Assembly: GCF_003660165.1 (NCBI RefSeq)
Contig: NZ_CP032829.1
Coordinates: 1,687,001 to 1,751,000 of the forward strand
Direction of reading: 5' to 3'
DNA from: Sphingomonas paeninsulae
Lineage (GTDB): Bacteria > Pseudomonadota > Alphaproteobacteria > Sphingomonadales > Sphingomonadaceae
DNA: 64,000 nt
The notes under the pieces: generated by a model
What the model was told of the DNA's origin: nothing
The model's input: the letters and a program-made list of their open reading frames with translations, nothing else
Database searches by the model: none
Shown here: positions 1 through 64,000 of the stretch, in pieces
How the letters are laid out: every line of letters begins with the position of its first letter
How positions within the stretch are numbered: position 1 is the stretch's first letter
Made by a program: the position numbers and the translations under genes

Positions 1-125
1 GACTTGTGGGCAGACGGCTGGACCGGTGCGTTCTGGGCCTGTGCCGTGTGCGACAGGGCCATGCCCGTCGTCAGCGCAAGAGCAGTCGCCTGCATCAAAC
101 GCGCAGAGTATTTTCGAGCGATCAT
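1..125 (-). CDS. Secreted protein of unknown function (5' part only)
   Basis: Only the first 41 codons lie in the window, from an ATG at 125 running off the left edge. The reading begins MIARKYSARLMQATALALTT and continues to a likely signal-peptidase site after SHTAQA, so the product is probably exported to the periplasm or envelope. The start lies 5 bases after the stop of the EF-hand gene on the same strand, which suggests co-transcription. The mature protein is outside the window, so no function can be given. Confidence 0.6.
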   Translation of the reverse strand, partial: MIARKYSARLMQATALALTTGMALSHTAQAQNAPVQPSAHK

Positions 126-130
126 GTCGT

Positions 131-978
131 TTAGTGTTTCCGGTTGGAATGTGCAGCCCGGCGTGTGCCCATCTGCTGGGCTGGTGTTTTGGGAAGGTCG
201 GCAAGGGTCAGATAGCCCTTGTCAGTGTTCGGAGCGGCGCTTTCCAGCATGTGAAAGTGGCGCTCGGCCGCTGCGCGAAATTCGGCGAGCGTGATGATCC
301 GGTTCATGTCGGTATCGGCCGATGTGACGGGTTCATGCTGGGCAAGGAGGCTGTAGCGCGCCGCGCCGCCCATGCCTTCGGTCGCTTGCGGGCGTGAGGT
401 GCTGGAACTTGCATCTTCGTCAGAATCGGCACCACCCGTGCGACCTCCGCCACCCATGCCGCCGCCACCGGCACCAGATCCGCCGCCACGGCCCATGCCG
501 CCCCCATGATGACCACCACCATGTCCGTGGCCGCTGGCGCTGCCCTGTGCGCTACCAGGCGCGCCACCAAAGCTTTCGCCAGACTGGATTTCCGGTACGA
601 TCTGCGTTTCGTAACGGGTGACCTCATCGGGGTCGATTTCGCCGTCGTGATCCACATCGAGCGTTGCAAAGAATCGCGCCGCGTCGTTGCGCATCTCGTC
701 GATCGTCAGGTGCCCGTCATGATTGGTATCGGCCTGCGCAAACCAAGCCGCTACCGGATATGGGTCGCCTGGTGCCGCTCGAAATGGTTCGCCCGCGGGT
801 GAAATGAACAAAACGCTGCGTCGGGGACCATCAGGGCCGTGTTGCGGACCAGGTCCCGAACCCGGCAGGCCCTGTTGAGGTGCGGGAATGCTGTTGGGGT
901 GGCAGCGTCCTGACTGGGGCTGGCCAAAGCATTATTTGCGGTGAGAAGGGCGACGAGCGACAATGCAATGCAGCGCAT
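131..978 (-). CDS. Secreted EF-hand calcium-binding protein (frameshifted)
   Basis: Two frames make one gene. The first starts at ATG 978 behind AAGGAAAG and encodes a signal peptide (MRCIALSLVALLTANNALA). The second carries FISPAGEPFR and then EF-hands. Adding one base near the G run at 884-886 joins them into about 282 residues. Two canonical EF-hand loops (DTNHDGHLTIDE, DVDHDGEIDPDE) are followed by a Gly/His/Met-rich linker of about 50 residues, then two degenerate loops (DTDMNRIITLAEF, NTDKGYLTLADL). It is probably periplasmic. The broken frame is more likely a sequence error than decay, because both halves are intact. Confidence 0.75.
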
Positions 979-1032
979 ACGCTTTCCTTTTTTCAACGCA
1001 CCGCGATGGTACGGCGCGTTGCCCTTGCCGCG

Positions 1033-1620
1033 CTATAGATTTCCACCGGATGAATGCCGAGCCATTCTGCGGTGCCGGATGAAAATAAATCCTGCAATTC
1101 CGCAGACCACCAGGACGGCTGCGGCGATTGTCCAAGGGTCCGAAGCGATACGTGCGACCAGTAGTTCGAACGCGTTACCGAAGCGAAAGCCGATATAGGT
1201 GAAAACCGCCGCCCAAACCGCCGCCGACATTGCGTTGAGGATAATGAACCGGCGGGCCGGTACCTTGGAGACGCCAATCGCGATCGGGCCGGCGATCCGC
1301 ATTCCGTAAATAAAGCGAAATACGGTGCAGAACATCACCGGTCGACGTTCGATGAACCCGATGGCGCGGGCAAAGGCCGGGCGCTGGCGGACGCGTTCGA
1401 TATATTTGTTTTCACGGTGGTAGCGGGCGACGAAGAACACCAACTGGTCCGCGGCAAATGACCCCCCGAAAGCGGCAGCGGCGGCCACATAGGGATCGAC
1501 GAGATTGCGATGCGCGAGGAAGCCGCCGGTCGTAACCGCCGCCTCTCCCTCAAGCGCGGCACCTAGGAAAATGGCGACCGCACCATAAACCCGGATAAGG
1601 TGTTCGAAATTGGCGAACAT
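1033..1620 (-). CDS. DedA family membrane protein
   Basis: The 195-residue protein has several hydrophobic segments and DedA/SNARE-associated signatures: an N-terminal re-entrant region with GAALEGEAAVTTGGFLA, a central FRFIYGMRIAGPIAIG and a C-terminal membrane helix before RHRRMARHSS. DedA proteins are inner-membrane transporters, some of which flip undecaprenyl phosphate or phosphatidylethanolamine or support proton-dependent homeostasis; which applies here is unknown. The ATG is preceded by GGAG. It is divergent from the GreA/GreB-like gene. Confidence 0.85.
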   Translation of the reverse strand: MFANFEHLIRVYGAVAIFLGAALEGEAAVTTGGFLAHRNLVDPYVAAAAAFGGSFAADQLVFFVARYHRENKYIERVRQRPAFARAIGFIERRPVMFCTVFRFIYGMRIAGPIAIGVSKVPARRFIILNAMSAAVWAAVFTYIGFRFGNAFELLVARIASDPWTIAAAVLVVCGIAGFIFIRHRRMARHSSGGNL

Positions 1621-1693
1621 GAAGAGCTCCGGATGGGGTTGTCGCGCGTTTTAATGCGGTTAAGTCGATTTGACGTATGAACAGGACCAATAA

Positions 1694-2176
1694 ATGAGCG
1701 TAGCGTTCCGTCGAGAGAGCGATGAGGAACACCTTGAGCCTAAGTTCGAGGTGCCGATACCTCCTGGCCCAAATCTGGTTACTGTCAACGGTCGTGCGCT
1801 GATTGCAGCACAGGTCGAAGCATTCGAACGCGCGGTTGCCGAGGCTGGCCCGGTTATCGAAAAAACCGACGAGGCAGAGGCTTTGATGCGGGTGAAGCGC
1901 GATCTCCGTTATTGGCGGGCGCGGCTGGCAACTGCTCAGCTTTCGCCTCCGCCGCCTGAAGGGAATGTCGGTTTTGGATCACGTGTGCGATTGCGCCTGA
2001 ATGGAGCCGAGCGCACGATTGATATCGTGGGCGGTGATGAGGCCGATCCGGCGAACGGCCGACTGGCGTTCACAGCGCCGTTGGCGCGCGCGCTAATGGG
2101 ACTTGGCGAGGGGGACTTTGCCGATTTTGCCGGTAAGGTTGATGCGATCGAAGTGCTGGCGGTTCACTTCCCGTGA
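1694..2176 (+). CDS. GreA/GreB family transcription elongation factor
   Basis: This 160-residue protein has a charged, coiled-coil-prone N-terminal half (about residues 30-80) and a C-terminal FKBP-like Gre domain with GSRVRLRLNGAERTIDIVGG and PLARALMGLGEGD. Gre factors enter the RNA polymerase secondary channel and stimulate transcript cleavage in backtracked complexes. The N-terminal coil is shorter and less regular than in GreA, so it may be a Gre-like regulator instead of a canonical cleavage factor. The start ATG follows an AGGA-like site. Confidence 0.8.
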   Translation: MSVAFRRESDEEHLEPKFEVPIPPGPNLVTVNGRALIAAQVEAFERAVAEAGPVIEKTDEAEALMRVKRDLRYWRARLATAQLSPPPPEGNVGFGSRVRLRLNGAERTIDIVGGDEADPANGRLAFTAPLARALMGLGEGDFADFAGKVDAIEVLAVHFP

Positions 2177-2223
2177 TGCGACCTCTGTGACTGCGCGCAT
2201 TCCCGCCTGGCTCATTGCCAAAC

Positions 2224-3444
2224 CTAGCTCATTGCAAGCACCAGATTGCGGATTTGCGGATAAACCTGATTTTCCCATTTCCGTCCGGCGAACAAACCAT
2301 AATGGCCGACGCCGGGCTGGAGATGGTGACGCTTCAGGTGCGGGCGTAGTCCCGAACACAGGTCATGGGCGGCTGCGGTCTGACCGACCGAACAGATATC
2401 ATCGCGCTCTCCTTCGACCGTCAACAGAGCCGTGCGTCTGATCTGACCCGGATCGACCAGCTTGCCGCGATGTTCGAACAGCCCGCGTGCGAGCAGGGTT
2501 TCCTGAAATACCTGCTCGATCGTTTCCAGATAGAAATCGGCATCCATGTCGAGGACCGCAAAATATTCTTCGTAAAAGTTCTGGATAGCGGCGGCTTCGT
2601 CGGTGTTCCCCTCGGCGAGCAAATCGTAAAGTTTGAGGTGTTGATCGACATGGCGCTGCTTGTTCATTGCCATGAACGCGGTGAGTTGGAGGAAGCCGGG
2701 GTAAACCCTGCGCCCGGCACCAGCATAACGGGCCGGGACGGCAGAAATAAGCTTGTCGCGGAACCATTCGATGGGGTTGGCATTGGCCAGATCATTGACG
2801 ACAGTCGGCGAAATTCGCGTATCCACGGGGCCGCCCATCAGCGTCATCGTGGCGGGCTGGGCAGGGTTCTTGTCTGCGGCCATGATCGCCACGGCGGCCA
2901 ATGTGGGTACGCAGGGCTGACAAACGGCGAGGACGTGCTGGCGCGGGCCGATCTCTTCCAGAAAGCGGATCGTGTAATCGATATAATCGTCCAGGCCGAA
3001 CCTCCCTGCGCTGACGGGAACGTCGCGCGCATTGGCCCAGTCGGTAATATACACATCGTGATCGCGTAGCAGGACTTGCACCGTGTCCCGTAACAGTGTG
3101 GCGAAATGACCGGAGAGCGGTGCGACCACGAGCATCTTTGGCTGTGGCGTGTCCACATCGTCCTTTGCAAAATGAAGGAGATTACCGAACGGCAGAGCGA
3201 GCGTGACTTCCTCGCGCACAGAGACGGTGCGGTTGCCGACCTCTACCTTGTCGATCGCAAACGGGGGACGGATATGCGTGGCCTGAGCATTGCCGGCAAC
3301 GTCGAGCATCGCGAAGTAATTGCGAACGACGGGCATTTTGCCGAACATGCCCATCGACTCTTGAAGTTTGACCATCGAATGTGCGGCGCTGCGGAACGGC
3401 GTCATCACATCGGTCCAAGCCTGAAAAACGTCATATAGCGACAC
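2224..3444 (-). CDS. phaZ: Intracellular polyhydroxyalkanoate depolymerase
   Basis: The 406-residue alpha/beta-hydrolase matches the short-chain PHB depolymerase family that degrades native cytoplasmic granules to hydroxybutyrate units. Seen: the lipase-box-like VCQPCVP, where the first Cys is the expected nucleophile of this family, LSGHFATLLRDTV near the oxyanion region, the C-terminal LTVEGERDDICSVGQT with the acid residue, and GVGHYGLF with the catalytic His. There is no signal peptide. It starts with GTG. phaC and the phasin are about 51 kb away in the window, so the PHA genes are dispersed. Confidence 0.9.
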   Translation of the reverse strand: MSLYDVFQAWTDVMTPFRSAAHSMVKLQESMGMFGKMPVVRNYFAMLDVAGNAQATHIRPPFAIDKVEVGNRTVSVREEVTLALPFGNLLHFAKDDVDTPQPKMLVVAPLSGHFATLLRDTVQVLLRDHDVYITDWANARDVPVSAGRFGLDDYIDYTIRFLEEIGPRQHVLAVCQPCVPTLAAVAIMAADKNPAQPATMTLMGGPVDTRISPTVVNDLANANPIEWFRDKLISAVPARYAGAGRRVYPGFLQLTAFMAMNKQRHVDQHLKLYDLLAEGNTDEAAAIQNFYEEYFAVLDMDADFYLETIEQVFQETLLARGLFEHRGKLVDPGQIRRTALLTVEGERDDICSVGQTAAAHDLCSGLRPHLKRHHLQPGVGHYGLFAGRKWENQVYPQIRNLVLAMS

Positions 3445-3574
3445 TGTACGTTGCCCTTGCTCATGAAAGTCGCCGGTCGACGCTTCCCCTTGGAACGATT
3501 TAGTGCATTAATTGCTGCGTCGCGTCATGGATTAAATTTGTGATGGCAACCGGAGACTGTTTGGGAGACCCAGA

Positions 3575-4230
3575 ATGGCACGTGCGTTGTTGACGATGTC
3601 GAGCAAGACCTATTCGTCCTGGTCATTGCGCGGGTGGCTGCTGTGTCGGCTGGCCAAACTGGATATCGAGGAGAAGTCGGTGTCGATCGACGATCCTCAG
3701 AACCGCGCCGAACTGTTGCTGCTGTCACCCTCGGTACTGGTGCCCCGCCTGACCCACGACGGTGTCAGCGTGTGGGATACGCTGGCCATCGCGGAGTATC
3801 TGAACGAAGTGAAACCCGATGCAGGGCTGTATCCCGCAGATGCGATCGCGAGGGCGCACTGTCGTTCGGTTTCGGGTGAAGTGCATTCCGGTTTTGCCAA
3901 TTTGCGCTCTGCACTGCCGATGAACCTGAAAGCTCACCACACCAATTTTCGCATTTTTGCAGGCGCGAAGCCGGACATCGAACGGATCGAGACGATCTGG
4001 GCGGAATGCCTCGGTAAATACGGGGGCCATATCTGTTCGGCAAAGCGCCCACGGTGGCCGATGCGATGTTCGCTCCGGTTACGCGGCGTTTCCTGACTTA
4101 TGGCGTGAAGATGACGGCAGAGAACGCCGGCTATTGCGCAACGATCAGTGCGTGGCCGCCGATGGCCGAATGGACCGCCGCTGCTGCTGCTGAGCCTGAA
4201 GAGATGGAGGAACTCGACGTCGAGTTCTGA
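3575..4230 (+). CDS. Glutathione S-transferase family protein (frameshifted)
   Basis: The ATG at 3575 follows GGGAG. The N-terminal thioredoxin-like domain includes KTYSSWSLRGWLL and the glutathione-binding VPRLTHDGVSVWDTLAIAEYL. The frame breaks in the GGGGG run at 4022-4026. One extra G continues the protein as PYLFGKAPTVADAMFAPVTR, the expected C-terminal helical domain, ending at TGA 4228-4230 with about 218 residues. The family conjugates or reduces small electrophiles with glutathione; the substrate is unknown. As written, the frame ends early at 4096. Confidence 0.8.
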
Positions 4231-4272
4231 CCACCCTAGGACGCTTCGGATATCATCATCCAAGGGTCCAAT

Positions 4273-4779
4273 ATGTCGTTATCAATGTATCAGGCATCTG
4301 CTCCGATCTTTCTGCGTCAGTTTGCGGCGTTGACGGCTATTATCGACACTGCGCAGGCTTTTGCCAAAGCGGGCGGACTGGATGAGGCTGAGTTCATCGA
4401 TGCGCGCCTGGCTCCCGATATGCTGAACTTCGCCAAGCAGGTACAGATTGCAACCGATGGCGCGAAAGCCGGCATTGGTCGTCTTGCCGGAATCGAAATT
4501 CCCGCTTTTGCAGATACCGAAACGACATTCGACGAGCTGAAAGAACGTATCGCCAGGACCGTTGCGTTCATTCAAAGCGTCCCGGCGGCCAGCGTCGATG
4601 GAAGCGAAGACAAGGCGATCGTCTTTAAGATCCGCGACAATGAGCTGAATTTCGTGGGGCAGCCTTTTCTGCTGCACTTCGTCCTGCCGAACTTCTTTTT
4701 TCATGTAACGACCGCTTATGCCATACTGCGTCACAAGGGCGTTCAGATCGGCAAGCGTGATTTCCTAGGCGGCATCTGA
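4273..4779 (+). CDS. DUF1993 family protein
   Basis: The 168-residue protein resembles the DUF1993 family, helical proteins that look like DinB-type bundles. Visible features are the N-terminal SLSMYQASAPIFLRQFAAL and the C-terminal FVGQPFLLHFVLPNFFFHVTTAYAILRHKGVQIGKRDFLGG, which is characteristic. No catalytic residues are obvious and no function is established. It lies 42 bp after the glutathione transferase on the same strand, so the two are probably co-transcribed. It converges on the pit gene. Confidence 0.8.
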   Translation: MSLSMYQASAPIFLRQFAALTAIIDTAQAFAKAGGLDEAEFIDARLAPDMLNFAKQVQIATDGAKAGIGRLAGIEIPAFADTETTFDELKERIARTVAFIQSVPAASVDGSEDKAIVFKIRDNELNFVGQPFLLHFVLPNFFFHVTTAYAILRHKGVQIGKRDFLGGI

Positions 4780-4813
4780 TCGCTGCAATGACCCGTCTGC
4801 GACGCTCAATTCT

Positions 4814-5821
4814 TTAAGGGAACAGGCGGGTCAGTTCAAAGAAGATCGCGCCAATCGCTGCTGAGGCGGGGATCGTTACGACCCATGCGATGACAATCCG
4901 GCTGGCGATATTCCAGCGTACGGCCGACGCGCGGCGGGCCGCTCCGACGCCAACGATCGCGCCGGTTATGGTGTGCGTGGTCGATACCGGAATACCAAGG
5001 AACGACGCGGCGAAAATGACACTCGCGCCACCCGCTTCGGCGCAGAAACCCTGATGTGGGGTCAAGCGGGTGATCTTCGAACCCATCGTTTCGATGATGC
5101 GCCAGCCGCCGGTGAGCGTGCCGAGCGCGATGGCCAGATAGCAGCTTATCATCACCCAGATTGGAACATGGAAGACCGGGCCGAGCATTCCCTGTGAGAA
5201 CAACAGGACCGTGATGATACCCATTGTTTTCTGCGCGTCATTGCCGCCGTGGCTGAGCGAAAATAGCGCCGAGGATATGAGCTGGAGGCGACGAAAACTT
5301 TTGTCGGCACCCGCCGGACTGGCGCGAAGAAAAGCCCATGATGTCAGCAAGACGAGCAGCAGCGCCATAATCATGCCGAGCGTTGGCGACAGCACGATGG
5401 CGATTGCGGTTTTGGATACGCCTGACCAGACGATTGCGCCGAAGCCTGCCTTTGCCGTGCCTGCGCCCAGCAACCCGCCGACGAGCGCGTGGCTGGACGA
5501 GGAGGGGATGCCGAACCACCAGGTTATCATATTCCAGCAAATTGCGCCGATTAACGCACCGAACACGACAGCGGGAGTGACGATGCTGGCATCAACGATC
5601 CCCTTGCCGACGGTTTCGGCGACATGAAGGCCGAACACAAAGATTGCGGCGAAGTTGAAGAAAGCGGCGAAGGCGACCGCGCGACCGGGTGACAGCACGC
5701 GTGTTGCGACGACCGTAGCTATGGCGTTTCCCGCATCGTTGCGACCGTTGAGAAAATCGAACCCGAGCGCGATGGCGATCAGCGCGACGAGCAGCGGAAA
5801 GGCGAGAGTGGCTTCGTGCAC
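4814..5821 (-). CDS. pit: Low-affinity inorganic phosphate transporter, Pit family
   Basis: This 335-residue integral membrane protein carries the duplicated Pit signature: GFDFLNGRNDAGNAIATVVATRV near the N terminus and LSHGGNDAQKTMGIITVLL in the second half. SSSSHALVGGLLGAG and PVSTTHTITGAIVGVGAARR are also present. Pit proteins import metal-phosphate complexes by proton symport at the inner membrane. It starts 4 bp after the DUF47 stop, the usual pairing of a Pit carrier with its PhoU-like accessory protein. Confidence 0.93.
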   Translation of the reverse strand: MHEATLAFPLLVALIAIALGFDFLNGRNDAGNAIATVVATRVLSPGRAVAFAAFFNFAAIFVFGLHVAETVGKGIVDASIVTPAVVFGALIGAICWNMITWWFGIPSSSSHALVGGLLGAGTAKAGFGAIVWSGVSKTAIAIVLSPTLGMIMALLLVLLTSWAFLRASPAGADKSFRRLQLISSALFSLSHGGNDAQKTMGIITVLLFSQGMLGPVFHVPIWVMISCYLAIALGTLTGGWRIIETMGSKITRLTPHQGFCAEAGGASVIFAASFLGIPVSTTHTITGAIVGVGAARRASAVRWNIASRIVIAWVVTIPASAAIGAIFFELTRLFP

Positions 5822-5825
5822 GAAA

Positions 5826-6466
5826 TTAAGCGTGATCGATCACGAGACCCTGGATCTCGTTTGCGACATCCTCGAATCGGTCGATCGTGCGTTCCAGATG
5901 CTGGTAGATTTCGCGGCCGACGATGAACTGCATCGGTGATTCTGCATTGGCCTTGAACAATGCCTTCAACCCGCGATCGTGAATTTCATCGGCGTGGCCT
6001 TCCATCGTAACGAGGCGTTCGGTCAAATCATGCAGCCGACCGGCATTGTTGGCGACATTGCGAAGCAGGGGATCGCTTCGGCTGTAACGCGGGCAGCATC
6101 GACGATGATGCCTGCCATGTCGCGCATCTGCGGTTCGAAGGTCTTTACCTCGTATAATGCGATGGCTTTGGCGGTGCCGTTCATCTGGTCGATGGCGTCG
6201 TCCATGACCCCGATCAGGCTGGTAATCGCGCTGCGGTCGAACGGCGTGATGAAGGTGCGGCGGACGCTTTGCAGCACTTCGCGCGTGATATCGTCGGCCT
6301 CATGCTCGCGCTCGAAGATTTCCTTGATGTGATCGTTCATGCCGGGGCCGCCCTGAAGCAGCCGGGCAAGCGCGTCCGCGCCGCCGATCAGCGTGACCGT
6401 ATGTGCTTCGAACAGTTCGAAAAAATTGCCCTGTTTGGGCATCATCGACTGAAACCACCGTAGCAT
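5826..6466 (-). CDS. DUF47 / PhoU-like phosphate transport accessory protein (frameshifted)
   Basis: The start ATG at 6466 follows a strong GGGGGAAA site and reads MLRWFQSMMPKQGNFFELFE, the typical N terminus of the DUF47 family. The helical PhoU-like body includes EREHEADDITREVLQ and FITPFDRSAITSLIGVMDDAID. The frame breaks at the four-base run 6068-6071. One added base joins it to LLRNVANNAGRLHDLTERLV and the end at 5826, giving about 213 residues. DUF47 proteins are encoded next to Pit carriers and are thought to modulate them. In the sequence as given, this frame is also joined upstream to a NUDIX domain. Confidence 0.82.
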
Positions 6467-6934
6467 CGAATTTCCCCCGAGGCGCGTTGCGCCGAATGTT
6501 TTGTTCGCCTGTGCCGTCAACGCCGCAACGTCGCTGGCACGAAAATTACGGATGAGTGCGGCAAGGTCCGGCTCATTTACCGCCGCTGCCGCTTCCTCAA
6601 GCGGGAACCAGCGCCGTTCGCGTTCGCCAGACTCAAGCCAGTCATCCAGTTCCTCTGTCACCGCGAACGGAAACAGCGAGACATCGGCCATCAACGACGC
6701 GCCATTGTTGCGGGTCTTGCGATAGCGAAACTTGCCGAGCGGCGTTGGGCAGACCGCGCCAAGAACACCCGCTTCCTCCTCAGCTTCATGCGCGGCCGCC
6801 GCGTGCGGGCTAAGGCCGGTGATCCGATTGCCTTTTGGCACGACCCATCGCCCGGTGCCGCGCGACGTCACCAGCAGAATGCTGACGCGCGAAGCATCGT
6901 CGGTGCGATAGGGTAGGACGGCGATCTGGCGAAT
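6467..6934 (-). CDS. NUDIX hydrolase domain without clear start or stop
   Basis: The frame encodes IRQIAVLPYR, WVVPKGN and a NUDIX-like box (GLSPHAAAAHEAEEEAGV), close to the diphosphoinositol polyphosphate / diadenosine polyphosphate hydrolase branch. Two oddities are seen. No ATG, GTG or TTG lies in frame before the first strand: the frame is open back to a stop near 7009, and the first canonical start (GTG at 6871) would cut into the fold. At its 3' end there is no stop, so it runs in frame through the ribosome site of the DUF47 gene. Either base errors hide the true ends or it is a real NUDIX-DUF47 fusion. The span given is homology-based. Confidence 0.6.
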
Positions 6935-7020
6935 GGCTGGTTTTCCGAATGAATTAGTGGGCCTTTGCCCGACTAATCCGTCCGTCGCAAATCTGTAATC
7001 ACGCCAGTCCTAAACCGCAC

Positions 7021-8991
7021 TTATTCCATTTCAAGAATGACGGCATCCACAGCAAGGCTATCACCCGCCGCAGCGCTCAGGCTTTTGACGGTGCCCGACT
7101 TCTCTGCACGGAGGATGTTCTCCATTTTCATGGCTTCCACGACTGCCAGCGGTTGCCCAGCCTCGACCTTTTCACCGGCCTCAACATGGAGCGCGACAAG
7201 CAGGCCCGGCATAGGGGCGAGCAGGAAGCGCGACATGTCGGGTGGGATTTTTTCGATCATGTGCCGTGCCAGCGGCGCAACGTGCGCGGGCAGGACGCGG
7301 ACGGCATGGCTGGCCCCGCGCGTGGTCAGTTTGAACCCGGCGCGTGTGCGGACGATTTTCACGGCCAGCGGTTCGTCACCGATTTCGGCTTCGATGATAC
7401 GGTCGCCGGGAGTGTATTCCATTTCGAGGTCGAGCGGCACGCCGTCCACGGTGATTTCGTCACCGGCGAGCAGGACGTCGTGCGCGGTGCCGTCGATCAG
7501 GACTTGCCACGAGGATGGTGGCGACAGGCGCTTGCCGAGTTGGCCATCCACGCGGCGAGCGCGGTCGGCTTCTGCCGTGGCAGCAAAGGCGGCGATGGCG
7601 GCGAGCGAGCGGAGCAGGTCCGCGCTGGCAGGCGCGCCATGGAAGCCGTCGGGATATTCCTCTGCAATGAAGCCCGTCGTCAGGTTCCCGGCACGGAAGC
7701 GTGGATGCTGCATGATGGCCGACAGGAAATCGAGATTGTGGCCGACGCCTTCCAACTCGAACTGGTCGAGCGCGAGAATCTGCTTGTCGATCGCCTCTTC
7801 GCGGGTTTCGCCATAGGTGATGAGTTTGGCGATCATCGGATCGTAGAAGATCGAGACTTCGCCGCCTTCCTTCACGCCATCGTCCACGCGGACGCCGTTG
7901 ATTTCTTCGGGTGGCTGATAGCGCACGAGACGCCCGGTCGATGGCAGGAAGCCGCGATAAGGGTCTTCGGCATAAACGCGGTTTTCGATGGCCCAGCCGG
8001 TGAGTTTGACCTCATCCTGCGTCATCGGGAGCTTTTCACCATAAGCGACGCGGATCATCTGTTCGACCAGATCGACGCCGGTGATGTACTCGGTGACGGG
8101 ATGTTCGACCTGAAGCCGGGTGTTCATTTCAAGGAAGTAGAAGCTCTTGTCCGCGCCGACGATCAGTTCGACCGTTCCTGCGGAATAATAGCCCACCGCG
8201 CGGGCGAGGGCGACGGCCTGTTCGCCCATTTCCTTACGCATTTCGGGCGTGACGAAGGGCGATGGAGCCTCCTCGACAACCTTCTGGTGGCGGCGCTGGA
8301 TCGAGCATTCGCGTTCGCCGAGATACAGGATCGTGCCGTGCTGATCGCCCAAAATCTGGATTTCGATGTGGTGCGGGCTGACGATGAACTTTTCGATGAA
8401 GACGCGATCGTCGCCGAAACTGGCAAGCCCTTCGCGCTTGGTTGCTTCGAAGCCTTCGCGGACATCCTGTTCCGACCAGGCGAGGCGCATACCCTTGCCG
8501 CCGCCGCCTGCGGAGGCCTTCATCATTACCGGATAGCCGATGCCGCCCGCGATTTCGACCGCGTGTTCGGTGCTGTCGATTTCACCGACGAAGCCGGGAA
8601 CGACCGAAACGCCAGCGGCCTTTGCCAGCTTTTTGGATTCGATCTTGTCGCCCATTGCGGCGATCGCGCCGATAGGGGGGCCGATGAAAGCAATGCCATT
8701 GTCGGCAAGCGCCTGCGCGAATGACGTGCGTTCAGACAGGAAGCCGTAGCCGGGGTGAACGGCTTCAGCGCCGGTCGCCTTGCAGGCTTCGATGATCTTG
8801 TCGGCCAGCAGATACGACTGCGCGGCGGGCGAAGGACCGATGTGGACGGCTTCGTCGGCCATCAACACGAACGGGCTGCGCGCGTCGGCGTCCGAGTAAA
8901 CGGCGACGGTGGCGATGCCCATTTTTTTGGCCGTGCGAATGACCCGGCAAGCGATTTCGCCACGGTTGGCGATCAGGATTTTTTTGAACAC
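7021..8991 (-). CDS. pccA: Propionyl-CoA carboxylase alpha subunit (biotin carboxylase + BCCP)
   Basis: It carboxylates biotin and, with PccB, converts propionyl-CoA to methylmalonyl-CoA in the cytoplasm. From the GTG at 8991 (FKKILIANRGEIACRVIRT) it is about 656 residues. Visible parts are the biotin carboxylase domain with the glycine-rich ATP-grasp loop SAGGGGKGM and EMNTRLQVEHPVTE, the PCC-specific linker domain, and a C-terminal carrier domain with the biotinylation motif EAMKMEN. An in-frame start at 9075 exists but would overlap bioB, and family length favours 8991. It is the last gene of the propionate operon. Confidence 0.93.
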   Translation of the reverse strand: MFKKILIANRGEIACRVIRTAKKMGIATVAVYSDADARSPFVLMADEAVHIGPSPAAQSYLLADKIIEACKATGAEAVHPGYGFLSERTSFAQALADNGIAFIGPPIGAIAAMGDKIESKKLAKAAGVSVVPGFVGEIDSTEHAVEIAGGIGYPVMMKASAGGGGKGMRLAWSEQDVREGFEATKREGLASFGDDRVFIEKFIVSPHHIEIQILGDQHGTILYLGERECSIQRRHQKVVEEAPSPFVTPEMRKEMGEQAVALARAVGYYSAGTVELIVGADKSFYFLEMNTRLQVEHPVTEYITGVDLVEQMIRVAYGEKLPMTQDEVKLTGWAIENRVYAEDPYRGFLPSTGRLVRYQPPEEINGVRVDDGVKEGGEVSIFYDPMIAKLITYGETREEAIDKQILALDQFELEGVGHNLDFLSAIMQHPRFRAGNLTTGFIAEEYPDGFHGAPASADLLRSLAAIAAFAATAEADRARRVDGQLGKRLSPPSSWQVLIDGTAHDVLLAGDEITVDGVPLDLEMEYTPGDRIIEAEIGDEPLAVKIVRTRAGFKLTTRGASHAVRVLPAHVAPLARHMIEKIPPDMSRFLLAPMPGLLVALHVEAGEKVEAGQPLAVVEAMKMENILRAEKSGTVKSLSAAAGDSLAVDAVILEME

Positions 8992-9043
8992 GTTGGCGGT
9001 TTCCCGTTTATTTGAAGCGGTAAAGGAAGGTGGCTGCGGGGCG

Positions 9044-10069
9044 CTATTCGGCGGGGACTCGCATCGGTTCGACACCTTCCATCGGTTTTAGCCCGAGCTT
9101 TGCAAACAGGGCGTTATCCGCGCCGCCGCCTGCGTTGCCAGTCGTGAGCAGTTTGTCGCCGGTGAAGATGCTGTTCGCGCCTGCCATGAAGGCGAGTGCC
9201 TGTGTCGCATCGCTCATGCTTTCGCGGCCTGCGGACAGGCGGACCATGCTGAGTGGCATTGTGATGCGGGCGACCGCGATGGTGCGGACGAATTCGATGT
9301 CGTCCAGTTTTGCCATCGGCGTATCGGCAAGCATATCGCCCAGCACCGTGCCGCGCACCGGCACTAGCGCGTTTACGGGCACGCTTTCGGGATGTTTCGG
9401 CAGGGTGGCGAGGGCGTGGACGAAGCCGACACGATCGGCGCGGGTTTCGCCCATGCCGACAATGCCGCCGCAGCAGACAGAGATGCCAGCGTCACGCACT
9501 TCGGAAAGCGTGTCGAGTCGATCCTGAAACGTGCGCGTCGTGATGACGTTGCCGTAATTCTCGGGCGACGTGTCGATGTTGTGGTTATAGTAATCGAGGC
9601 CCGCATCGCCCAGGCGCCGCGCCTGGTCGCCGGTCAACATGCCGAGTGTCATACAGGTTTCGAGGCCCATTGCGCGGACGCCTTCGACCATCTCAACGAT
9701 GGCATCCATGTCACGATCCTTGGGGTTGCGCCATGCGGCACCCATGCAGAAACGTTGCGATCCGGCTTCCTTGGCTTCGCGAGCGGAGGCGAGGACGGCA
9801 CCGACGTCCATCAGCTTTTCGGCTTTCAGACCGGAGTCGGACGATGACGATTGCGAGCAGTAACCGCAGTCTTCCGGACAGCCGCCAGTCTTGATTGACA
9901 GCAGGGTGCAAAGCTGGACTTCGCTGGCCGTGTGGTTGGTGCGGTGGACGGTCTGCGCGCGGAAGACGAGTTCGTCGAAGGGCAGGTCGAACAGGGCGGC
10001 GATTTCAGGGCGCGTCCAGTCGGTTCTGACTCCGCTCGACACCAGCGGAATTTTTACTGCAATGTTCAT
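9044..10069 (-). CDS. bioB: Biotin synthase
   Basis: This radical SAM enzyme inserts sulfur into dethiobiotin. The 341-residue product has the CxxxCxxC cluster motif in [13 protein letters not shown], the conserved [11 protein letters not shown] and the second-cluster region with RLSAGRE. ATG 10069 is chosen because it overlaps the preceding stop as ATGA and matches the family N terminus; an upstream in-frame extension to 10363 lies wholly inside the LprI-like gene. It sits between that gene and pccA, so the cofactor enzyme is made with the biotin-dependent carboxylase. Confidence 0.95.
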
Positions 10070-10434
10070 TTGGATTCCACCAGTTTGGCTAATTGTTTCG
10101 TCCGCATGTCGGTCATGCGCGCCCGGCAACTGGCAATGATCATCGGTTGCATTGACCCGCCGGAGTATTCCAGCCCTTCGACCACGCATTGTTTGTCGCG
10201 GAATTGCAGCCATGCGCGCTGAGCTGCGAGCAGGGTAGGCGCGTAACCGGGGCCACCGCCGCGCGTTTTGTCGGACCCATCGCGCTTTTTCATAACGCCG
10301 TACGTCACTGACCACTGACGGTTGATATTCACATCGGCGCGGGCCGCGTCGTTGCCCGCGCACATGGTCATCTCAAGCTGTGTTGTCGCATCGGCGCAAG
10401 TTGCTGCGGCGGCCATGATGAGAAGCGCAATCAT
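10066..10434 (-). CDS. Small secreted LprI-like protein
   Basis: The 122-residue product has a short hydrophobic leader ([16 protein letters not shown]) and a helical domain typical of the LprI N-terminal family (formerly DUF1311): [10 protein letters not shown] near the start, [16 protein letters not shown] and paired Cys residues. Some family members inhibit lysozyme; the role here is unknown. It overlaps the mutase stop by 4 bases upstream and the bioB start by 4 bases downstream, so it is translationally coupled within the propionate operon although it has no metabolic link to it. Confidence 0.75.
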
Positions 10435-12581
10435 TCTGCGGCGATGCTTTCTTCTTGTGGTGGCATATTGTGGCCGAGCAGGCGCAGCACATCGGCTGCT
10501 GCTTCGACTACGTTGGTTCCAGGACCGTATATCCCCGCAACACCTGCATTGCGGAGGAAATCATAATCCTGTGGGGGGATGACGCCGCCGGCGATAACCT
10601 TGATATCGTTGCGGCCGTGTTCGCGAAGCTGGCGGATCAGTTCGGGAATCAGCGATTTGTGCCCTGCGGCAAGGCTCGACGCGCCGACGATGTCCACGCC
10701 GTTTTCGATCGCGACGACCACGGTTTCTTCAGGGGTCTGGAACAGCGGACCGGAGACGATTTCGAATCCCATGTCGCCGAACGCAGAAGCGATGATGTTG
10801 GCACCGCGATCATGGCCGTCCTGACCCATTTTGGCGATCATGATCTTTGGCTTGCGGCCCATGCGGCGTTCGACGGCCAACACGCCACTTAGTACCTGAT
10901 TCCAGCGCGGATCGCCTTCATAGGGCGCGCCATAGACGCCTTTTACAGGCGTTGGTGTCGTGCCGTAGCGGCCGAAGCTCTCCTCCATCGCCGCCGATAT
11001 TTCGCCGAGGGTGGCGCGGGCACGGGCAGCTTTTACGGCCAGGCCGAGCAGGTTGTTTTCGATGCTGGACGGCTGGGCTGCACCTTCACGCAAGGCGGTC
11101 AGTGCAGCTTCGCAGGCGGCGGCATCGCGACCGGCCTTCACGCGCTTGATCCGGGCGATCTGGCCTTCGCGGACCATGTCGTTGTCGATGTCGAGCGTGT
11201 CGAGATGGTCTTCGGTTTCGAGCCGGTATTTGTTGACGCCGACGATGACGTCCTCGGCGCGATCGACGCGGGCCTGACGTGCGGCGGCGGCTTCCTCGAT
11301 CATGGATTTGGGCCAACCGGCAGCTACGGCCTTTGCCATGCCGCCGTCAGCTTCGACCTTTTCGATGATCGCCCATGCCTTGTCGACCAGTTCGGCGGTT
11401 AGGGCTTCGACGTAGTAAGAGCCGCCGAGGGGATCGACGACTTTGGTCATCCCCGTTTCTTCCTGAATCACGATCTGCGTGTTGCGCGCAATACGGGCGG
11501 AGAAATCGGTGGGCAGCGCGATGGCTTCGTCGAGCGCGTTGGTGTGCAGCGACTGGGTGCCGCCCAGCATCGCGGCCATCGCCTCGATCGTGGTGCGCAT
11601 GACGTTGTTATATGGATCTTGCTCGGTCAGCGAGACGCCGCTGGTCTGGCAATGCGTCCGCAGCATTTTCGAGCGTTCGTCCTTTGCGCCCATGTTCGTC
11701 ATCACGCGATGCCACAACACGCGGGCGGCGCGCAGCTTGGCGATCTCCATGAAGAAGTTCATGCCGATGGCGAAAAAGAAGCTGAGGCGACCGGCGAACT
11801 TGTCGATGTCGAGGCCGGATGCGACGCCGTAGCGGACGTATTCGGCACCGTCGGCGATGGTGAAGGCGAGCTCCTGAACCTGCGTCGCGCCGGCTTCCTG
11901 CATGTGATAGCCGGAAATCGAGATGCTGTTGAACTTTGGCATATGGCGCGAGGTGTAGCCGAAGATGTCGGAGATGATCCGCATCGACGGTTCGGGTGGG
12001 TAGATATAGGTGTTGCGGACCATGAACTCCTTCAGAATGTCGTTCTGAATGGTGCCGTCGAGCAATTCCTGGGGGACGCCCTGTTCTTCGCCCGCGACGA
12101 TGAAAAAGGCGAGGATCGGAATGACCGCGCCGTTCATCGTCATGCTGACTGACATCTTGTCGAGTGGGATACCGTCGAACAGAATTTTCATGTCGTCGAT
12201 GGTGTCGATGGCGACGCCCGCTTTGCCGACATCGCCGGTGACGCGCGGATGGTCGCTGTCGTAACCGCGATGGGTGGCGAGATCGAAGGCGACCGAGAGG
12301 CCCTTCTGGCCCGCTTTCAAATTGCGGTGATAAAATGCGTTTGAGGCTTCGGCGGTCGAGAAGCCTGCGTACTGGCGGATCGTCCACGGGCGACCGGCGT
12401 ACATCGACGCACGAACGCCGCGCGTGAACGGTGCGAAGCCGGGGAGGCCGGGATCGATGCCGGCCACGTCGTCCGCTGTGTAGAGCGGTTTGACGTCGAT
12501 ACCTTCAGCGGTGTGCCAAGTGAGGTCTTTGCCCTTAACCTCTTTGGCAGCGGCGGCGGCCCACTCGTCAGTGGTTGCCAT
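10431..12581 (-). CDS. scpA: Methylmalonyl-CoA mutase, large subunit (adenosylcobalamin-dependent)
   Basis: It isomerises methylmalonyl-CoA to succinyl-CoA. At 716 residues it is full length. The N-terminal substrate barrel includes [24 protein letters not shown] and the C-terminal cobalamin-binding domain has the DGHDRG motif with the axial His, followed by [13 protein letters not shown] single polypeptide carries both parts, as in ScpA/MutB. It overlaps the epimerase gene upstream by 14 bp and the LprI-like gene downstream by 4 bp. No small subunit or MeaB chaperone lies in the window. Confidence 0.95.
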
Positions 12582-12987
12582 TTGGAGTCTCCATGATTTC
12601 GGTCAGCATCCCGCCCATGTCTTTTGGGTGGACGAAGAAGATGAGGGTGCCGTGCGCGCCGATGCGGGGTTCGCCGAGGACGCGTTTGCCGAGTGCGATG
12701 AACTCATCGCGGGCGGCGTGGATGTCGGGCACTTCGAAGCAGATGTGATGCTGTCCGCCGAGTGGGTTTTTCGCGAGGAAACCGTGGATCGGCGAATCTG
12801 CACCCAGTGGTTCGATCAATTCGATCTGCGCGTTGGGGGTATCAACGAAGCAGACCTTCACGCCCTGCGCGGGCAGGTCGAAAGGTTCATGGATCTTGGT
12901 CGCACCCATCACGTCGCGCCAATGGGCGACGCTGGCTTCGATGGAGGGCGTTGCGACGCCGACGTGGTTGAGGCGGCCTAGTTTCAT
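12568..12987 (-). CDS. mce: Methylmalonyl-CoA epimerase
   Basis: The 139-residue glyoxalase-fold enzyme interconverts the S and R epimers of methylmalonyl-CoA, linking the carboxylase to the mutase. The N terminus [20 protein letters not shown] supplies a metal-binding His, and [16 protein letters not shown] and [17 protein letters not shown] complete the vicinal oxygen chelate pattern. It sits 9 bp after pccB and overlaps the mutase start. Order and function make the assignment firm. Confidence 0.93.
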
Positions 12988-12996
12988 GTTCGAGCC

Positions 12997-14523
12997 TTAA
13001 AGCGGGATGTTGTCATGCTTTTTCCACGGATTTTCCAGAACCTTGTTCCGGAGCTTCCGTAGTCCCGTCGCGATGCGCTTGCGGGTGGCGTGGGGCATGA
13101 TGACCTCGTCGATGAAACCCTTGCTTGCGGCGACGAAGGGGTTGGCGAAGCGGGCTTCGTATTCCTTGGTGCGTTCGGCAATTTCTTCTGCGGTCTTGCC
13201 ACGGAAGATGATTTCTACGGCACCCTTTGCACCCATCACTGCGATTTCGGCTGTCGGCCATGCGTAGTTGAGGTCACCGCGCAGATGCTTGGAGGCCATC
13301 ACGTCATACGCGCCGCCATAGGCTTTGCGCGTGATGACCGTGATTTTTGGTACGGTCGCTTCGGCATAGGCGAACAACAGTTTCGCGCCGTGTTTGATGA
13401 TGCCGCTGTGTTCCTGTCCGACGCCGGGCAAGAAGCCGGGGACATCGACGAAGGTGATGATCGGAATGTCGAACGCATCGCAGAAACGCACGAAACGCGC
13501 GGCTTTCTTTGACGAATTGATGTCGAGGCAACCGGCAAGGACCATCGGCTGATTGGCGACCACGCCGACCGTGCGGCCCTCTATCCGACCGAAACCGATC
13601 AGGATGTTGCCTGCGTGTGCTGGCTGGATTTCAAAGAAATCGCCCTCATCCAGCGTCTTCCGAATGATCTCGTGCATATCATAGGGCTGGTTGGCGTTGG
13701 CGGGGATCAGCGTGTCGAGGCTATCTTCGATACGGTCCCATTCGTCCGCCGTGGGGCGCTCTGGGACAGGCGAACGGTTCGATTCGGGCAGGAAGTCGAT
13801 CAGGTCGCGCGCGGCCAACAACGTCTCGATGTCGTTTTCGAATGCATTGTCCGCGACGCCCGATTTGGTCGTGTGCGTGAGCGCGCCACCGAGCGCTTCC
13901 TGCGTTACGATTTCGTTGGTTACGGTCTTTACGACTTCCGGCCCGGTCACAAACATATAGCTCGTATCCTTCACCATGAAGATGAAGTCGGTCATGGCGG
14001 GCGAGTAAACCGCGCCACCTGCGCATGGACCCATGATGAGGCTGAGCTGTGGGATGACGCCCGATGCCAGCACGTTGCGCTGGAACACTTCGGCATATCC
14101 GCCGAGCGATGCTACGCCCTCTTGAATACGCGCGCCGCCGCTGTCGTTGATGCCGATGACAGGCGCGCCGACCTTCATCGCAGAGTCCATCACCTTGCAG
14201 ATTTTCTGCGCGTGACGTTCGGACAGCGACCCGCCGAAGACGGTGAAATCCTGGCTGAATACAAATACGAGGCGGCCGTTGATCGTGCCGGAGCCCGTGA
14301 CGACGCCATCGCCAGGGATGATCGTTTCGTGCATTCCGAAGTCGACGCAATTGTGCTCGACATACATATCGAGCTCTTCAAATGAGCCTTCGTCGAGCAG
14401 CACGTCGAGGCGTTCACGCGCGGTTAGGCGTCCCTTGGAATGCTGCGCGTCGATGCGCTTTTGACCGCCGCCCAAGCGCGCAACCGCGCGACGTTGTTCC
14501 AGATCTTCGATGATCGACTGCAT
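12997..14523 (-). CDS. pccB: Propionyl-CoA carboxylase beta subunit (carboxyltransferase)
   Basis: This 508-residue carboxyltransferase moves the carboxyl group from biotin to propionyl-CoA. It has two crotonase-like halves. Visible motifs include [46 protein letters not shown] and, in the second half, [24 protein letters not shown] with [19 protein letters not shown]. It is the first gene of a leftward operon (pccB-mce-scpA-LprI-like-bioB-pccA). A perfect palindrome lies about 60 bp upstream of its start. Confidence 0.95.
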
Positions 14524-14879
14524 GGATGCCCTTCACGGAAAAATACGGACTCACCATTCCGCAAATCCTCGGCCTGCACAAATGTGAATTTGCAAATTCA
14601 ATAGAACAGCCAATTCGGACAGAAACGTTTTTTCGATTCTAGCCTATATTTTAGAGGGGTTTGGGAGCGAGATGGGATGGGTGAGCGATGATGCTTCCAC
14701 ATCAGTAATTTGGAATTTTAGGGAGGTTGTGGCGCACATCCCGTTTCTGTCGCCATTATTAACGCCTCATTCGCTCCCGGTTCAGCGTGGGTCGCCCATT
14801 ATGAAACCAGTCGGCATGGTGAGTCGTTTATCATGATGCTGCGTGTTCCTCTCGGGGTCGACGCATTAGGAGATATGAA
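14524..14879. other. Intergenic region between pccB and the Gly/Tyr-rich protein gene
   Basis: This 356-base gap separates two divergent genes and is visibly more AT-rich than its surroundings. It holds the palindrome at 14586-14599, an AT-rich stretch near 14640-14660 that could hold promoter elements, and an AGGAGA ribosome site just before the ATG at 14880. I see no supported small ORF, RNA gene or terminator in it. Confidence 0.5.
14586..14599. promoter_or_regulatory. Perfect palindrome GAATTTGCAAATTC upstream of the propionate operon
   Basis: This 14-base perfect palindrome is centred about 70 bp before the pccB start. Its core TTTGCAAA (14589-14596) matches, as I recall it, the motif bound by ScfR-type short-chain acyl-CoA regulators such as PccR, which controls propionyl-CoA assimilation in Rhodobacter. 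A second full copy at 4-base spacing, described for PccR, is not present. No regulator gene is seen in the window. Operator function is an inference. Confidence 0.5.
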
Positions 14880-15263
14880 ATGGGAATGTTGAACAAAGTC
14901 GTGCTTGGCCTGGCGTTGGGTGCCAGTGCTTTAGGCACCGCCGCTCCAGCCGAAGCACAGCGTTACGGTGGTGGTTATCGTGGCGGATATCATGGAGGCT
15001 ATCACGGGTACCGCGGCAATGGCGCGGGGCTCGCGGTTGGTGCCGGGATATTGGGTCTTGCCGTTGGTGCGGCGATCGCATCGGACAATCGCGGCCGCTA
15101 TTATGATCGCGGCTATTATCCGGGCGGTTATTATGAAGGCCCGGTTTATCGCGACAGCTATTATTACGACGGCCCGCGTTATCGCAACTATCGTAACTGC
15201 TGGAGCGAGCGGGTCTGGGACGGCTATCGTGGCGGTTGGGCCCGCGTTCAGCGCTGTCGCTAA
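14880..15263 (+). CDS. Gly/Tyr-rich secreted protein with a glycine-zipper segment
   Basis: The 127-residue product follows AGGAGA. It has a signal peptide (MGMLNKVVLGLALGASALG to AEA), a GGYRGGYHGGYHGYRG repeat region, one hydrophobic glycine-zipper-like segment (GAGLAVGAGILGLAVGAAIA) and a Tyr/Arg-rich tail with CWSERVWDGYRGGWARVQRC, whose two Cys may pair. Similar small envelope proteins are common in sphingomonads; their role is not established. It converges on the thioesterase gene 16 bp away. Confidence 0.75.
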   Translation: MGMLNKVVLGLALGASALGTAAPAEAQRYGGGYRGGYHGGYHGYRGNGAGLAVGAGILGLAVGAAIASDNRGRYYDRGYYPGGYYEGPVYRDSYYYDGPRYRNYRNCWSERVWDGYRGGWARVQRCR

Positions 15264-15279
15264 AGTTCGTCTCACGTAA

Positions 15280-15680
15280 CTAACGAACGATAAGAAATTT
15301 GAGGTCAGCCCGAACGATTGGACTGGCCTCTTCTTCTTGCCAGCCCCACGCTTCGACCACGGCAAGTCGGCGACCGAGCCTGATGATCTTTGCGGCCGCA
15401 TAGGTTTCGATGGTCTTGCCGCCGCGCAGGAAGTCGACCGTGATCGTGATCGGTTTGAATATGGGGGAGCCTCGAGTCCCAGCGCATCGCGGAGCATGAA
15501 CCAGGCCGCGTTTTCAACCAGTCCGCTAATCGCACCGCCATGCAGGAAACCGGGCCTGCCGATCAGGTGATCGCCGAACGGCATTGCAAGAATCTCGCGA
15601 TCGCTTTCGCGAACTCGCCGGATGCCCAGAGCATCGGCATAGGGCGATCCGGTGCTGGCGGGATTGAGGTTATTCGACAT
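15280..15680 (-). CDS. PaaI-type hotdog thioesterase (frameshifted)
   Basis: ATG 15680 (MSNNLNPASTG) overlaps the stop of the upstream thioesterase by 11 bases. The hotdog fold is marked by GRPGFLHGGAISGLVENAAW, which contains the HGG motif with the catalytic Asn/Asp region. The frame breaks near 15452-15456; one extra base restores PITITVDFLRGGKTIETYAAA and continues to TAG at 15280-15282, about 133 residues. The family hydrolyses acyl-CoA or aryl-CoA thioesters. The substrate is unknown. Confidence 0.78.
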
Positions 15681-16098
15681 CGGTAAACATGAATGTGCCA
15701 GCGACATGGGCGAGTGGGTCGGAGGGATCTCCATCATGCGCTTCGCCGCGGGCAAACCCGATACTTTTGGTCAGCCGATAGCATTGGCCGCGCCCGACCA
15801 CGGTTTTTCCAGGTGTTGCAGGCCGCAGATAATCGACACGCATATCGAGCGTCGCTTGCGGACGAAATCGTCCTGATTTCAACCAGATCGCCATACTTGT
15901 CGCCATGTCCATCAGGGTGAAAATCGGCCCGGATGCGAGTATTCCAGTGAGTGGGTCGCTGACGAGATCTTCGCGATATGGAAGCAAAAGTTCGACCCAA
16001 TCATCGCCATGCGCATGATATTGCGTGCCGATCAGCGCGTTGTGGCCGTGGTTGATCAATATCGACGCGAATTGAACGGGATCGAACTTATCTGTCAT
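15670..16098 (-). CDS. PaaI-type hotdog thioesterase
   Basis: The 142-residue hotdog-fold protein has GILASGPIFTLMDMATSMAIW at the active-site helix and TLDMRVDYLRPATPGKTVVGRGQCYRLTKSIGFARGEA, the typical strand pattern of PaaI/YbgC-like acyl-CoA thioesterases. The usual HGG is replaced by SGP, so activity or specificity may differ from its downstream partner. The two genes overlap, and the products may form a heteromer, which is an inference. Confidence 0.85.
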   Translation of the reverse strand: MTDKFDPVQFASILINHGHNALIGTQYHAHGDDWVELLLPYREDLVSDPLTGILASGPIFTLMDMATSMAIWLKSGRFRPQATLDMRVDYLRPATPGKTVVGRGQCYRLTKSIGFARGEAHDGDPSDPLAHVAGTFMFTDVE

Positions 16099-16222
16099 CG
16101 ATAATATGTTACCTCTAAGTTGACGTTCGCGTAAACCCCACGGTCGGGCGTGAACGAGTATTAAGGGAGCGCTCTGGCGACAAACCCGTTGATTACTCCG
16201 ACCCTGAACCCCGCTGACGCGA

Positions 16223-16741
16223 TCACGAACACTTACCGATGCGTTCGGCTTTGTGTGAGGCAGTGAAGGTCGCGCGATGCGTTTCGCCCTGTTTGGTTTT
16301 CATGGTGATGACGAAATCGGCGGTGACATCGATCGATCTTTGTCCATAAGTCCCGTCGAGCTTTACCCAAGCGTCTTTCTGTTCCGGGCCGCCCATCATC
16401 TGCGCGACGCCCGAGCAATTGCCTTCTCCATGAATGACGCCGTTTTCACTTGATGCGCCTGTCATTTCGCATTTGTTCTGGCGAAGGTTGAAATATCTCA
16501 TCACCTCAGCGCCTGTGCGAATGTAAGGCGTGGTGCATTCGCTCGAGCTTTTGTCGGCCGGCAGGCTTTTGCGCAGTTCGTCTATCGATGCACCATCAAC
16601 CTTTGGCGTGCCGAAGGTGGTTGAAATCTGCCATTGTCCCCGCTCGAGCGGAACGCCGGTAGGGCCGCAGCCGGCAAGAACGAGTGCTGCTCCGGTAACT
16701 ACCAACCCACAAAACCTCACCCGATTTCCCCCGTTAGCCAA
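16223..16741 (-). CDS. DUF3617 family lipoprotein
   Basis: The 172-residue protein begins with a lipoprotein signal ending in VLAGC (lipobox), then the DUF3617 pattern: ERGQWQISTTFGTPKVDGA, a pair of Cys at SSECTTPYI and NKCEM, and a C-terminal TFTASHKAERIGKC. Family members are small envelope proteins common in sphingomonads with no known biochemical role. A second DUF3617 gene lies just upstream on the same strand, 75 bp away, suggesting a tandem duplication followed by divergence. Confidence 0.85.
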   Translation of the reverse strand: MANGGNRVRFCGLVVTGAALVLAGCGPTGVPLERGQWQISTTFGTPKVDGASIDELRKSLPADKSSSECTTPYIRTGAEVMRYFNLRQNKCEMTGASSENGVIHGEGNCSGVAQMMGGPEQKDAWVKLDGTYGQRSIDVTADFVITMKTKQGETHRATFTASHKAERIGKCS

Positions 16742-16816
16742 GCCGAAGTTCAGCTCATTCGGGCGTTAATCGCCGTAAAAGGTAAAATTCCGGCAAAGTC
16801 TGTGAACGGCAACGGC

Positions 16817-17353
16817 TCAAGCCTTGCAAACCCCAGTCCGCGCGCCCTTTGTGTGTGCCTTCATCGACATGCCGCCGCCGGGCATTTGTGGGTTCGAAGT
16901 GACCATGTTCATCGTCATGTCATAGGCGGTCGAGGAATAGGTGCCGTTCATCGTCATCTTCATGGTGCCACCCTGTGGCGTGCAGGTCATCGTGGCGTCG
17001 ATGCGGCCATTTCCCATCTGGAAATTGTCGTATTTGCATTGACCATTCGCCTTGCCCGCGAACATTTCGGACGATGGTTTTTCGGCTTCGGCGGGGGTCA
17101 CGCAATGAGTGAAATCGGTGGCCTTATTGGTTTTCATCGAATTCGTGATCTGTTCGGCCATCCGCTTGTCCTTGAGGCCGGGCATTTCGACCGCAAGGAT
17201 CTGGGTATTGGAGGTCCACAGGCCGGGTTCGATTTTCAGCGCGGTCTTTGCCTTGGCGGCGACTTCTTCGACCGAGGCATTCTTGGCGCTGACCTCTGGA
17301 CCTTTGTTACAGGCGAGCAAAAGCAGCGGTGTCAGGACGATGAGGTATTTCAT
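16817..17353 (-). CDS. DUF3617 family lipoprotein (second copy)
   Basis: The 178-residue protein has a short leader with lipobox LLLAC followed by NKGPEVSAKNASVEEVAAK and the DUF3617 core: KIEPGLWTSNTQILAVEMPG, FTHCVTP, GQCKYDNFQMGNGRIDATMTC and a Met-rich MKMTMNGTYSSTAYDMTMNM stretch. It is only loosely similar to the downstream copy. Predicted location is the inner or outer membrane face. It is divergent from uvrB. Confidence 0.87.
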   Translation of the reverse strand: MKYLIVLTPLLLLACNKGPEVSAKNASVEEVAAKAKTALKIEPGLWTSNTQILAVEMPGLKDKRMAEQITNSMKTNKATDFTHCVTPAEAEKPSSEMFAGKANGQCKYDNFQMGNGRIDATMTCTPQGGTMKMTMNGTYSSTAYDMTMNMVTSNPQMPGGGMSMKAHTKGARTGVCKA

Positions 17354-17417
17354 GGCAATATTCTCCCAATATCTGTGACGTTGCGCCCGTCTTTGCGAGG
17401 CACCATATCCAGAACTT

Positions 17418-19613
17418 ATGGCAATTCAAATCCGCACCTCGCTCGCTGAGCCTGAAACCAACGAGAGCTTTGTCCCGCATCGCCCGACGCGACCGGAGAA
17501 GACCGAGGGGAGCAAGCCGTTCAAGGTCGTTTCCGATTATGAAGCGGCGGGAGATCAGCCGACGGCGATCAAGGAGCTTGTAGCGACGGCGCTGGACGGC
17601 GAGCGTAATCAGGTTCTGCTGGGCGTGACGGGGTCGGGCAAGACCTTCACAATGGCGCGGGTGATCGAGGAGTTGCAGCGGCCTGCGCTGATCCTTGCGC
17701 CGAACAAGATATTGGCGGCGCAGTTGTACGGGGAAATGAAGAGCTTTTTCCCCGATAATGCGGTCGAATATTTCGTCAGTTACTATGATTATTACCAGCC
17801 CGAAGCCTATGTCGCGCGGTCGGATACCTACATCGAGAAGGAAAGTTCGACCAACGAGTCGATCGATCGGATGCGCCATTCGGCGACGCGTTCGCTGCTG
17901 GAACGCGACGATGTGATTATCGTGGCTTCGGTGTCGTGCCTTTACGGTATCGGGTCGGTCGAGACTTATTCGGCGATGATCTTCGATCTGAAAAAAGGTG
18001 CGGGTGCCGATTTGTCGGAGATCGTGCGCAAGCTCGTCGCGCTTCAGTATAAACGCAACGATGCGGCGTTTCAGCGCGGAAATTTCCGGGTGCGGGGCGA
18101 CAATCTGGAGATTTTCCCGTCGCATTATGAAGACAGCGCGTGGCGGATCAGTTTCTTCGGTGACGAGATCGAGGGGATTGTCGAGTTCGATCCGCTGACG
18201 GGGAAGAAATCGGCGACGCTGGATTCGGTGCGGATTTACGCGAACAGCCACTACGTCACGCCCGGCCCGACGATGAAACAGGCGATGGACGCGATCAAGC
18301 ATGAACTGAGCGAGCGGTTGAAAGAGTTGGTGCTGGAGGGCAAGTTGCTGGAGGCGCAGCGTCTGGAGCAACGGACGAATTTCGATCTGGAGATGATTGG
18401 GGCGACGGGCAGTTGTGCGGGCATCGAGAATTATTCGCGGTTCCTGACCGGACGCTTGCCGGGTGAACCGCCACCGACCCTGTTCGAATATCTGCCCGAA
18501 AATGCGCTGCTGTTCGTGGATGAGAGTCATGTCACCATCGGGCAGGTCAACGGTATGTCACGGGGCGATCACCGGCGGAAACTGACGCTGGCGGAATATG
18601 GGTTTCGCCTGCCGTCGGCCATCGACAACCGACCGCTGCGTTTCAACGAATGGGATGCGATGCGCCCGCAGACGGTGTGCGTTTCGGCGACGCCGGGGCC
18701 GTGGGAGATGGAGCAGACCGGCGGCGTTTTTGCCGAACAGGTCATTCGTCCGACTGGGTTGATCGACCCGCCGGTGGAGATCAAGCCCGTCGAGGATCAG
18801 GTCGACGACGTGATCAACGAAATCCGCAAGGTAACAGCGCAGGGGTATCGAACTTTGGTCACGACGCTGACCAAGCGGATGGCCGAGGATTTGACCGAGT
18901 ATCTGCACGAGGCGGGAATCAAGGTCCGTTATATGCATAGCGATGTCGAGACGCTGGAACGTATCGAGTTGATCCGCGATCTGCGGCTGGGTGTTTATGA
19001 CGTGCTGATCGGGATCAACCTGTTGCGCGAGGGACTGGATATTCCCGAATGCGGGCTAGTGGCGATATTGGACGCCGACAAGGAAGGGTTTTTGCGGTCG
19101 GAAACCTCGCTGATCCAGACCATCGGGCGCGCGGCGCGTAACGTCGACGGGCGGGTGATCCTCTATGCCGACCGGATTACCGGCAGCATGGAACGGGCGA
19201 TGCGCGAGACGGATCGGCGGCGTGAGAAGCAGATGGAATATAACGCGCTGCACGGCATCACGCCGATGACGATCAAGCGCAATATTTCGGACGTGATCGG
19301 GCATTTGTCCTCGCGCGATCAGGTGACGATCCCGATTGATGACGACCGTCCGCACATGGTTGGGCACAATTTGCGCGGCTATATCGAGGAACTTGAGGTC
19401 AAGATGCGCAAGGCCGCTGGTGATCTCGAGTTCGAGACTGCCGGGCGGATTCGCGATGAGATTCGTTCGCTGGAGGCCGAGGAGCTTGGCCTGCCCGCGC
19501 ATGAACAGTCGAAAGCGCCGATCATGGGACGGAGCAACGAGGGCAAGCCCGGCACGCGCAAGACCCGCTATGGGGCGAGCCAGAAGTTTAAGAGCGGGCG
19601 AGTGGCAAAGTAG
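17418..19613 (+). CDS. uvrB: Excinuclease ABC subunit B
   Basis: This 731-residue helicase-like subunit loads at lesions with UvrA and recruits UvrC in nucleotide excision repair. Visible features are Walker [15 protein letters not shown], the beta-hairpin region [17 protein letters not shown], the DEAD-like [11 protein letters not shown], helicase motif [11 protein letters not shown], and a C-terminal UVR motif ([26 protein letters not shown]) that contacts UvrC. The last 50 residues are a basic tail. No alphaproteobacterial GTTC-N7-GTTC LexA box is seen in the 65 bp upstream. Confidence 0.97.
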
Positions 19614-19678
19614 TCGTACTTGGAAGTGGCCATATTCAAAGGTAGCCATTCTCTAAAGTAGCCAGCCCCCCTCCGCTT

Positions 19679-19746
19679 CCCTGAGCCTGTCGAAGGGGGT
19701 GTCCTGCTTCAACCTTTAGAAGGGCAGCCCTTCGACAGGTTCAGGG
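19679..19746. repeat. Pair of inverted REP-like 19-mers (stem-loop)
   Basis: CCCTGAGCCTGTCGAAGGG (19679-19697) and CCCTTCGACAGGTTCAGGG (19728-19746) face each other over a 30-base spacer. With flanking bases the arms can form a long imperfect hairpin between the convergent uvrB and purU ends, so it may act as a bidirectional transcription end or RNA stabiliser. The same core occurs at 32313 and 51702. Confidence 0.8.
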
Positions 19747-19753
19747 AAACGGG

Positions 19754-19793
19754 GTTTTAGGTTAATCTCCGAAGTTTTAGGTTAATCTCGGAA
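19754..19793. repeat. Tandem 20-bp duplication at the purU 3' end
   Basis: Two 20-base units (19754-19773 and 19774-19793), GTTTTAGGTTAATCTCCGAA and a copy with one mismatch, lie head to tail. The second contains the purU stop codon (19782-19784) and the first duplicates it just beyond. It abuts the REP-like pair, suggesting local slippage or a repair scar. Confidence 0.7.
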
Positions 19794-20642
19794 AACGACG
19801 GTCTTGTTGCCATTGAGCAGCGCGCGACCGTCGAGGTGGAAACGGACCGCGCGAGCGAGTACGCGGCGTTCGATATCGCGGCCCTTTCGAACGAGATCTT
19901 CGGGGCTGTCGCTATGGCTGATCCGTTCGACATCCTGTTCGATGATCGGACCTTCGTCGAGGTCGGCGGTGACGTAATGGGCGGTCGCTCCGATCACTTT
20001 GACGCCGCGGGCATGAGCCTGATGATAGGGTTTCGCGCCCTTGAAGCCGGGCAGGAAGCTATGGTGGATATTGATGCAGCGGCCCGACAGGAAGGTCGCT
20101 AGGTCGTCCGATAATATCTGCATATAGCGTGCAAGGACGATCAGGTCGGCGGCGCTATCGGTGACGATTGCTTTGATCTGCGCCTCTTGCCCGGCTTTGG
20201 TTTCAGGCGTGACGGGTAGATAATGGAAGGGGGCATCACCGAAATCGGTGGCGGCATAAGTTTCACGTGGGTGGTTGGAGATAATGCCGACGACATCCAT
20301 CTGGAGTTCACCGATCCGCCAGCGATAAAGCAGGTCAGAGAGGCAGTGGTCGAATTTCGATGCCAGCAACACGACTTTGCGCCGCTCGTCGCGCGGGCGG
20401 ATGGTCCATTCCATGCCGAAATGCGCCGCAATCGGGCGGAAGTTTTCGACCAGTGTGGCAAAGCGGTTATCGTCGGCCAGGGTGAAGACGATGCGTGTGA
20501 AGAACCGCCCGGTTTCCACATCGTCGAACTGGTTCGCCTCAAGGATGTTGCCGCCTTCTGCCGCCAGCAATGCGCTGACCCGCGCGACGATGCCGGCCTG
20601 ATCGGGACAGGCCAGATTGATGAGATAGGCAGTGCTGGACAT
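19782..20642 (-). CDS. purU: Formyltetrahydrofolate deformylase
   Basis: This 286-residue enzyme hydrolyses 10-formyl-THF to formate and THF, balancing one-carbon units and feeding formate to PurT. An N-terminal ACT domain ([27 protein letters not shown]) is followed by a formyltransferase-like catalytic domain with [31 protein letters not shown] and [20 protein letters not shown], which includes the catalytic Asn, His and Asp pattern. It lies 7 bp after hpnL, so it is the last gene of the hpnI-J-K-L transcription unit. Confidence 0.95.
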
Positions 20643-20649
20643 GGGTGGA

Positions 20650-21645
20650 CTATGGCTCCTCGGTCGATCCGGCGATCGCCACCGCCCGGTATTCCATGGC
20701 CTGCCAGATAACCAGCGCGGGCACCCCGATCAGCAGGTCGCGGGCGCGTTTGAGGAGTGAAACTGCGAGGGCCGTCGTTGGCGGGACACCGAATATGGGG
20801 CCGATCAGCGCATAGGTTGCTTCCTGAACGCCGACTGCTCCGGGGATGAAGAAGGCGACGCTGCGCAGGGTGAAGATGAGGGCTTCGAGGGTGATGACTG
20901 CCCAAAGCGGGGTCGTCAGCCCCATGAAGCGGAGCGCGATCCACGCGCCCGCGGCGCTGGCGATCCAGGCGAGCAGGTTAAGCACGAACGCGGTGATGAC
21001 GCGGCGCGGCTGGCGATAGATGGCGTCGAGTTGCGTGCGGACGGCGGCCATCGCGGCGATCGATCCGGGAAGCAGATGCGCGCCGAGATTGCCCGCGATC
21101 CGCAGCATGGGGCGCTGGGCAAAGGCGAGGACGGCGATGATCGCAGCCATTCCGGCGACGCCACCGATGGCGAGGGGCATGATGCTGGACCGGATGGGCA
21201 GGTCGGACAGGACGAACAGCAGCACGGCGACACCCGCCAGCGTGAACAGCAATTGCGCCGCCAGTTCGGTCGTCATGTCGGCAATCATCGAGGCATAGAC
21301 GACGGGGGTGGAAACGCCCTTTGCCGTGAGCGTCCGCGCGCCGACGACCAGGCCGCCGATTTGGGAGAATGGCAGGACGTCGGTTGCGGCTTCGCGGGTG
21401 GTGCGTGCCCAGATAAACAAGGGGAACCGGGCGGGAGCTTCACCGGGTGCGACCGCGAACCATGCCGCGCCGAGCAGGGCCAGTACCGCGATCGACCAAA
21501 GAGTCAGGGCCAGCATCCCGGTCCAGCCGATCGTCGCCATTGCGTCGAACACCTGAAGCGCGCCGACCGCGCCGATGGTCCAGCCGGCGATTGCCAGTCC
21601 GATGATTGTCGCGAGCAGGAGTCCGATCCGTGCATAGCCCTTCAT
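20650..21645 (-). CDS. hpnL: Hopanoid-associated membrane protein HpnL (LPG synthase TM-like)
   Basis: This 331-residue polytopic protein resembles the transmembrane part of lysylphosphatidylglycerol synthases, with many hydrophobic segments and [22 protein letters not shown], characteristic of that fold. HpnL proteins are found next to hpnIJK; a flippase-like or carrier role has been suggested by analogy, without proof that I know of. The start ATGA overlaps the hpnK stop by 4 bases. It has no aminoacyl-transferase domain. Confidence 0.85.
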
Positions 21646-22463
21646 GCGGGGAGATCGGCGAAGCGTGCGAGGGTGATTTGGGGGGCGTGGGTTTCGAGCA
21701 GGGCTTCAAATTCCTGGGTGTAGCGATAGCCGGGGTTGTGGCCGGACCAGTCGTCGGTCACGGCGGGGTGAGTGTAGATTTCGGTGACGCCATCGGGCAG
21801 CCGGTCGATCAGTCCGGCCATGCGCGCCGGGTTCATGGCGCCACTCCATGCGAGGCCGAAAACCTGGTCGGGTGTGGCGATTCCTGCTGCGCGCAGGCGG
21901 TGGCGGACGAGTTTTGCCCAGAGGATCGCAGGGTCGCGGCGGATTGGCGCGTCAGGCTCGATCGTTGCGAGAATGTGGCGCGGTTCGACGGGCGCGCGGG
22001 CGGATTTCAGGCCGTATCGCTTGCCGATTTTTACCATCAGTGCGGCGATTACCGGATGCAGGTGGAAATGTTTGTGTGCGTTGACGTGATCGAGGGGGAG
22101 GCCGGTCGCTGCGAAAGCTGCAAACTGGGCTTCGATTTCGGCGGCAAGCTGGCGGCGGGCAACCGGGTCGAACGTCATCGCGATCGCGGAACGGACCATA
22201 TCGGCGCGGAAGCCGCCGGTCGCGTCGATCAGGCGGGATACTTGTTCAGGGGGCAGCGTCGGACGCCCCTCGACTAACACGAGATGCAGGCCCACCCCGA
22301 GCGATGGCATAGTGCGCGCGCGATTTACGGCGTCATCCGCAGCCTTGCCGCCAACCATCAGGCTGGCAGCGGTCAGGATACCTTCACGATGCCCTCGTTC
22401 GACCGCTTCGTTGACCGCCACGTCCACGCCGAAATCGTCGGCGGTGACGATCAGTGTTTTCAC
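21642..22463 (-). CDS. hpnK: Hopanoid deacetylase HpnK (ChbG/YdjC family)
   Basis: This 273-residue carbohydrate deacetylase matches the YdjC/ChbG family: VTADDFGVDVAVNEAV at the N terminus with the metal-binding Asp pair, VGLHLVLVEGRPTLPP and LDHVNAHKHFHLHPVIAALM with the His ligands. In Burkholderia, HpnK removes the acetyl group from N-acetylglucosaminyl bacteriohopanetetrol made by HpnI before HpnJ acts. It overlaps hpnJ and hpnL by 4 bases each. Confidence 0.92.
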   Translation of the reverse strand: MKTLIVTADDFGVDVAVNEAVERGHREGILTAASLMVGGKAADDAVNRARTMPSLGVGLHLVLVEGRPTLPPEQVSRLIDATGGFRADMVRSAIAMTFDPVARRQLAAEIEAQFAAFAATGLPLDHVNAHKHFHLHPVIAALMVKIGKRYGLKSARAPVEPRHILATIEPDAPIRRDPAILWAKLVRHRLRAAGIATPDQVFGLAWSGAMNPARMAGLIDRLPDGVTEIYTHPAVTDDWSGHNPGYRYTQEFEALLETHAPQITLARFADLPA

Positions 22464-23896
22464 CCCGATGATTCCACAGTCTTTCTACGTCGCAGAAAGT
22501 CGAAAAACTCGACGCCTTCGCGCAGGCGGCGTTTCATCATGTCCCAGTCACGAAGCATCTCAGACACGATTTCCCAGATTTTCGACGGGCGGAAATAGAA
22601 GCGTTTGTAGAATTCCTCGACCTTGTCGAAAATCACGCTGGCCGGAAGGTGCGGGTAACTCAGCTGAGCGATCTGGTTGCCGCCGTCGGTCAACAGGTGA
22701 TCGGTGCCGTCGAACCAGCCATTTTCGGTCGCCTGTTTGTACAGGAACGTGCCCGGGTACGGCGCGGCGAGCGATACCTGAATGGTGTGCGGGTTTATAT
22801 CTTTGGCGTACTGGATCGTCTCTTCGATCGTCTCGGTCGTCTCACCGGGAAGGCCGAGGATGAAAGTGCCGTGGATAACGATACCGAGTGCGTGGCAATC
22901 CTTGGTGAATTGCCGCGCAACGTCGGTGCGCAGCCCCTTTTTGATGTTGTGCAGGATCTGCTGATTGCCGCTTTCATAGCCGACGAGGAGCAGGCGCAGA
23001 CCGTTTTCCTTCATGATCTTTAGCGTTTTATAAGGGACGTTGGCCTTTGCATTGCACGACCATGTGACGCCGAGCTTGCCGAGTTCGATCGCCAGCGCCT
23101 CTACGCGCGGAGCGTTGTCGGTCAGCGTGTCGTCGTCGAAGAAGATTTCCTTGGTCTGCGGGATCTCGCGCTGGACGTACTTCACTTCCTCGATGACGTG
23201 CGGGATCGATCGGGTGCGGTAGTTGTGGCCGCCGACGGTCTGCGGCCAGAGGCAGAATGTGCAGCGGCTCTTGCACCCGCGCCCTGTGTAGAAACTGACA
23301 TAGGGGTGGAGCAGATAACCGCCGAAATATTTTTCGATCTGCAAATCGCGTTTGTAGATCGGGCTGACGAACGGCAGCGAGTCCATGTTTTCAAGGACGG
23401 CGCGATCCTTGTTATGGATGATTTCGCCGGCAGGGGTGCGCCACGAAATGCCGTCGACATCGGCCAGAGCCATGCCGTTTGCGATGTCGAGGATGGTGAA
23501 GTCGAATTCGTTGCGCGCGACGAAATCGATAGCGGGCGATGCCTCCATCGACTTTTGCGTTTCGACCGCGACCTTTGCACCGATCAGTCCGATGATGATT
23601 TTCGGATTGCGCGCCTTGATCAGTTCGGCGGTGTGGACGTCCTGCCGGAACGAAGGCGTGGATGTGTGGAGGATGACGAGGTCGCGTTCGTCGACTTCAT
23701 GCTTGATGTCGTCCCAGCTCTGATCGTGGGCGGGCGCGTCGATCAGCTTTGAACCCTCGACCAAAGCTGCGGGTTGAGCGAGCCAGGTCGGATACCAGAA
23801 CGACTTTACTTCACGTTTCATCTGGTAGCGCGCACCCGCGCCGCCATCATAACCATCGAACGAGGGCGCTTGTAGAAAGAGCGTGCGCAATGTCAT
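22460..23896 (-). CDS. hpnJ: Hopanoid radical SAM enzyme HpnJ (B12-binding type)
   Basis: This 478-residue protein (ATG 23896) has an N-terminal cobalamin-binding-like Rossmann region (ILHTSTPSFRQDVHTAELIKA) and a radical SAM core with the cluster motif in GRGCKSRCTFCLWPQ. Established work shows HpnJ contracts the glucosamine ring of the hopanoid to the cyclitol ether found in composite hopanoids. An in-frame extension to 23962 would invade hpnI; the chosen start overlaps the hpnI stop as ATGA. Confidence 0.93.
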   Translation of the reverse strand: MTLRTLFLQAPSFDGYDGGAGARYQMKREVKSFWYPTWLAQPAALVEGSKLIDAPAHDQSWDDIKHEVDERDLVILHTSTPSFRQDVHTAELIKARNPKIIIGLIGAKVAVETQKSMEASPAIDFVARNEFDFTILDIANGMALADVDGISWRTPAGEIIHNKDRAVLENMDSLPFVSPIYKRDLQIEKYFGGYLLHPYVSFYTGRGCKSRCTFCLWPQTVGGHNYRTRSIPHVIEEVKYVQREIPQTKEIFFDDDTLTDNAPRVEALAIELGKLGVTWSCNAKANVPYKTLKIMKENGLRLLLVGYESGNQQILHNIKKGLRTDVARQFTKDCHALGIVIHGTFILGLPGETTETIEETIQYAKDINPHTIQVSLAAPYPGTFLYKQATENGWFDGTDHLLTDGGNQIAQLSYPHLPASVIFDKVEEFYKRFYFRPSKIWEIVSEMLRDWDMMKRRLREGVEFFDFLRRRKTVESSG

Positions 23897-25038
23897 CGAG
23901 TTTTGTCCTGGTGGGTCGAAAGCCGGCCTGTCGGATCGACTGTAAATGCTGTGCCGCGCCAATCAACCGCTCGCCCGAAAAATGTCCAGATGAACAGGGC
24001 GAATGATAGAAAGTCGCGTGCGGGAATCCATAGCAGTGGTGCAGGGCGGTTGCCAGCGCCGCAATCGACGAGCAACGCAATCTTGATGCGGGCAATCAAA
24101 GCGACGCCGACGATCATGAGGGGAATCGGCGAAAAGCCACAGATTGCCGCCCCGACCAGGCCGATAGGCAGCGGGTGGAGGACGAGGCTCCCGGCGAAAC
24201 CCGCCTTGTCGAGCTGGGCAATCGTTCGATTCCAGCGCAATTCCTGCTGAATAAGGGCTTTCAGGCTGGTTTCGGTGCAGGCGTGAGTCAGGAGCATGTC
24301 GGGGAGGGCCACGCTTTTGCCCGACGCGCGAATCGCTTGTCCGATCGCATAGTCGTCGGCCAGCAGATCTGCGAACCTGCCAAGCCCGCCGATCGAATCG
24401 AGCGTCGCGCGACGGAGTGCGATGGTCGAACCCATGCACGGTGTGGCGAGGCCGAGCGCGGTTCCGAGCAGGACGCTGGGCAGGAAGTGCTGGCTGATCC
24501 CCATCGCGGCAAGCCGGGACCATCCACCCGCATCGCCGCGTCCGCGATACAGGCATGTAACCGCGCCAACGTCAGTTGCGGCGAGCGCGCCGGTGATACG
24601 GACCAGATAGTCAGAGGCGACCGCCATGTCGCTGTCGCTGAGAATCAGGATGGGATGGCGAGCTTCGGTGAGCATATTGATGAGGTTGGAGATTTTGGCA
24701 TTCGTGCCGTGCGAGGCGGCGCTGACGACCAGCACGATGTCGGCATTTGGGTGAGCGGTGCGCAACGTCTCGATAATGGGAATGGCGGTGTCGGCGGCGC
24801 TTTGGACGCCGCAGATTAGCTGGACGTTCCCCGGATAGTCTTGCCGGAGAAAGGTCGAAAGATTGGCGAACAATTGAGGTTCGGTACCGTGAAGGGGTTT
24901 CAGGATCGTCACAGCCTCGCACTGCTGATCGAGAGCCGCACGAAAGGGCTTGAACCGGTACAACCGTATTGCCGCGATCATCAGGCACGCGGTCCCGATC
25001 GCGGACATGAGAAGCAAGGCGGAACCGAAAATCACCAC
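23893..25038 (-). CDS. hpnI: Hopanoid glycosyltransferase HpnI
   Basis: This membrane-anchored GT-A glycosyltransferase resembles ceramide glucosyltransferase (GT21). HpnI transfers N-acetylglucosamine to bacteriohopanetetrol. Seen: an N-terminal membrane helix, TILKPLHGTEPQL, LILSDSDMAVASDYL (DxD-like), a FADLLADDYAIGQAI acceptor-site aspartate motif, QELRWNRT (Q..RW) and C-terminal membrane helices. The GTG pair at 25033-25038 behind GGGGAGA gives about 381 residues. Longer in-frame extensions run into divergent hpnA and are rejected. Confidence 0.88.
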   Translation of the reverse strand: MVIFGSALLLMSAIGTACLMIAAIRLYRFKPFRAALDQQCEAVTILKPLHGTEPQLFANLSTFLRQDYPGNVQLICGVQSAADTAIPIIETLRTAHPNADIVLVVSAASHGTNAKISNLINMLTEARHPILILSDSDMAVASDYLVRITGALAATDVGAVTCLYRGRGDAGGWSRLAAMGISQHFLPSVLLGTALGLATPCMGSTIALRRATLDSIGGLGRFADLLADDYAIGQAIRASGKSVALPDMLLTHACTETSLKALIQQELRWNRTIAQLDKAGFAGSLVLHPLPIGLVGAAICGFSPIPLMIVGVALIARIKIALLVDCGAGNRPAPLLWIPARDFLSFALFIWTFFGRAVDWRGTAFTVDPTGRLSTHQDKTR

Positions 25039-25113
25039 GCTCTCCCCATGCCCGAACGCGTTACAAAGGTCGATGACGGCTTGCCCGATCGCGGCTAGGG
25101 ACGGGGGATAATC

Positions 25114-26139
25114 GTGGAGGAAGTGCTGACCCAATCGTCCGATCTTGTCTTGTTGACCGGGGCTTCGGGATTTGTCGGAGCCGCCGTGGGGCGCGCTTTG
25201 GTCCGTCACGGATATCGGGTGCGGGCGATGGTGCGGGAAAACAGCCCCCGAACCAATCTGGCGGGGCTGGATGCCGAGATCGTTATTGGCGATTTGCTGG
25301 ATCGTGAATCGCTCGATCGGGCGATGTCTGCAAATGGAGTGAGGGTAAAGTCCGTTTGTCACGTCGCGGCGGATTACCGGATCTGGGCATCCGACCCGGA
25401 GGAGATCGTCCGCAATAATCTGGCCGGAACGCGGAACGTGATGGAGGCGGCGCTGGCGGCTTCGGTCGAGCGTCTGGTTTACACCAGTAGCGTCGCGACG
25501 CTGAGGCCCGATCCAACTGCACCGGCAGATGAGACGCGCGGAGCAACGCCCGAACAGGCGGTCGGCGCGTACAAGCGGAGCAAGGTCATTGCCGAGAGGC
25601 TGGTTGAAAATATGATCGCGGACAAAGGGTTATCGGCAACCATCGTGATGCCGTCGACCCCGATCGGCCCGCGCGATGTTCGCCCGACGCCGACGGGGCG
25701 GATTGTGGTAGAGGCTGCTTCGGGGCGGATGCCCGCGTTTGTCGAAAGCGGGCTGAACCTCGTCCATGTGGATGATGTGGCGGAGGGGCATGTTCTGGCG
25801 TTGAAAAAAGGGCGTATCGGCGAGAAATATATCCTTGGTGGTCAGGATGTTAGCCTTGCTCAGATGCTGGCTACGGTCGCACGTCTGGTCGGTCGGCGCG
25901 CGCCGACCATAAGCATCCCGCGTGGTCCATTATTCCCGCTGGCGTGGGCGAATGAACAGATTGCGCGCGTGACGGGGCGTGAACCTTTCCTGACGCTCGA
26001 TGCGCTGCGCATGGCCGCCTATAATATGTATTTCACCAGTGCCAAGGCGGAGGCTGAGCTTGGATATCGTGCGCGGCCTTATGACGAGGCGCTGGTCGAT
26101 GCGATTGCGTGGTTCAAACAGGCCGGGATGATCGCGTGA
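25114..26139 (+). CDS. hpnA: Hopanoid-associated NAD-dependent epimerase HpnA
   Basis: The 341-residue short-chain dehydrogenase-like protein has the Rossmann motif LLTGASGFVGAAVG, CHVAADYRIWASDPEE typical of HpnA, and a YxxxK-like catalytic segment (GAYKRSKVIAERLV). HpnA is proposed to act on the hopanoid side-chain sugar; its exact reaction is not settled. It starts with GTG after a GGACGGGGGA stretch and leads a seven-gene rightward run with 4-base overlaps, divergent from hpnI. Confidence 0.9.
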   Translation: MEEVLTQSSDLVLLTGASGFVGAAVGRALVRHGYRVRAMVRENSPRTNLAGLDAEIVIGDLLDRESLDRAMSANGVRVKSVCHVAADYRIWASDPEEIVRNNLAGTRNVMEAALAASVERLVYTSSVATLRPDPTAPADETRGATPEQAVGAYKRSKVIAERLVENMIADKGLSATIVMPSTPIGPRDVRPTPTGRIVVEAASGRMPAFVESGLNLVHVDDVAEGHVLALKKGRIGEKYILGGQDVSLAQMLATVARLVGRRAPTISIPRGPLFPLAWANEQIARVTGREPFLTLDALRMAAYNMYFTSAKAEAELGYRARPYDEALVDAIAWFKQAGMIA

Positions 26140-27269
26140 TCTGGGTCGGGGTGGCGGTTCTGGTGATCTGGATCGGTATGATCGTGGCGCGCGGCGGGTT
26201 CTGGCTGGTGCGGGAGCGTGACGGGTTGGGCGATCTGCCTGCGCTGGAGAATTGGCCCGCAGTCACCGCCGTCGTGCCTGCGCGCGATGAAGCCGATGTG
26301 ATCGAGCGCAGTATCGCCAGCCTGATCGCTCAGGATTATCCGGGCGAGTTCAATATCATGCTGGTCGATGACGGAAGCAGCGACGGAACCGCTGCCTTGG
26401 CGCGCAACGCTGCTGTCGGGTCGGATCGGCTGACGGTCCTGAACGGCGCGCGATTGGCGGCGGGCTGGACCGGCAAGCTGTGGGCGGTTTCTCAGGGGAT
26501 TGCGGCGGCGGGGACGGGGGGCGATTATTTGTTTCTGACCGACGCCGACATCGAACATGCGCCGGACACGCTGCGCAGTCTCGTTACGCGGGCTGTGACC
26601 GATGACCGTGTGCTGGTGTCGCTGATGGCGCGATTACGGTGCGAAAGTCTGGCCGAACGGGCGCTTATCCCGGCTTTTGTGTTCTTTTTTCAGCTACTTT
26701 ACCCATTTTCTGAGGTAAATCGGCGTACTTCGGGCCGTGGGGGTGCCGCTGGTGGCGTCATGCTGGTCGAACGGCGCGCACTGGAACGGGCGGGGGGTAT
26801 CGGGGCCGTTCGGGGTGCCTTGATCGACGATTGCGCGTTCGGGGCGCTGTTGAAGCGTCAGGGGGCGATCTGGCTGGGACTGACCGATCGCGCCTTCAGT
26901 ATCCGGCGTTACGATACGATTGCCTCGGTCGCGGCGATGATTTCGCGGTCGGCTTATGCGCAACTCGGCTATTCGCCGCTGCTGTTGATGGGCACCATAT
27001 TGGGGCTTTGTCTCACTTACCTCGCGCCGCCCTTGCTGGCTGTGTTCGGACATGGTTATGCGCGCTGGATGGGTTTGGTCGGCTGGATATTGATGGCAAT
27101 CGCGTTTCAGCCGATGTTGCGTTTCTATCGCCGGTCGCCGTTGTGGGGTGTGACTTTGCCATTGATCGCCAGCTTTTACGCCGGGTGCACCCTGTTATCG
27201 GCGTGGCAGCACGGTCGCGGTCGCGGGGGCATGTGGAAGGGGCGCGCTCAGGCGGCGGCAAATCTGTGA
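26136..27269 (+). CDS. hpnB: Hopanoid-associated glycosyltransferase HpnB
   Basis: The 377-residue GT2 protein starts at the GTG that overlaps the hpnA stop (GTGA). An N-terminal membrane helix precedes the nucleotide-sugar domain with VTAVVPARDEADVIERSIASL, LVDDGSSDGTAALA and LFLTDADIEHAPDTL (DxD). A DDCAFGALLKRQGAIWLG motif and a C-terminal hydrophobic region follow. HpnB is consistently linked to hopanoid clusters; the sugar and acceptor are not defined from sequence. Confidence 0.9.
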   Translation: MIWVGVAVLVIWIGMIVARGGFWLVRERDGLGDLPALENWPAVTAVVPARDEADVIERSIASLIAQDYPGEFNIMLVDDGSSDGTAALARNAAVGSDRLTVLNGARLAAGWTGKLWAVSQGIAAAGTGGDYLFLTDADIEHAPDTLRSLVTRAVTDDRVLVSLMARLRCESLAERALIPAFVFFFQLLYPFSEVNRRTSGRGGAAGGVMLVERRALERAGGIGAVRGALIDDCAFGALLKRQGAIWLGLTDRAFSIRRYDTIASVAAMISRSAYAQLGYSPLLLMGTILGLCLTYLAPPLLAVFGHGYARWMGLVGWILMAIAFQPMLRFYRRSPLWGVTLPLIASFYAGCTLLSAWQHGRGRGGMWKGRAQAAANL

Positions 27270-28105
27270 CGGCGGACGCAGCGACATCGGCATCCGGTAA
27301 GGGACACAAGGACGAAAACTTTCCCGTCGCTTCGGTGCTGTTGAAGGCCGAGCATCGCGCACCGGTCATGGCGTTTTATCGCTTTGCGCGGGCGGCCGAC
27401 GATGTTGCCGATAATGCGACGGTCGATGCGGGCGAGCGGCTGGCTGTATTGACGGAGATGCGCGCGACTTTGGCTGGGACCAGCGATGTCAGTTCCGAAG
27501 CGCGTGCCTTGCGTGAGACGTTGAGCGAGCGGGGTTTGTCGCCAAGGCACGGCCTGGATCTGCTGACCGCGTTCGAGCGCGATTGCCGGGTCAATCGTTG
27601 CCGGGACTGGGACGATCTGATCGATTATTGCCGGTATTCGGCGATGCCGGTCGGACGCTATGTGCTCGACGTTCATGGGGAGTCGCGGGATTGCTGGCCA
27701 GCTTCGGACAGTCTGTGTGCGGCGCTTCAGGTTATCAATCACTTGCAGGATTGCGGCAAGGATTACCGGGCGATCGACCGGGTTTATGTGCCGTTGGATA
27801 CGTTGGCCAAACATGGCGCGGTGGTCCGTGACCTTGGCGCGTCGGTCGCCACGCCGCAATTGCGTAGCGTCATCGTGGCGCTTGCCGAACGAACCGATGA
27901 TCTGCTGGCCCGGTCGGCGGGGTTCGCATCGCAGATTAAGGATCGGCGGCTTGCGGTCGAGGTGGCGATCATCCACCGGCTTGCGGTCAGTCTGAACAAT
28001 CGCCTGAAAACGCGGGATCCATTGTCGGAGCGGGTTCACCATTCGAAGCCAGAGGCTTTGGGGCTGGCGGTGATGGCTGCGCTGTCGCAAATGGTCGGCC
28101 GATGA
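27266..28105 (+). CDS. hpnC: Hydroxysqualene synthase HpnC
   Basis: The 279-residue squalene/phytoene synthase family member starts at the GTG in a GTGA overlap with hpnB. HpnC converts presqualene diphosphate to hydroxysqualene in the HpnCDE route from farnesyl diphosphate. Seen: FYRFARAADDVADNA (first aspartate-rich motif), LIDYCRYSAMPVGRYVLDV and ALQVINHLQDCGKDYRAIDRVYVP (second motif, with degenerate aspartates as is usual for HpnC). Confidence 0.92.
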   Translation: MTADAATSASGKGHKDENFPVASVLLKAEHRAPVMAFYRFARAADDVADNATVDAGERLAVLTEMRATLAGTSDVSSEARALRETLSERGLSPRHGLDLLTAFERDCRVNRCRDWDDLIDYCRYSAMPVGRYVLDVHGESRDCWPASDSLCAALQVINHLQDCGKDYRAIDRVYVPLDTLAKHGAVVRDLGASVATPQLRSVIVALAERTDDLLARSAGFASQIKDRRLAVEVAIIHRLAVSLNNRLKTRDPLSERVHHSKPEALGLAVMAALSQMVGR

Positions 28106-28941
28106 ACGATATGACCGCAACCCCTTCGCTGCAGGCGCAAGTCTCCGGCAGTTCGTTTTATGCCGGAATGCGCGTGCTGCCAAAGGCGGAGCGCGAGGCG
28201 ATGTACGCGATTTATGCGTTCTGCCGCGCGGTCGATGACATTGCCGATGATGAGCAGGGTAGCCGGGCAGAACGCGCGGTCGCACTCGAAGCATGGCGGA
28301 CGGATATCGAGGCGCTGTACGCTGGCGGAGCACCGGGACGCGCTGCGCTGGTTACCGATGCGGTGGCGCGATTCGGGCTGAAAAAGGCGGATTTCCTGGC
28401 CGTGATCGATGGCATGGCGATGGATGTTGCGGGCGATATTCGCTGGCCTTCGCTCGAAATTCTTGATCTCTATTGCGACCGGGTGGCGTCCGCAGTCGGG
28501 CGATTGTCGGTGCGGATTTTCGGGATGGACGAAGCGCCCGGCATCGAACTGGCCTTTCACCTTGGCCGTGCGCTGCAACTGACGAACATATTGCGCGACA
28601 TTGATGAGGATGCAGCGATCGGGCGGGTCTATCTGCCGGCCGAGCCATTGCTGGCGGCACGGATCGTCTTCACGACGCCGATTGAGGTGGTGAACGATCC
28701 CCGGATAGAGGGTGCGTGCCGCGAACTCGCAAAGCTGGCGCATCGGCATTATGAGGCCGCGAACGCCATATTGGCACGGCGGCCATCGGGGCATTTGATC
28801 GCGCCACGGTTGATGGCTGCCGTTTATGCGAAGATCTTGCGCCAGATGGAGGCGGCGAGCTGGGCCGCGCCGCGCGAACGCATCCGGGTGAATAAGGCGA
28901 TGCTGTTGCTGACGGTGTTGCGCCTGAGCCTGCTTCGGTGA
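28102..28941 (+). CDS. hpnD: Presqualene diphosphate synthase HpnD
   Basis: This 279-residue head-to-head prenyl synthase condenses two farnesyl diphosphates. The motifs are intact: AFCRAVDDIADDEQ and LTNILRDIDEDAAIGRVYLP, plus SFYAGMRVLPKAEREAMYAIYAF. It overlaps hpnC by 4 bases (ATGA) and hpnE by 4 bases (GTGA), consistent with balanced synthesis of the three squalene enzymes. Confidence 0.94.
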   Translation: MNDMTATPSLQAQVSGSSFYAGMRVLPKAEREAMYAIYAFCRAVDDIADDEQGSRAERAVALEAWRTDIEALYAGGAPGRAALVTDAVARFGLKKADFLAVIDGMAMDVAGDIRWPSLEILDLYCDRVASAVGRLSVRIFGMDEAPGIELAFHLGRALQLTNILRDIDEDAAIGRVYLPAEPLLAARIVFTTPIEVVNDPRIEGACRELAKLAHRHYEAANAILARRPSGHLIAPRLMAAVYAKILRQMEAASWAAPRERIRVNKAMLLLTVLRLSLLR

Positions 28942-30190
28942 GCAGACGCGCATGGGTAGTCGGTGCGGGGCTGGCGGGATTGTCCGCTGCGGTCGAACTG
29001 ACGCGCGCCGGGTTTGCCGTGGATGTAGCCGATAGCGCGGCGCAGGCGGGCGGGCGGTGCCGGAGTTATCATGATCCGCAGCTTGGACGGGTGATCGACA
29101 ACGGCAATCATCTGGTGCTGTCGGGGAATGAGGCGGTTGTCGGGTATTTGCAGAGCATCGGTGCAGAGGGCGCGCTGAGTGGGCCTGATGATGCCGAGTT
29201 TGATTTCGTGGACCGGGCGAGTGGCGAGCGCTGGTCTTTCCGACCGAATGCAGGACGCGTGCCGTGGTGGGTTTTTGCCAAATCCAGGCGCGTGCCGGGG
29301 ACGAGTGCTGCGGATTATCTGCGGCTCGGGGCATTAATGTCTGGCGGGCGGGGGAAACCGTGGCCGATCGCGTGGCGACTACGGGGCGAGTTTGGGATCG
29401 GCTGATGGAGCCCGTTTTGCTGGCGGCATTGAACACCGCGCCCGCTGAAGGATCGGCGAAACTGACCGCGAATCTGTTGCGGCAATCGATGGCGCGTGGT
29501 GGCCGGGCGATGCGACCGCGTGTTGCCGAGCCGACTTTGGCGGCGGCGTTCGTCGATCCTGCTCTGGCGTGGCTGGGCGCGCACGGAGCCAGTGTTGCGC
29601 TGGGAAGGCGGTTGCGGTCGGTGCGGTTCGAGGGCGATGCTTTGGTGGCCCTTGATTTTGGTGAGGGCGGGATTGCGGTTACAGCGGATCAGCCGGTGGT
29701 GCTGTCCGTGCCGCCGTGGGTTGCGGCCAGCCTTGTGCCTGAACTGACGGTACCCGACGATTTCCGCGCGATCGTGAACGCGCATTTTGCTTTTGTGCCG
29801 CCGCCGGGGACGCCTGCGATGATCGGGGTTATCGGCGGGCTGGCAGAATGGATATTTGCTTTTCCCGGCCGGATTTCGGTGACGGTCAGCGCGGCGGATC
29901 ATCTGGTCGACCGTGATCGGGCGGCACTGGCGGCGGAGTTCTGGGCGGATATTGCGGCGGTTCACGGACTGCCGACCGATTTGCCGCGGTGGCAAATCGT
30001 GAAGGAAAAGCGCGCGACTTTTGTCGCGACGCCCGAGCAGGATGCCAAGCGTCCGGGCGCTAAAACGCGGTGGCGGAACCTGTTTCTGGCGGGCGACTGG
30101 ACACAGACCGGGCTGCCAGCAACGATCGAGGGAGCTTTGCGCTCTGGTGTAACCGCGGCAGGCTTGGCGGGTTCGCTACGAGTAGGTTAG
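28938..30190 (+). CDS. hpnE: Squalene-forming FAD oxidoreductase HpnE (frameshifted)
   Basis: The GTG start overlaps the hpnD stop. The N terminus has the FAD Rossmann motif VVGAGLAGLSAAVELTRAGF and GGRCRSY. The frame breaks in the GGGGG run at 29350-29354; one added G continues it through ETVADRVATTGRVWDRLMEP to FLAGDWTQTGLPATIEGALRSG, the C-terminal FAD signature, at TAG 30188-30190. That makes about 417 residues, a normal HpnE length. HpnE reduces hydroxysqualene to squalene. As written, translation would stop at 29405. Confidence 0.88.
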
Positions 30191-30199
30191 GGGCTAGCG

Positions 30200-32143
30200 A
30201 TGGCGACCCTGATTGAACCAACCGATATCCTCGGCGCGGCCGATGCCTGTGCAAAGCGCGCCGCCGATGCGCTGGCCGCGTTGCAGCGGGACGACGGGCA
30301 CTGGGTGTTCGAACTGGAAGCCGATGCGACCATCCCGGCTGAATATGTCCTGCTGAAACATTATCTGGGTGAGCCACGCGATGCTGTGCTTGAGGGCAAG
30401 ATCGCGCGCTATCTTCGGCGGATACAGGCCGATCATGGCGGCTGGCCGTTGTTTGCCGGTGGCGCGTTCGACATCAGCGCGACGGTAAAAGCCTATTATG
30501 CGCTGAAGATGATCGGCGACGATGTGGATGCAGCGCACATGACGCGCGCGCGGACGGCGATCCGTGCGGCGGGTGGTGCGGAAGCGGTCAATGTGTTCAC
30601 GCGCATTCAGTTGGCGCTGTTCGGAGCAGGGCCGTGGCGGGCCGTGCCGACACTGCCTGTCGAGTTGATCCTGTTGCCGCGCTGGTTCCCGATCCATTTG
30701 TCGAAGATGTCCTATTGGGCGCGGACAGTGATTGTGCCGCTGCTGGTGCTGGCAGCCAAAAAGCCCGTCGCACGCAACGTGACTGGCGTGTTGGTCGATG
30801 AGCTTTATGTCGGCAGGCGGGTCCGGCCAGAGAGCAAAGCCCAGGGCACGAAACGCGGTTGGACGTTGTTTTTCGACGGGCTGGATGTGGTTCTGAAGGG
30901 GGTCGAGCCGCTCTGGCCGAAACGCCTTCGCGCACGTGCCGTGGCGGCTTGCGTGACGTTCGTGACCGAGCGGTTGAACGGCGAGGATGGGCTGGGCGCG
31001 ATCTATCCGGCCATGGCGAACAGCGTGATGATGTTCGATTGCCTTGGGCTCGCGGAGAACCATCCGGACCGGGCAATCGCGCGGGCGTCGCTCGACAAGT
31101 TGCTCGTTGTCGGAGAGGATGAGGCCTATTGTCAGCCGTGCGTATCGCCGGTGTGGGACACCGCACTGGCCGCTCATGCGATGATGGAGGCGGGGGGCGA
31201 TGATGCCGAGGCGCGCGCGGATGCCGCGCTGGCGTGGCTGAAACCGTTGCAGGTGCTGGATGTGAAGGGCGACTGGGCGGACGAGCGCCCGGATGTGCGA
31301 CCGGGTGGTTGGGCGTTCCAGTATAACAACGCGCATTATCCCGATCTGGACGATACCGCCGTTGTGGTGATGGCAATGGACCGGGCCAAGGGCCGGACGG
31401 GGCCGGTTTATGATGAGGCTGTTGCGCGCGGGGTCGAATGGACTGTCGGCCTGCAAAGTCGTGATGGCGGCTGGGGCGCGTTCGATGCCGACAACAGCTA
31501 TCATTATCTGAACAATATCCCGTTTGCCGATCACGGGGCGCTGCTCGATCCGCCGACGAGCGATGTGAGCGCGCGATGTGTTTCGATGCTGGCCCAATTG
31601 GGAGAGCGCGATACGCCCCGGATGAAGGCGGCGCTGGAGTTTCTGGAGAAAGAACAGGCGAACGACGGCAGTTGGTTCGGGCGCTGGGGTGTCAATTATA
31701 TCTATGGCACATGGTCGGCGCTGTGCGCGCTGAACGCGGCGGGGATCGATCATCAGTCGCCGATGATGCGGGGCGGGGTCGATTGGCTGATGCGCACCCA
31801 GAACGCGGATGGCGGCTGGGGTGAAGACTGCGACAGCTATGATTTGGCCTATAAGGGGTACACGCCCGCGCCTTCGACGGCGTCGCAAACGGGCTGGGCT
31901 TTGCTTGGGCTGATGGCGGCGGGCGAAGTCGACAATCCGGCGGTCGAGCGGGGTGTGCGCTATCTGATGGCGACGCAGGACGACGCCGGGCTGTGGTCGC
32001 AGGAGGCCTATACCGGCGGCGGATTTCCGCGCGTGTTTTACCTGCGTTATCATGGTTATCCAGCGTATTTTCCGCTGTGGGCGGTGGCGCGGTATCGCAA
32101 TCTGAAACGGTCGAATTCGGCGCAAGTGGCGGTGGGCATGTGA
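30200..32143 (+). CDS. shc: Squalene-hopene cyclase
   Basis: This 647-residue cyclase converts squalene to hopene and hopanol at the membrane. The catalytic Asp-rich motif DLDDTA lies at about residues 382-387, in the position of DVDD in Alicyclobacillus cyclase. QW repeats are visible (QRDDGHWVFELEADATIPAEY, QADHGGWPLFAGG, QSRDGGWGAFDADN, QANDGSWFGRWGVNYIYGTW, QNADGGWGEDC, QDDAGLWSQEAYTGGGFPRVFYL). It follows hpnE by 9 bp and overlaps hpnG by 4. Confidence 0.97.
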   Translation: MATLIEPTDILGAADACAKRAADALAALQRDDGHWVFELEADATIPAEYVLLKHYLGEPRDAVLEGKIARYLRRIQADHGGWPLFAGGAFDISATVKAYYALKMIGDDVDAAHMTRARTAIRAAGGAEAVNVFTRIQLALFGAGPWRAVPTLPVELILLPRWFPIHLSKMSYWARTVIVPLLVLAAKKPVARNVTGVLVDELYVGRRVRPESKAQGTKRGWTLFFDGLDVVLKGVEPLWPKRLRARAVAACVTFVTERLNGEDGLGAIYPAMANSVMMFDCLGLAENHPDRAIARASLDKLLVVGEDEAYCQPCVSPVWDTALAAHAMMEAGGDDAEARADAALAWLKPLQVLDVKGDWADERPDVRPGGWAFQYNNAHYPDLDDTAVVVMAMDRAKGRTGPVYDEAVARGVEWTVGLQSRDGGWGAFDADNSYHYLNNIPFADHGALLDPPTSDVSARCVSMLAQLGERDTPRMKAALEFLEKEQANDGSWFGRWGVNYIYGTWSALCALNAAGIDHQSPMMRGGVDWLMRTQNADGGWGEDCDSYDLAYKGYTPAPSTASQTGWALLGLMAAGEVDNPAVERGVRYLMATQDDAGLWSQEAYTGGGFPRVFYLRYHGYPAYFPLWAVARYRNLKRSNSAQVAVGM

Positions 32144-32886
32144 TCCTGATCGCGTGCGGATTGCAACGAGAGGCGCGGGTCATGGCGCGCAACGGGACCG
32201 TTGTTATTGGCGGCGGAGATGCGGCGCGGTTGGAGGCAGAGCTTGAGGCCTTGATAGCTTCGGGTAAAGAACTTCGTTTCCCGCCCTTTGGGCAGAGGAG
32301 CGAGCAGAGCAGCCCTTCGACAAGCTCAGGGAAGCGGGTTCATATGCAGGCCATGGGAATCCACGGTGTGCAGGCAATCCTGTCGAGCGGAATTGCAGGA
32401 GCGGTCGATCACACGCTGAAGGCGGGCGACGTGGTGATCGACGGTGATCTCGTCGAAGTTCTGCGGAAAATATTGCCGGGTGCGCGGGTCGGCAGGGTGA
32501 TCGGCAGCGATGCGATTGTGGCGACAGTTGCGGCGAAGCAGGCGCTTTTTCAGAAAACCGGTGCGCTGGCGGTGGATATGGAATCGCATATTGCCGCGCG
32601 CGTGGCTGCGCGTCACGGCCTGCCTTTTGCGGCGTTACGGGTGATTTCGGATACTGCGACTGAGGCGTTGCCTCCCGCCGCGCTGATCGGGATGCAGCCC
32701 GATGGCGAAATGGCGCTGGGGGCGGTGCTGGCCTCGCTCGTGCGCAATCCCGCCCAGCTTCCCGCGCTCATCCGAACCGGAGTGAGCGCGGGGCGGGCGT
32801 TTCGGAGTTTAGAGCGCTGCCACGACGTGCTTGGACGCGGTGGGATTGGCGAGCTTGATTTTGGCGAGTTCGCGCTCGACGTGTGA
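32140..32886 (+). CDS. hpnG: Hopanoid nucleoside phosphorylase HpnG with REP-like insert
   Basis: HpnG removes adenine from adenosylhopane to give ribosyl or phosphoribosyl hopane. The frame starts at GTG 32140 (GTGA overlap with shc) with VILIACGLQREARVMA and contains LSSGIAGAVDHTLKAGDVVIDGDLVE and AVDMESHIAARVAARHGLPFAALRVISDT, the purine nucleoside phosphorylase signatures. About 30 residues between LEALIAS and GIHGVQAIL come from an in-frame REP-like element. The last 78 bases overlap the 3' end of hpnH on the other strand. Confidence 0.87.
   Translation: MILIACGLQREARVMARNGTVVIGGGDAARLEAELEALIASGKELRFPPFGQRSEQSSPSTSSGKRVHMQAMGIHGVQAILSSGIAGAVDHTLKAGDVVIDGDLVEVLRKILPGARVGRVIGSDAIVATVAAKQALFQKTGALAVDMESHIAARVAARHGLPFAALRVISDTATEALPPAALIGMQPDGEMALGAVLASLVRNPAQLPALIRTGVSAGRAFRSLERCHDVLGRGGIGELDFGEFALDV
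32313..32331 (+). repeat. REP-like 19-mer inside hpnG
   Basis: CCCTTCGACAAGCTCAGGG matches the repeats at 19679-19746 and 51702-51720. Here the 19-mer and its flanks (roughly 32262-32355) sit inside an open reading frame and are translated as part of HpnG. A short GCCCTTTGGGC palindrome lies just upstream within the same insert. Confidence 0.8.
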
Positions 32887-33954
32887 GGAATGCACGTCCT
32901 CGGTCGGGCGCTGGTGACTCAGGTCGATATCGGGTGCCATCGGGCCATCGGTGCGAATACCCTTGCGACCGACGCTCAGGATTTTCAGCGGGTGGCGCAG
33001 AGCATCGGTGGCGGCGGTCCCTTCGAACCCGCAATGGACCATGCAGTCGGCGCATTTTTCATATTTGCCGACACCATATTTGTCCCACTCGGTGCCTTCC
33101 ATCAGCTCCTTGAAAGACGAAACATAGCCTTCGCCGATCAGGTAGCACGGCTTTTGCCAGCCAAAAACGGTGCGCAGCGGCATCGACCAGGGCGTGCATT
33201 CATAGGTCTGGTTGCCTGCGAGGAAATCGAGGAACAATGGCGAGTTGGTGAACGTCCACGCCTTGCCACCATCGCCGCGCTTGAACACGTCGCGAAAGAA
33301 CTGGCGAGTTTTCTGGCGGTTCAGGAAATGGTCCTGATCGGCGGCGCGCTCATAGGCGTAACCCGGCGAAATCGTGATCTCGACGCCCATTTCCTGCATC
33401 GTGTCGAAGAACCCGGCGAGCCGTTCGGACGAGGCACCTTCGAACACCGTGCAATTGACCTGAACGCGAAAGCCCTTGGCCTTGGCAAGTTCGATCGCTT
33501 CATAGGCGACGTCGTAAACGCCGTCCTGACAAACGGCATGGTCGTGCATCCCCTTGTCGCCATCGAGGTGGATCGACCATGTAAAACCCGGATCCGGCTT
33601 ATAGTCGTCGATCTTTTTCTTCATCAGCAGCGCGTTGGTGCACAGGATGACGAACTTCTTTTTCTTCAGGAAACCTTCGACGATGCGCGGCATATCCTTG
33701 TGCAGCAGCGGTTCGCCGCCCGCGATCGAGACGGCGGGCGCGCCACATTCGTCAATCGCTTCCATGCACTGATCATAGCTCAGGCGCTGATTCAGGATCG
33801 GATCGGGATAGTCGATCTTGCCACAACCCGCGCAGGCGAGATTGCAGCGGAACAGCGGCTCCAGCATCAGGACAAGCGGGTATTTGCCGCCCTTGAAGTG
33901 CTGTTTAACTGCGTAACTGCCCAGCCGAAAAAGCTGCGAAAGGGGAAGGCTCAT
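32809..33954 (-). CDS. hpnH: Adenosylhopane synthase HpnH (radical SAM)
   Basis: This 381-residue enzyme joins the 5'-deoxyadenosyl group to hopene, starting C35 hopanoid side chains. The cluster motif is CNLACAGCGKIDYP, followed by VSIAGGEPLLHKDM and, near the C terminus, a SPASM-like Cys set (KYEKCADCMVHCGFEG). It lies 10 bp after ispH on the same strand, as in Zymomonas-type clusters, and ends tail-to-tail inside hpnG. Confidence 0.96.
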   Translation of the reverse strand: MSLPLSQLFRLGSYAVKQHFKGGKYPLVLMLEPLFRCNLACAGCGKIDYPDPILNQRLSYDQCMEAIDECGAPAVSIAGGEPLLHKDMPRIVEGFLKKKKFVILCTNALLMKKKIDDYKPDPGFTWSIHLDGDKGMHDHAVCQDGVYDVAYEAIELAKAKGFRVQVNCTVFEGASSERLAGFFDTMQEMGVEITISPGYAYERAADQDHFLNRQKTRQFFRDVFKRGDGGKAWTFTNSPLFLDFLAGNQTYECTPWSMPLRTVFGWQKPCYLIGEGYVSSFKELMEGTEWDKYGVGKYEKCADCMVHCGFEGTAATDALRHPLKILSVGRKGIRTDGPMAPDIDLSHQRPTEDVHSSHVERELAKIKLANPTASKHVVAAL

Positions 33955-33964
33955 CGATGAAGTC

Positions 33965-34953
33965 CTATTCTGCGATTTCTTGCACGGGCACCGGGCTTGG
34001 CGTCGACCGCATTGAAACGTCCCTTAGCTCACGTGGGAGACCGAATTCCAGATTTTCCTCAACCCCGTCGAGTTGCGAGACCGTTACCGGGCCCATCCGG
34101 CGCAATGCCGCGATCACGCTTTCGACCAGTTCGTCGGGTGCCGACGCTCCAGCCGTCAGGCCGATCGCTTCGATACCGTCGAACCATGCGGGGTCCAGCG
34201 CGTCACCATCCGCAACGAGATAGCTCGGAAGTCCTTCGGCGACACCAATCTCTCTCAACCGGCTGGAATTGGAGCTGTTTGGCGATCCGACCACCAGCAG
34301 CACCTGAGCAACCCGGCACAGATCGCGCACGGCGGTCTGACGGTTTTGTGTGGCGTAGCAAATTTCAGAGATGTTCGGTCCCAGCACATCGTCGAAACGC
34401 GTGTTCAGAGCGGTGATAACGTCCCGCGTGTCATCCACGCTGAGCGTCGTCTGGGTGATATAGGCGATCGGCGAATCGGTAGGGATAGCGAGGGCCGCAA
34501 CATCCTCCACCGATTCTACCAGGTGAACGGGAACGCCGACCTGACCGACGGTTCCTTCGACCTCTGCATGACCATGATGCCCGATCATCACGAGCGTGCG
34601 ACCGGTGTTACCGTATCGACGACCCTGCAAATGCACCTTTGTCACGAGTGGGCAGGTGGCATCGAGGACGGGGAGGCCGCGCGCTTTTGCTTCCTCTTCC
34701 ACGCTCCGGGGAACGCCATGCGCGCTGAACACCGTCATCGTGCCGGGGGGACTTCGGAAAGATGATCGACAAACACCGCGCCCTTGCGACGGAGCGTGTT
34801 TACGACGTGTTGATTATGCACGATTTCGTGACGGACATAGACGGGCGCGCCATATTTTTCGATCGCGCGTTCGACGATTTCGATCGCGCGGACAACGCCG
34901 GCACAAAAGCCGCGGGGCTTGGCGAGGATGACTTGCAAATACTGTCCTTTCAT
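33965..34953 (-). CDS. ispH: 4-hydroxy-3-methylbut-2-enyl diphosphate reductase (frameshifted)
   Basis: The last MEP-pathway enzyme makes IPP and DMAPP, the precursors of squalene. The first part (ATG 34953) has [22 protein letters not shown] and [20 protein letters not shown]; the second has [27 protein letters not shown] and CYATQNRQ. The three iron-sulfur Cys are all present. The parts are joined by one missing base in the six-base run at 34745-34750, giving [15 protein letters not shown] and about 329 residues. Since ispH is normally essential, the break is probably a sequence error. Confidence 0.92.
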
Positions 34954-35153
34954 CCCCGTGGCCGGAAAGATGGAAACCCGATATATGGCCCCAGATAAGA
35001 CGTTCAACCTCTATTAGCCGCACTGCACCATAAGAAAAAGCGGCAAATAGGCCGGGTTGCGCGTTGTGATGGTGTTTTCTGATGTGTGTAGCGGGCTGGA
35101 ACGAAACGCTGGTGCCCGATATACGCCAAACCCCTGCAATTCGGAGCTGATCG

Positions 35154-35786
35154 ATGTCTGTTTCCTTTCGAGCCGTTGGCTTGGTTCTCACCCTGCCTAT
35201 CCTGACGCTGGCGATTTCACCTGCTGTGACGCACGCAGTTCTGCCGGTCAGCGAAGATCCCGCCAGTGCGTCGATCCGGTCGCTCGATAACGGGCTGACC
35301 GCGATTATGAAGGGCGGCAAGGCAATGGGCTTTGCCGGTCGCGCCGCGCAGATCGGGCCGGTTGTTGATCAGGTGTTTGATATTCCAGCGATGACGCGGC
35401 TGTCGGTCGGCCCGGCCTGGACGAGCATGACCGAAGGCGACAAGACCGCGCTGATCATGGCGTTTCGCCGATCGACGATCGCGCAATATGCCGGTAATTT
35501 CGATGGCTGGTCGGGCGAAGTTTTCACCATCGATCCAAAGGTTGAAACGCGGGGCAGCGACCGGTTGGTCAAGACAGTGCTAAAAGCGCCGAAGGGCAAT
35601 CCGACCCAACTCGCCTATCGGTTGCGGCAGAGCGGTGGAAGCTGGCGCGTCATCGATATCTTTTACCAGAACTCGATCAGCCAGTTGGCGACACGGCGTT
35701 CGGATTTTGCACGGATCGTATCGATCGGGGGTGCAAAGGCGTTGATCGCGCACCTCGACCAGCTATCGGCAAAGGCAGCGCGCTGA
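35154..35786 (+). CDS. hpnM: MlaC/Ttg2D-like periplasmic lipid carrier (HpnM)
   Basis: The 210-residue protein has a signal peptide ending around VTHA and an MlaC-type fold: FAGRAAQIGPVVDQVFDIPAMTRLSVGPAWTSM, FRRSTIAQYAGNFDGWSG and LRQSGGSWRVIDIFYQNSISQLATRRSDFARIV. MlaC carries phospholipid across the periplasm; HpnM is the hopanoid-cluster version. It is divergent from ispH and 11 bp before the MlaA-like gene, so the pair may move lipids or hopanoids to or from the outer membrane. Confidence 0.9.
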   Translation: MSVSFRAVGLVLTLPILTLAISPAVTHAVLPVSEDPASASIRSLDNGLTAIMKGGKAMGFAGRAAQIGPVVDQVFDIPAMTRLSVGPAWTSMTEGDKTALIMAFRRSTIAQYAGNFDGWSGEVFTIDPKVETRGSDRLVKTVLKAPKGNPTQLAYRLRQSGGSWRVIDIFYQNSISQLATRRSDFARIVSIGGAKALIAHLDQLSAKAAR

Positions 35787-35797
35787 TTTATCCCGAA

Positions 35798-36706
35798 GTG
35801 AAGCGCGGCCTGATCGCCGCAGTCTTGCTGGCGACCCCGGCGGGCGTGGGCGCGCAGGTGCTTGCGCGCGCTCCATCGGTTCAAACCCCTCCACTAGCTC
35901 AAACATCGCCAGCGGCTATCGCTTCCGATCCTGTAAAAGCGCGTCCCCGTCACAACCATACGCCGGGTGACCCGATCGAGGGCGTTAATCGCGGGTTGTT
36001 TTCCGTCCATCAATTTCTCGACCGGATATTCTTTCGGCCGGTCGCGATGGCGTACAAGGCGGTCGTGCCAAAGGTCGTTCGGACCGGGGTCAGGCATGTG
36101 ATTTCGAACCTGACCGAACCGGTCGTGTTCCTGAACGATGTTCTGCAACTGAAACCGAAGCGCGCGGTGCGGACGTTCGGACGGTTCACGATCAATACAG
36201 TGCTGGGTGTGGGCGGTGTTATCGATGTCGCGAAGGGTGAGAAACTGCCGCACCGCGACAATGGCTTTGGCAATACGCTGGGCCGCTATGGGGTCGGGCC
36301 GGGACCGTATTTGTTTATCCCACTGATCGGGCCGACCGATTTTCGCGATCTGATCGGGGGACAGGCCGATGGCGGTATTCTGCCCCTTGCGGTCGGCGAT
36401 CCGTTCAACAGGACCGCGTTCGTGCTGCCCTATATCGCGCTGGACGGACTGGATCAGCGCGTCGAATCCGACGGCGATTTGAAGGCTCTGCTGAGCGGGG
36501 CGGCGGACCCCTATGCGACATTGCGGTCGGTATATCTGCAAAGCCGCGCCGCCGAAGTGGCGGAGGTTCGTCATGGCAAAACCGGTGGAGCGCTGGACGA
36601 TCCGCTGGTCGATCCGGAAGCACCGACCGATGAGGCGGTGTCGTCCGCACAGCCTGATGTTTTCGACACAACCCCGACTGACCCGGAGCCCAATCCTAAG
36701 CCTTGA
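35798..36706 (+). CDS. MlaA/VacJ-like outer-membrane lipid-trafficking protein
   Basis: The 302-residue product has the MlaA signature [52 protein letters not shown] and [28 protein letters not shown]. Unusually, the leader ends GVGAQV with no lipobox Cys, so it looks secreted and not lipid-anchored. A C-terminal acidic/Pro tail is extra. It starts with GTG and ends overlapping the hpnN end by 11 bases. With HpnM it forms half of an Mla-type pathway; MlaFEDB genes are not in the window. Confidence 0.88.
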
Positions 36707-39298
36707 CGGGTTCGGACTTTCCGCGCGGCGGGCCGAGCAGGGCGGGTTCGAAGATCAATGCGCAGACGAGTGTCCACGCGAGCGAGATCATCAGGATTTT
36801 GCCCATGCTGGCGGTGCCGGGATGATGCGATAGCCACAGGCTGCCGAAGGCGCTGCCCGTGGCTATCGCGCTGAACAGGACGGCGCGGGCAAGGCTCGAT
36901 TGCAGGAGGTCGGTCGCCCCCCCCGCCATGCCATCACGAAATAGATATGGAACGCCACCCCGACGCCGAACAACAACGGGAAGGCGATGATGTTGGCGAA
37001 GTTGATGGGCTGTCCGATCAACACGCAGGTGCCGAGCGTGAGGAAGCCCGACAAGACCACTGGCGCGAGCGTAAAGGCGACCTCGCGGACGTTGCGCAGC
37101 ACGACGAACAGTAACAAGCTGACGAGGAGCAGGGCGATTATGCCTGCTTGAATGAAGGCAAAGGCGACAGTTTTCGCTGCCTCCTGCGTGGCAACGGGCA
37201 ACCCGGTTGCGTTGGGCGCGATGGCGCGGACGCTTTGAGTGAAGCGGGCGAGGACGCGGTTGTCGTTGCTGTCGCCCCGCGGGAACACCTGGATGAGCGC
37301 GCGGCCATCCTTTGCCTCCCAGTCTCCGGCGATTTCGGGCGGGAGAGAGGCACGCGTGACAGGTTCGGCGGTCAGCGAGGCGCGAACCTGATCGAGCATG
37401 GTTGTCAGCGGCGCGACGAGGAGATTGCTGGCCCGGCTGCGAGCTGCGGGGGAGGATTTGGCGAGGCGGTCGAAAGTTTGAGCCAAAGCCCGCGCGTCGT
37501 TGGCTGGCTGCCCGGTTTGCGTTGCGGCCACGCGATGAAGCTGAATTGCAGCGGAAGCGAGGGCGGCGGCGCTTTCGGTGTCGGTCGGGGGCGGGGTCAG
37601 ATCGAATGGGTTGATCGTCGCATCCAGTAACAGCGACGCGTCCTCGATTAGCGCAAGCTTTGCGGGCTGATCGGTCGGAACGAAGCTGTCCACGGTGATG
37701 GCCTCCGCAACCTCCGGTAGCGCAGACAGACGTTTGACAAGCGCCGCTGCCTGTTCGGGACTGGCGGCGAGTATGTTGACCGTGTTCGGTGTGCGCAGCG
37801 GATCGCGCATCAGGTCGGCGAGCGCGCGCATTGCGGGGCCATCGGGATTGCGCAGATGCAGCGGATTGAAGTCGAAACGTACGAACGGCAGCGCGGCGAT
37901 GCTCGCCAGCATCGACAGCGCGAACGCCCAAAGGACGGCGCGACGATGTCTGACGAGCCAGCGATCGACGGGGGCCGCCGCGCTGAAGCCGACTTCGCGT
38001 GTCGGTGCGCCGGGTTTGAACAATACCAGCAATGCCGGGAGCATGGTGAGGCTGAGGATCAGCGCAATTACCATGCCCAGCCCCGCGATAATCCCCAATT
38101 CCGAAATGCCGATATAATCGGTCGGCAGGAACGCGCCGAAGCCGAGGAACACCGCACCCGCCGCAAGTGTCAACGGTGCGGCCAGCGCGACGGTGGCGCG
38201 TTTCAGGGCCTCGTCGCCCGTTGCGCCATCCAGCCGTTCGGCGTTGAAACGCACGCTGATCTGGATGCCGAAATCGACACCGAGGCCAACGAACAGGGGG
38301 ATGAACGCGACCGAGATGAGGTTGAGCGTGCCGACGGCGAGCAACCCGACGGCAGTCGTCACGATCAGTCCGGCAACAATGGTCACGACGATCGCGGCGA
38401 CAATTTTCAGTGACCGCGTTGCCAGCCAGAGCGTGACCAGCATTGCTGCGGCCATGATGAAACCGACGAAGCCGATATTCTCCTCAAGGCTGGCGAACTC
38501 TTCGTCGGCGAGCGGGACTTCGCCCGTCGCGCGTACCGACACGCCATGTGCCGGATCGAGACCGAGTGCGGCGGCATGGGCAGCGATTGCGGCGACCGCG
38601 ACATTGCCGGGTTCAAGCGAGCCATAGTCGAGTTTGGGCTGGACAAGGATCAGTCGACGAAGCGGGGCAGCGGGGGAGCCGCCCTTCGCAAACAACTGCT
38701 GCCACGAAAACGTCGCGGGTTTACCCTGCATCGACTGGTCGAGACTGACCTGCATCGCACGCACCGGCTCTGCGATCTGGCTGAGCGAGGCCGAGCCGTT
38801 CTCAACCCCTGTCAGCATCGTGGATACCGCGTTCGCCACACCCCGCAACGACGGGTCGCCCGCCAGCGGTCCGAGCAGCGGTTGTGCCTCGATCAGCGAC
38901 GCGGTGGCGGCTTTTACCTCTGCGGTCGATCCGTACAATAAGCCTTCGCGATCGAAGAACATGCCGCCGTCGGGCCTGCGCACCAGCCGGAAATGCGCGG
39001 TGTCGGTGGTCAGCCGATCGGTAAGCTTGATCGTGGCGGCTTCGGCCAGTTCGGGTGTCTTGCCATCCACGATCACCAGCATCGCATCGGTCAGGTGCGG
39101 GAACGCCGTTTCCACCGCTTTCTCGTTTTTGCGCCAGTCGACGTTGGGCGAAATCAGCGCGCCGGTATCGGTCGTCATCGCAAAGCCGCCGATGGCATAG
39201 GTCAGCCCGCCCGCAACGAACGCGAGGCAGAGCAGCAATACGACGAATGGACGCCGCACGCTGATCCCGACCAGTCTTAGAATCTGAACCGAAATCAT
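36696..39298 (-). CDS. hpnN: Hopanoid transporter HpnN, RND/MMPL family (frameshifted)
   Basis: This RND-type inner-membrane protein moves hopanoids to the outer membrane in Rhodopseudomonas and Burkholderia. Seen: an N-terminal helix, a large periplasmic loop, [17 protein letters not shown] in the first SSD-like bundle and [21 protein letters not shown] in the second. The frame breaks in the eight-C run at 36917-36924; one more base restores [21 protein letters not shown] through KSEPVKA, TAG 36696-36698, about 867 residues. It overlaps the DUF2141 gene by 4 bases. Confidence 0.9.
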
Positions 39299-39756
39299 TT
39301 GGCTGGATTTGGTCCGTCGGGACCGCTGAAATAACGCAGCTTCAGCCGGATCGTGCGTGAATGCCCGTCATAGTCGAACGCCGCCTCTTCCCATTTTGGC
39401 GGCGCAAAGCGGATCTTGGCATCGTTCGAGAAACCGACGCCTTCTTTCGGTACGCCGAACAGCGCGCGATCGACCTTATGATTGCCGTTCTGGTCGTAAT
39501 AAACTTGAACGGCATAGCGGCCGGGTCGCAGGCCGGTCAGAGTCAGCGTGGTTGTGCCATATTTTGCTGGCGCATCGGCCGATCGCGAGCAATCTTTCAG
39601 AAACTGCGCTTCGGTGCAGATGTCGGCATGAACGGAGCCGGTCTGTGCACGCACATTGCCGACCTCTATCTGCAATACTCCCGGCGCGGGCGCAGCGCCG
39701 ATGGTCGCTGTGGCCGCGAACGCGAGCAAAATTCCAGTGTAGATTTTCAGGTTCAT
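39295..39756 (-). CDS. DUF2141 domain secreted protein
   Basis: The 153-residue protein has a signal peptide (MNLKIYTGILLAFAATATIGAAPA) and the DUF2141 beta-sandwich-like pattern: QIEVGNVRAQTGSVHADIC, LTGLRPGRYAVQVYYDQNGNHKVDRALFGVPKEGVGFSNDA. The function of the family is unknown. The DQNGNHKVD stretch resembles a calcium loop. Its stop overlaps the hpnN start by 4 bases, so translation is coupled and a role near HpnN is plausible but unproven. Confidence 0.85.
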   Translation of the reverse strand: MNLKIYTGILLAFAATATIGAAPAPGVLQIEVGNVRAQTGSVHADICTEAQFLKDCSRSADAPAKYGTTTLTLTGLRPGRYAVQVYYDQNGNHKVDRALFGVPKEGVGFSNDAKIRFAPPKWEEAAFDYDGHSRTIRLKLRYFSGPDGPNPAK

Positions 39757-39770
39757 TTCAGCAATTTCCC

Positions 39771-41165
39771 TTAACGACTGGTCGCCCGCACGTCATCCGA
39801 CGACCAGCCGCCGCCGAATGCCTGATATAAAGTTACATAGGCATTCAGCCGGTCGGCTCGTGCCTGTACAAGTGCAAGTTCGGCGGTCAGCAAGCCGCGC
39901 TGCGTATCCAATTGATCGAGGTAGGACGAATATCCGGCACGATAACGGTTCGACGCATTACGCAGCGCCGCCGCGAGCGCATCGCGTTGCCCGGCCAGTG
40001 CTACCGCCTGCTGACCCGAACGAAGTACGCCCGTCAGGCTGTCATCGACTTCACGAAACGCGTTGAGTGCAGCGCGGCGATAGGCGAACGCCGCCTGATC
40101 GCGCCGCGAGGCGGCAATGCCTTGTTGCGCGCGCAGGCGTCCGCCGTCGAAGATTGGTTGCAGGATGCTGCCCCCGATAGAGAACACCCCGACCGAATCT
40201 GAACCCGGCAACAGGGTGGAAATTACAAGGCCGACCGATCCGGTGAGGCTGATGTTCGGCAGGAAAGCGCGCCGTGCACTATCCAGAGATCGGTCAGCCG
40301 CTACCAAATTTTGTTCCGCCTGATACAGGTCGGGGCGGCGACGTAACAGGTCGGCAGGCAAGCCATCGGGAATAGCGGGCGTCGCGAAGTTTTCGAGCGC
40401 AACGCCGCGCATCACTGTCGCCGGAACGTCGCCCAGCAAGACCCGCAGCGCATTTTCCTGCCGCTCGATGCTCAGCTCTGCTTGCGGAATCAATTGCTCG
40501 GTCGCGTGATATTCGCCCTCGGCCTGATGCAGTTCGAGCCGCGAGGTGTAGCCGGTCTCTGCCCGTCGCCGCGCAATGCGGAGTGCTTCGCCCCGTGCCG
40601 CCAATGTGTCGCGTGCGACGAGCAGCCGTGAATCGAGCGCGCGCAGCGTTATATATCCCGTGGCGACGCTGCTTACGATTCCCAGCCGCACCGTATCGCG
40701 CGCGCCCTCGCTCGCCAGCAACTGCGCGCGGGTCGCGGCGTTGGCAGCGCGTAAACGTCCGAACAGGTCGATGTCATAGCTTGCCTCAATCGTCGGCTGT
40801 GCGCCCGGACTGGTTTCCGCATTGCCGAATGGGTCCAGCGCACGCGCCTCCGATGCTCCGGCACCGGCGCTGATATTGGGCAGCAATTGAGCGCGCGACA
40901 GGCGTTCTTGTGCGCGCGCCTCCTCGACCCGAGCGGCGGCGGCGCTCAGGTCGGGATTATTTGTCAGCGCGCGTTCTACAAGTTCCGTCAGAACGGGATC
41001 GCCGAACGCCACCCACCAGTCTGCGCGTATTGGTTGCCCGTTTCCAAGAGCCGTTCGCCATGCCGGAGGTGGCGCAACGGCTGCGGCGACCGGAGTCTGC
41101 GAGCGCGGTCCCGCGCAGCCGGCAATCGCCAGCCCCACGATCAGCGTTCCCGCCAGTGCCTTCAT
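39771..41165 (-). CDS. Outer-membrane efflux protein, NodT/OprM type
   Basis: The 464-residue TolC-like lipoprotein has a lipobox (AIAGC) after its signal peptide. Two repeats of the OEP domain are present, with GNGQPIRADWWVAFGDPVLTELVERALTNNPDLSAAAARVEEARA at the start and QPIFDGGRLRAQQGIAASRRDQAAFAYRRAALNAFREVDDSL near the end. It forms the exit duct of a tripartite pump with the overlapping HlyD-type adaptor and MFS carrier. Confidence 0.92.
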   Translation of the reverse strand: MKALAGTLIVGLAIAGCAGPRSQTPVAAAVAPPPAWRTALGNGQPIRADWWVAFGDPVLTELVERALTNNPDLSAAAARVEEARAQERLSRAQLLPNISAGAGASEARALDPFGNAETSPGAQPTIEASYDIDLFGRLRAANAATRAQLLASEGARDTVRLGIVSSVATGYITLRALDSRLLVARDTLAARGEALRIARRRAETGYTSRLELHQAEGEYHATEQLIPQAELSIERQENALRVLLGDVPATVMRGVALENFATPAIPDGLPADLLRRRPDLYQAEQNLVAADRSLDSARRAFLPNISLTGSVGLVISTLLPGSDSVGVFSIGGSILQPIFDGGRLRAQQGIAASRRDQAAFAYRRAALNAFREVDDSLTGVLRSGQQAVALAGQRDALAAALRNASNRYRAGYSSYLDQLDTQRGLLTAELALVQARADRLNAYVTLYQAFGGGWSSDDVRATSR

Positions 41166-42340
41166 CTGATGCGCGGTCCACCGGCAGTATCGACGCGCGC
41201 CTGTACCGACATGCCGGGACGCAGGCGCTGATACAGCGACTGATCGGGGTCCACCCGGATGCGGACGGCGATGCGCTGCGGCACCTTGGTAAAATTGCCG
41301 GTCGCATTGTCTGATTTCAATACGGAGAATTCAGAACCGGCGGCCGGTGAAATCTTTTCGACCTTGCCGGTCAGCCGTGCATTGCCAAGCCCATCGACGG
41401 TAAAGCTGGCGGGCTGACCGACAACGATGCGCGCAGTCTGCGATTCCTTGAAATTCGCGATCACCCAGGTCTCGGGTGGCACCAGAAACATCAGTTGCGA
41501 CCCGGCGGTGACATATTGACCGAGCCGCACCCCGACCTCGCTCAGCCGCCCGCTCTCGGGTGCGCGAATGACGGTGTTTTCCAGATCGATCTGGGTAAGC
41601 CGCTGCGCTGCCTGAGCGCCCGTGACGCCAGCCTGCTGACCACCACGTCCGACTTTTACCGTGCGGATATCCTGAGTGGCGATGTCGCGCGCCGCCTTTG
41701 CCTGAAGCACGCCTGCCTGTGCCTGACGGAGTGCGGCGAGCGTCTGGTCGCGTTCACGCAGGCTGACCGAACCGTCGGTCACAAGGTCGTTGACGCGGTT
41801 CATATCGGCCTGCGCACGCTGCAATTGTGCATTGGCGTTGGCAACCGAAGCCTCTTGTGCCTCAAGACTGGCGGCCCTCGACCGGGCGGCTTGATCGGCA
41901 TTGGCCAGCGTGGCTTCCTGATTGGCGACCTGCGCGCCTGCTTGTTCGAAACGCTGGCGATAGATGCGGTCGTCGATTTGTACGAGCGGCTGGCCCGCTT
42001 TTACATCATCGAAATCGCGGACGAGGACTGCGGTGACATAACCGCTGACCTGTGGGCTGATTACGGTCGTTCTGCCCCGGACATAGGCATTGTCCGTGGA
42101 CTGGATGTCATTGGCAAACGGCGGCAGGCGCCAAGCTGCAAGCACCACCGCCATGCCCGCGATTGCGAAGAAGACGGTGACAATAATGGTGTTCCGCGAT
42201 GCGCGCGGCGGTCGCCATCCCGATCCCACCGGCGCGTTCGCATCGGCGAGGCGCTCTTCAGTCGCCGGTGTTGGCGAGACTGGAACGACGACAGGCGCGG
42301 CTGGCGGCGCGCCTGTCGCCGGGGTGGACGAATCGTTCAT
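41162..42340 (-). CDS. Membrane fusion protein, EmrA/HlyD family
   Basis: The 392-residue periplasmic adaptor has one N-terminal membrane helix (IIVTVFFAIAGMAVVLAAW), a biotinyl-lipoyl-like STDNAYVRGRTTVISPQVSGYVTAVLVRDFDDVKAGQPLVQID, a long coiled coil (about residues 125-215) and the beta-barrel with ESGRLSEVGVRLGQYVTAGSQLMFLVP. A Pro/Ala-rich cytoplasmic tail precedes the helix. It overlaps its neighbours by 4 bases each. Confidence 0.92.
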   Translation of the reverse strand: MNDSSTPATGAPPAAPVVVPVSPTPATEERLADANAPVGSGWRPPRASRNTIIVTVFFAIAGMAVVLAAWRLPPFANDIQSTDNAYVRGRTTVISPQVSGYVTAVLVRDFDDVKAGQPLVQIDDRIYRQRFEQAGAQVANQEATLANADQAARSRAASLEAQEASVANANAQLQRAQADMNRVNDLVTDGSVSLRERDQTLAALRQAQAGVLQAKAARDIATQDIRTVKVGRGGQQAGVTGAQAAQRLTQIDLENTVIRAPESGRLSEVGVRLGQYVTAGSQLMFLVPPETWVIANFKESQTARIVVGQPASFTVDGLGNARLTGKVEKISPAAGSEFSVLKSDNATGNFTKVPQRIAVRIRVDPDQSLYQRLRPGMSVQARVDTAGGPRIR

Positions 42341-43998
42341 CTAACTGTCTCTAGCCTCGCCGCGCGCCGTTCGCGATAGCTTCGGCGCATCAGCAACAGT
42401 GCAAGGTAAACGGTGGTCAGCGCGGCGAGCACCGCAACGAGCCTGAACGTGTCGTTGTACGCCAGCACATTGGCCTCACGCGTGGCAGTCTGAGATAGTA
42501 ATGCCGCCCCCTGTGCGTTGCGAAGCGCGCTGTCACCCAAGACACGCCCGACAGCAGAGCCGCCTGCCGTGATGCGCGCCATGACCATTGGGTCGGTTGG
42601 GCTGATCGACTGCACGATGGCGGCACTGTGCGCTTTTTCGGCAATTGTTTGATAAGTGCCGAGCAGTGCCGAGCCACCCAGCCCGCCGATCGAATTGACG
42701 ATACCGAACAGTGCGATGAAACTGATGACGTGGCCCGCGCCCTGTTGCAATGCGCGGCTCATGCCGAACAACAGCGCTGGCCCGAGGAAGAAGGTCGCCG
42801 AAAATGCGATCACGGCTTGCGTCAGATAAAGTTCGGGCGCGCGCGTCAGATTGGTCGAATAGGAATCGGCATAAGCGGCGATGGCAACCAGCCCGATCGA
42901 AAGCATGATCGGATGCGTCAGTTTTTCGACGTTCAGCGTGATGGCACTCGCCGCGACCCCGGCCACCGACGCGATCAGGATAATCGCGAATAAGGTCTGC
43001 ATCTGGTCGTTGTTCTGACCCAGCACCGTCAACAACCCAACTGCGCCATAGGTTTGTTCGGACAGCACGATCCGCGCCATGATCGTGACGATGGCAAAGC
43101 GCACGATGTCGGCGCTTCCCAGCCAGCGTGTATTGAGCAGCGGATTGGCGCGATTATGCTCGATTGCGAGGGCTGCGGCGAACATCGGGATTGCCGCGAC
43201 TAGCGCCCAGCCGATCCACGGGGTCGATGTCCACCACACAATGCGCCCCTCTCCCAGCACGGCCGCAAACAGTGCGACGCTGCCCCCCCACAGGGCGAAC
43301 GTCACGAAATCCATCGGCTCGAAGGCGGGCTTACGTTCGGTGGGGGGCAGCCGCAGCAGGCTCACTGCGGCAAGTGACAGCATCGCCAGCCCCAGTTCGA
43401 ATAGATAGAGCGCCCGCCATTGCGACATGGCCAGCAGGTCGGGTGAAAACAGGCGTGCCAGCGGGATTGCGCATTGCGGAATGCCGATGCCGAGGACCAG
43501 CCCCTTTAGCCGCCATTTCGCGGGAAGCGCCTGCATCATGTAATAGAGACATAGCGAAGAGAGCGCTGCTCCCGCCATGCCCGAAGCCGCGCGAACCGCG
43601 ATCGCAGAGGCAAAGTCGCGGACGAATAGATGAGCGAAGGTCAGCAGCGCATAAAGCGTCAGGAATATGATCGTAAACGGGCGCAACCCATATTGCTGAC
43701 GAAATTTTATCATCAGCAGGTTGATCGACACGTTCGTCATCACATAGGCGGTCGGTAACCAGGCAATTTCGCCAGGGTCCAGCCCAAGCGATCCCTGAAG
43801 CGTCGTCAGGTTGACGGAGATCAGCGCATTGCCGAGACCACCGGTGATGCCGACCAGAACGCCAATCCCGGCATAGGCAAGCTGTCGCCCCAGTGGGTGC
43901 GACGGCGACGCGGGTGAACCCGGCATGGCCGCCCGCTCATGCGGCGCGAACGTCCATTCCTCTTCGGCCAGATAGTTTCGGACACGGGCAAAAAGCAT
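42337..43998 (-). CDS. MFS transporter, DHA2 (EmrB-like) family
   Basis: This drug:H+ antiporter has about 14 hydrophobic segments. Conserved N-terminal parts are EEEWTFAPHERAAMPGSPASPSHP and NALISVNLTTLQGSLGLDPGEIAWLPTAYVMTN. The frame is open to 44202, but that extension passes through a terminator-like hairpin. ATG 43998 (MLFARVRNYLAEE) is preferred because family similarity appears to begin there; 44040 is possible and no clear ribosome site decides. It is the first gene of an operon with the adaptor and outer-membrane protein; the substrate is unknown. Confidence 0.82.
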   Translation of the reverse strand: MLFARVRNYLAEEEWTFAPHERAAMPGSPASPSHPLGRQLAYAGIGVLVGITGGLGNALISVNLTTLQGSLGLDPGEIAWLPTAYVMTNVSINLLMIKFRQQYGLRPFTIIFLTLYALLTFAHLFVRDFASAIAVRAASGMAGAALSSLCLYYMMQALPAKWRLKGLVLGIGIPQCAIPLARLFSPDLLAMSQWRALYLFELGLAMLSLAAVSLLRLPPTERKPAFEPMDFVTFALWGGSVALFAAVLGEGRIVWWTSTPWIGWALVAAIPMFAAALAIEHNRANPLLNTRWLGSADIVRFAIVTIMARIVLSEQTYGAVGLLTVLGQNNDQMQTLFAIILIASVAGVAASAITLNVEKLTHPIMLSIGLVAIAAYADSYSTNLTRAPELYLTQAVIAFSATFFLGPALLFGMSRALQQGAGHVISFIALFGIVNSIGGLGGSALLGTYQTIAEKAHSAAIVQSISPTDPMVMARITAGGSAVGRVLGDSALRNAQGAALLSQTATREANVLAYNDTFRLVAVLAALTTVYLALLLMRRSYRERRAARLETVR

Positions 43999-44108
43999 CG
44001 GGAAGATATACGCACGGCAAAGGTGAAAGGTCACGGCCATTGAACCAGACCAGCGGCTTGGCAGAATAGCTTGCCAGCCGCGTATATTGCAGATAGCCAC
44101 CGTCGGAC

Positions 44109-44135
44109 AAAAAAAGGGCCGCCCGAGGGCGACCC
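44109..44135 (-). terminator. Intrinsic terminator or attenuator between tRNA-Phe and the MFS gene
   Basis: On the minus strand an 8-bp stem (GGGTCGCC / GGCGGCCC, one T-G pair) with loop CTCG is followed directly by seven T. This is a textbook Rho-independent terminator, about 185 bp after tRNA-Phe and 110 bp before the preferred MFS start. Because the MFS frame is open across it with several ATGs upstream, attenuation of the pump operon is possible. The simpler reading is the end of the infA-tRNA unit. Confidence 0.75.
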
Positions 44136-44320
44136 ATAAAAGTTTTAGGAGAGGATGCCTGAAAGGCTCCATCGTTGTGCACTGCAGCATAGTTATGCGC
44201 AAGCACTAAATTAAATTATTTTTAATTTTCTGTAGCCGCCGATGGCGGTGCGCCGTCGTGCGACCGCAGTCGTCATGGCAATTACGCGGAAAAACCGACA
44301 TTCGCACACGCATTGAAAAA

Positions 44321-44396
44321 TGGTGCCCGGGGACGGGGTCGAACCGCCGACACTGCGATTTTCAGTCGCATGCTCTACCAACTGAGCTACCCGGGC
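44321..44396 (-). tRNA. tRNA-Phe (anticodon GAA)
   Basis: The 76-base gene includes an encoded CCA (44321-44323). Acceptor arms GCCCGGG/CCCGGGC pair perfectly; the D arm GCTC-AGTTGGTA-GAGC, anticodon stem GCGAC/ATCGC region around CTGAAAA, and T arm with GGTTCGACCCC are intact. Anticodon GAA reads UUC/UUU. It follows yacG by 26 bp on the same strand, the usual alphaproteobacterial neighbourhood. Confidence 0.97.
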
Positions 44397-44422
44397 ACTC
44401 GCGATGCAACGCGAAGGCGGGC

Positions 44423-44613
44423 CTATAGAGGGGACCTGCCGTCGGTGTCTAGCCCATCTTCGGGGTCTTCGATCGGAGCGGGGATTCTATAGCCTTCGCC
44501 GAGCCATTGCAGCAGGTCGCGATCACGGCATCCCTGACTGCAAAAGGGGTGTGGACAGGACTGATCGGCTTACCACAAACAGCGCAGGTGGATTTAATTG
44601 GCTTTGGTTGCAT
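44423..44613 (-). CDS. yacG: DNA gyrase inhibitor / zinc-finger protein YacG (frameshifted)
   Basis: ATG 44613 begins MQPKPIKSTCAVCGKPISPV, giving the first Cys pair of the zinc site. The frame breaks within the AAAAGGGG run (44542-44549). One added base gives PFCSQGCRDRDLLQWLGEGYRIPAP, supplying the second Cys pair and the conserved LGEGYRIP, and ends at 44423 with about 63 residues. YacG binds GyrB and inhibits gyrase. It overlaps the RNase E/G-like gene by 20 bases. Confidence 0.85.
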
Positions 44614-45616
44614 AGCCTGCGGACATGGCGAGCGCCGCGTCGCCGCGCAAGGTGACGCTGCCACCTATGTGAGCGGACAGGGCGACGATCCAGTCCGGCT
44701 GTGCCTCCAGAACGGCAATGATTCTGAAGTGCGCGACGATAGCTGCCGCGCCGATGATCCCCGATCTCTGGGCACGCCGCAGAAGCGCGCGTGCGTGGCT
44801 TTCGATGGCATCATATTGGAATTGTTCGCATAACGAAGCGCGAAGACGAGGCCGGATGATTTGCAGAAACCCGAACCCGTTGACGGCAGTGCGTTCGAAT
44901 GACTGTGGGATATGGCTGTCGATTGCTTCGGCGATGGCAAGGCGTTCGGCCTTTCCGGCGACTGTGGGGAAGTCGATGCCGATGGAGCCCGCGATGCCCA
45001 ACCTGCGAATCGCGGCTCCGGCGGCATCGGCCCCCGCCAATGCCAGCGCATTAGGGGCCAGTTCTCCGTCTATGTCGATGAGCGTCATGGCAGGTGTCAG
45101 GCTGATACGCAGCGCGCCACCGGGAAACCGTATCTCGCCGCGTGCCGCTTCCTCGAGTGTTTCGGTCCATCCTGCTGATTCGAGGAGGTCAGGACCGTGT
45201 GGGGCCAGCGTCCGCACCGTGATGCCGGTTGCCTTGATTCGGTCGTAAAGAGTGGGACCGGGTGTTTCCCCGGTGTCGGGTGCGGTGTCGGGCGTTTTGT
45301 CAGACGCGAGGCGAACCTTCGCGCGCTTGATTGCACCGGGTTCGGGGATTGCCTCTCGAACGACGGTCACATTGAAGGCGCGACCCATATCGACGGCGGG
45401 CAGGCGATCGATCAGGGCCTCGTGACTGCCGATGATCGAGCGGACGATGCCGCGCGTGCCGCCTGCCTGTTTTTCGACAAGGCGCACGTCAATTGTCCGA
45501 CCGACCCGGAGCGTATCACCGTTGGCTTCGATATGAGCTTCGATAATTACGTCGTCGTCATCGACCAGCGCAGCCCGCGCCTCTCCGATGCCAGCTTCGT
45601 AAAGCCACTCAGCCAA
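44594..45616 (-). CDS. RNase E/G family protein (short form)
   Basis: The 340-residue protein resembles the catalytic region of RNase E/G: an N-terminal S1-like part (GIGEARAALVDDDDVIIEAHIEANGDTLRVGRTIDVRLV), ITLDIDGELAP-like TLIDIDGELAPNALAL with acidic metal ligands, and GIDFPTVAGKAERLAIAEAID. It is shorter than typical RNase G and lacks the CPxCxG zinc-link, so its oligomer state may differ. The order maf - this gene - yacG is common in sphingomonads. Confidence 0.8.
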   Translation of the reverse strand: MAEWLYEAGIGEARAALVDDDDVIIEAHIEANGDTLRVGRTIDVRLVEKQAGGTRGIVRSIIGSHEALIDRLPAVDMGRAFNVTVVREAIPEPGAIKRAKVRLASDKTPDTAPDTGETPGPTLYDRIKATGITVRTLAPHGPDLLESAGWTETLEEAARGEIRFPGGALRISLTPAMTLIDIDGELAPNALALAGADAAGAAIRRLGIAGSIGIDFPTVAGKAERLAIAEAIDSHIPQSFERTAVNGFGFLQIIRPRLRASLCEQFQYDAIESHARALLRRAQRSGIIGAAAIVAHFRIIAVLEAQPDWIVALSAHIGGSVTLRGDAALAMSAGYATKAN

Positions 45617-46196
45617 GCGGGATGCCTGCGGTCAGGAGCAAGGCACGGGTTTCGAACAGGGGAAGGCCGATGACGCCGGAATGGCTGCCCGACAGGAAAC
45701 GGACGAATGCTTCAGCGCGGCCTTGTATGGCATAGCCGCCCGCCTTGCCCTGCCATTCGTTGGTGCGGAGATAGGCAGCGATTTCTGCGGCGGTCAGCGG
45801 TTTAAAGGCGACTATAGTGTCCGACAGCCGGTGCCGCGCGGTTCCGGCGGCGTCGATGACCGTAACGGCGGTCAGGACGCGGTGACGGCGCCCGGAGAGC
45901 AAAGTAAGGCACTTGTGTGCGGTGCCCTCGTCATCTGCCTTGGGCAGGATGCGACGACCAGCTGCAACAACAGTGTCGGCGGCGAGAATTATTTCCCCCG
46001 GATGGCGCGCGGCAACTGCGGCTGCCTTCGCAGCGGCAAGGCGCTGAACGTGAAGGCGCGGAATTTCGGCGGCAAGCGGCGATTCGTTGATGTCAGCCGG
46101 GTCGACCGCGTCCGGAACCACGCCAATCCGCGCGAGCAGATCCAGACGGCGCGGCGAAGCGGAAGCGAGAATCAAACGTGATACAGCATCGGGCAC
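45609..46196 (-). CDS. maf: Maf family nucleotide pyrophosphatase
   Basis: The 195-residue enzyme has LILASASPRRLDLLARIG, ILAADTVVAAGRRILPKADDEG and GYAIQGRAEAFVRFLSGSHSGVIGLPLFET. Maf proteins hydrolyse non-canonical or modified nucleoside triphosphates and influence septation in some bacteria. It lies 19 bp after infA and overlaps the RNase E/G-like gene by 8 bases. Confidence 0.93.
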   Translation of the reverse strand: MPDAVSRLILASASPRRLDLLARIGVVPDAVDPADINESPLAAEIPRLHVQRLAAAKAAAVAARHPGEIILAADTVVAAGRRILPKADDEGTAHKCLTLLSGRRHRVLTAVTVIDAAGTARHRLSDTIVAFKPLTAAEIAAYLRTNEWQGKAGGYAIQGRAEAFVRFLSGSHSGVIGLPLFETRALLLTAGIPLG

Positions 46197-46215
46197 TATT
46201 TGAAGCTGCCCAGCA

Positions 46216-46434
46216 CTATTTGAACCGATACGTTATCCGGCCCTTGGTCAGGTCGTATGGTGTCATTTCGACGAGCACTTCGTCGCCCACGAGTACGCGG
46301 ATGCGGTTCTTGCGCATCTTGCCAGCCGTGTGACCGAGCACTTCGTGGTTGTTTTCGAGTTTCACGCGAAACATCGCGTTGGGCAGCAGTTCGACAACGC
46401 TGCCGCGCATTTCGAGGAGTTCTTCCTTGGCCAT
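46216..46434 (-). CDS. infA: Translation initiation factor IF-1
   Basis: The 72-residue OB-fold protein ([20 protein letters not shown], ending [13 protein letters not shown]) binds the 30S A site during initiation. The second of two adjacent in-frame starts is chosen because it gives the standard length and N terminus. It heads the infA-maf-RNase E/G-yacG-tRNA-Phe unit. Confidence 0.97.
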
Positions 46435-46583
46435 CAAATCTCTTGGTTGGAATGCAGAATCGCCGTCCCCTTAGCTGTACAGGGCGCGAAAGGAAAGGCG
46501 GCGAAGATCAATGCACTGATGTAGCTTGCGCAACAAAGCTGCGATCCGCTGGTTGTGACGCGGAAGAACAGGGAAGCCGTGCG

Positions 46584-48521
46584 ATGATGACTAACGAAAC
46601 GGGCACGGCAGAACGGTCGTCGCGATGGCCCCGCGCACATCGCGTTGGATTGTGGGCTGGCGGTAGCGTTGGAGCAGTTGCTGTCGTTGCTGTTGTTGGG
46701 ATCGGCGCTTTTCCGGTCGATAGCGCACGCAGCTTTATCGAGGGGCGATTGTCCTCCGCCGTCCACGCACCCGTCCATATCGGATCAATCACCCGTGATA
46801 GCTGGTTTTCCTTCACGCCAACGATCGCGTTACGCGACGTTCGGATCGCGCAGCCGGATTGGGTGGGGCCGGGTGACTTTGTCCGCTTGAGCTCGGCGGA
46901 GGTGCGCGTGCCGGTCTTTGCCTTGTTGACCGGTGGCTTTCGACCCGAGCGGGTCCACATCGACGGACTGAAGGTGGCGCTCATGCGCAATGCGGTCGGA
47001 CGCGCCAACTGGGAGCCGGATAAAAAACGCGCACCCGATGCCAGCCGTTCGCAGCCGAAACTATCGGACCTGATTATCACGAACGCAAAATTTTCTTTCC
47101 GGGACGACAAGCGCGGACTGACGATAGCAGGACCGTTGCAGGGTGATGCGCGATCGGGCTTGCGGATTTCAGGGGATGGCAGCTTCCTTGGGAAACCCGC
47201 GCATTTTGAGGCGCGGGGCGGGGCGATCGCGGACATCGACCCAAAGGCTCCTTATCCATTCGATCTGACGCTGACGTCGCCCGCGCTTCATCTGGCAGCC
47301 AAGGGTGCGATGGAGGGCGTGCTCAACACACGGCTGTTCAAGGCTATTATCAACGCTCAGGCGCCAACGCTGAAAAACCTCGACCGGGTGATAGAGGCCG
47401 GGCTGTTCGGCAGTCAGCCTATCGACCTGAATGCCACGGTTCGGCACGATGGGCGTGACTGGTATATCGACAGTATTGCCGGATCGATGGGCCGCTCACG
47501 TTTCGCTGGACGCGCAACGGTATTGAAACGCGACGGGCGGACGAAAATCGACGCCACGATCCGCGCCAGCCAGTTCGATTTCGACGATCTTGCCGATGCA
47601 GAGGGTCTGGGCGATGCTGCTGCACTGAAGGCCCGGCTGGGACCACGGATCGTGCCGACGACGCGGATTAACCTTTCGAAGATTGGCAAGACTGATGGTG
47701 TCGTGCGTTTCTCGGCCGACCGGCTGCTGTTCAAGACTCCTTCGGTTTTTCGCTCGCTGTCGGGTGTCTTAACGCTCGATAATCGCCGCGTGACGATCAC
47801 CGACGTTACAGCGCGACTGCTACAGGGCGCGCTGACCGGAGACGCCCAGATCGACCATCGCAGCGGCGCGCCGAAACTGTCGCTGAACCTGCGCTTTTCG
47901 GGAGCAACACTCGAAACAACTGTTGGCAAGCCGAACGATGTTAGCGGATCGGTGCGTGGACGAATCATCGTGTCCGGGTCGGGCGATACAGTGCGTGAGG
48001 CGATGAGCCATGCGACTGGCCGGGTCGCAATGGTGGCAACGGCGGGCGCGGTAAAGGCGACGGTTGCGGATGTGCTGGGCCAGGATTTGGGGCGAGCGAT
48101 CGAACATCAACTGCGTGACAAACAGGCGAAGGTGCCGCTGCGCTGCCTTGTGGCGAACTTTCGGGCAAGCAACGGTATCCTGACGCCGAACCCGCTCGCG
48201 ATCGATACCGGTGCGTCGGTGGGGCACGGAGGCGGTCAGATTGTGATGAACGGAGAAACGATTGCACTGACCCTGCGCGGGAGTTCGAAGAATCCGAGCG
48301 CGTTGAAGATCGTCGAGCCTATTCGCATTGGCGGTACGCTGAGTTCGCCGTCGATCACGGTGGCAGGGATCGGCAATGCCGGAGAATCAAAGGCCAAGGG
48401 CGCGTTGCGCGTTCTCGGGCGGTCGCTTAAGTCGGCGCTGGGAATTGGGCCTAGAGAGGCTCCGACCGCGGCTCCCGCAGCGCTGAATTGTGCGGGGTTG
48501 GTGGAGGCGGCATTAAAGTAA
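46584..48521 (+). CDS. AsmA family envelope protein
   Basis: The 645-residue product starts at ATG 46584 (a second ATG follows at once). A short cytoplasmic tail and one membrane helix (VGAVAVVAVVGIGAFPV) precede a long beta-rich periplasmic region with AsmA repeats: FIEGRLSSAVHAPVHIGSIT near the start and the C-terminal SGSGDTVREAMSHATGRVAMVATAG. AsmA-like proteins are bridge-like and probably carry phospholipids to the outer membrane. The open frame extends back to 46257 across infA, which is rejected. Confidence 0.87.
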   Translation: MMTNETGTAERSSRWPRAHRVGLWAGGSVGAVAVVAVVGIGAFPVDSARSFIEGRLSSAVHAPVHIGSITRDSWFSFTPTIALRDVRIAQPDWVGPGDFVRLSSAEVRVPVFALLTGGFRPERVHIDGLKVALMRNAVGRANWEPDKKRAPDASRSQPKLSDLIITNAKFSFRDDKRGLTIAGPLQGDARSGLRISGDGSFLGKPAHFEARGGAIADIDPKAPYPFDLTLTSPALHLAAKGAMEGVLNTRLFKAIINAQAPTLKNLDRVIEAGLFGSQPIDLNATVRHDGRDWYIDSIAGSMGRSRFAGRATVLKRDGRTKIDATIRASQFDFDDLADAEGLGDAAALKARLGPRIVPTTRINLSKIGKTDGVVRFSADRLLFKTPSVFRSLSGVLTLDNRRVTITDVTARLLQGALTGDAQIDHRSGAPKLSLNLRFSGATLETTVGKPNDVSGSVRGRIIVSGSGDTVREAMSHATGRVAMVATAGAVKATVADVLGQDLGRAIEHQLRDKQAKVPLRCLVANFRASNGILTPNPLAIDTGASVGHGGGQIVMNGETIALTLRGSSKNPSALKIVEPIRIGGTLSSPSITVAGIGNAGESKAKGALRVLGRSLKSALGIGPREAPTAAPAALNCAGLVEAALK

Positions 48522-48551
48522 AAAGCCCTCTCTCACGAAGGAGAGAGGGCT
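48521..48551 (-). terminator. Intrinsic terminator of hppA
   Basis: An 11-bp perfect stem (AGCCCTCTCTC / GAGAGAGGGCT) with a 6-base loop is followed on the minus strand by five T. It begins 15 bp beyond the hppA stop and abuts the asmA stop, so it ends hppA transcription and may also slow asmA read-through. Confidence 0.88.
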
Positions 48552-48565
48552 CAGGTTCGTGAGTG

Positions 48566-50692
48566 TCAGACCCCGGCGTGGGCGGCCAGAGCAGCGAGCA
48601 ACAACAATGCGACGATGTTCGTGATCTTGATCATCGGGTTCACCGCTGGCCCGGCTGTGTCCTTGTAAGGATCGCCGACGGTATCGCCGGTGACGGCTGC
48701 CTTGTGAGCCTCCGACCCTTTGCCGCCGTGGTTGCCGTCCTCGATGAACTTCTTGGCGTTATCCCACGCACCGCCGCCGCTGGTCATCGATATAGCGACG
48801 AACAGGCCTGAGACGATTACGCCGAGCAAGAGCGCGCCAAGGGCAGCAAACCCTTCGGCCTGTCCAGCGACTGCGGTGATGACGAAATACACCACGATTG
48901 GGGTCAAGACCGGCAGCAGCGACGGAATGATCATTTCCTTGATCGCCGCCTTTGTCACCAGATCGACGGTGCGAGCATAGTCCGGCTTCGACGTGCCATC
49001 CATGATTCCCTTGTTCTCGGCAAACTGCGCGCGAACGTCTTTCACGACGTCGCCGGCAGCACGACCGACAGCGGTCATGCCCATCGCTCCGAACAGATAC
49101 GGCAGCAATGCGCCGAGCAGCAACCCGACGATGACATAAGGGTTTTTCAGGCTGAAATCGACGATGAGGTTCGGAAAGAACTCCGCCAGATCGGTTGTGT
49201 ACGCCGCAAACAGCACCAGCGCCGCCAAGCCAGCCGAACCGATGGCATAACCCTTGGTAACGGCTTTGGTGGTGTTGCCGACCGCATCGAGTGCGTCGGT
49301 GCGATGGCGGACTTCATCCTCCATGCCCGCCATTTCAGCGATGCCGCCTGCGTTGTCGGTGACGGGACCATAAGCGTCGAGCGCGACAACCATTCCGGCG
49401 AGTGCCAGCATGGCGGTTGCGGCGAATGCGATGCCGATCAGTCCCGCCAGTTTGAATGCGACGATGATGCCGATAACGATCACCAGTGTCGGCATGGCCG
49501 TCGATTCGAGGCTGATCGCCAGCCCCTGAATGACGTTCGTGCCGTGGCCGGTTTCGGATGCCTTGGCGATGCTGCGAACCGGACGATAGTTGGTGCCGGT
49601 GTAATATTCGGTGATCCACACCAACGCGCCAGTGACGGCGAGACCGACCATCATCGACCAGAACAATGCCATTCCGGTAAAGGTTGCGCTTTCGCCGCTG
49701 GGTGTCGAGCCGATGACTGCGTTCATGTCTTTCAGGACATAGTGCGTGGCGAAATAGATAGCGGGAACCGACAGGATCGCGGTCGTCCAGAAGCCCTTGT
49801 ACAGCGCGCCCATGATCGACTGGCCCTTGCCGAGGCGGACCATGTAGGTACCGATGATAGAGGTAAAGATGCAGACGCCGCCGATAACGAGCGGCAGGCT
49901 CATCAGCGTATAAAGCTGATCGCTGGCGACGTGGACAAGCAGGCTGAGCAACACCATGGTCGCGCCGACGGTGACAACATAGGTTTCAAACAAATCGGCC
50001 GCCATACCGGCGCAATCACCAACATTGTCGCCGACGTTATCCGCGATAACGGCCGGGTTGCGTGGGTCGTCCTCCGGGATTCCGGCTTCGACCTTGCCGA
50101 CCAGATCGGCTCCGACATCGGCTGCCTTGGTAAAGATACCGCCGCCGAGACGCGCGAAGATCGAGATCAGCGATGCGCCGAATGCGAGAGCGACGAGGCC
50201 GTTGACGACGGTGCGGTCATCAGGGTTGCCGACAGAGTGACCGGCGACCTGTGTCAGATAATAAAAGAAACATGCGATCGCCAACAGCGCGAGGCCCGCC
50301 ACCAGCATCCCGGTAATCGCACCTGCGCGGAATGCGACGGTCAGGCCGTTCTGCAATCCGGTGCGGGCAGCTTCGGCGGTGCGGACGTTCGCGCGCACAG
50401 AGATGTTCATGCCGATGAACCCGGCCGCGCCAGAAAGCAGCGATCCGATCAGGAAACCGACCGCTGAGATCGTACCGAGAAACGCAAAGACGATGATCGC
50501 AACAACGATGCCGACAAAGGCGATGGTGCGATACTGCCGGCCGAGATAGGCACGCGCGCCCTCTTGAATGGCGGCGGCGATTTCCTGCATTTTGGCATTG
50601 CCCGCAGGGGCGGCCAAAACCTGGCGGCTGGTAATGAAACCATAGAGTACGGCAACGATGCCGCACACGATGGCGAACAGTACAAGGTTCAT
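48566..50692 (-). CDS. hppA: Membrane proton-translocating pyrophosphatase
   Basis: This 708-residue integral pump couples pyrophosphate hydrolysis to proton export. Seen: the substrate-site motif [61 protein letters not shown]-type C-terminal motif and many membrane helices. [16 protein letters not shown] carries Lys at the position that marks potassium-independent enzymes. It would also drain pyrophosphate from prenyl synthases and other biosynthesis. Confidence 0.96.
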
Positions 50693-50790
50693 AATTTGGG
50701 CATCCTCTTCCCTGTTTTACCTCCGCCGATTTTGTTCGACATCAGGTATTTAGGAGAGGGTATAAGCAAGGTGTTGCAAGCGATGCAACT

Positions 50791-51669
50791 TTATTGGGCG
50801 GCGGCCTGATGCAGCCAGCCGAGGGGGTTCGGAAGCGGGACCGGGCCGCTCGCATCGCAGAGGGTCAGGCCAGTGCCCCATGCAAATGTTCCAATCCGGC
50901 TGGCGTTAACCGGCAGAGCCGCGTCCGGGGCGGCGGCGAACAACAATTCGTAATCGTCACCTGCGGTCAGGGCCGCCATCCATTCGCCGACGATGGGAAC
51001 CGCGTCGATGTCGATTTCGAGCGCCAGATTACTGGCCGCGGCCATGCGCTGCGCATCGATCAGCAGCCCGTCCGAAACGTCCATCATCGCATGGACGATG
51101 GGACCGAGAGCCCGACCCTCGGAAAGTCGCGGGGTGGGGCGGCGGTATCGCTCGACATTCTCGCCCGTGGCCGCGCTGGATTCACGGAGTTCGGCAAGCC
51201 CCAGACCCGCCATGCCGATGGTCCCCGTGACATAAAGCGCGTCGCCAGCCTGTGCGCCGGATCGCGATGGCGCAATGGAACTGCGGCCGATGGCGGTCAG
51301 CGACAGGACGCGCGGGGCCGCCGGGTTCGAAACCGTGTCACCACCGAGCAGCGCCGTTTCGAAATGTTCGAGAGCGCAGGAGAGTCCTGTAACGAATGCC
51401 TTATCCCAAGCCGTATCGACACCGAGCGTATAGCCCATCAGGACGCCGACCGGGGTTGCTCCCTTGGCGGCGAGATCGGACAGATTCACCGCGAGCAGCT
51501 TCCACGCGACCTCTCCGGGTGGATCGTCGGAGAGGTAATGGACGCCCTCGACCAGCATGTCGTGGGTAAACACCAGATCACCGAGGACCGCCGCATCATC
51601 GGCAAACCCCCGCGCGGCGGGGTGGGTGGCGAGCGGGCGGAGCAGGGCGAGGAAATCGGCTTCGTTCAT
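50791..51669 (-). CDS. thiL: Thiamine-monophosphate kinase
   Basis: This 292-residue kinase makes thiamine diphosphate. Seen: GFADDAAVLGDLVFTHDMLVEGVHYL with the metal Asp residues, NLSDLAAKGATPVGVLMGYTL, MMDVSDGLLIDAQRMA and LTAGDDYELLFAA. ATG 51669 (MNEADFLALLRPLA) is the family start. An in-frame extension to 51735 is only translation of the REP-like palindrome and is rejected. Confidence 0.94.
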   Translation of the reverse strand: MNEADFLALLRPLATHPAARGFADDAAVLGDLVFTHDMLVEGVHYLSDDPPGEVAWKLLAVNLSDLAAKGATPVGVLMGYTLGVDTAWDKAFVTGLSCALEHFETALLGGDTVSNPAAPRVLSLTAIGRSSIAPSRSGAQAGDALYVTGTIGMAGLGLAELRESSAATGENVERYRRPTPRLSEGRALGPIVHAMMDVSDGLLIDAQRMAAASNLALEIDIDAVPIVGEWMAALTAGDDYELLFAAAPDAALPVNASRIGTFAWGTGLTLCDASGPVPLPNPLGWLHQAAAQ

Positions 51670-51695
51670 TTCAGCCTTTTTTAACGCGAAACCTT

Positions 51696-51726
51696 CCGCC
51701 TCCCTGAGCCTGTCGAAGGGAGGCGG
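51696..51726. repeat. REP-like palindrome between murA and thiL
   Basis: A 31-base element with perfect 10-base arms (CCGCCTCCCT / AGGGAGGCGG) encloses GAGCCTGTCGA; the core CCCTGAGCCTGTCGAAGGG is the same family as at 19679 and 32313. It lies 20 bp past the murA stop and can fold as a strong hairpin on either strand, so it may cap the murA transcript. Confidence 0.85.
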
Positions 51727-51745
51727 TAATCTCAAGATTTAACCC

Positions 51746-53029
51746 TTACCCGTCGCTATCCCGCTCGATATCCGCCCCGATGCCCTGCAATTTCTCTTCC
51801 AGCCGCTCATACCCGCGATCGAGGTGATACACCCGCTGAACATGCGTCTCCCCCTGCGCCGCGAGGCCAGCAATAATCAGGCTCATCGAGGCTCGCAGAT
51901 CGGTCGCCATGACCGGCGCACCGTTCAGTACTGGAACCCCTCGAACGACCGCCGAACGGCCGGTAACCTGAATGTCGGCCCCCATGCGCGCCAGTTCGGG
52001 GACGTGCATATATCGGTTTTCAAAGATGGTTTCGGTCAACACACTGGCACCATTCGCCATGCACAGCATCGCCATGAACTGCGCCTGCATATCGGTCGCG
52101 AAACCGGGGTAGGGAGCGGTGGACAGGGTGAGCGGCCCCAGCTTGCCATCGGCGGATACCCTGATCGCATCTTTCAATGCTTCGATCTTCACGCCCGCTT
52201 CGGCAAGCGCGTCGAATGTCGCCGCCATTTCGTGCAGGTCTGCTCCGACCAGATCGACGCTGCCGCCGGTAATTGCGGCGGCGCAGGCATAGCTGCCCGC
52301 TTCGATACGGTCGGGCATCACGGCATAGGTCGCGCCGTGAAGACGGTCCTTGCCTTCGATCGTCAGGGTTTCGGTGCCGATGCCATCAATGACTGCGCCC
52401 ATTGCGACGAGGCAATTACACAGATCAACGATCTCTGGCTCGCGTGCCGCGTTCTCGATGACCGAGGTGCCCCGGCATAATGTCGCGGCCATCAACGCGT
52501 TCTCGGTCGCGCCGACCGATACGACGGGAAACCGGACCGTGCCGCCCGACAGCCTGCCTCCGGGAGCAATGGCTTTTACATAGCCCGATGTGATTTCGAT
52601 TTCCGCACCGAATGCTTCGAGGGCCTTCAGGTGAAGGTCGATCGGGCGGTTGCCGATCGCGCATCCGCCGGGCAGCGAAACCGTCGCTTCACCCATGCGT
52701 GCAACCAATGGGCCGAGCACAAGGATCGACGCGCGCATCTTGCGCACGATGTCATATGGCGCGGTGGTTGATGTGACGCGGTTCGCACGCAGCGTCATCA
52801 CGCGGCCGAATTCGTTGGGGTTCGCGCCCTCGACCATCGTCGAAACGCCAAGCTGATTGAGCAAGTGGCCAAAGCCATCGACATCGGCGAGGCGCGGCAG
52901 ATTGCGCAGCGTCAGCGGCTCGTCGGTCAGCAACGCACACGGCATCAGCGTGAGCGCGGCATTCTTTGCCCCGGAAATGTGAATGCGCCCCGACAGCCTG
53001 TTGCCGCCACGAATGATAATACGGTCCAT
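51746..53029 (-). CDS. murA: UDP-N-acetylglucosamine 1-carboxyvinyltransferase
   Basis: The 427-residue enzyme catalyses the first committed step of peptidoglycan synthesis. Seen: [34 protein letters not shown], the active-site Cys in [17 protein letters not shown] (the residue fosfomycin alkylates) and [21 protein letters not shown] 53029 gives the standard N terminus; the open frame to 53128 is rejected. A GC-rich hairpin (53055-53073) lies in its leader. Confidence 0.97.
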
Positions 53030-53080
53030 ATCGCGGTGTTTAGCGGCGGAGGACGGAGGCGCAAGCCGCCTCCCTATTAT

Positions 53081-53144
53081 GCAACTTAATGGTTGCGAAT
53101 CGCTTTCGATTATGGAATGAATATGCAATCAGGAGGTTGCATAT
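53081..53144. promoter_or_regulatory. Two inverted repeats, likely ArsR operators
   Basis: Repeat 1 is GCAAC-N6-GTTGC at 53081-53096. Repeat 2 is a perfect ATATGCAA-N8-TTGCATAT at 53121-53144, whose spacer contains the AGGAGG ribosome site and whose right arm overlaps the ATG at 53143. Both share a TTGCA half-site. Binding by the ArsR protein encoded downstream would block both transcription and translation of the pair; this is an inference. Confidence 0.65.
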
Positions 53145-53586
53145 GACAGACCGAATTGAAAAGACGATTGAACTAAAAGCGCCGATCGAGCGCGTGTGGC
53201 GTGCGTTGAGCGATTATCGCGAATTTGGAACGTGGTTTCGGGTCGAAATCGAAGCACCATTCGAGGCTGGAAAGGCTGCGCGCGGAAAGATGAATTTTTC
53301 TGGCAGGGAGTTCATCTGGAATGCCGTGATCAAGCGCATGGACGCACCGGAACATTTCGCATTCACCTGGCATCCCTATGCCGTCGGTCCGGACCGCGAC
53401 TATTCGGGCGAACCCCAGACGCTCATCGAATTTACGCTGAAAGCCACCGACACGGGGACGCACCTGACAGTCGTGGAATCGGGCTTTGATTCGTTGCCTG
53501 AAGGACGTCGCGAAGAGGCTTGGCGTATGAACGATGGCGGCTGGACTCAGCAGCTCGGAAATATCCGCGACCATGTCGAGGTCTGA
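53143..53586 (+). CDS. SRPBCC (AHSA1-like) family protein
   Basis: The 147-residue product follows a perfect AGGAGG. The START/AHSA1-like fold is shown by MTDRIEKTIELKAPIERVWRALSDYREFGTWF, FTWHPYAVGPDRDYSGEPQTLIEFTL and the terminal helix around NDGGWTQQLGNIRDHVEV. Such proteins bind hydrophobic ligands in a deep cavity. It overlaps the ArsR gene by 14 bases, a frequent ArsR-SRPBCC pairing. Confidence 0.9.
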   Translation: MTDRIEKTIELKAPIERVWRALSDYREFGTWFRVEIEAPFEAGKAARGKMNFSGREFIWNAVIKRMDAPEHFAFTWHPYAVGPDRDYSGEPQTLIEFTLKATDTGTHLTVVESGFDSLPEGRREEAWRMNDGGWTQQLGNIRDHVEV

Positions 53587-53896
53587 ACTGAATCAGGCAT
53601 CGGTGTTTGCCGCGTTGGGCGATCCGACGCGGCTCGCGCTGCTGGCAAAAATTTCGACCGGCGGTAACCAGTCGATCGCACGATTGGCATCGGGAAGCGC
53701 GGTCAGTCGTCAGGCGATTACTAAGCATCTGCGTGTGCTGGAGGACGTCAAGCTGGTGAAGAGCGTTCGGGCCGGGCGGGAAATGCACTTTGCATTTCAG
53801 CCCGAAGCCGTAGCCGCGTCGCGTCGGTATCTGGATGAAGTGTCGCGGCAATGGGATGCAGCGTTGGACCGGTTGCAGTTGTTCGTGGAAGAGTAA
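53573..53896 (+). CDS. ArsR family transcriptional regulator
   Basis: The 107-residue winged-helix protein starts MSRSELNQASVFAALGDPTRLALLAKI and has the recognition helix SAVSRQAITKHLRVLEDVKLVKS, then VRAGREMHFAFQPEAVAASRRYLDEV. There is no CxC metal motif, so it is the non-metal subgroup found with SRPBCC partners. It probably represses its own operon through the palindromes upstream. Confidence 0.9.
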   Translation: MSRSELNQASVFAALGDPTRLALLAKISTGGNQSIARLASGSAVSRQAITKHLRVLEDVKLVKSVRAGREMHFAFQPEAVAASRRYLDEVSRQWDAALDRLQLFVEE

Positions 53897-53940
53897 TCAG
53901 GCCTTTTTCCGACGTGGTCCCAGCTTTTCCACAGCGCGGC

Positions 53941-54303
53941 TTAAGCTTTTTCCAGCGTACATTGCAGCGGATGTTGATTCTGGCGCGCAAAGTCCATGAC
54001 CTGCGTCACCTTGGTTTCGGCAACCTCATATGTGAAAATGCCGCAGACGCCGACGCCTTTTTGATGGACGTGGAGCATTACGCGAGTCGCATCCTCGATG
54101 CTCATGCGAAAGAAAGTTTGCAGGCATTGCACGACGAATTCCATCGGCGTGTAATCGTCGTTCAGCATCAACACCTTGTAGGGCGAAGGCTTTTTGGTGC
54201 GCGTCCGCGTTCGGGTTGCGACACCAAGACCGGTCCCGTTTTCTTCGTCATTGCCGCGACGTTCGTTGGCCGATGTAATTTGCATATCGCCAGAATATGG
54301 CAT
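53941..54303 (-). CDS. clpS: ClpS, ATP-dependent Clp protease adaptor
   Basis: ClpS delivers N-degron substrates to ClpAP. The core is [58 protein letters not shown], with the N-degron pocket residues ([19 protein letters not shown]). A flexible Asn/Glu/Arg/Thr-rich N-terminal tail follows ATG 54303; ATG 54285 is an alternative and neither has a strong ribosome site. clpA is not in the window. Confidence 0.92.
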
Positions 54304-54342
54304 CGCCGCGCACTGGGGCAATAGCGCACCGGGTTTGGCGCA

Positions 54343-54376
54343 CAAAAAAGCCGTCCCCGCAGTTTGCGAGAACGGC
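54343..54376 (-). terminator. Intrinsic terminator after the phasin gene
   Basis: On the minus strand GCCGT...ACGGC with inner CGCA/TGCG pairs forms a stable stem (54350-54376) followed by six T. It starts about 20 bp past the phasin stop and ends just before clpS, separating the two units. Confidence 0.82.
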
Positions 54377-54396
54377 CATTTCGATAGCGAATTGAA

Positions 54397-55206
54397 TTAA
54401 GCGGAGACGGCAGTCTTCACTTTTTCGACGGCTAGCGCGTAGCGGCTCTGGATCGGCTGGGCGATTTCGCCGAGCAGCTTCATGTAGTTCTCACCGAACT
54501 TCGAAGCTTCACCAACAAACGCATCGAGCGACGATTTCGCCAGCTCCGACTGAAGCTGAAAGAATTCGGTCGGCGATTTCAGACCGGCAAACTGCTTGGC
54601 AGTCGCATTGGCTTTTTCGATCGAGGTGCGGCCGTAGTCGGTGGCGTATTTCGCGATCTCTTCGGCACCCTTGGCTGCAACGCGGCCCGATGCGACGACG
54701 GCTTCAAGATTACCCTTCGAAAACTCGACGAGTTCCTCGACGTTCTTCGAACCCTTTTCCATAACCGACTTTACGCGAGCGGTGGCATCGGCGGTGAAGT
54801 TCTGGACGCTATTTTCAATCTTAGTGAAAGTCTCAGTCACTTTGGCTTTTCCTTCGGTGATGAGCGGCGCAGAAACGGGCGTCGCGCGTTTTAACGGGGG
54901 AACGGCAGCGGTCGGGGCTTTTGGCTTGGGCTTCGTCACCGGTTTGGCTGCGACTGCCGGCTTCGGCATCTTGCGGACAGGTGGCGCGATCGACGGCTTG
55001 GCAGGAATCGATTTGGCAACAGCAGGTGCTGCCTTTGCCGTGACCGTTGGCGTCAACGATTTAGCGCCGTTCGACGGCGCTGGCTTGGCAACAAGCGCCG
55101 GTTTCGCGACGAGAGCTGGTTTCGCGAAAAGCGAGATCGCGTCGGCGGGAAGCGGCGTTTTCACGGCTGCGGCGAATGGTAATTTCAAAATAGGTTTATC
55201 GGCCAA
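54397..55206 (-). CDS. phaP: Phasin family protein
   Basis: This PHA-granule surface protein has a C-terminal phasin domain (about the last 120 residues: KSVMEKGSKNVEELVEFSKGNLEAVVASGRVAAKGAEEIAKYATDYGRTSIEKA) and an N-terminal Ala/Pro/Lys-rich region with AKPALV repeats that could contact DNA or granules. TTG 55206 is chosen because GGAGG lies 5 bases upstream; a longer TTG form starts at 55266. It follows phaC by 110 bp, with a palindromic element between. Confidence 0.85.
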   Translation of the reverse strand: MADKPILKLPFAAAVKTPLPADAISLFAKPALVAKPALVAKPAPSNGAKSLTPTVTAKAAPAVAKSIPAKPSIAPPVRKMPKPAVAAKPVTKPKPKAPTAAVPPLKRATPVSAPLITEGKAKVTETFTKIENSVQNFTADATARVKSVMEKGSKNVEELVEFSKGNLEAVVASGRVAAKGAEEIAKYATDYGRTSIEKANATAKQFAGLKSPTEFFQLQSELAKSSLDAFVGEASKFGENYMKLLGEIAQPIQSRYALAVEKVKTAVSA

Positions 55207-55222
55207 TTCGGCCTCCGAGCCG

Positions 55223-55290
55223 TTATGTTGCAATGCACCATATACGCCATAAAAAAGAGAATGCAAGAGAATTGGTGCGCTGCAACATAA
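55223..55290. promoter_or_regulatory. Inverted TTATGTTGCA elements upstream of phasin
   Basis: TTATGTTGCA (55223-55232) and TGCAACATAA (55281-55290) form a 10-base perfect inverted pair, extending to 15 of 17 matches (GGTGC..TGCAACATAA on each strand). TGC/GCA-rich sites in front of phasin genes are bound by PhaR-type repressors in other alphaproteobacteria. No phaR gene is in the window, so binding is inferred. Confidence 0.55.
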
Positions 55291-55316
55291 GCGACTTGTC
55301 GTTGTAAAAGAACGAG

Positions 55317-56954
55317 TTATCGGGTTTTAACGTAGCGACCCGGAGCATCCTCAATTGCTTTCAGCGCACCGTCTCCGGGGATTCGTGCGCCGCTCGCGGT
55401 GACGTCCTCAGTGCCGAACGCGCGGACCCAGGAAATCCAGTCCGGCCACCAGCTTCCCTTTGTCTCGGTTGCGCCTGCGATGAAATCGTCAAGCGATCTG
55501 ACCCGATTCTCGTTGGTCCAATATTGGTATTTTTGTGCGGACGGGGGATTAACGACGCCGGCGATATGACCCGATCCGGCCAGGACGAAACGCAACGGAC
55601 CCGCAAAATGTTCAGTGATTTTCCATACGCTGCGCAATGGGGCAATATGGTCTTCGCGGCCGGCCTGAATATAGGCAGGGGTCTTGACGAGCGAGAGGTC
55701 GATCGGCGTGCCGCCAATGCTGAGGCTTCCCCGCTGCGCCAGGCGATTGTCACGATACAGATCGACCAGATAGCTTTTGTGCCATTTCGACGGCAGGTTC
55801 GTCGTGTCGCCGTTCCAGTGCAGCAGGTCGAACGCTGGATACTCCTGTCCCAACAGGTAATTGCTCACCACGTTGTTCCAGATCAGATCGCGACCGCGCA
55901 GCAGGTTGAATGTCATCGCCAGATACCGGCCGTCGAGGAACCCGTCCTTCGACAGCTTCTCGATCATCGCGATATTGGTATCATCGACGAAGTTCAGCAA
56001 TTCCCCTGCTTCGGTAAAGTCCACTTGTGCCGTAAAGAAGGTCGCGCTCTTCACCTTTTTCGCCTGCTTGCGCGCGGCGAGGACCGCGAGCGTTGCGGCA
56101 AGTGTCGTCCCCGCGACGCAATAGCCGATGGTGTGAACGGCTTCGACCTTCAGGCTTTTACGCACCGTGTCGATTGCGTCGATCTGGGCATCGACATAAT
56201 CGTCCCAGATCACGTCCTTCATCGACGCATCCGCCGATTTCCAACTGACCATGAACACCGTCAGTCCCTCTGCCACCGCCCAGCGAATAAAGCTTTTTTC
56301 GGGTGACAGGTCGAGGATGTAGAACCGATTGATCCACGGCGGAAAGATAACCAGCGGTGTTTTGCCGACCGTCGGCGTGGTCGGCGCATATTGAATCAAC
56401 TGATACAGCGGGGTTTCGTAAACGACCTTGCCCGGCGTGGTCGCAATGTTGACGCCGACCTGAAAAGCGGTCGGCGATACGTGCGTGAGTTGACCGCGCT
56501 GAAGGTCGGTCATCAAATTCTGAAAGCCCGTGGCAAGACTCGCGCCGCTGGTTTCGAGCGCCTTGTTCAACGCAACCGGATTGGTGAGCGGTGAATTGGC
56601 CGGACTCATCGCCTCAACCAGCGTCCGCATCGCAAACGTCATGCGCGACTTTTGCGCGGGGTCGAGGCCGGGGACGGTGTCGACCAGCGACATCATCGCC
56701 TCCGACATCATGCCATAGCCCTGACGCACCAGATCGAAAACCGGGTGTTCCCATTCCGGTCCGGCAAACCGTTTGTCCTTCGGGTCGACGCTGTCACGCC
56801 CTGCGGCCGCGATCGGAGCCAGCAACTGACCCCATCCGTCCAGAATTGCGCGAACGCCCGCTGCTGCGTCGGCGTTCGGTATTGAAGTAGGGGCGTCTTC
56901 GCTCACAACCGAATCCTCAGCCGATGTTCCGTTGCATATACCATCAGGGCTCAA
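55317..56954 (-). CDS. phaC: Class I poly(3-hydroxyalkanoate) synthase
   Basis: This 545-residue synthase polymerises hydroxyacyl-CoA. Seen: the N-terminal PhaC domain, PLVIFPPWINRFYILDLSPEKSFIRW, and the lipase-like box GYCVAGT with catalytic Cys at about residue 279; the Asp (AGREDHIAP) and His (GSGHIAGV) of the triad are present, as is KGSWWPDWISW. The frame begins at a TTG at 56954; GTG 56906 (VSEDAPTSIP) behind GAGGA is also plausible. No phaE is present, consistent with class I. Confidence 0.94.
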   Translation of the reverse strand: MSPDGICNGTSAEDSVVSEDAPTSIPNADAAAGVRAILDGWGQLLAPIAAAGRDSVDPKDKRFAGPEWEHPVFDLVRQGYGMMSEAMMSLVDTVPGLDPAQKSRMTFAMRTLVEAMSPANSPLTNPVALNKALETSGASLATGFQNLMTDLQRGQLTHVSPTAFQVGVNIATTPGKVVYETPLYQLIQYAPTTPTVGKTPLVIFPPWINRFYILDLSPEKSFIRWAVAEGLTVFMVSWKSADASMKDVIWDDYVDAQIDAIDTVRKSLKVEAVHTIGYCVAGTTLAATLAVLAARKQAKKVKSATFFTAQVDFTEAGELLNFVDDTNIAMIEKLSKDGFLDGRYLAMTFNLLRGRDLIWNNVVSNYLLGQEYPAFDLLHWNGDTTNLPSKWHKSYLVDLYRDNRLAQRGSLSIGGTPIDLSLVKTPAYIQAGREDHIAPLRSVWKITEHFAGPLRFVLAGSGHIAGVVNPPSAQKYQYWTNENRVRSLDDFIAGATETKGSWWPDWISWVRAFGTEDVTASGARIPGDGALKAIEDAPGRYVKTR

Positions 56955-57004
56955 GTCTGTTACAAGCCCTCGTTCAACTTCAACCTAATTGTAGAAAGAT
57001 CGAA

Positions 57005-58210
57005 ATGTCCGACGAATTCTACCGCATGAAGCGGCTGCCGCCCTATGTCATCGCCGAAGTGAATGCGATGCGGGCAGCGGCGCGCGCGGGCGGGGAGGAC
57101 ATTATCGATCTGGGCATGGGCAATCCCGATCTGCCCCCTCCGCAGCACGTCATCGACAAGCTGTGCGAAGTGGCACGCAAACCCAATGCCCACGGCTATT
57201 CGGCGTCAAAAGGTATTCCGGGTCTGCGCAAGGCTCAGGCCAACTATTATCAGCGCCGCTTCGGGGTCGATGTCGATCCCGACAGCGAAGTCGTGGTGAC
57301 GATGGGGTCGAAGGAGGGCCTCGCCAGCCTCGCCACCGCCATCACCGCACCCGGTGACGTCGTTCTTGCGCCGAACCCGAGCTATCCGATCCACACCTTC
57401 GGCTTCATCATCGCTGGTGCCACCATCCGCAGTGTTCCGACCACGCCCGACGAACGGTATTTCGACAGCCTCGAACGCGCGATGCAATATACCGTGCCGC
57501 GCCCGAGTGTCCTCGTCGTTAACTATCCATCGAACCCAACGGCGGAGACGGTCGATCTCGCTTTCTACGAACGCCTTGTTGCATGGGCGCGCGATGCGGG
57601 TGTGTGGATCATCAGCGATCTTGCCTATTCGGAACTCTATTATGACGGCAATCCGACCGTCTCCATCCTTCAGGTAAAGGGTGCCAAGGACGTCGCGATC
57701 GAGTTCACTTCACTGTCGAAAACCTATTCGATGGCGGGCTGGAGAATCGGCTTTGCGGTCGGCAATCAAAAACTGATCGCGGCAATGACGCGCGTGAAGT
57801 CCTATCTCGACTACGGTGCGTTCACGCCGATACAGGCCGCCGCCTGTGCCGCGCTGAACGGCCCGCAGGATATCGTCGCCACCAACCGCGAGCTTTATCA
57901 TAAACGCCGCGATGTGCTGGTCGACAGTTTTGCCCGTGCCGGGTGGGACATCCCGCCGCCACGGGCCTCGATGTTCTGCTGGGCACCTCTGCCGCCCGCG
58001 CTCGCGCATCTGGGCTCGCTGGAATTCACCAAGCAGTTGCTGACCCATGCCGGCGTCGCGGTCGCTCCGGGCGTCGGTTACGGCGAGGATGGCGAGGGCT
58101 TTGTCCGCATCGCGATGGTCGAGAACGAACAGCGTATCCGACAGGCGGCGCGAAACGTGAAGAAATATCTGACGAGCATGGGCGTCAATACCGGCGCAAA
58201 AACAGGCTGA
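57005..58210 (+). CDS. PLP-dependent aminotransferase, AlaC / LL-DAP aminotransferase-like
   Basis: The 401-residue fold-type I class I/II aminotransferase starts MSDEFYRMKRLPPYVIAEVNA. The PLP Lys is in SLSKTYSMAGWRIGF; PSNPTAE and NRELYHKRRDVLVD are also typical. The sequence pattern fits the alanine-forming AlaC group often annotated as LL-diaminopimelate aminotransferase-like. It is divergent from phaC and is followed by a clear terminator. Confidence 0.88.
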   Translation: MSDEFYRMKRLPPYVIAEVNAMRAAARAGGEDIIDLGMGNPDLPPPQHVIDKLCEVARKPNAHGYSASKGIPGLRKAQANYYQRRFGVDVDPDSEVVVTMGSKEGLASLATAITAPGDVVLAPNPSYPIHTFGFIIAGATIRSVPTTPDERYFDSLERAMQYTVPRPSVLVVNYPSNPTAETVDLAFYERLVAWARDAGVWIISDLAYSELYYDGNPTVSILQVKGAKDVAIEFTSLSKTYSMAGWRIGFAVGNQKLIAAMTRVKSYLDYGAFTPIQAAACAALNGPQDIVATNRELYHKRRDVLVDSFARAGWDIPPPRASMFCWAPLPPALAHLGSLEFTKQLLTHAGVAVAPGVGYGEDGEGFVRIAMVENEQRIRQAARNVKKYLTSMGVNTGAKTG

Positions 58211-58250
58211 CCCGCTGCTGCCCAAAGCAGTGGTACCTTACGTTGGAAAG

Positions 58251-58283
58251 ACGGGCGCTTCACCAGTTGGAGCGCCCGTTTTT
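58251..58283 (+). terminator. Intrinsic terminator of the aminotransferase gene
   Basis: A 9-bp perfect stem (ACGGGCGCT / AGCGCCCGT) with an 11-base loop is followed by a T tract, 40 bp past the stop codon. Confidence 0.88.
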
Positions 58284-58383
58284 GCAGGAGCGCCGACCGC
58301 CACTCCCGAACGCCCAACTGCCCCTTGAACGCACGCGTCCGCCGGTTCAGATACGGGGCATAATCGAACAAGGGAGATATGTG

Positions 58384-59139
58384 ATGCGCCATACCATTTT
58401 CCTATCGTTGTTGCTTGCCACGGCAACGACCGCAGTAACAACCACGGCGATGGCCGCCCCGCGTGACTATGCGGCGGCCGTTGCGTTCAAGGGACGCCCG
58501 GCGGAAGCCATGGCAATGGATGCCGGCCGAAAGCCTGCCGAAATTCTCGACTTCATGCAGCTAAAGCCCGGAATGAAGGCGATCGATGTGCTGACGGGCA
58601 CGGGCTATTATGCTGAAATCATGGCTCAGGTCGTGGGTGCCGGGGGCAGCGTCGTCGCCTTCGAACCACAGGCAATGATCGATGCCAAGGCAAAGACCGA
58701 TCTGGATGCACTCGCCGCGCGTGAGCCGAATTTCCGGCTGACGACCAGTCTGCCAGCCGCGCTGACCCCCAACACTTATGATTTCGCGATGATCCATCTG
58801 AATTATCACGACTTTTACTGGGAGAGCGAGAAATATCATTTCCCGCGCATCGACCCGAATATGGTGCTCGCCAGCCTGTTCCGCGCCATGAAGCCGGGCG
58901 GGATCGTGAGCATCGTCGATCATGTCGGTCCCGCAGGCGACACGCGGGCGATCGTTGAGAAATTGCACAGGATCGACCCCGAAACAGTGAAGGCCGATTT
59001 CAAACGCGCAGGCTTCATATTGGAAGCGCAGAGCGATCTGCTGAAAACACCCTCCGACGATCATACGAAAATCGTGTTCGATCCCGCAGTACGCGGCAAG
59101 ACCGACCGGTTCGCGTTCAGGTTTCGCAAGCCTGCATGA
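58384..59139 (+). CDS. Secreted class I SAM-dependent methyltransferase-like protein
   Basis: The 251-residue product follows GGGAGA and has a signal peptide (MRHTIFLSLLLATATTAVTT to AMA). The mature part is a Rossmann methyltransferase: GMKAIDVLTGTGYYAEIMAQVVGAGGSVVAFEP for motif I and MKPGGIVSIVDHVG. The leader is odd because SAM is not expected in the periplasm; the family is common and may have a binding or non-methyl role. It overlaps the DUF2721 gene by 4 bases. Confidence 0.83.
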   Translation: MRHTIFLSLLLATATTAVTTTAMAAPRDYAAAVAFKGRPAEAMAMDAGRKPAEILDFMQLKPGMKAIDVLTGTGYYAEIMAQVVGAGGSVVAFEPQAMIDAKAKTDLDALAAREPNFRLTTSLPAALTPNTYDFAMIHLNYHDFYWESEKYHFPRIDPNMVLASLFRAMKPGGIVSIVDHVGPAGDTRAIVEKLHRIDPETVKADFKRAGFILEAQSDLLKTPSDDHTKIVFDPAVRGKTDRFAFRFRKPA

Positions 59140-59615
59140 TAGCAGCCACGCCCGCCGTTTCGGACATTGCCCATACTATCGCGCTGTCGGTTGCGCCGGT
59201 GTTCCTGCTTGCGGGTATCGGCAGCATCATCAACGTCATCGCCGGACGGCTGAATCGTGTCGTGGATCGTTCGCGATTGCTCGAAACGCTCCATCCGGCA
59301 TCGAGCGGCGAAGAACATGAACGCCACGTCTGGGAATTGCGCCTGCTCGACCGGCGGATCGGCCTGGCGTCGAATGCGATATTCCTGTGCGTGGCGAGTG
59401 CAGTGGCGGTTTGTGCGGTGGTGACATTGCTGTTCGTTGCTGAACTGGCGAGCCTGAAATACGGGAACAGTGTGTCGCTGCTATTCGTGCTGGCGATGAT
59501 CCTGCTCGCGGCCGGGCTGATCCTTTTCCTCATCGAGACGCGCGTTGCCGTGCAGGGAATCCGGGTGCGCGAACATCTCCTTGAGCGTGAGCGGCGTGGG
59601 CGCTTCCGGCTTTGA
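59136..59615 (+). CDS. DUF2721 membrane protein
   Basis: The 159-residue protein has three hydrophobic segments: IALSVAPVFLLAGIGSIINVIAG, NAIFLCVASAVAVCAVVTLLF and SLLFVLAMILLAAGLILFLIE. The conserved NVIAGRLNRVVDRSRLL after the first marks DUF2721. No function is known. It starts at an ATGA overlap with the methyltransferase gene. Confidence 0.87.
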   Translation: MIAATPAVSDIAHTIALSVAPVFLLAGIGSIINVIAGRLNRVVDRSRLLETLHPASSGEEHERHVWELRLLDRRIGLASNAIFLCVASAVAVCAVVTLLFVAELASLKYGNSVSLLFVLAMILLAAGLILFLIETRVAVQGIRVREHLLERERRGRFRL

Positions 59616-59627
59616 CTTGCTGAAATA

Positions 59628-60709
59628 ATGGCCATCGTGCGCCTCTCACTGGGCGATTTCCGTTCCTATCCCGATGCCCTGATCGAAGTGGGGCAGGGCA
59701 TTGTCGTGCTGACCGGCGACAATGGCGCGGGCAAGACCAACATATTGGAGGCGGTGTCGCTGTTCGCTCCGGGGCGCGGGCTGCGCGGCGCTCCATTTCG
59801 CGAAATGGCGCGGAGCGGTGGCGGCGGCGGATTTTCGGTTGCCGCGCGGCTGATTCCACGGGGGGAGAGGCTCCCGTTGATCTCGGTACGGGTAGCGAGG
59901 GGGCGACACCCGACAGGCGTATCGTGCGGATCAATGGCGCGGCGTCGCCCTCGACGGGGCTGGGCGAATGGCTGTCACTGGTCTGGCTGACACCCGCGAT
60001 GGACCGGCTGTTTGCCGATGCGGCGGGTGATCGGCGCAGATTCCTCGATCGGTTGGTGCTGGCCCGTAACCCGTCTCACGCGCACCATGCCACGCGGTAC
60101 GACGCTGCAATGCGACAGCGCAATCGGCTGTTGAGCGGAGAAGCGCCCGACGGCGATTGGCTCGGTGCGCTTGAATCGGCGATGGTCGAACATGGCATTG
60201 CGCTGGCGGCGTCGCGGCAGGCGCTGGTCGATGAACTCGGCGCGCGCATCGCCGATGAGGCGGCAGGTCCGTTTGCGCGGGCTGGATTGACGCTCGAAGG
60301 GTGGAGCGGGGGCGATTTCGCGCGCGATTTACGAGAAGGGCGAGTGCGTGACACAGCCGCCGGACGCACGCTCACTGGCCCGCACCGGCAGGATTTGATC
60401 GTGACTCACATCGACAAGCGGCAGGCTGCGGCGCGCTGTTCAACGGGCGAGCAAAAGGCATTGCTCATCGGGATCGTACTGGCCCATGCCGATCTGGTCG
60501 CGCACGCGGTCGGACGCGCGCCGATATTACTGCTGGACGAAGTGGCGGCGCACCTTGACCCGGTGCGAAGGGCGGCGTTGTTCGAACGGATTGCGGGTGC
60601 GGGATATCAGGCGTGGCTGACGGGCACCGAAGCGGTCCTGTTCGACGCTGTGCCGCGACCCGCTACCATGTTGAAGGTTGAGGGCGGATCAGTGACCGCA
60701 ACTGACTGA
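59628..60709 (+). CDS. recF: DNA replication and repair protein RecF (frameshifted)
   Basis: RecF loads RecA at gaps with RecOR. The first frame has [17 protein letters not shown] and Walker [18 protein letters not shown]; the second has [32 protein letters not shown], the signature [14 protein letters not shown] and Walker [13 protein letters not shown]. One base missing near 59884-59887 restores a continuous [20 protein letters not shown] and about 360 residues. It is remote from dnaA/dnaN, as often in sphingomonads. Its tail overlaps the GIN-domain gene by 21 bases. Confidence 0.9.
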
Positions 60710-61399
60710 ACCGCTGCCCTTGTTGACGACGGTGCAGGCGGGTTTGCCCGCGACCGTGACTGTTCCCGTGCCGGTGGCGACAATATTGGCCGATCGTTTG
60801 GCGGCAACCTTGACGACCGCAGAGCCATCGGAGCTGAGCCGAAGATCACTGATAGCAAGTGCGCTGGCGTCGAGGATGCCCGCGCCCCGGACGGCGATAT
60901 GGGTTTCGGCGCCCTTGCCCGCGATGGTCAGGCTACCCGCCCCGGCCATGCCGATATCGAGCGTGTCGGCTTCTACCGACCCGATGGAGAGCGACCCCGA
61001 CCCGTCCTGAGCGATGGTAACCGAAGCGCCGCGCATATGGTCGATTTTGACCGTCGATGCGCCGCTGGACCCGATGGTCCTTAATTCGGCGGTCGTCAGC
61101 CGGATTGTGGCCGGACCGACGTCTTCGTCCTGCCAACCGCCCCAGGCATTGTGGCTGGCCTTGATAATCAGCATCTCACCCTGATTCTGGATGCTGGTGC
61201 GCTCGATCGCCTGTTCGGAACCGGAAATACGTGCAGAGGCACCGTGTCCGGTGACGATCTCAACGACGAAAGCCCCCTCGATCCGCACGCGGTTGAACGC
61301 GGTCACCGTCACCGATCGTTCCTTCGCAAAGGCCGGCCTGGCAATCAGCGTGACGGGCAGCGTAATGGGCAGCGCAAGGAGAAGGGCCAGATATTTCAT
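60689..61399 (-). CDS. Secreted GIN-domain (DUF2807) protein
   Basis: The 236-residue product starts at ATG 61399 with a signal peptide ([18 protein letters not shown] to AFA). The putative auto-transporter adhesin head GIN domain shows in [26 protein letters not shown] and repeated GSGS-turn strands ([29 protein letters not shown]) that form a right-handed beta-helix. Function unknown. A second GIN gene lies 66 bp upstream on the same strand. Confidence 0.85.
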
Positions 61400-61465
61400 G
61401 CCTTCATCCTGCACTGCCAGAACAGCTTAGGGAACCCAGAACGGCTTAGGGGGAGCCAGCGCGGT

Positions 61466-62185
61466 TCAGGGAAGGCAGCGGGCATCACCCGATCCGGTTT
61501 TTGAAATTGCGCAATTGGCTGTGCCCTTGACGGTGATATTGCCCGATCCGGCAATAGAAAGCGACGCATGACCTCGCGCCGCCGCCTGTGCATTCCCAGA
61601 TCCGCTGATCGAGATGTCGGCAGTCTGACTGACAAGACCGGCGGCCGAAAGATTGCCCGATCCGCCAACGGCCATTTTGGCGTTTTGTACGGCTCCAGAC
61701 GCTGACAGATCGCCCGACCCGGCAAGGTCGAGCGCAACATTGGTAACGCGAACGTCTGTAAGGATCAGCTTGCCCGACCCGGCCAGCGATCCCTTGAAGC
61801 TTTCACCAGACGCGCGGTCGACCGTCAGATTTCCCGACCCGGCCAAAGCGGCGGCGTCGATACCGGGTGTGGTTACCGTAACGACCGCGCCGCGCGAACT
61901 GCCCCAGCTCATGTTCCAGCCGCCGCGCTTGCGGTTGATTTTAAGAGTATTTCCCTCGACGCGAATGTCGAGCCGGTCGATGACGCTGGCGGGGCCGGAT
62001 GCCACCACGCCGACCCGATCGCCGCGCACGACATGAACATTGTCCGATCCGGCAAGCTCCACCGATCGAAAGCTGCCGATCGGAAAATTGCGTGTGATTT
62101 GCGAACCGTCGTCATGGGCCGCGCTGGCATTGCTACCGCAAGCGGCGATGGCGAGGGCTGGGGCAAGGATGACGAAATGGCGCAT
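61466..62185 (-). CDS. GIN-domain (DUF2807) lipoprotein
   Basis: The 239-residue product starts at ATG 62185 behind GGAGAGTG. The leader ends in a lipobox (AIAAC). The GIN beta-helix is marked by FRSVELAGSDNVHVVRGDRVGVVASG and many LAGSGxL repeats (ALAGSGNLTVDR, SLAGSGKLIL, DLAGSGDLSASG, GGSGNLSAAG, SGSGNAQAAA, AGSGNITVKG). The open frame back to 62554 crosses carD and is rejected. Confidence 0.87.
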   Translation of the reverse strand: MRHFVILAPALAIAACGSNASAAHDDGSQITRNFPIGSFRSVELAGSDNVHVVRGDRVGVVASGPASVIDRLDIRVEGNTLKINRKRGGWNMSWGSSRGAVVTVTTPGIDAAALAGSGNLTVDRASGESFKGSLAGSGKLILTDVRVTNVALDLAGSGDLSASGAVQNAKMAVGGSGNLSAAGLVSQTADISISGSGNAQAAARGHASLSIAGSGNITVKGTANCAISKTGSGDARCLP

Positions 62186-62243
62186 ATTCACTCTCCGACT
62201 GTATTGCCTTAGTAATACACTGAATCGAGCGGGGCCGCAAACG

Positions 62244-62273
62244 AAAAAGGGCGAGCCTTTCGACCCGCCCTTT
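62244..62273 (-). terminator. Intrinsic terminator of carD
   Basis: AAAGGGCG and CGCCCTTT form an 8-bp stem with a 12-base loop; on the minus strand the T run continues the stem. It lies 25 bp after the carD stop. Confidence 0.8.
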
Positions 62274-62297
62274 CGATTTCGATACTGACGCCCGCGT

Positions 62298-62843
62298 TTA
62301 TGCAGACGCAGCGGTCTTGTTATAAATCGCCGCCGAAGCCCGCAGGATTTCAAGCAGCTTTTCGAGCGCCTTTGGCTCGTCGAGCTGTTCCATCGCCGCC
62401 AGTTCGCGCGCGAGACGGCTTGCCGCCGCTTCGAAAATCTGACGCTCGGAATAGCTCTGCTCGGGCTGGTCGTCTGCACGGAACAGATCGCGGACCACTT
62501 CGGCGATCGACACCAGGTCGCCCGAATTGATCTTGGCTTCATATTCCTGCGCACGGCGCGACCACATCGTCCGCTTGACGCGTGGCTTGCCCTTCAGGGT
62601 TTCGAGTGCTTCTTCCATCTGCTTGTTCGACGAAAGTTTGCGCATCCCGACGCCTTCGGCCTTGTTGGTCGGTACGCGCAGGGTCATGCGTTCTTTTTCA
62701 AAGCGCAGGACGTAGAGTTCGAGCGCCATTCCGGCGATTTCGGATTTCTGAAGTTCGATTACGCGACCGACGCCGTGCTTTGGGTAAACGACATAATCGC
62801 CGACATCGAAAATCAGGACAGTGGCGGGGGCATTGGCAGCCAT
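62298..62843 (-). CDS. carD: CarD family transcriptional regulator
   Basis: The 181-residue protein has the RNA polymerase-interacting Tudor-like domain (FDVGDYVVYPKHGVGRVIELQKSEIAGMALELYVLRFEKERMTLRVPTNKA) and a helical C-terminal DNA-binding region containing KRTMWSRRAQEYEAKINSGDLVSIAEVVRDLF. CarD stabilises open promoter complexes, notably at rRNA genes. The length is usual for alphaproteobacteria. Confidence 0.94.
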   Translation of the reverse strand: MAANAPATVLIFDVGDYVVYPKHGVGRVIELQKSEIAGMALELYVLRFEKERMTLRVPTNKAEGVGMRKLSSNKQMEEALETLKGKPRVKRTMWSRRAQEYEAKINSGDLVSIAEVVRDLFRADDQPEQSYSERQIFEAAASRLARELAAMEQLDEPKALEKLLEILRASAAIYNKTAASA

Positions 62844-63048
62844 GTATTGCGACCTTTCTAGCGGAAACAGCGCGGCGATTCGTCGAGGATGCTGCGTGAG
62901 GGGCGCGGCATGAAATCGACGATGGGCTGATCCTATTGTGACACTCCGAAGGCTGGCGCAGCAGTTATGCCGCGCCGCTTGCGATGTCTTTTAACAGATT
63001 CGCCACAAAAATGCCAGCGCTGGGTAGAATGTTGCGCGGATAACGCCC

Positions 63049-64000
63049 CTAATTCAACGGGGCGACGGTTTTTACGGTGTCGACTTCACGCGTGTTCGGT
63101 TTGCGAATGGCCGGATTCAAACGCGCGATACTGCACAGTCCGGCAATGACCGCCAACCCACATGCGACCAGCGCGGGGACTGAGCCGCCACCAAGGCCCA
63201 GCGCCAGCAATGCCGCTACCAGCGTCGCTCCGATCGTCTGTCCGCACAGACGGATCGTGGAGATCAGTCCACCGGCAGATGCCGCACGCTCACGCGGGGC
63301 AGACCCGATGATAAGCCGGGCATTGGGTGACATGAACAGGCCAAAACCGGCCCCACACAGGGACATGCGCCATGCCACGTCGAAATAGGTCGGATGCCCC
63401 GGCATGAAAGCGATCAGCACGAGAGCGACGATGGCGATGCTCATGCCGATGCCGCCAAGTATGCCCGCCGGATATTTGTCCGACAGCGTCCCGGCCAGTG
63501 GAGCGACGAACAATGTCGTCAGGGGCCACGGAGCCATCATCGCACCGACATGTTGAGGGGTGAAGCCAAAGCTGTGTTCCAGCCGAAACGGCATAGAGAT
63601 AAGCAGCGTCATCGACGCGATAAACACGGTAAAACCGCCAATTGCTGATAGGGCAAGGACCGGCCGCGCCAATAAATCGACCGGCAGGACAGGGCGCGGC
63701 TCCCTTTTCTGGTTGCGGACCAGTGCTACGGCGAACCCGACCCCGATGGCGGTTATGAATGCCGACACCATCGGTGAACTGCCATGCACAGCACTCTCAA
63801 GCCCACCGATCAGCAACCCGAACGTCGCCGCACACAGTAAAGCTCCAGCAAAATCAAAGGGTTCGACCCGAGGAGGCGGGTTCGGCAGGAACGTCCCCAG
63901 CGCCAGAGACCCCAGCGCAAACGGAACAGCAGCGGCAAAAAGCCAGGGCCAGCTTGCAAAAGCCAGCAGAAAACCCCCGGCAGTAGGCGCCAGTGCGGCA
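63049..64000 (-). CDS. MFS transporter, DHA2-like (5' end beyond the window)
   Basis: The frame is open from the stop at 63049 to the window edge, more than 316 residues. Upstream codons read ALAPTAGGFLLAFASWPWLFAAAVPFAL, the DHA2 motif C region, so the gene continues past 64000 and the internal TTG at 63816 is not its start. Later parts include FRLEHSFGFTPQHVGAMMAPWPLTTLFVAPLAGTLSDKYPAG and several membrane segments. It is a drug or metabolite exporter of unknown substrate. Confidence 0.85.
   Translation of the reverse strand, partial: AALAPTAGGFLLAFASWPWLFAAAVPFALGSLALGTFLPNPPPRVEPFDFAGALLCAATFGLLIGGLESAVHGSSPMVSAFITAIGVGFAVALVRNQKREPRPVLPVDLLARPVLALSAIGGFTVFIASMTLLISMPFRLEHSFGFTPQHVGAMMAPWPLTTLFVAPLAGTLSDKYPAGILGGIGMSIAIVALVLIAFMPGHPTYFDVAWRMSLCGAGFGLFMSPNARLIIGSAPRERAASAGGLISTIRLCGQTIGATLVAALLALGLGGGSVPALVACGLAVIAGLCSIARLNPAIRKPNTREVDTVKTVAPLN

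Follow-up and report, generated by a model that had tools for sequence, protein, structure and literature searches.

Palindromic repeats that lie in frame inside protein-coding genes are best known from Rickettsia, and Ogata and colleagues, in work of 2000 and 2002, reportedly described the palindromic elements of that genus in protein genes. In the literature covered here these elements are 100-150 bp long and are translated in frame within conserved enzymes (PMC10969869, PMC2229807, PMC3767692): a guanylate kinase carrying one is reported to be translated and active, with a changed affinity for its substrate (PMC2229807), and Rickettsia orthologues have inserts in common at one locus (PMC3767692). 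The same literature also covers ERIC/RU and other bacterial MITEs, small non-coding repeats with frames fused to host ORFs (PMC2229807, PMC10969869). The GTAG/CGTC REPs, as given in the main text of the study that covers their intragenic cases, are small multicopy palindromes, often forming inverted dimers 20-100 bp apart, which are mainly intergenic and sometimes in frame within genes; the CGTC types are common in alphaproteobacteria (PMC3733652). The species of that study include S. alaskensis, S. wittichii and S. chlorophenolicum, with intragenic cases in S. alaskensis, and in two Xanthomonas species two REPs lie at about one site in recB, while hpnG is unnamed in its main-text portions, the supplement being excluded (PMC3733652).

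The window analysed here, a stretch of 64,000 nucleotides from Sphingomonas paeninsulae (NZ_CP032829.1, positions 1,687,001 to 1,751,000), contains an hpnG gene that is interrupted in frame by a member of a dispersed repeat family (Table 1). HpnG is described as a putative phosphorylase taking adenine off adenosylhopane (PMC12583986). The window gene is called hpnG from its neighbourhood (shc and an hpnH-like gene) and from the alignment of orthologues; its product scores 160.8 bits in the TIGR03468 profile search, below the curated cut-off of 187.1, and the best-matching stretch (residues 73-227) starts directly after the insert. Across 397 genomes of the family the same profile has a match in 40 and exceeds its curated cut-off in 6, the remaining 391 staying below. 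Within the genus of the window the presence of the gene is patchy, with no HpnG match in four of seven genomes (G001, G003, G004 and G005). The initial annotation was right that the rest of the phosphorylase frame is intact: the frame is open from start to stop, the product retains the residues that do not vary across 61 HpnG sequences, and by predicted fold and alignment profile alike it resembles MTA/SAH nucleosidases of the PDB (an MTAN-like fold).

Table 1. Coordinates, in the window, of hpnG, its insert and further members of the repeat family
Feature	Position	Strand	Details
hpnG (hopanoid-associated phosphorylase)	32140..32886	+	GTG start, TGA stop, open frame; matches TIGR03468 and PF01048
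In-frame insert	32263..32355	+	31 codons (93 nt, residues 42-72); without counterpart in other HpnG
Palindromic element proper	32269..32341	+	delimited by alignment with 20 other copies; DNA fold z -0.81
Intact right core, exact 19-mer CCCTTCGACAAGCTCAGGG	32313..32331	+	14 exact copies genome-wide
Second family member, both cores, approximate ends	19671..19755	.	cores 19679-19697 (-) and 19728-19746 (+)
Short 31-bp hairpin, one core	51696..51726	.	upstream of a thiL-like reading frame

The extra segment sits between the LIAS and GIHG motifs of the protein, and its conceptual translation contains the peptide SEQSSPSTSSGK. The initial annotation had found it there, giving 32262-32355 and about 30 residues, values that Table 1 corrects. 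Compared with the short, insert-free HpnG of a genome of the same genus (G006), the LIAS-GIHG interval of the window protein is 35 codons longer, and in a tree of the insert-free cores these two genes pair at 100/98. Among 120 other HpnG loci, a set that includes partial genes and a few duplicate genomes, none has 10 or more residues in this interval, the maximum being a single residue; likewise, no insert occurs at the window's position among the 80 named HpnG loci. The segment was seen only in the window lineage, and the survey rules out an ancestral HpnG loop. A loop of ordinary variability with a chance likeness to the repeat might account for a good repeat match in the right half only. 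However, the exact 19-mer recurs at 13 other places in the genome and has no expected occurrence in shuffled window sequence. Together with the orthologue survey, the shuffles effectively refute the chance or ancestral reading, to which we give almost no weight.

The 19-mer belongs to a family with 51 cores genome-wide that deviate from a 17-mer pattern at no more than one base (the reversed pattern, as a control, gives 0), confirming that it is multicopy. These cores group into at least 36 sites, a lower bound in that degenerate copies far from them are not in the count; a 37th cluster consisting of a single core with three mismatches was dropped as chance. All 51 lie on one contig of the window genome G000 (C3, 2.92 Mb), with none on C2 (0.85 Mb) or C1. 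The sites are mostly imperfect palindromes of about 100 bp, in which a spacer separates a left arm of the CCGCTTCCCTGAGC type from a mirror-image right arm ending in GGGAAGCGG. At family level, the exact 19-mer is found in 143 of the 397 genomes and 52 of the 96 genera sampled, with a very uneven spread.

The window has a single exact 19-mer, the one in hpnG, and three imperfect copies. Two of these, at 19679 and 51702, had been listed with it but differ from it by one base each. The 19679 core forms an inverted pair with the downstream core of its site, which has two mismatches, and the stretch around the pair (19655-19770) folds as DNA with a z of -5.47, far better than the shuffles; the stretch around the short hairpin (51688-51735) reaches -4.82. 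This hairpin lies just upstream of a putatively thiL-like ORF. The thiL-like gene of Sphingomonas psychrolutea (L237) carries a different palindrome, in frame. In the hpnG element the outer arms (32269-32282 and 32329-32341) still pair and the left core is missing, and this degraded copy lacks the strong fold (z -0.81). The insert is hardly more self-palindromic than chance (score 13, shuffle mean 10.4, with 38 of 200 shuffles equally high). At its two sides about 6 and about 14 nt of inserted bases are unaccounted for by the element. A near-repeat, TGCAGGCCATG/TGCAGGCAATC, is seen by eye on the right side, and target duplication as the source of the ends, a candidate based on that near-repeat, is weak.

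As the initial annotation had supposed, the family is usually intergenic: 25 of the 36 sites have no spanning ORF (at least 120 codons from stop to stop, with a start before the element) and 11 have one. Thirteen ORFs at eight of these 11 sites match no Pfam family, and at two further sites (L025 and L031) the element lies eight and five codons past the first possible start of ORFs outside the Pfam scan. Across the 36 sites, with those two not Pfam-tested, hpnG is the sole one with homology evidence of being inside a gene, and so the exception within its family. Being multicopy, made of paired inverted units and mainly extragenic, the family belongs to the REPs or small palindromic repeats in the broad sense. 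The label "REP-like" is therefore apt for its architecture, though by eye the aligned copies have no GTAG tag and no CGTC tag with CCA tail. A link to a RAYT-type transposase is not supported: the single Y1-transposase match genome-wide (PF01797) is a partial one on C2, spanning profile positions 60-100 of 121, and no repeat copy was found on that contig, all cores being on C3. We therefore reject RAYT mobilisation in the window genome.

The insert could instead be the first step of gene decay, with the window hpnG inactive or on its way out. The sub-threshold HpnG score agrees with such a course, as do the four genomes of the genus without HpnG, where the pathway may be dispensable. On the other hand, the frame is intact with its family-invariant residues, and over 213 codons the core gives dN 0.13, dS 0.98 and dN/dS of about 0.13 against G006, i.e. 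it is under purifying selection between species, although this value averages the time before and after the insertion and is by itself no proof of a working window enzyme. Further, the AlphaFold2 model has pLDDT of at least 90 at 188 of 248 residues, a high-confidence predicted fold outside the insert, and below 50 at residues 49-59 and 61-72, so that the insert is predicted to be a disordered loop. With these points on either side, we consider decay improbable.

The presence of a palindrome within hpnG is not peculiar to the window. In 17 other sphingomonad hpnG genes, near-perfect palindromes of six sequence types occupy another loop, which in the translated orthologues lies downstream of the window's site, after the strand GDVV. 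From 122 loci we extracted 114 such loops (eight had no anchors) and scored 98 (16 were too short); 19 are strongly self-palindromic (z 4.4 to 15.1, with 0 of 200 shuffles equally high), which amount to 17 distinct genes, as L142 repeats L055 and L176 repeats L163. Outside the 17 stand L065 (z 3.5), L074 and L076 (z 2.1), the decayed L073, the partial L079 and L097 with its 11-codon loop (z 3.7, 0 of 200 shuffles). Long loops without a palindrome occur in the g44 genomes (L164, L165, L167, L168, L170, L173 and L174) and in L172, and many sphingomonad HpnG have a short, palindrome-free second loop. In L168 a palindrome-looking segment (FPRAGGSPFP...LSPRLRGG) directly precedes the likely hpnG start.

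The six types are themselves repeated in their hosts. Counting half-elements with up to two mismatches, the hpnG copy included and controls being 0 throughout, type A has 15 to 275 copies in each of 7 genomes out of 7, type B 75 to 136 in 3 of 3, type C/D 56 to 143 in 3 of 3 (none in the window genome) and type G 3 to 15 in 3 of 3; type E has 16 and 61 in two hosts and 0 in three others, and type F 27 and 48 in two hosts and 8 and 0 in two others. Judging by their spacers, the A inserts of L057, L061 and L068 probably descend from one insertion, and likewise the B inserts of L071, L077 and L083. Conversely, L059 and L163 have an identical stem read in different frames, which speaks for separate insertions. 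On a tree of 53 insert-free cores (from 55 rows chosen out of the 122 loci; L062 and L074 are absent), 11 insert labels need 11 changes where the minimum possible is 10, and the sisters L059 (type A) and L066 (type C), joined at 97/91, carry unrelated palindromes at the same loop.

Such recurrence, with 17 genes hit by six types at one loop and 11 changes for 11 labels on the tree, is what would be seen if hpnG were a true hot spot. In that case its loops would be preferred during insertion or by selection, and the inserts would serve some purpose, perhaps in the loop close to the lipid substrate or as a hairpin in the mRNA. In its fullest form, the loop following GDVV would be a landing site at which unrelated palindrome types swap in frame and by now form a working part of the enzyme or mRNA, with the window lineage repeating this at a second loop with a family outside the GTAG/CGTC kind; we doubt this version, and the hot spot in general also strikes us as unlikely. 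The rates of change bear on it from both sides. Inserts of the B clade (L071, L077 and L083) and of L057/L061 have fewer substitutions than the neighbouring gene, even though the spacer marks them as inherited: most insert windows are 90-100% identical, and the gene windows nearest to them about 74-92%. This slower change, as a hot spot with functional inserts would have it, is a modest effect. Against a role, insert codons are mostly looser than the gene core, pointing to weak constraint at the amino-acid level; the cores of ten insert-bearing pairs have dN/dS of 0.10 to 0.26, pairwise values for 10 of 13 pairs, the window pair being an eleventh. Moreover, the second-loop insert of L059 likewise has a low-confidence, disordered prediction, and disorder predicted for both loops would be the simplest reason for their tolerance. 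The window insert also occupies the other loop, the hosts' repeat load is heavy (up to the 275 half-elements above), and the many short loops without a palindrome also weigh against a hot spot.

The neighbouring genes likewise divide. In hpnH there is no internal insert of eight or more residues in 66 aligned rows of the 80-locus set, the window included, and shc has one insert site, in 6 of 75 rows (the window being among those aligned); both counts favour a special status of hpnG. The shc genes concerned (L056, L059, L061, L068, L071 and L077) carry a type-G palindrome in frame (CCCCTCCCCTTYAGGGGAGGGG...); that of L077 has another segment nested inside it. Yet other genes too are hit. In S. 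psychrolutea we sampled 60 regions among the type-A matches listed, giving 60 sites (L195 has no element and one other region has two), and scanned 18 ORFs at 18 sites, each in the best coding frame of one flank or both. Eight of the 60 sampled sites lie in frame within real genes. Pfam homology extends across or lies on both sides of the element at five: a 2-oxoacid dehydrogenase E2, fmt, hpnG, a thiL-like AIRS protein and thiD. At three more (murD, an AAA-lid/VWA protein and a periplasmic-binding-protein family member) one side has it and the frame is the best coding one in both flanks. The short gene names (fmt, thiD, murD and so on) follow the matched families. Left uncounted are six sites with a Pfam domain starting only after the element and four ORFs without a match. 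These in-frame sites and the shc site reject hpnG as the sole affected sphingomonad gene.

We therefore favour, with a probability of roughly three in four, random insertion of palindromes that are kept only where the frame remains open and the loop is tolerant, the window insert being close to neutral. A dispersed repeat of about 100 bp with two inverted cores, resembling a REP dimer, would have entered hpnG on the window lineage after the split from G006, probably in a single event. It would have landed in a stop-free frame, after the first long helix of the nucleosidase/phosphorylase fold and before the strand that follows, adding 31-35 residues that may form a disordered loop, while the gene remained under selection and its product presumably active. 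Since then the hairpin and much of the left half of the element may have disappeared, unless it arrived incomplete. Entry would be random, with retention where the loop absorbs the addition. The repeat family, the absence of the insert from relatives and the conserved core under between-species purifying selection are the observations on which this rests. That palindrome insertions are tolerated more widely follows from the second-loop palindromes of other hpnG genes and the eight in-frame sites of S. psychrolutea. Random insertion of a palindrome sits less well with the damaged left arm and the near-chance self-palindrome score of the insert, with the flanking bases that the element leaves unaccounted for and with the sub-threshold HpnG score, and the recurrence at hpnG, judged informally, exceeds what pure randomness would suggest.

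In relation to the known systems, the window insert is a new case of already known behaviour, since the Rickettsia palindromic elements and the intragenic GTAG/CGTC REPs have established palindromes in frame within enzymes. Like an RPE, it lies in frame in a conserved gene and is absent from the orthologues. We recognised no description of palindromes in hpnG in the literature searched, which excludes supplements and most subscription journals; within it, what seems new is that a single enzyme loop carries six palindrome types across related species. For such recurrence, the REP pair at recB in Xanthomonas is a small precedent, and the Rickettsia orthologues with inserts at one locus are a further one. 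Sphingomonads share the in-frame habit, in genes of lipid, cofactor and cell-wall metabolism and of translation initiation, with insert-free relatives at hand for comparison; hpnG in particular offers a natural series of one enzyme with many palindromes, in which it becomes testable whether these are inert, harmful or useful and by what route they enter. The window family is like the GTAG/CGTC REPs in architecture, differing from them in the tags and tail described above. Among the other hpnG inserts, several resemble the CGTC kind by eye, including those of type B in L071, L077 and L083, which start with CGTCACCCC and have a CCA tail; in family A only 4 of 110 half-elements have CGTC at the start. 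From ERIC/RU and other MITEs, the sphingomonad palindromes differ in being without demonstrated terminal repeats of known transposons, TA ends or target duplication. With the Rickettsia elements they share the position in frame inside conserved enzymes; unlike these, they are GC-rich, belong to several types and occupy one enzyme loop with different types in different species.
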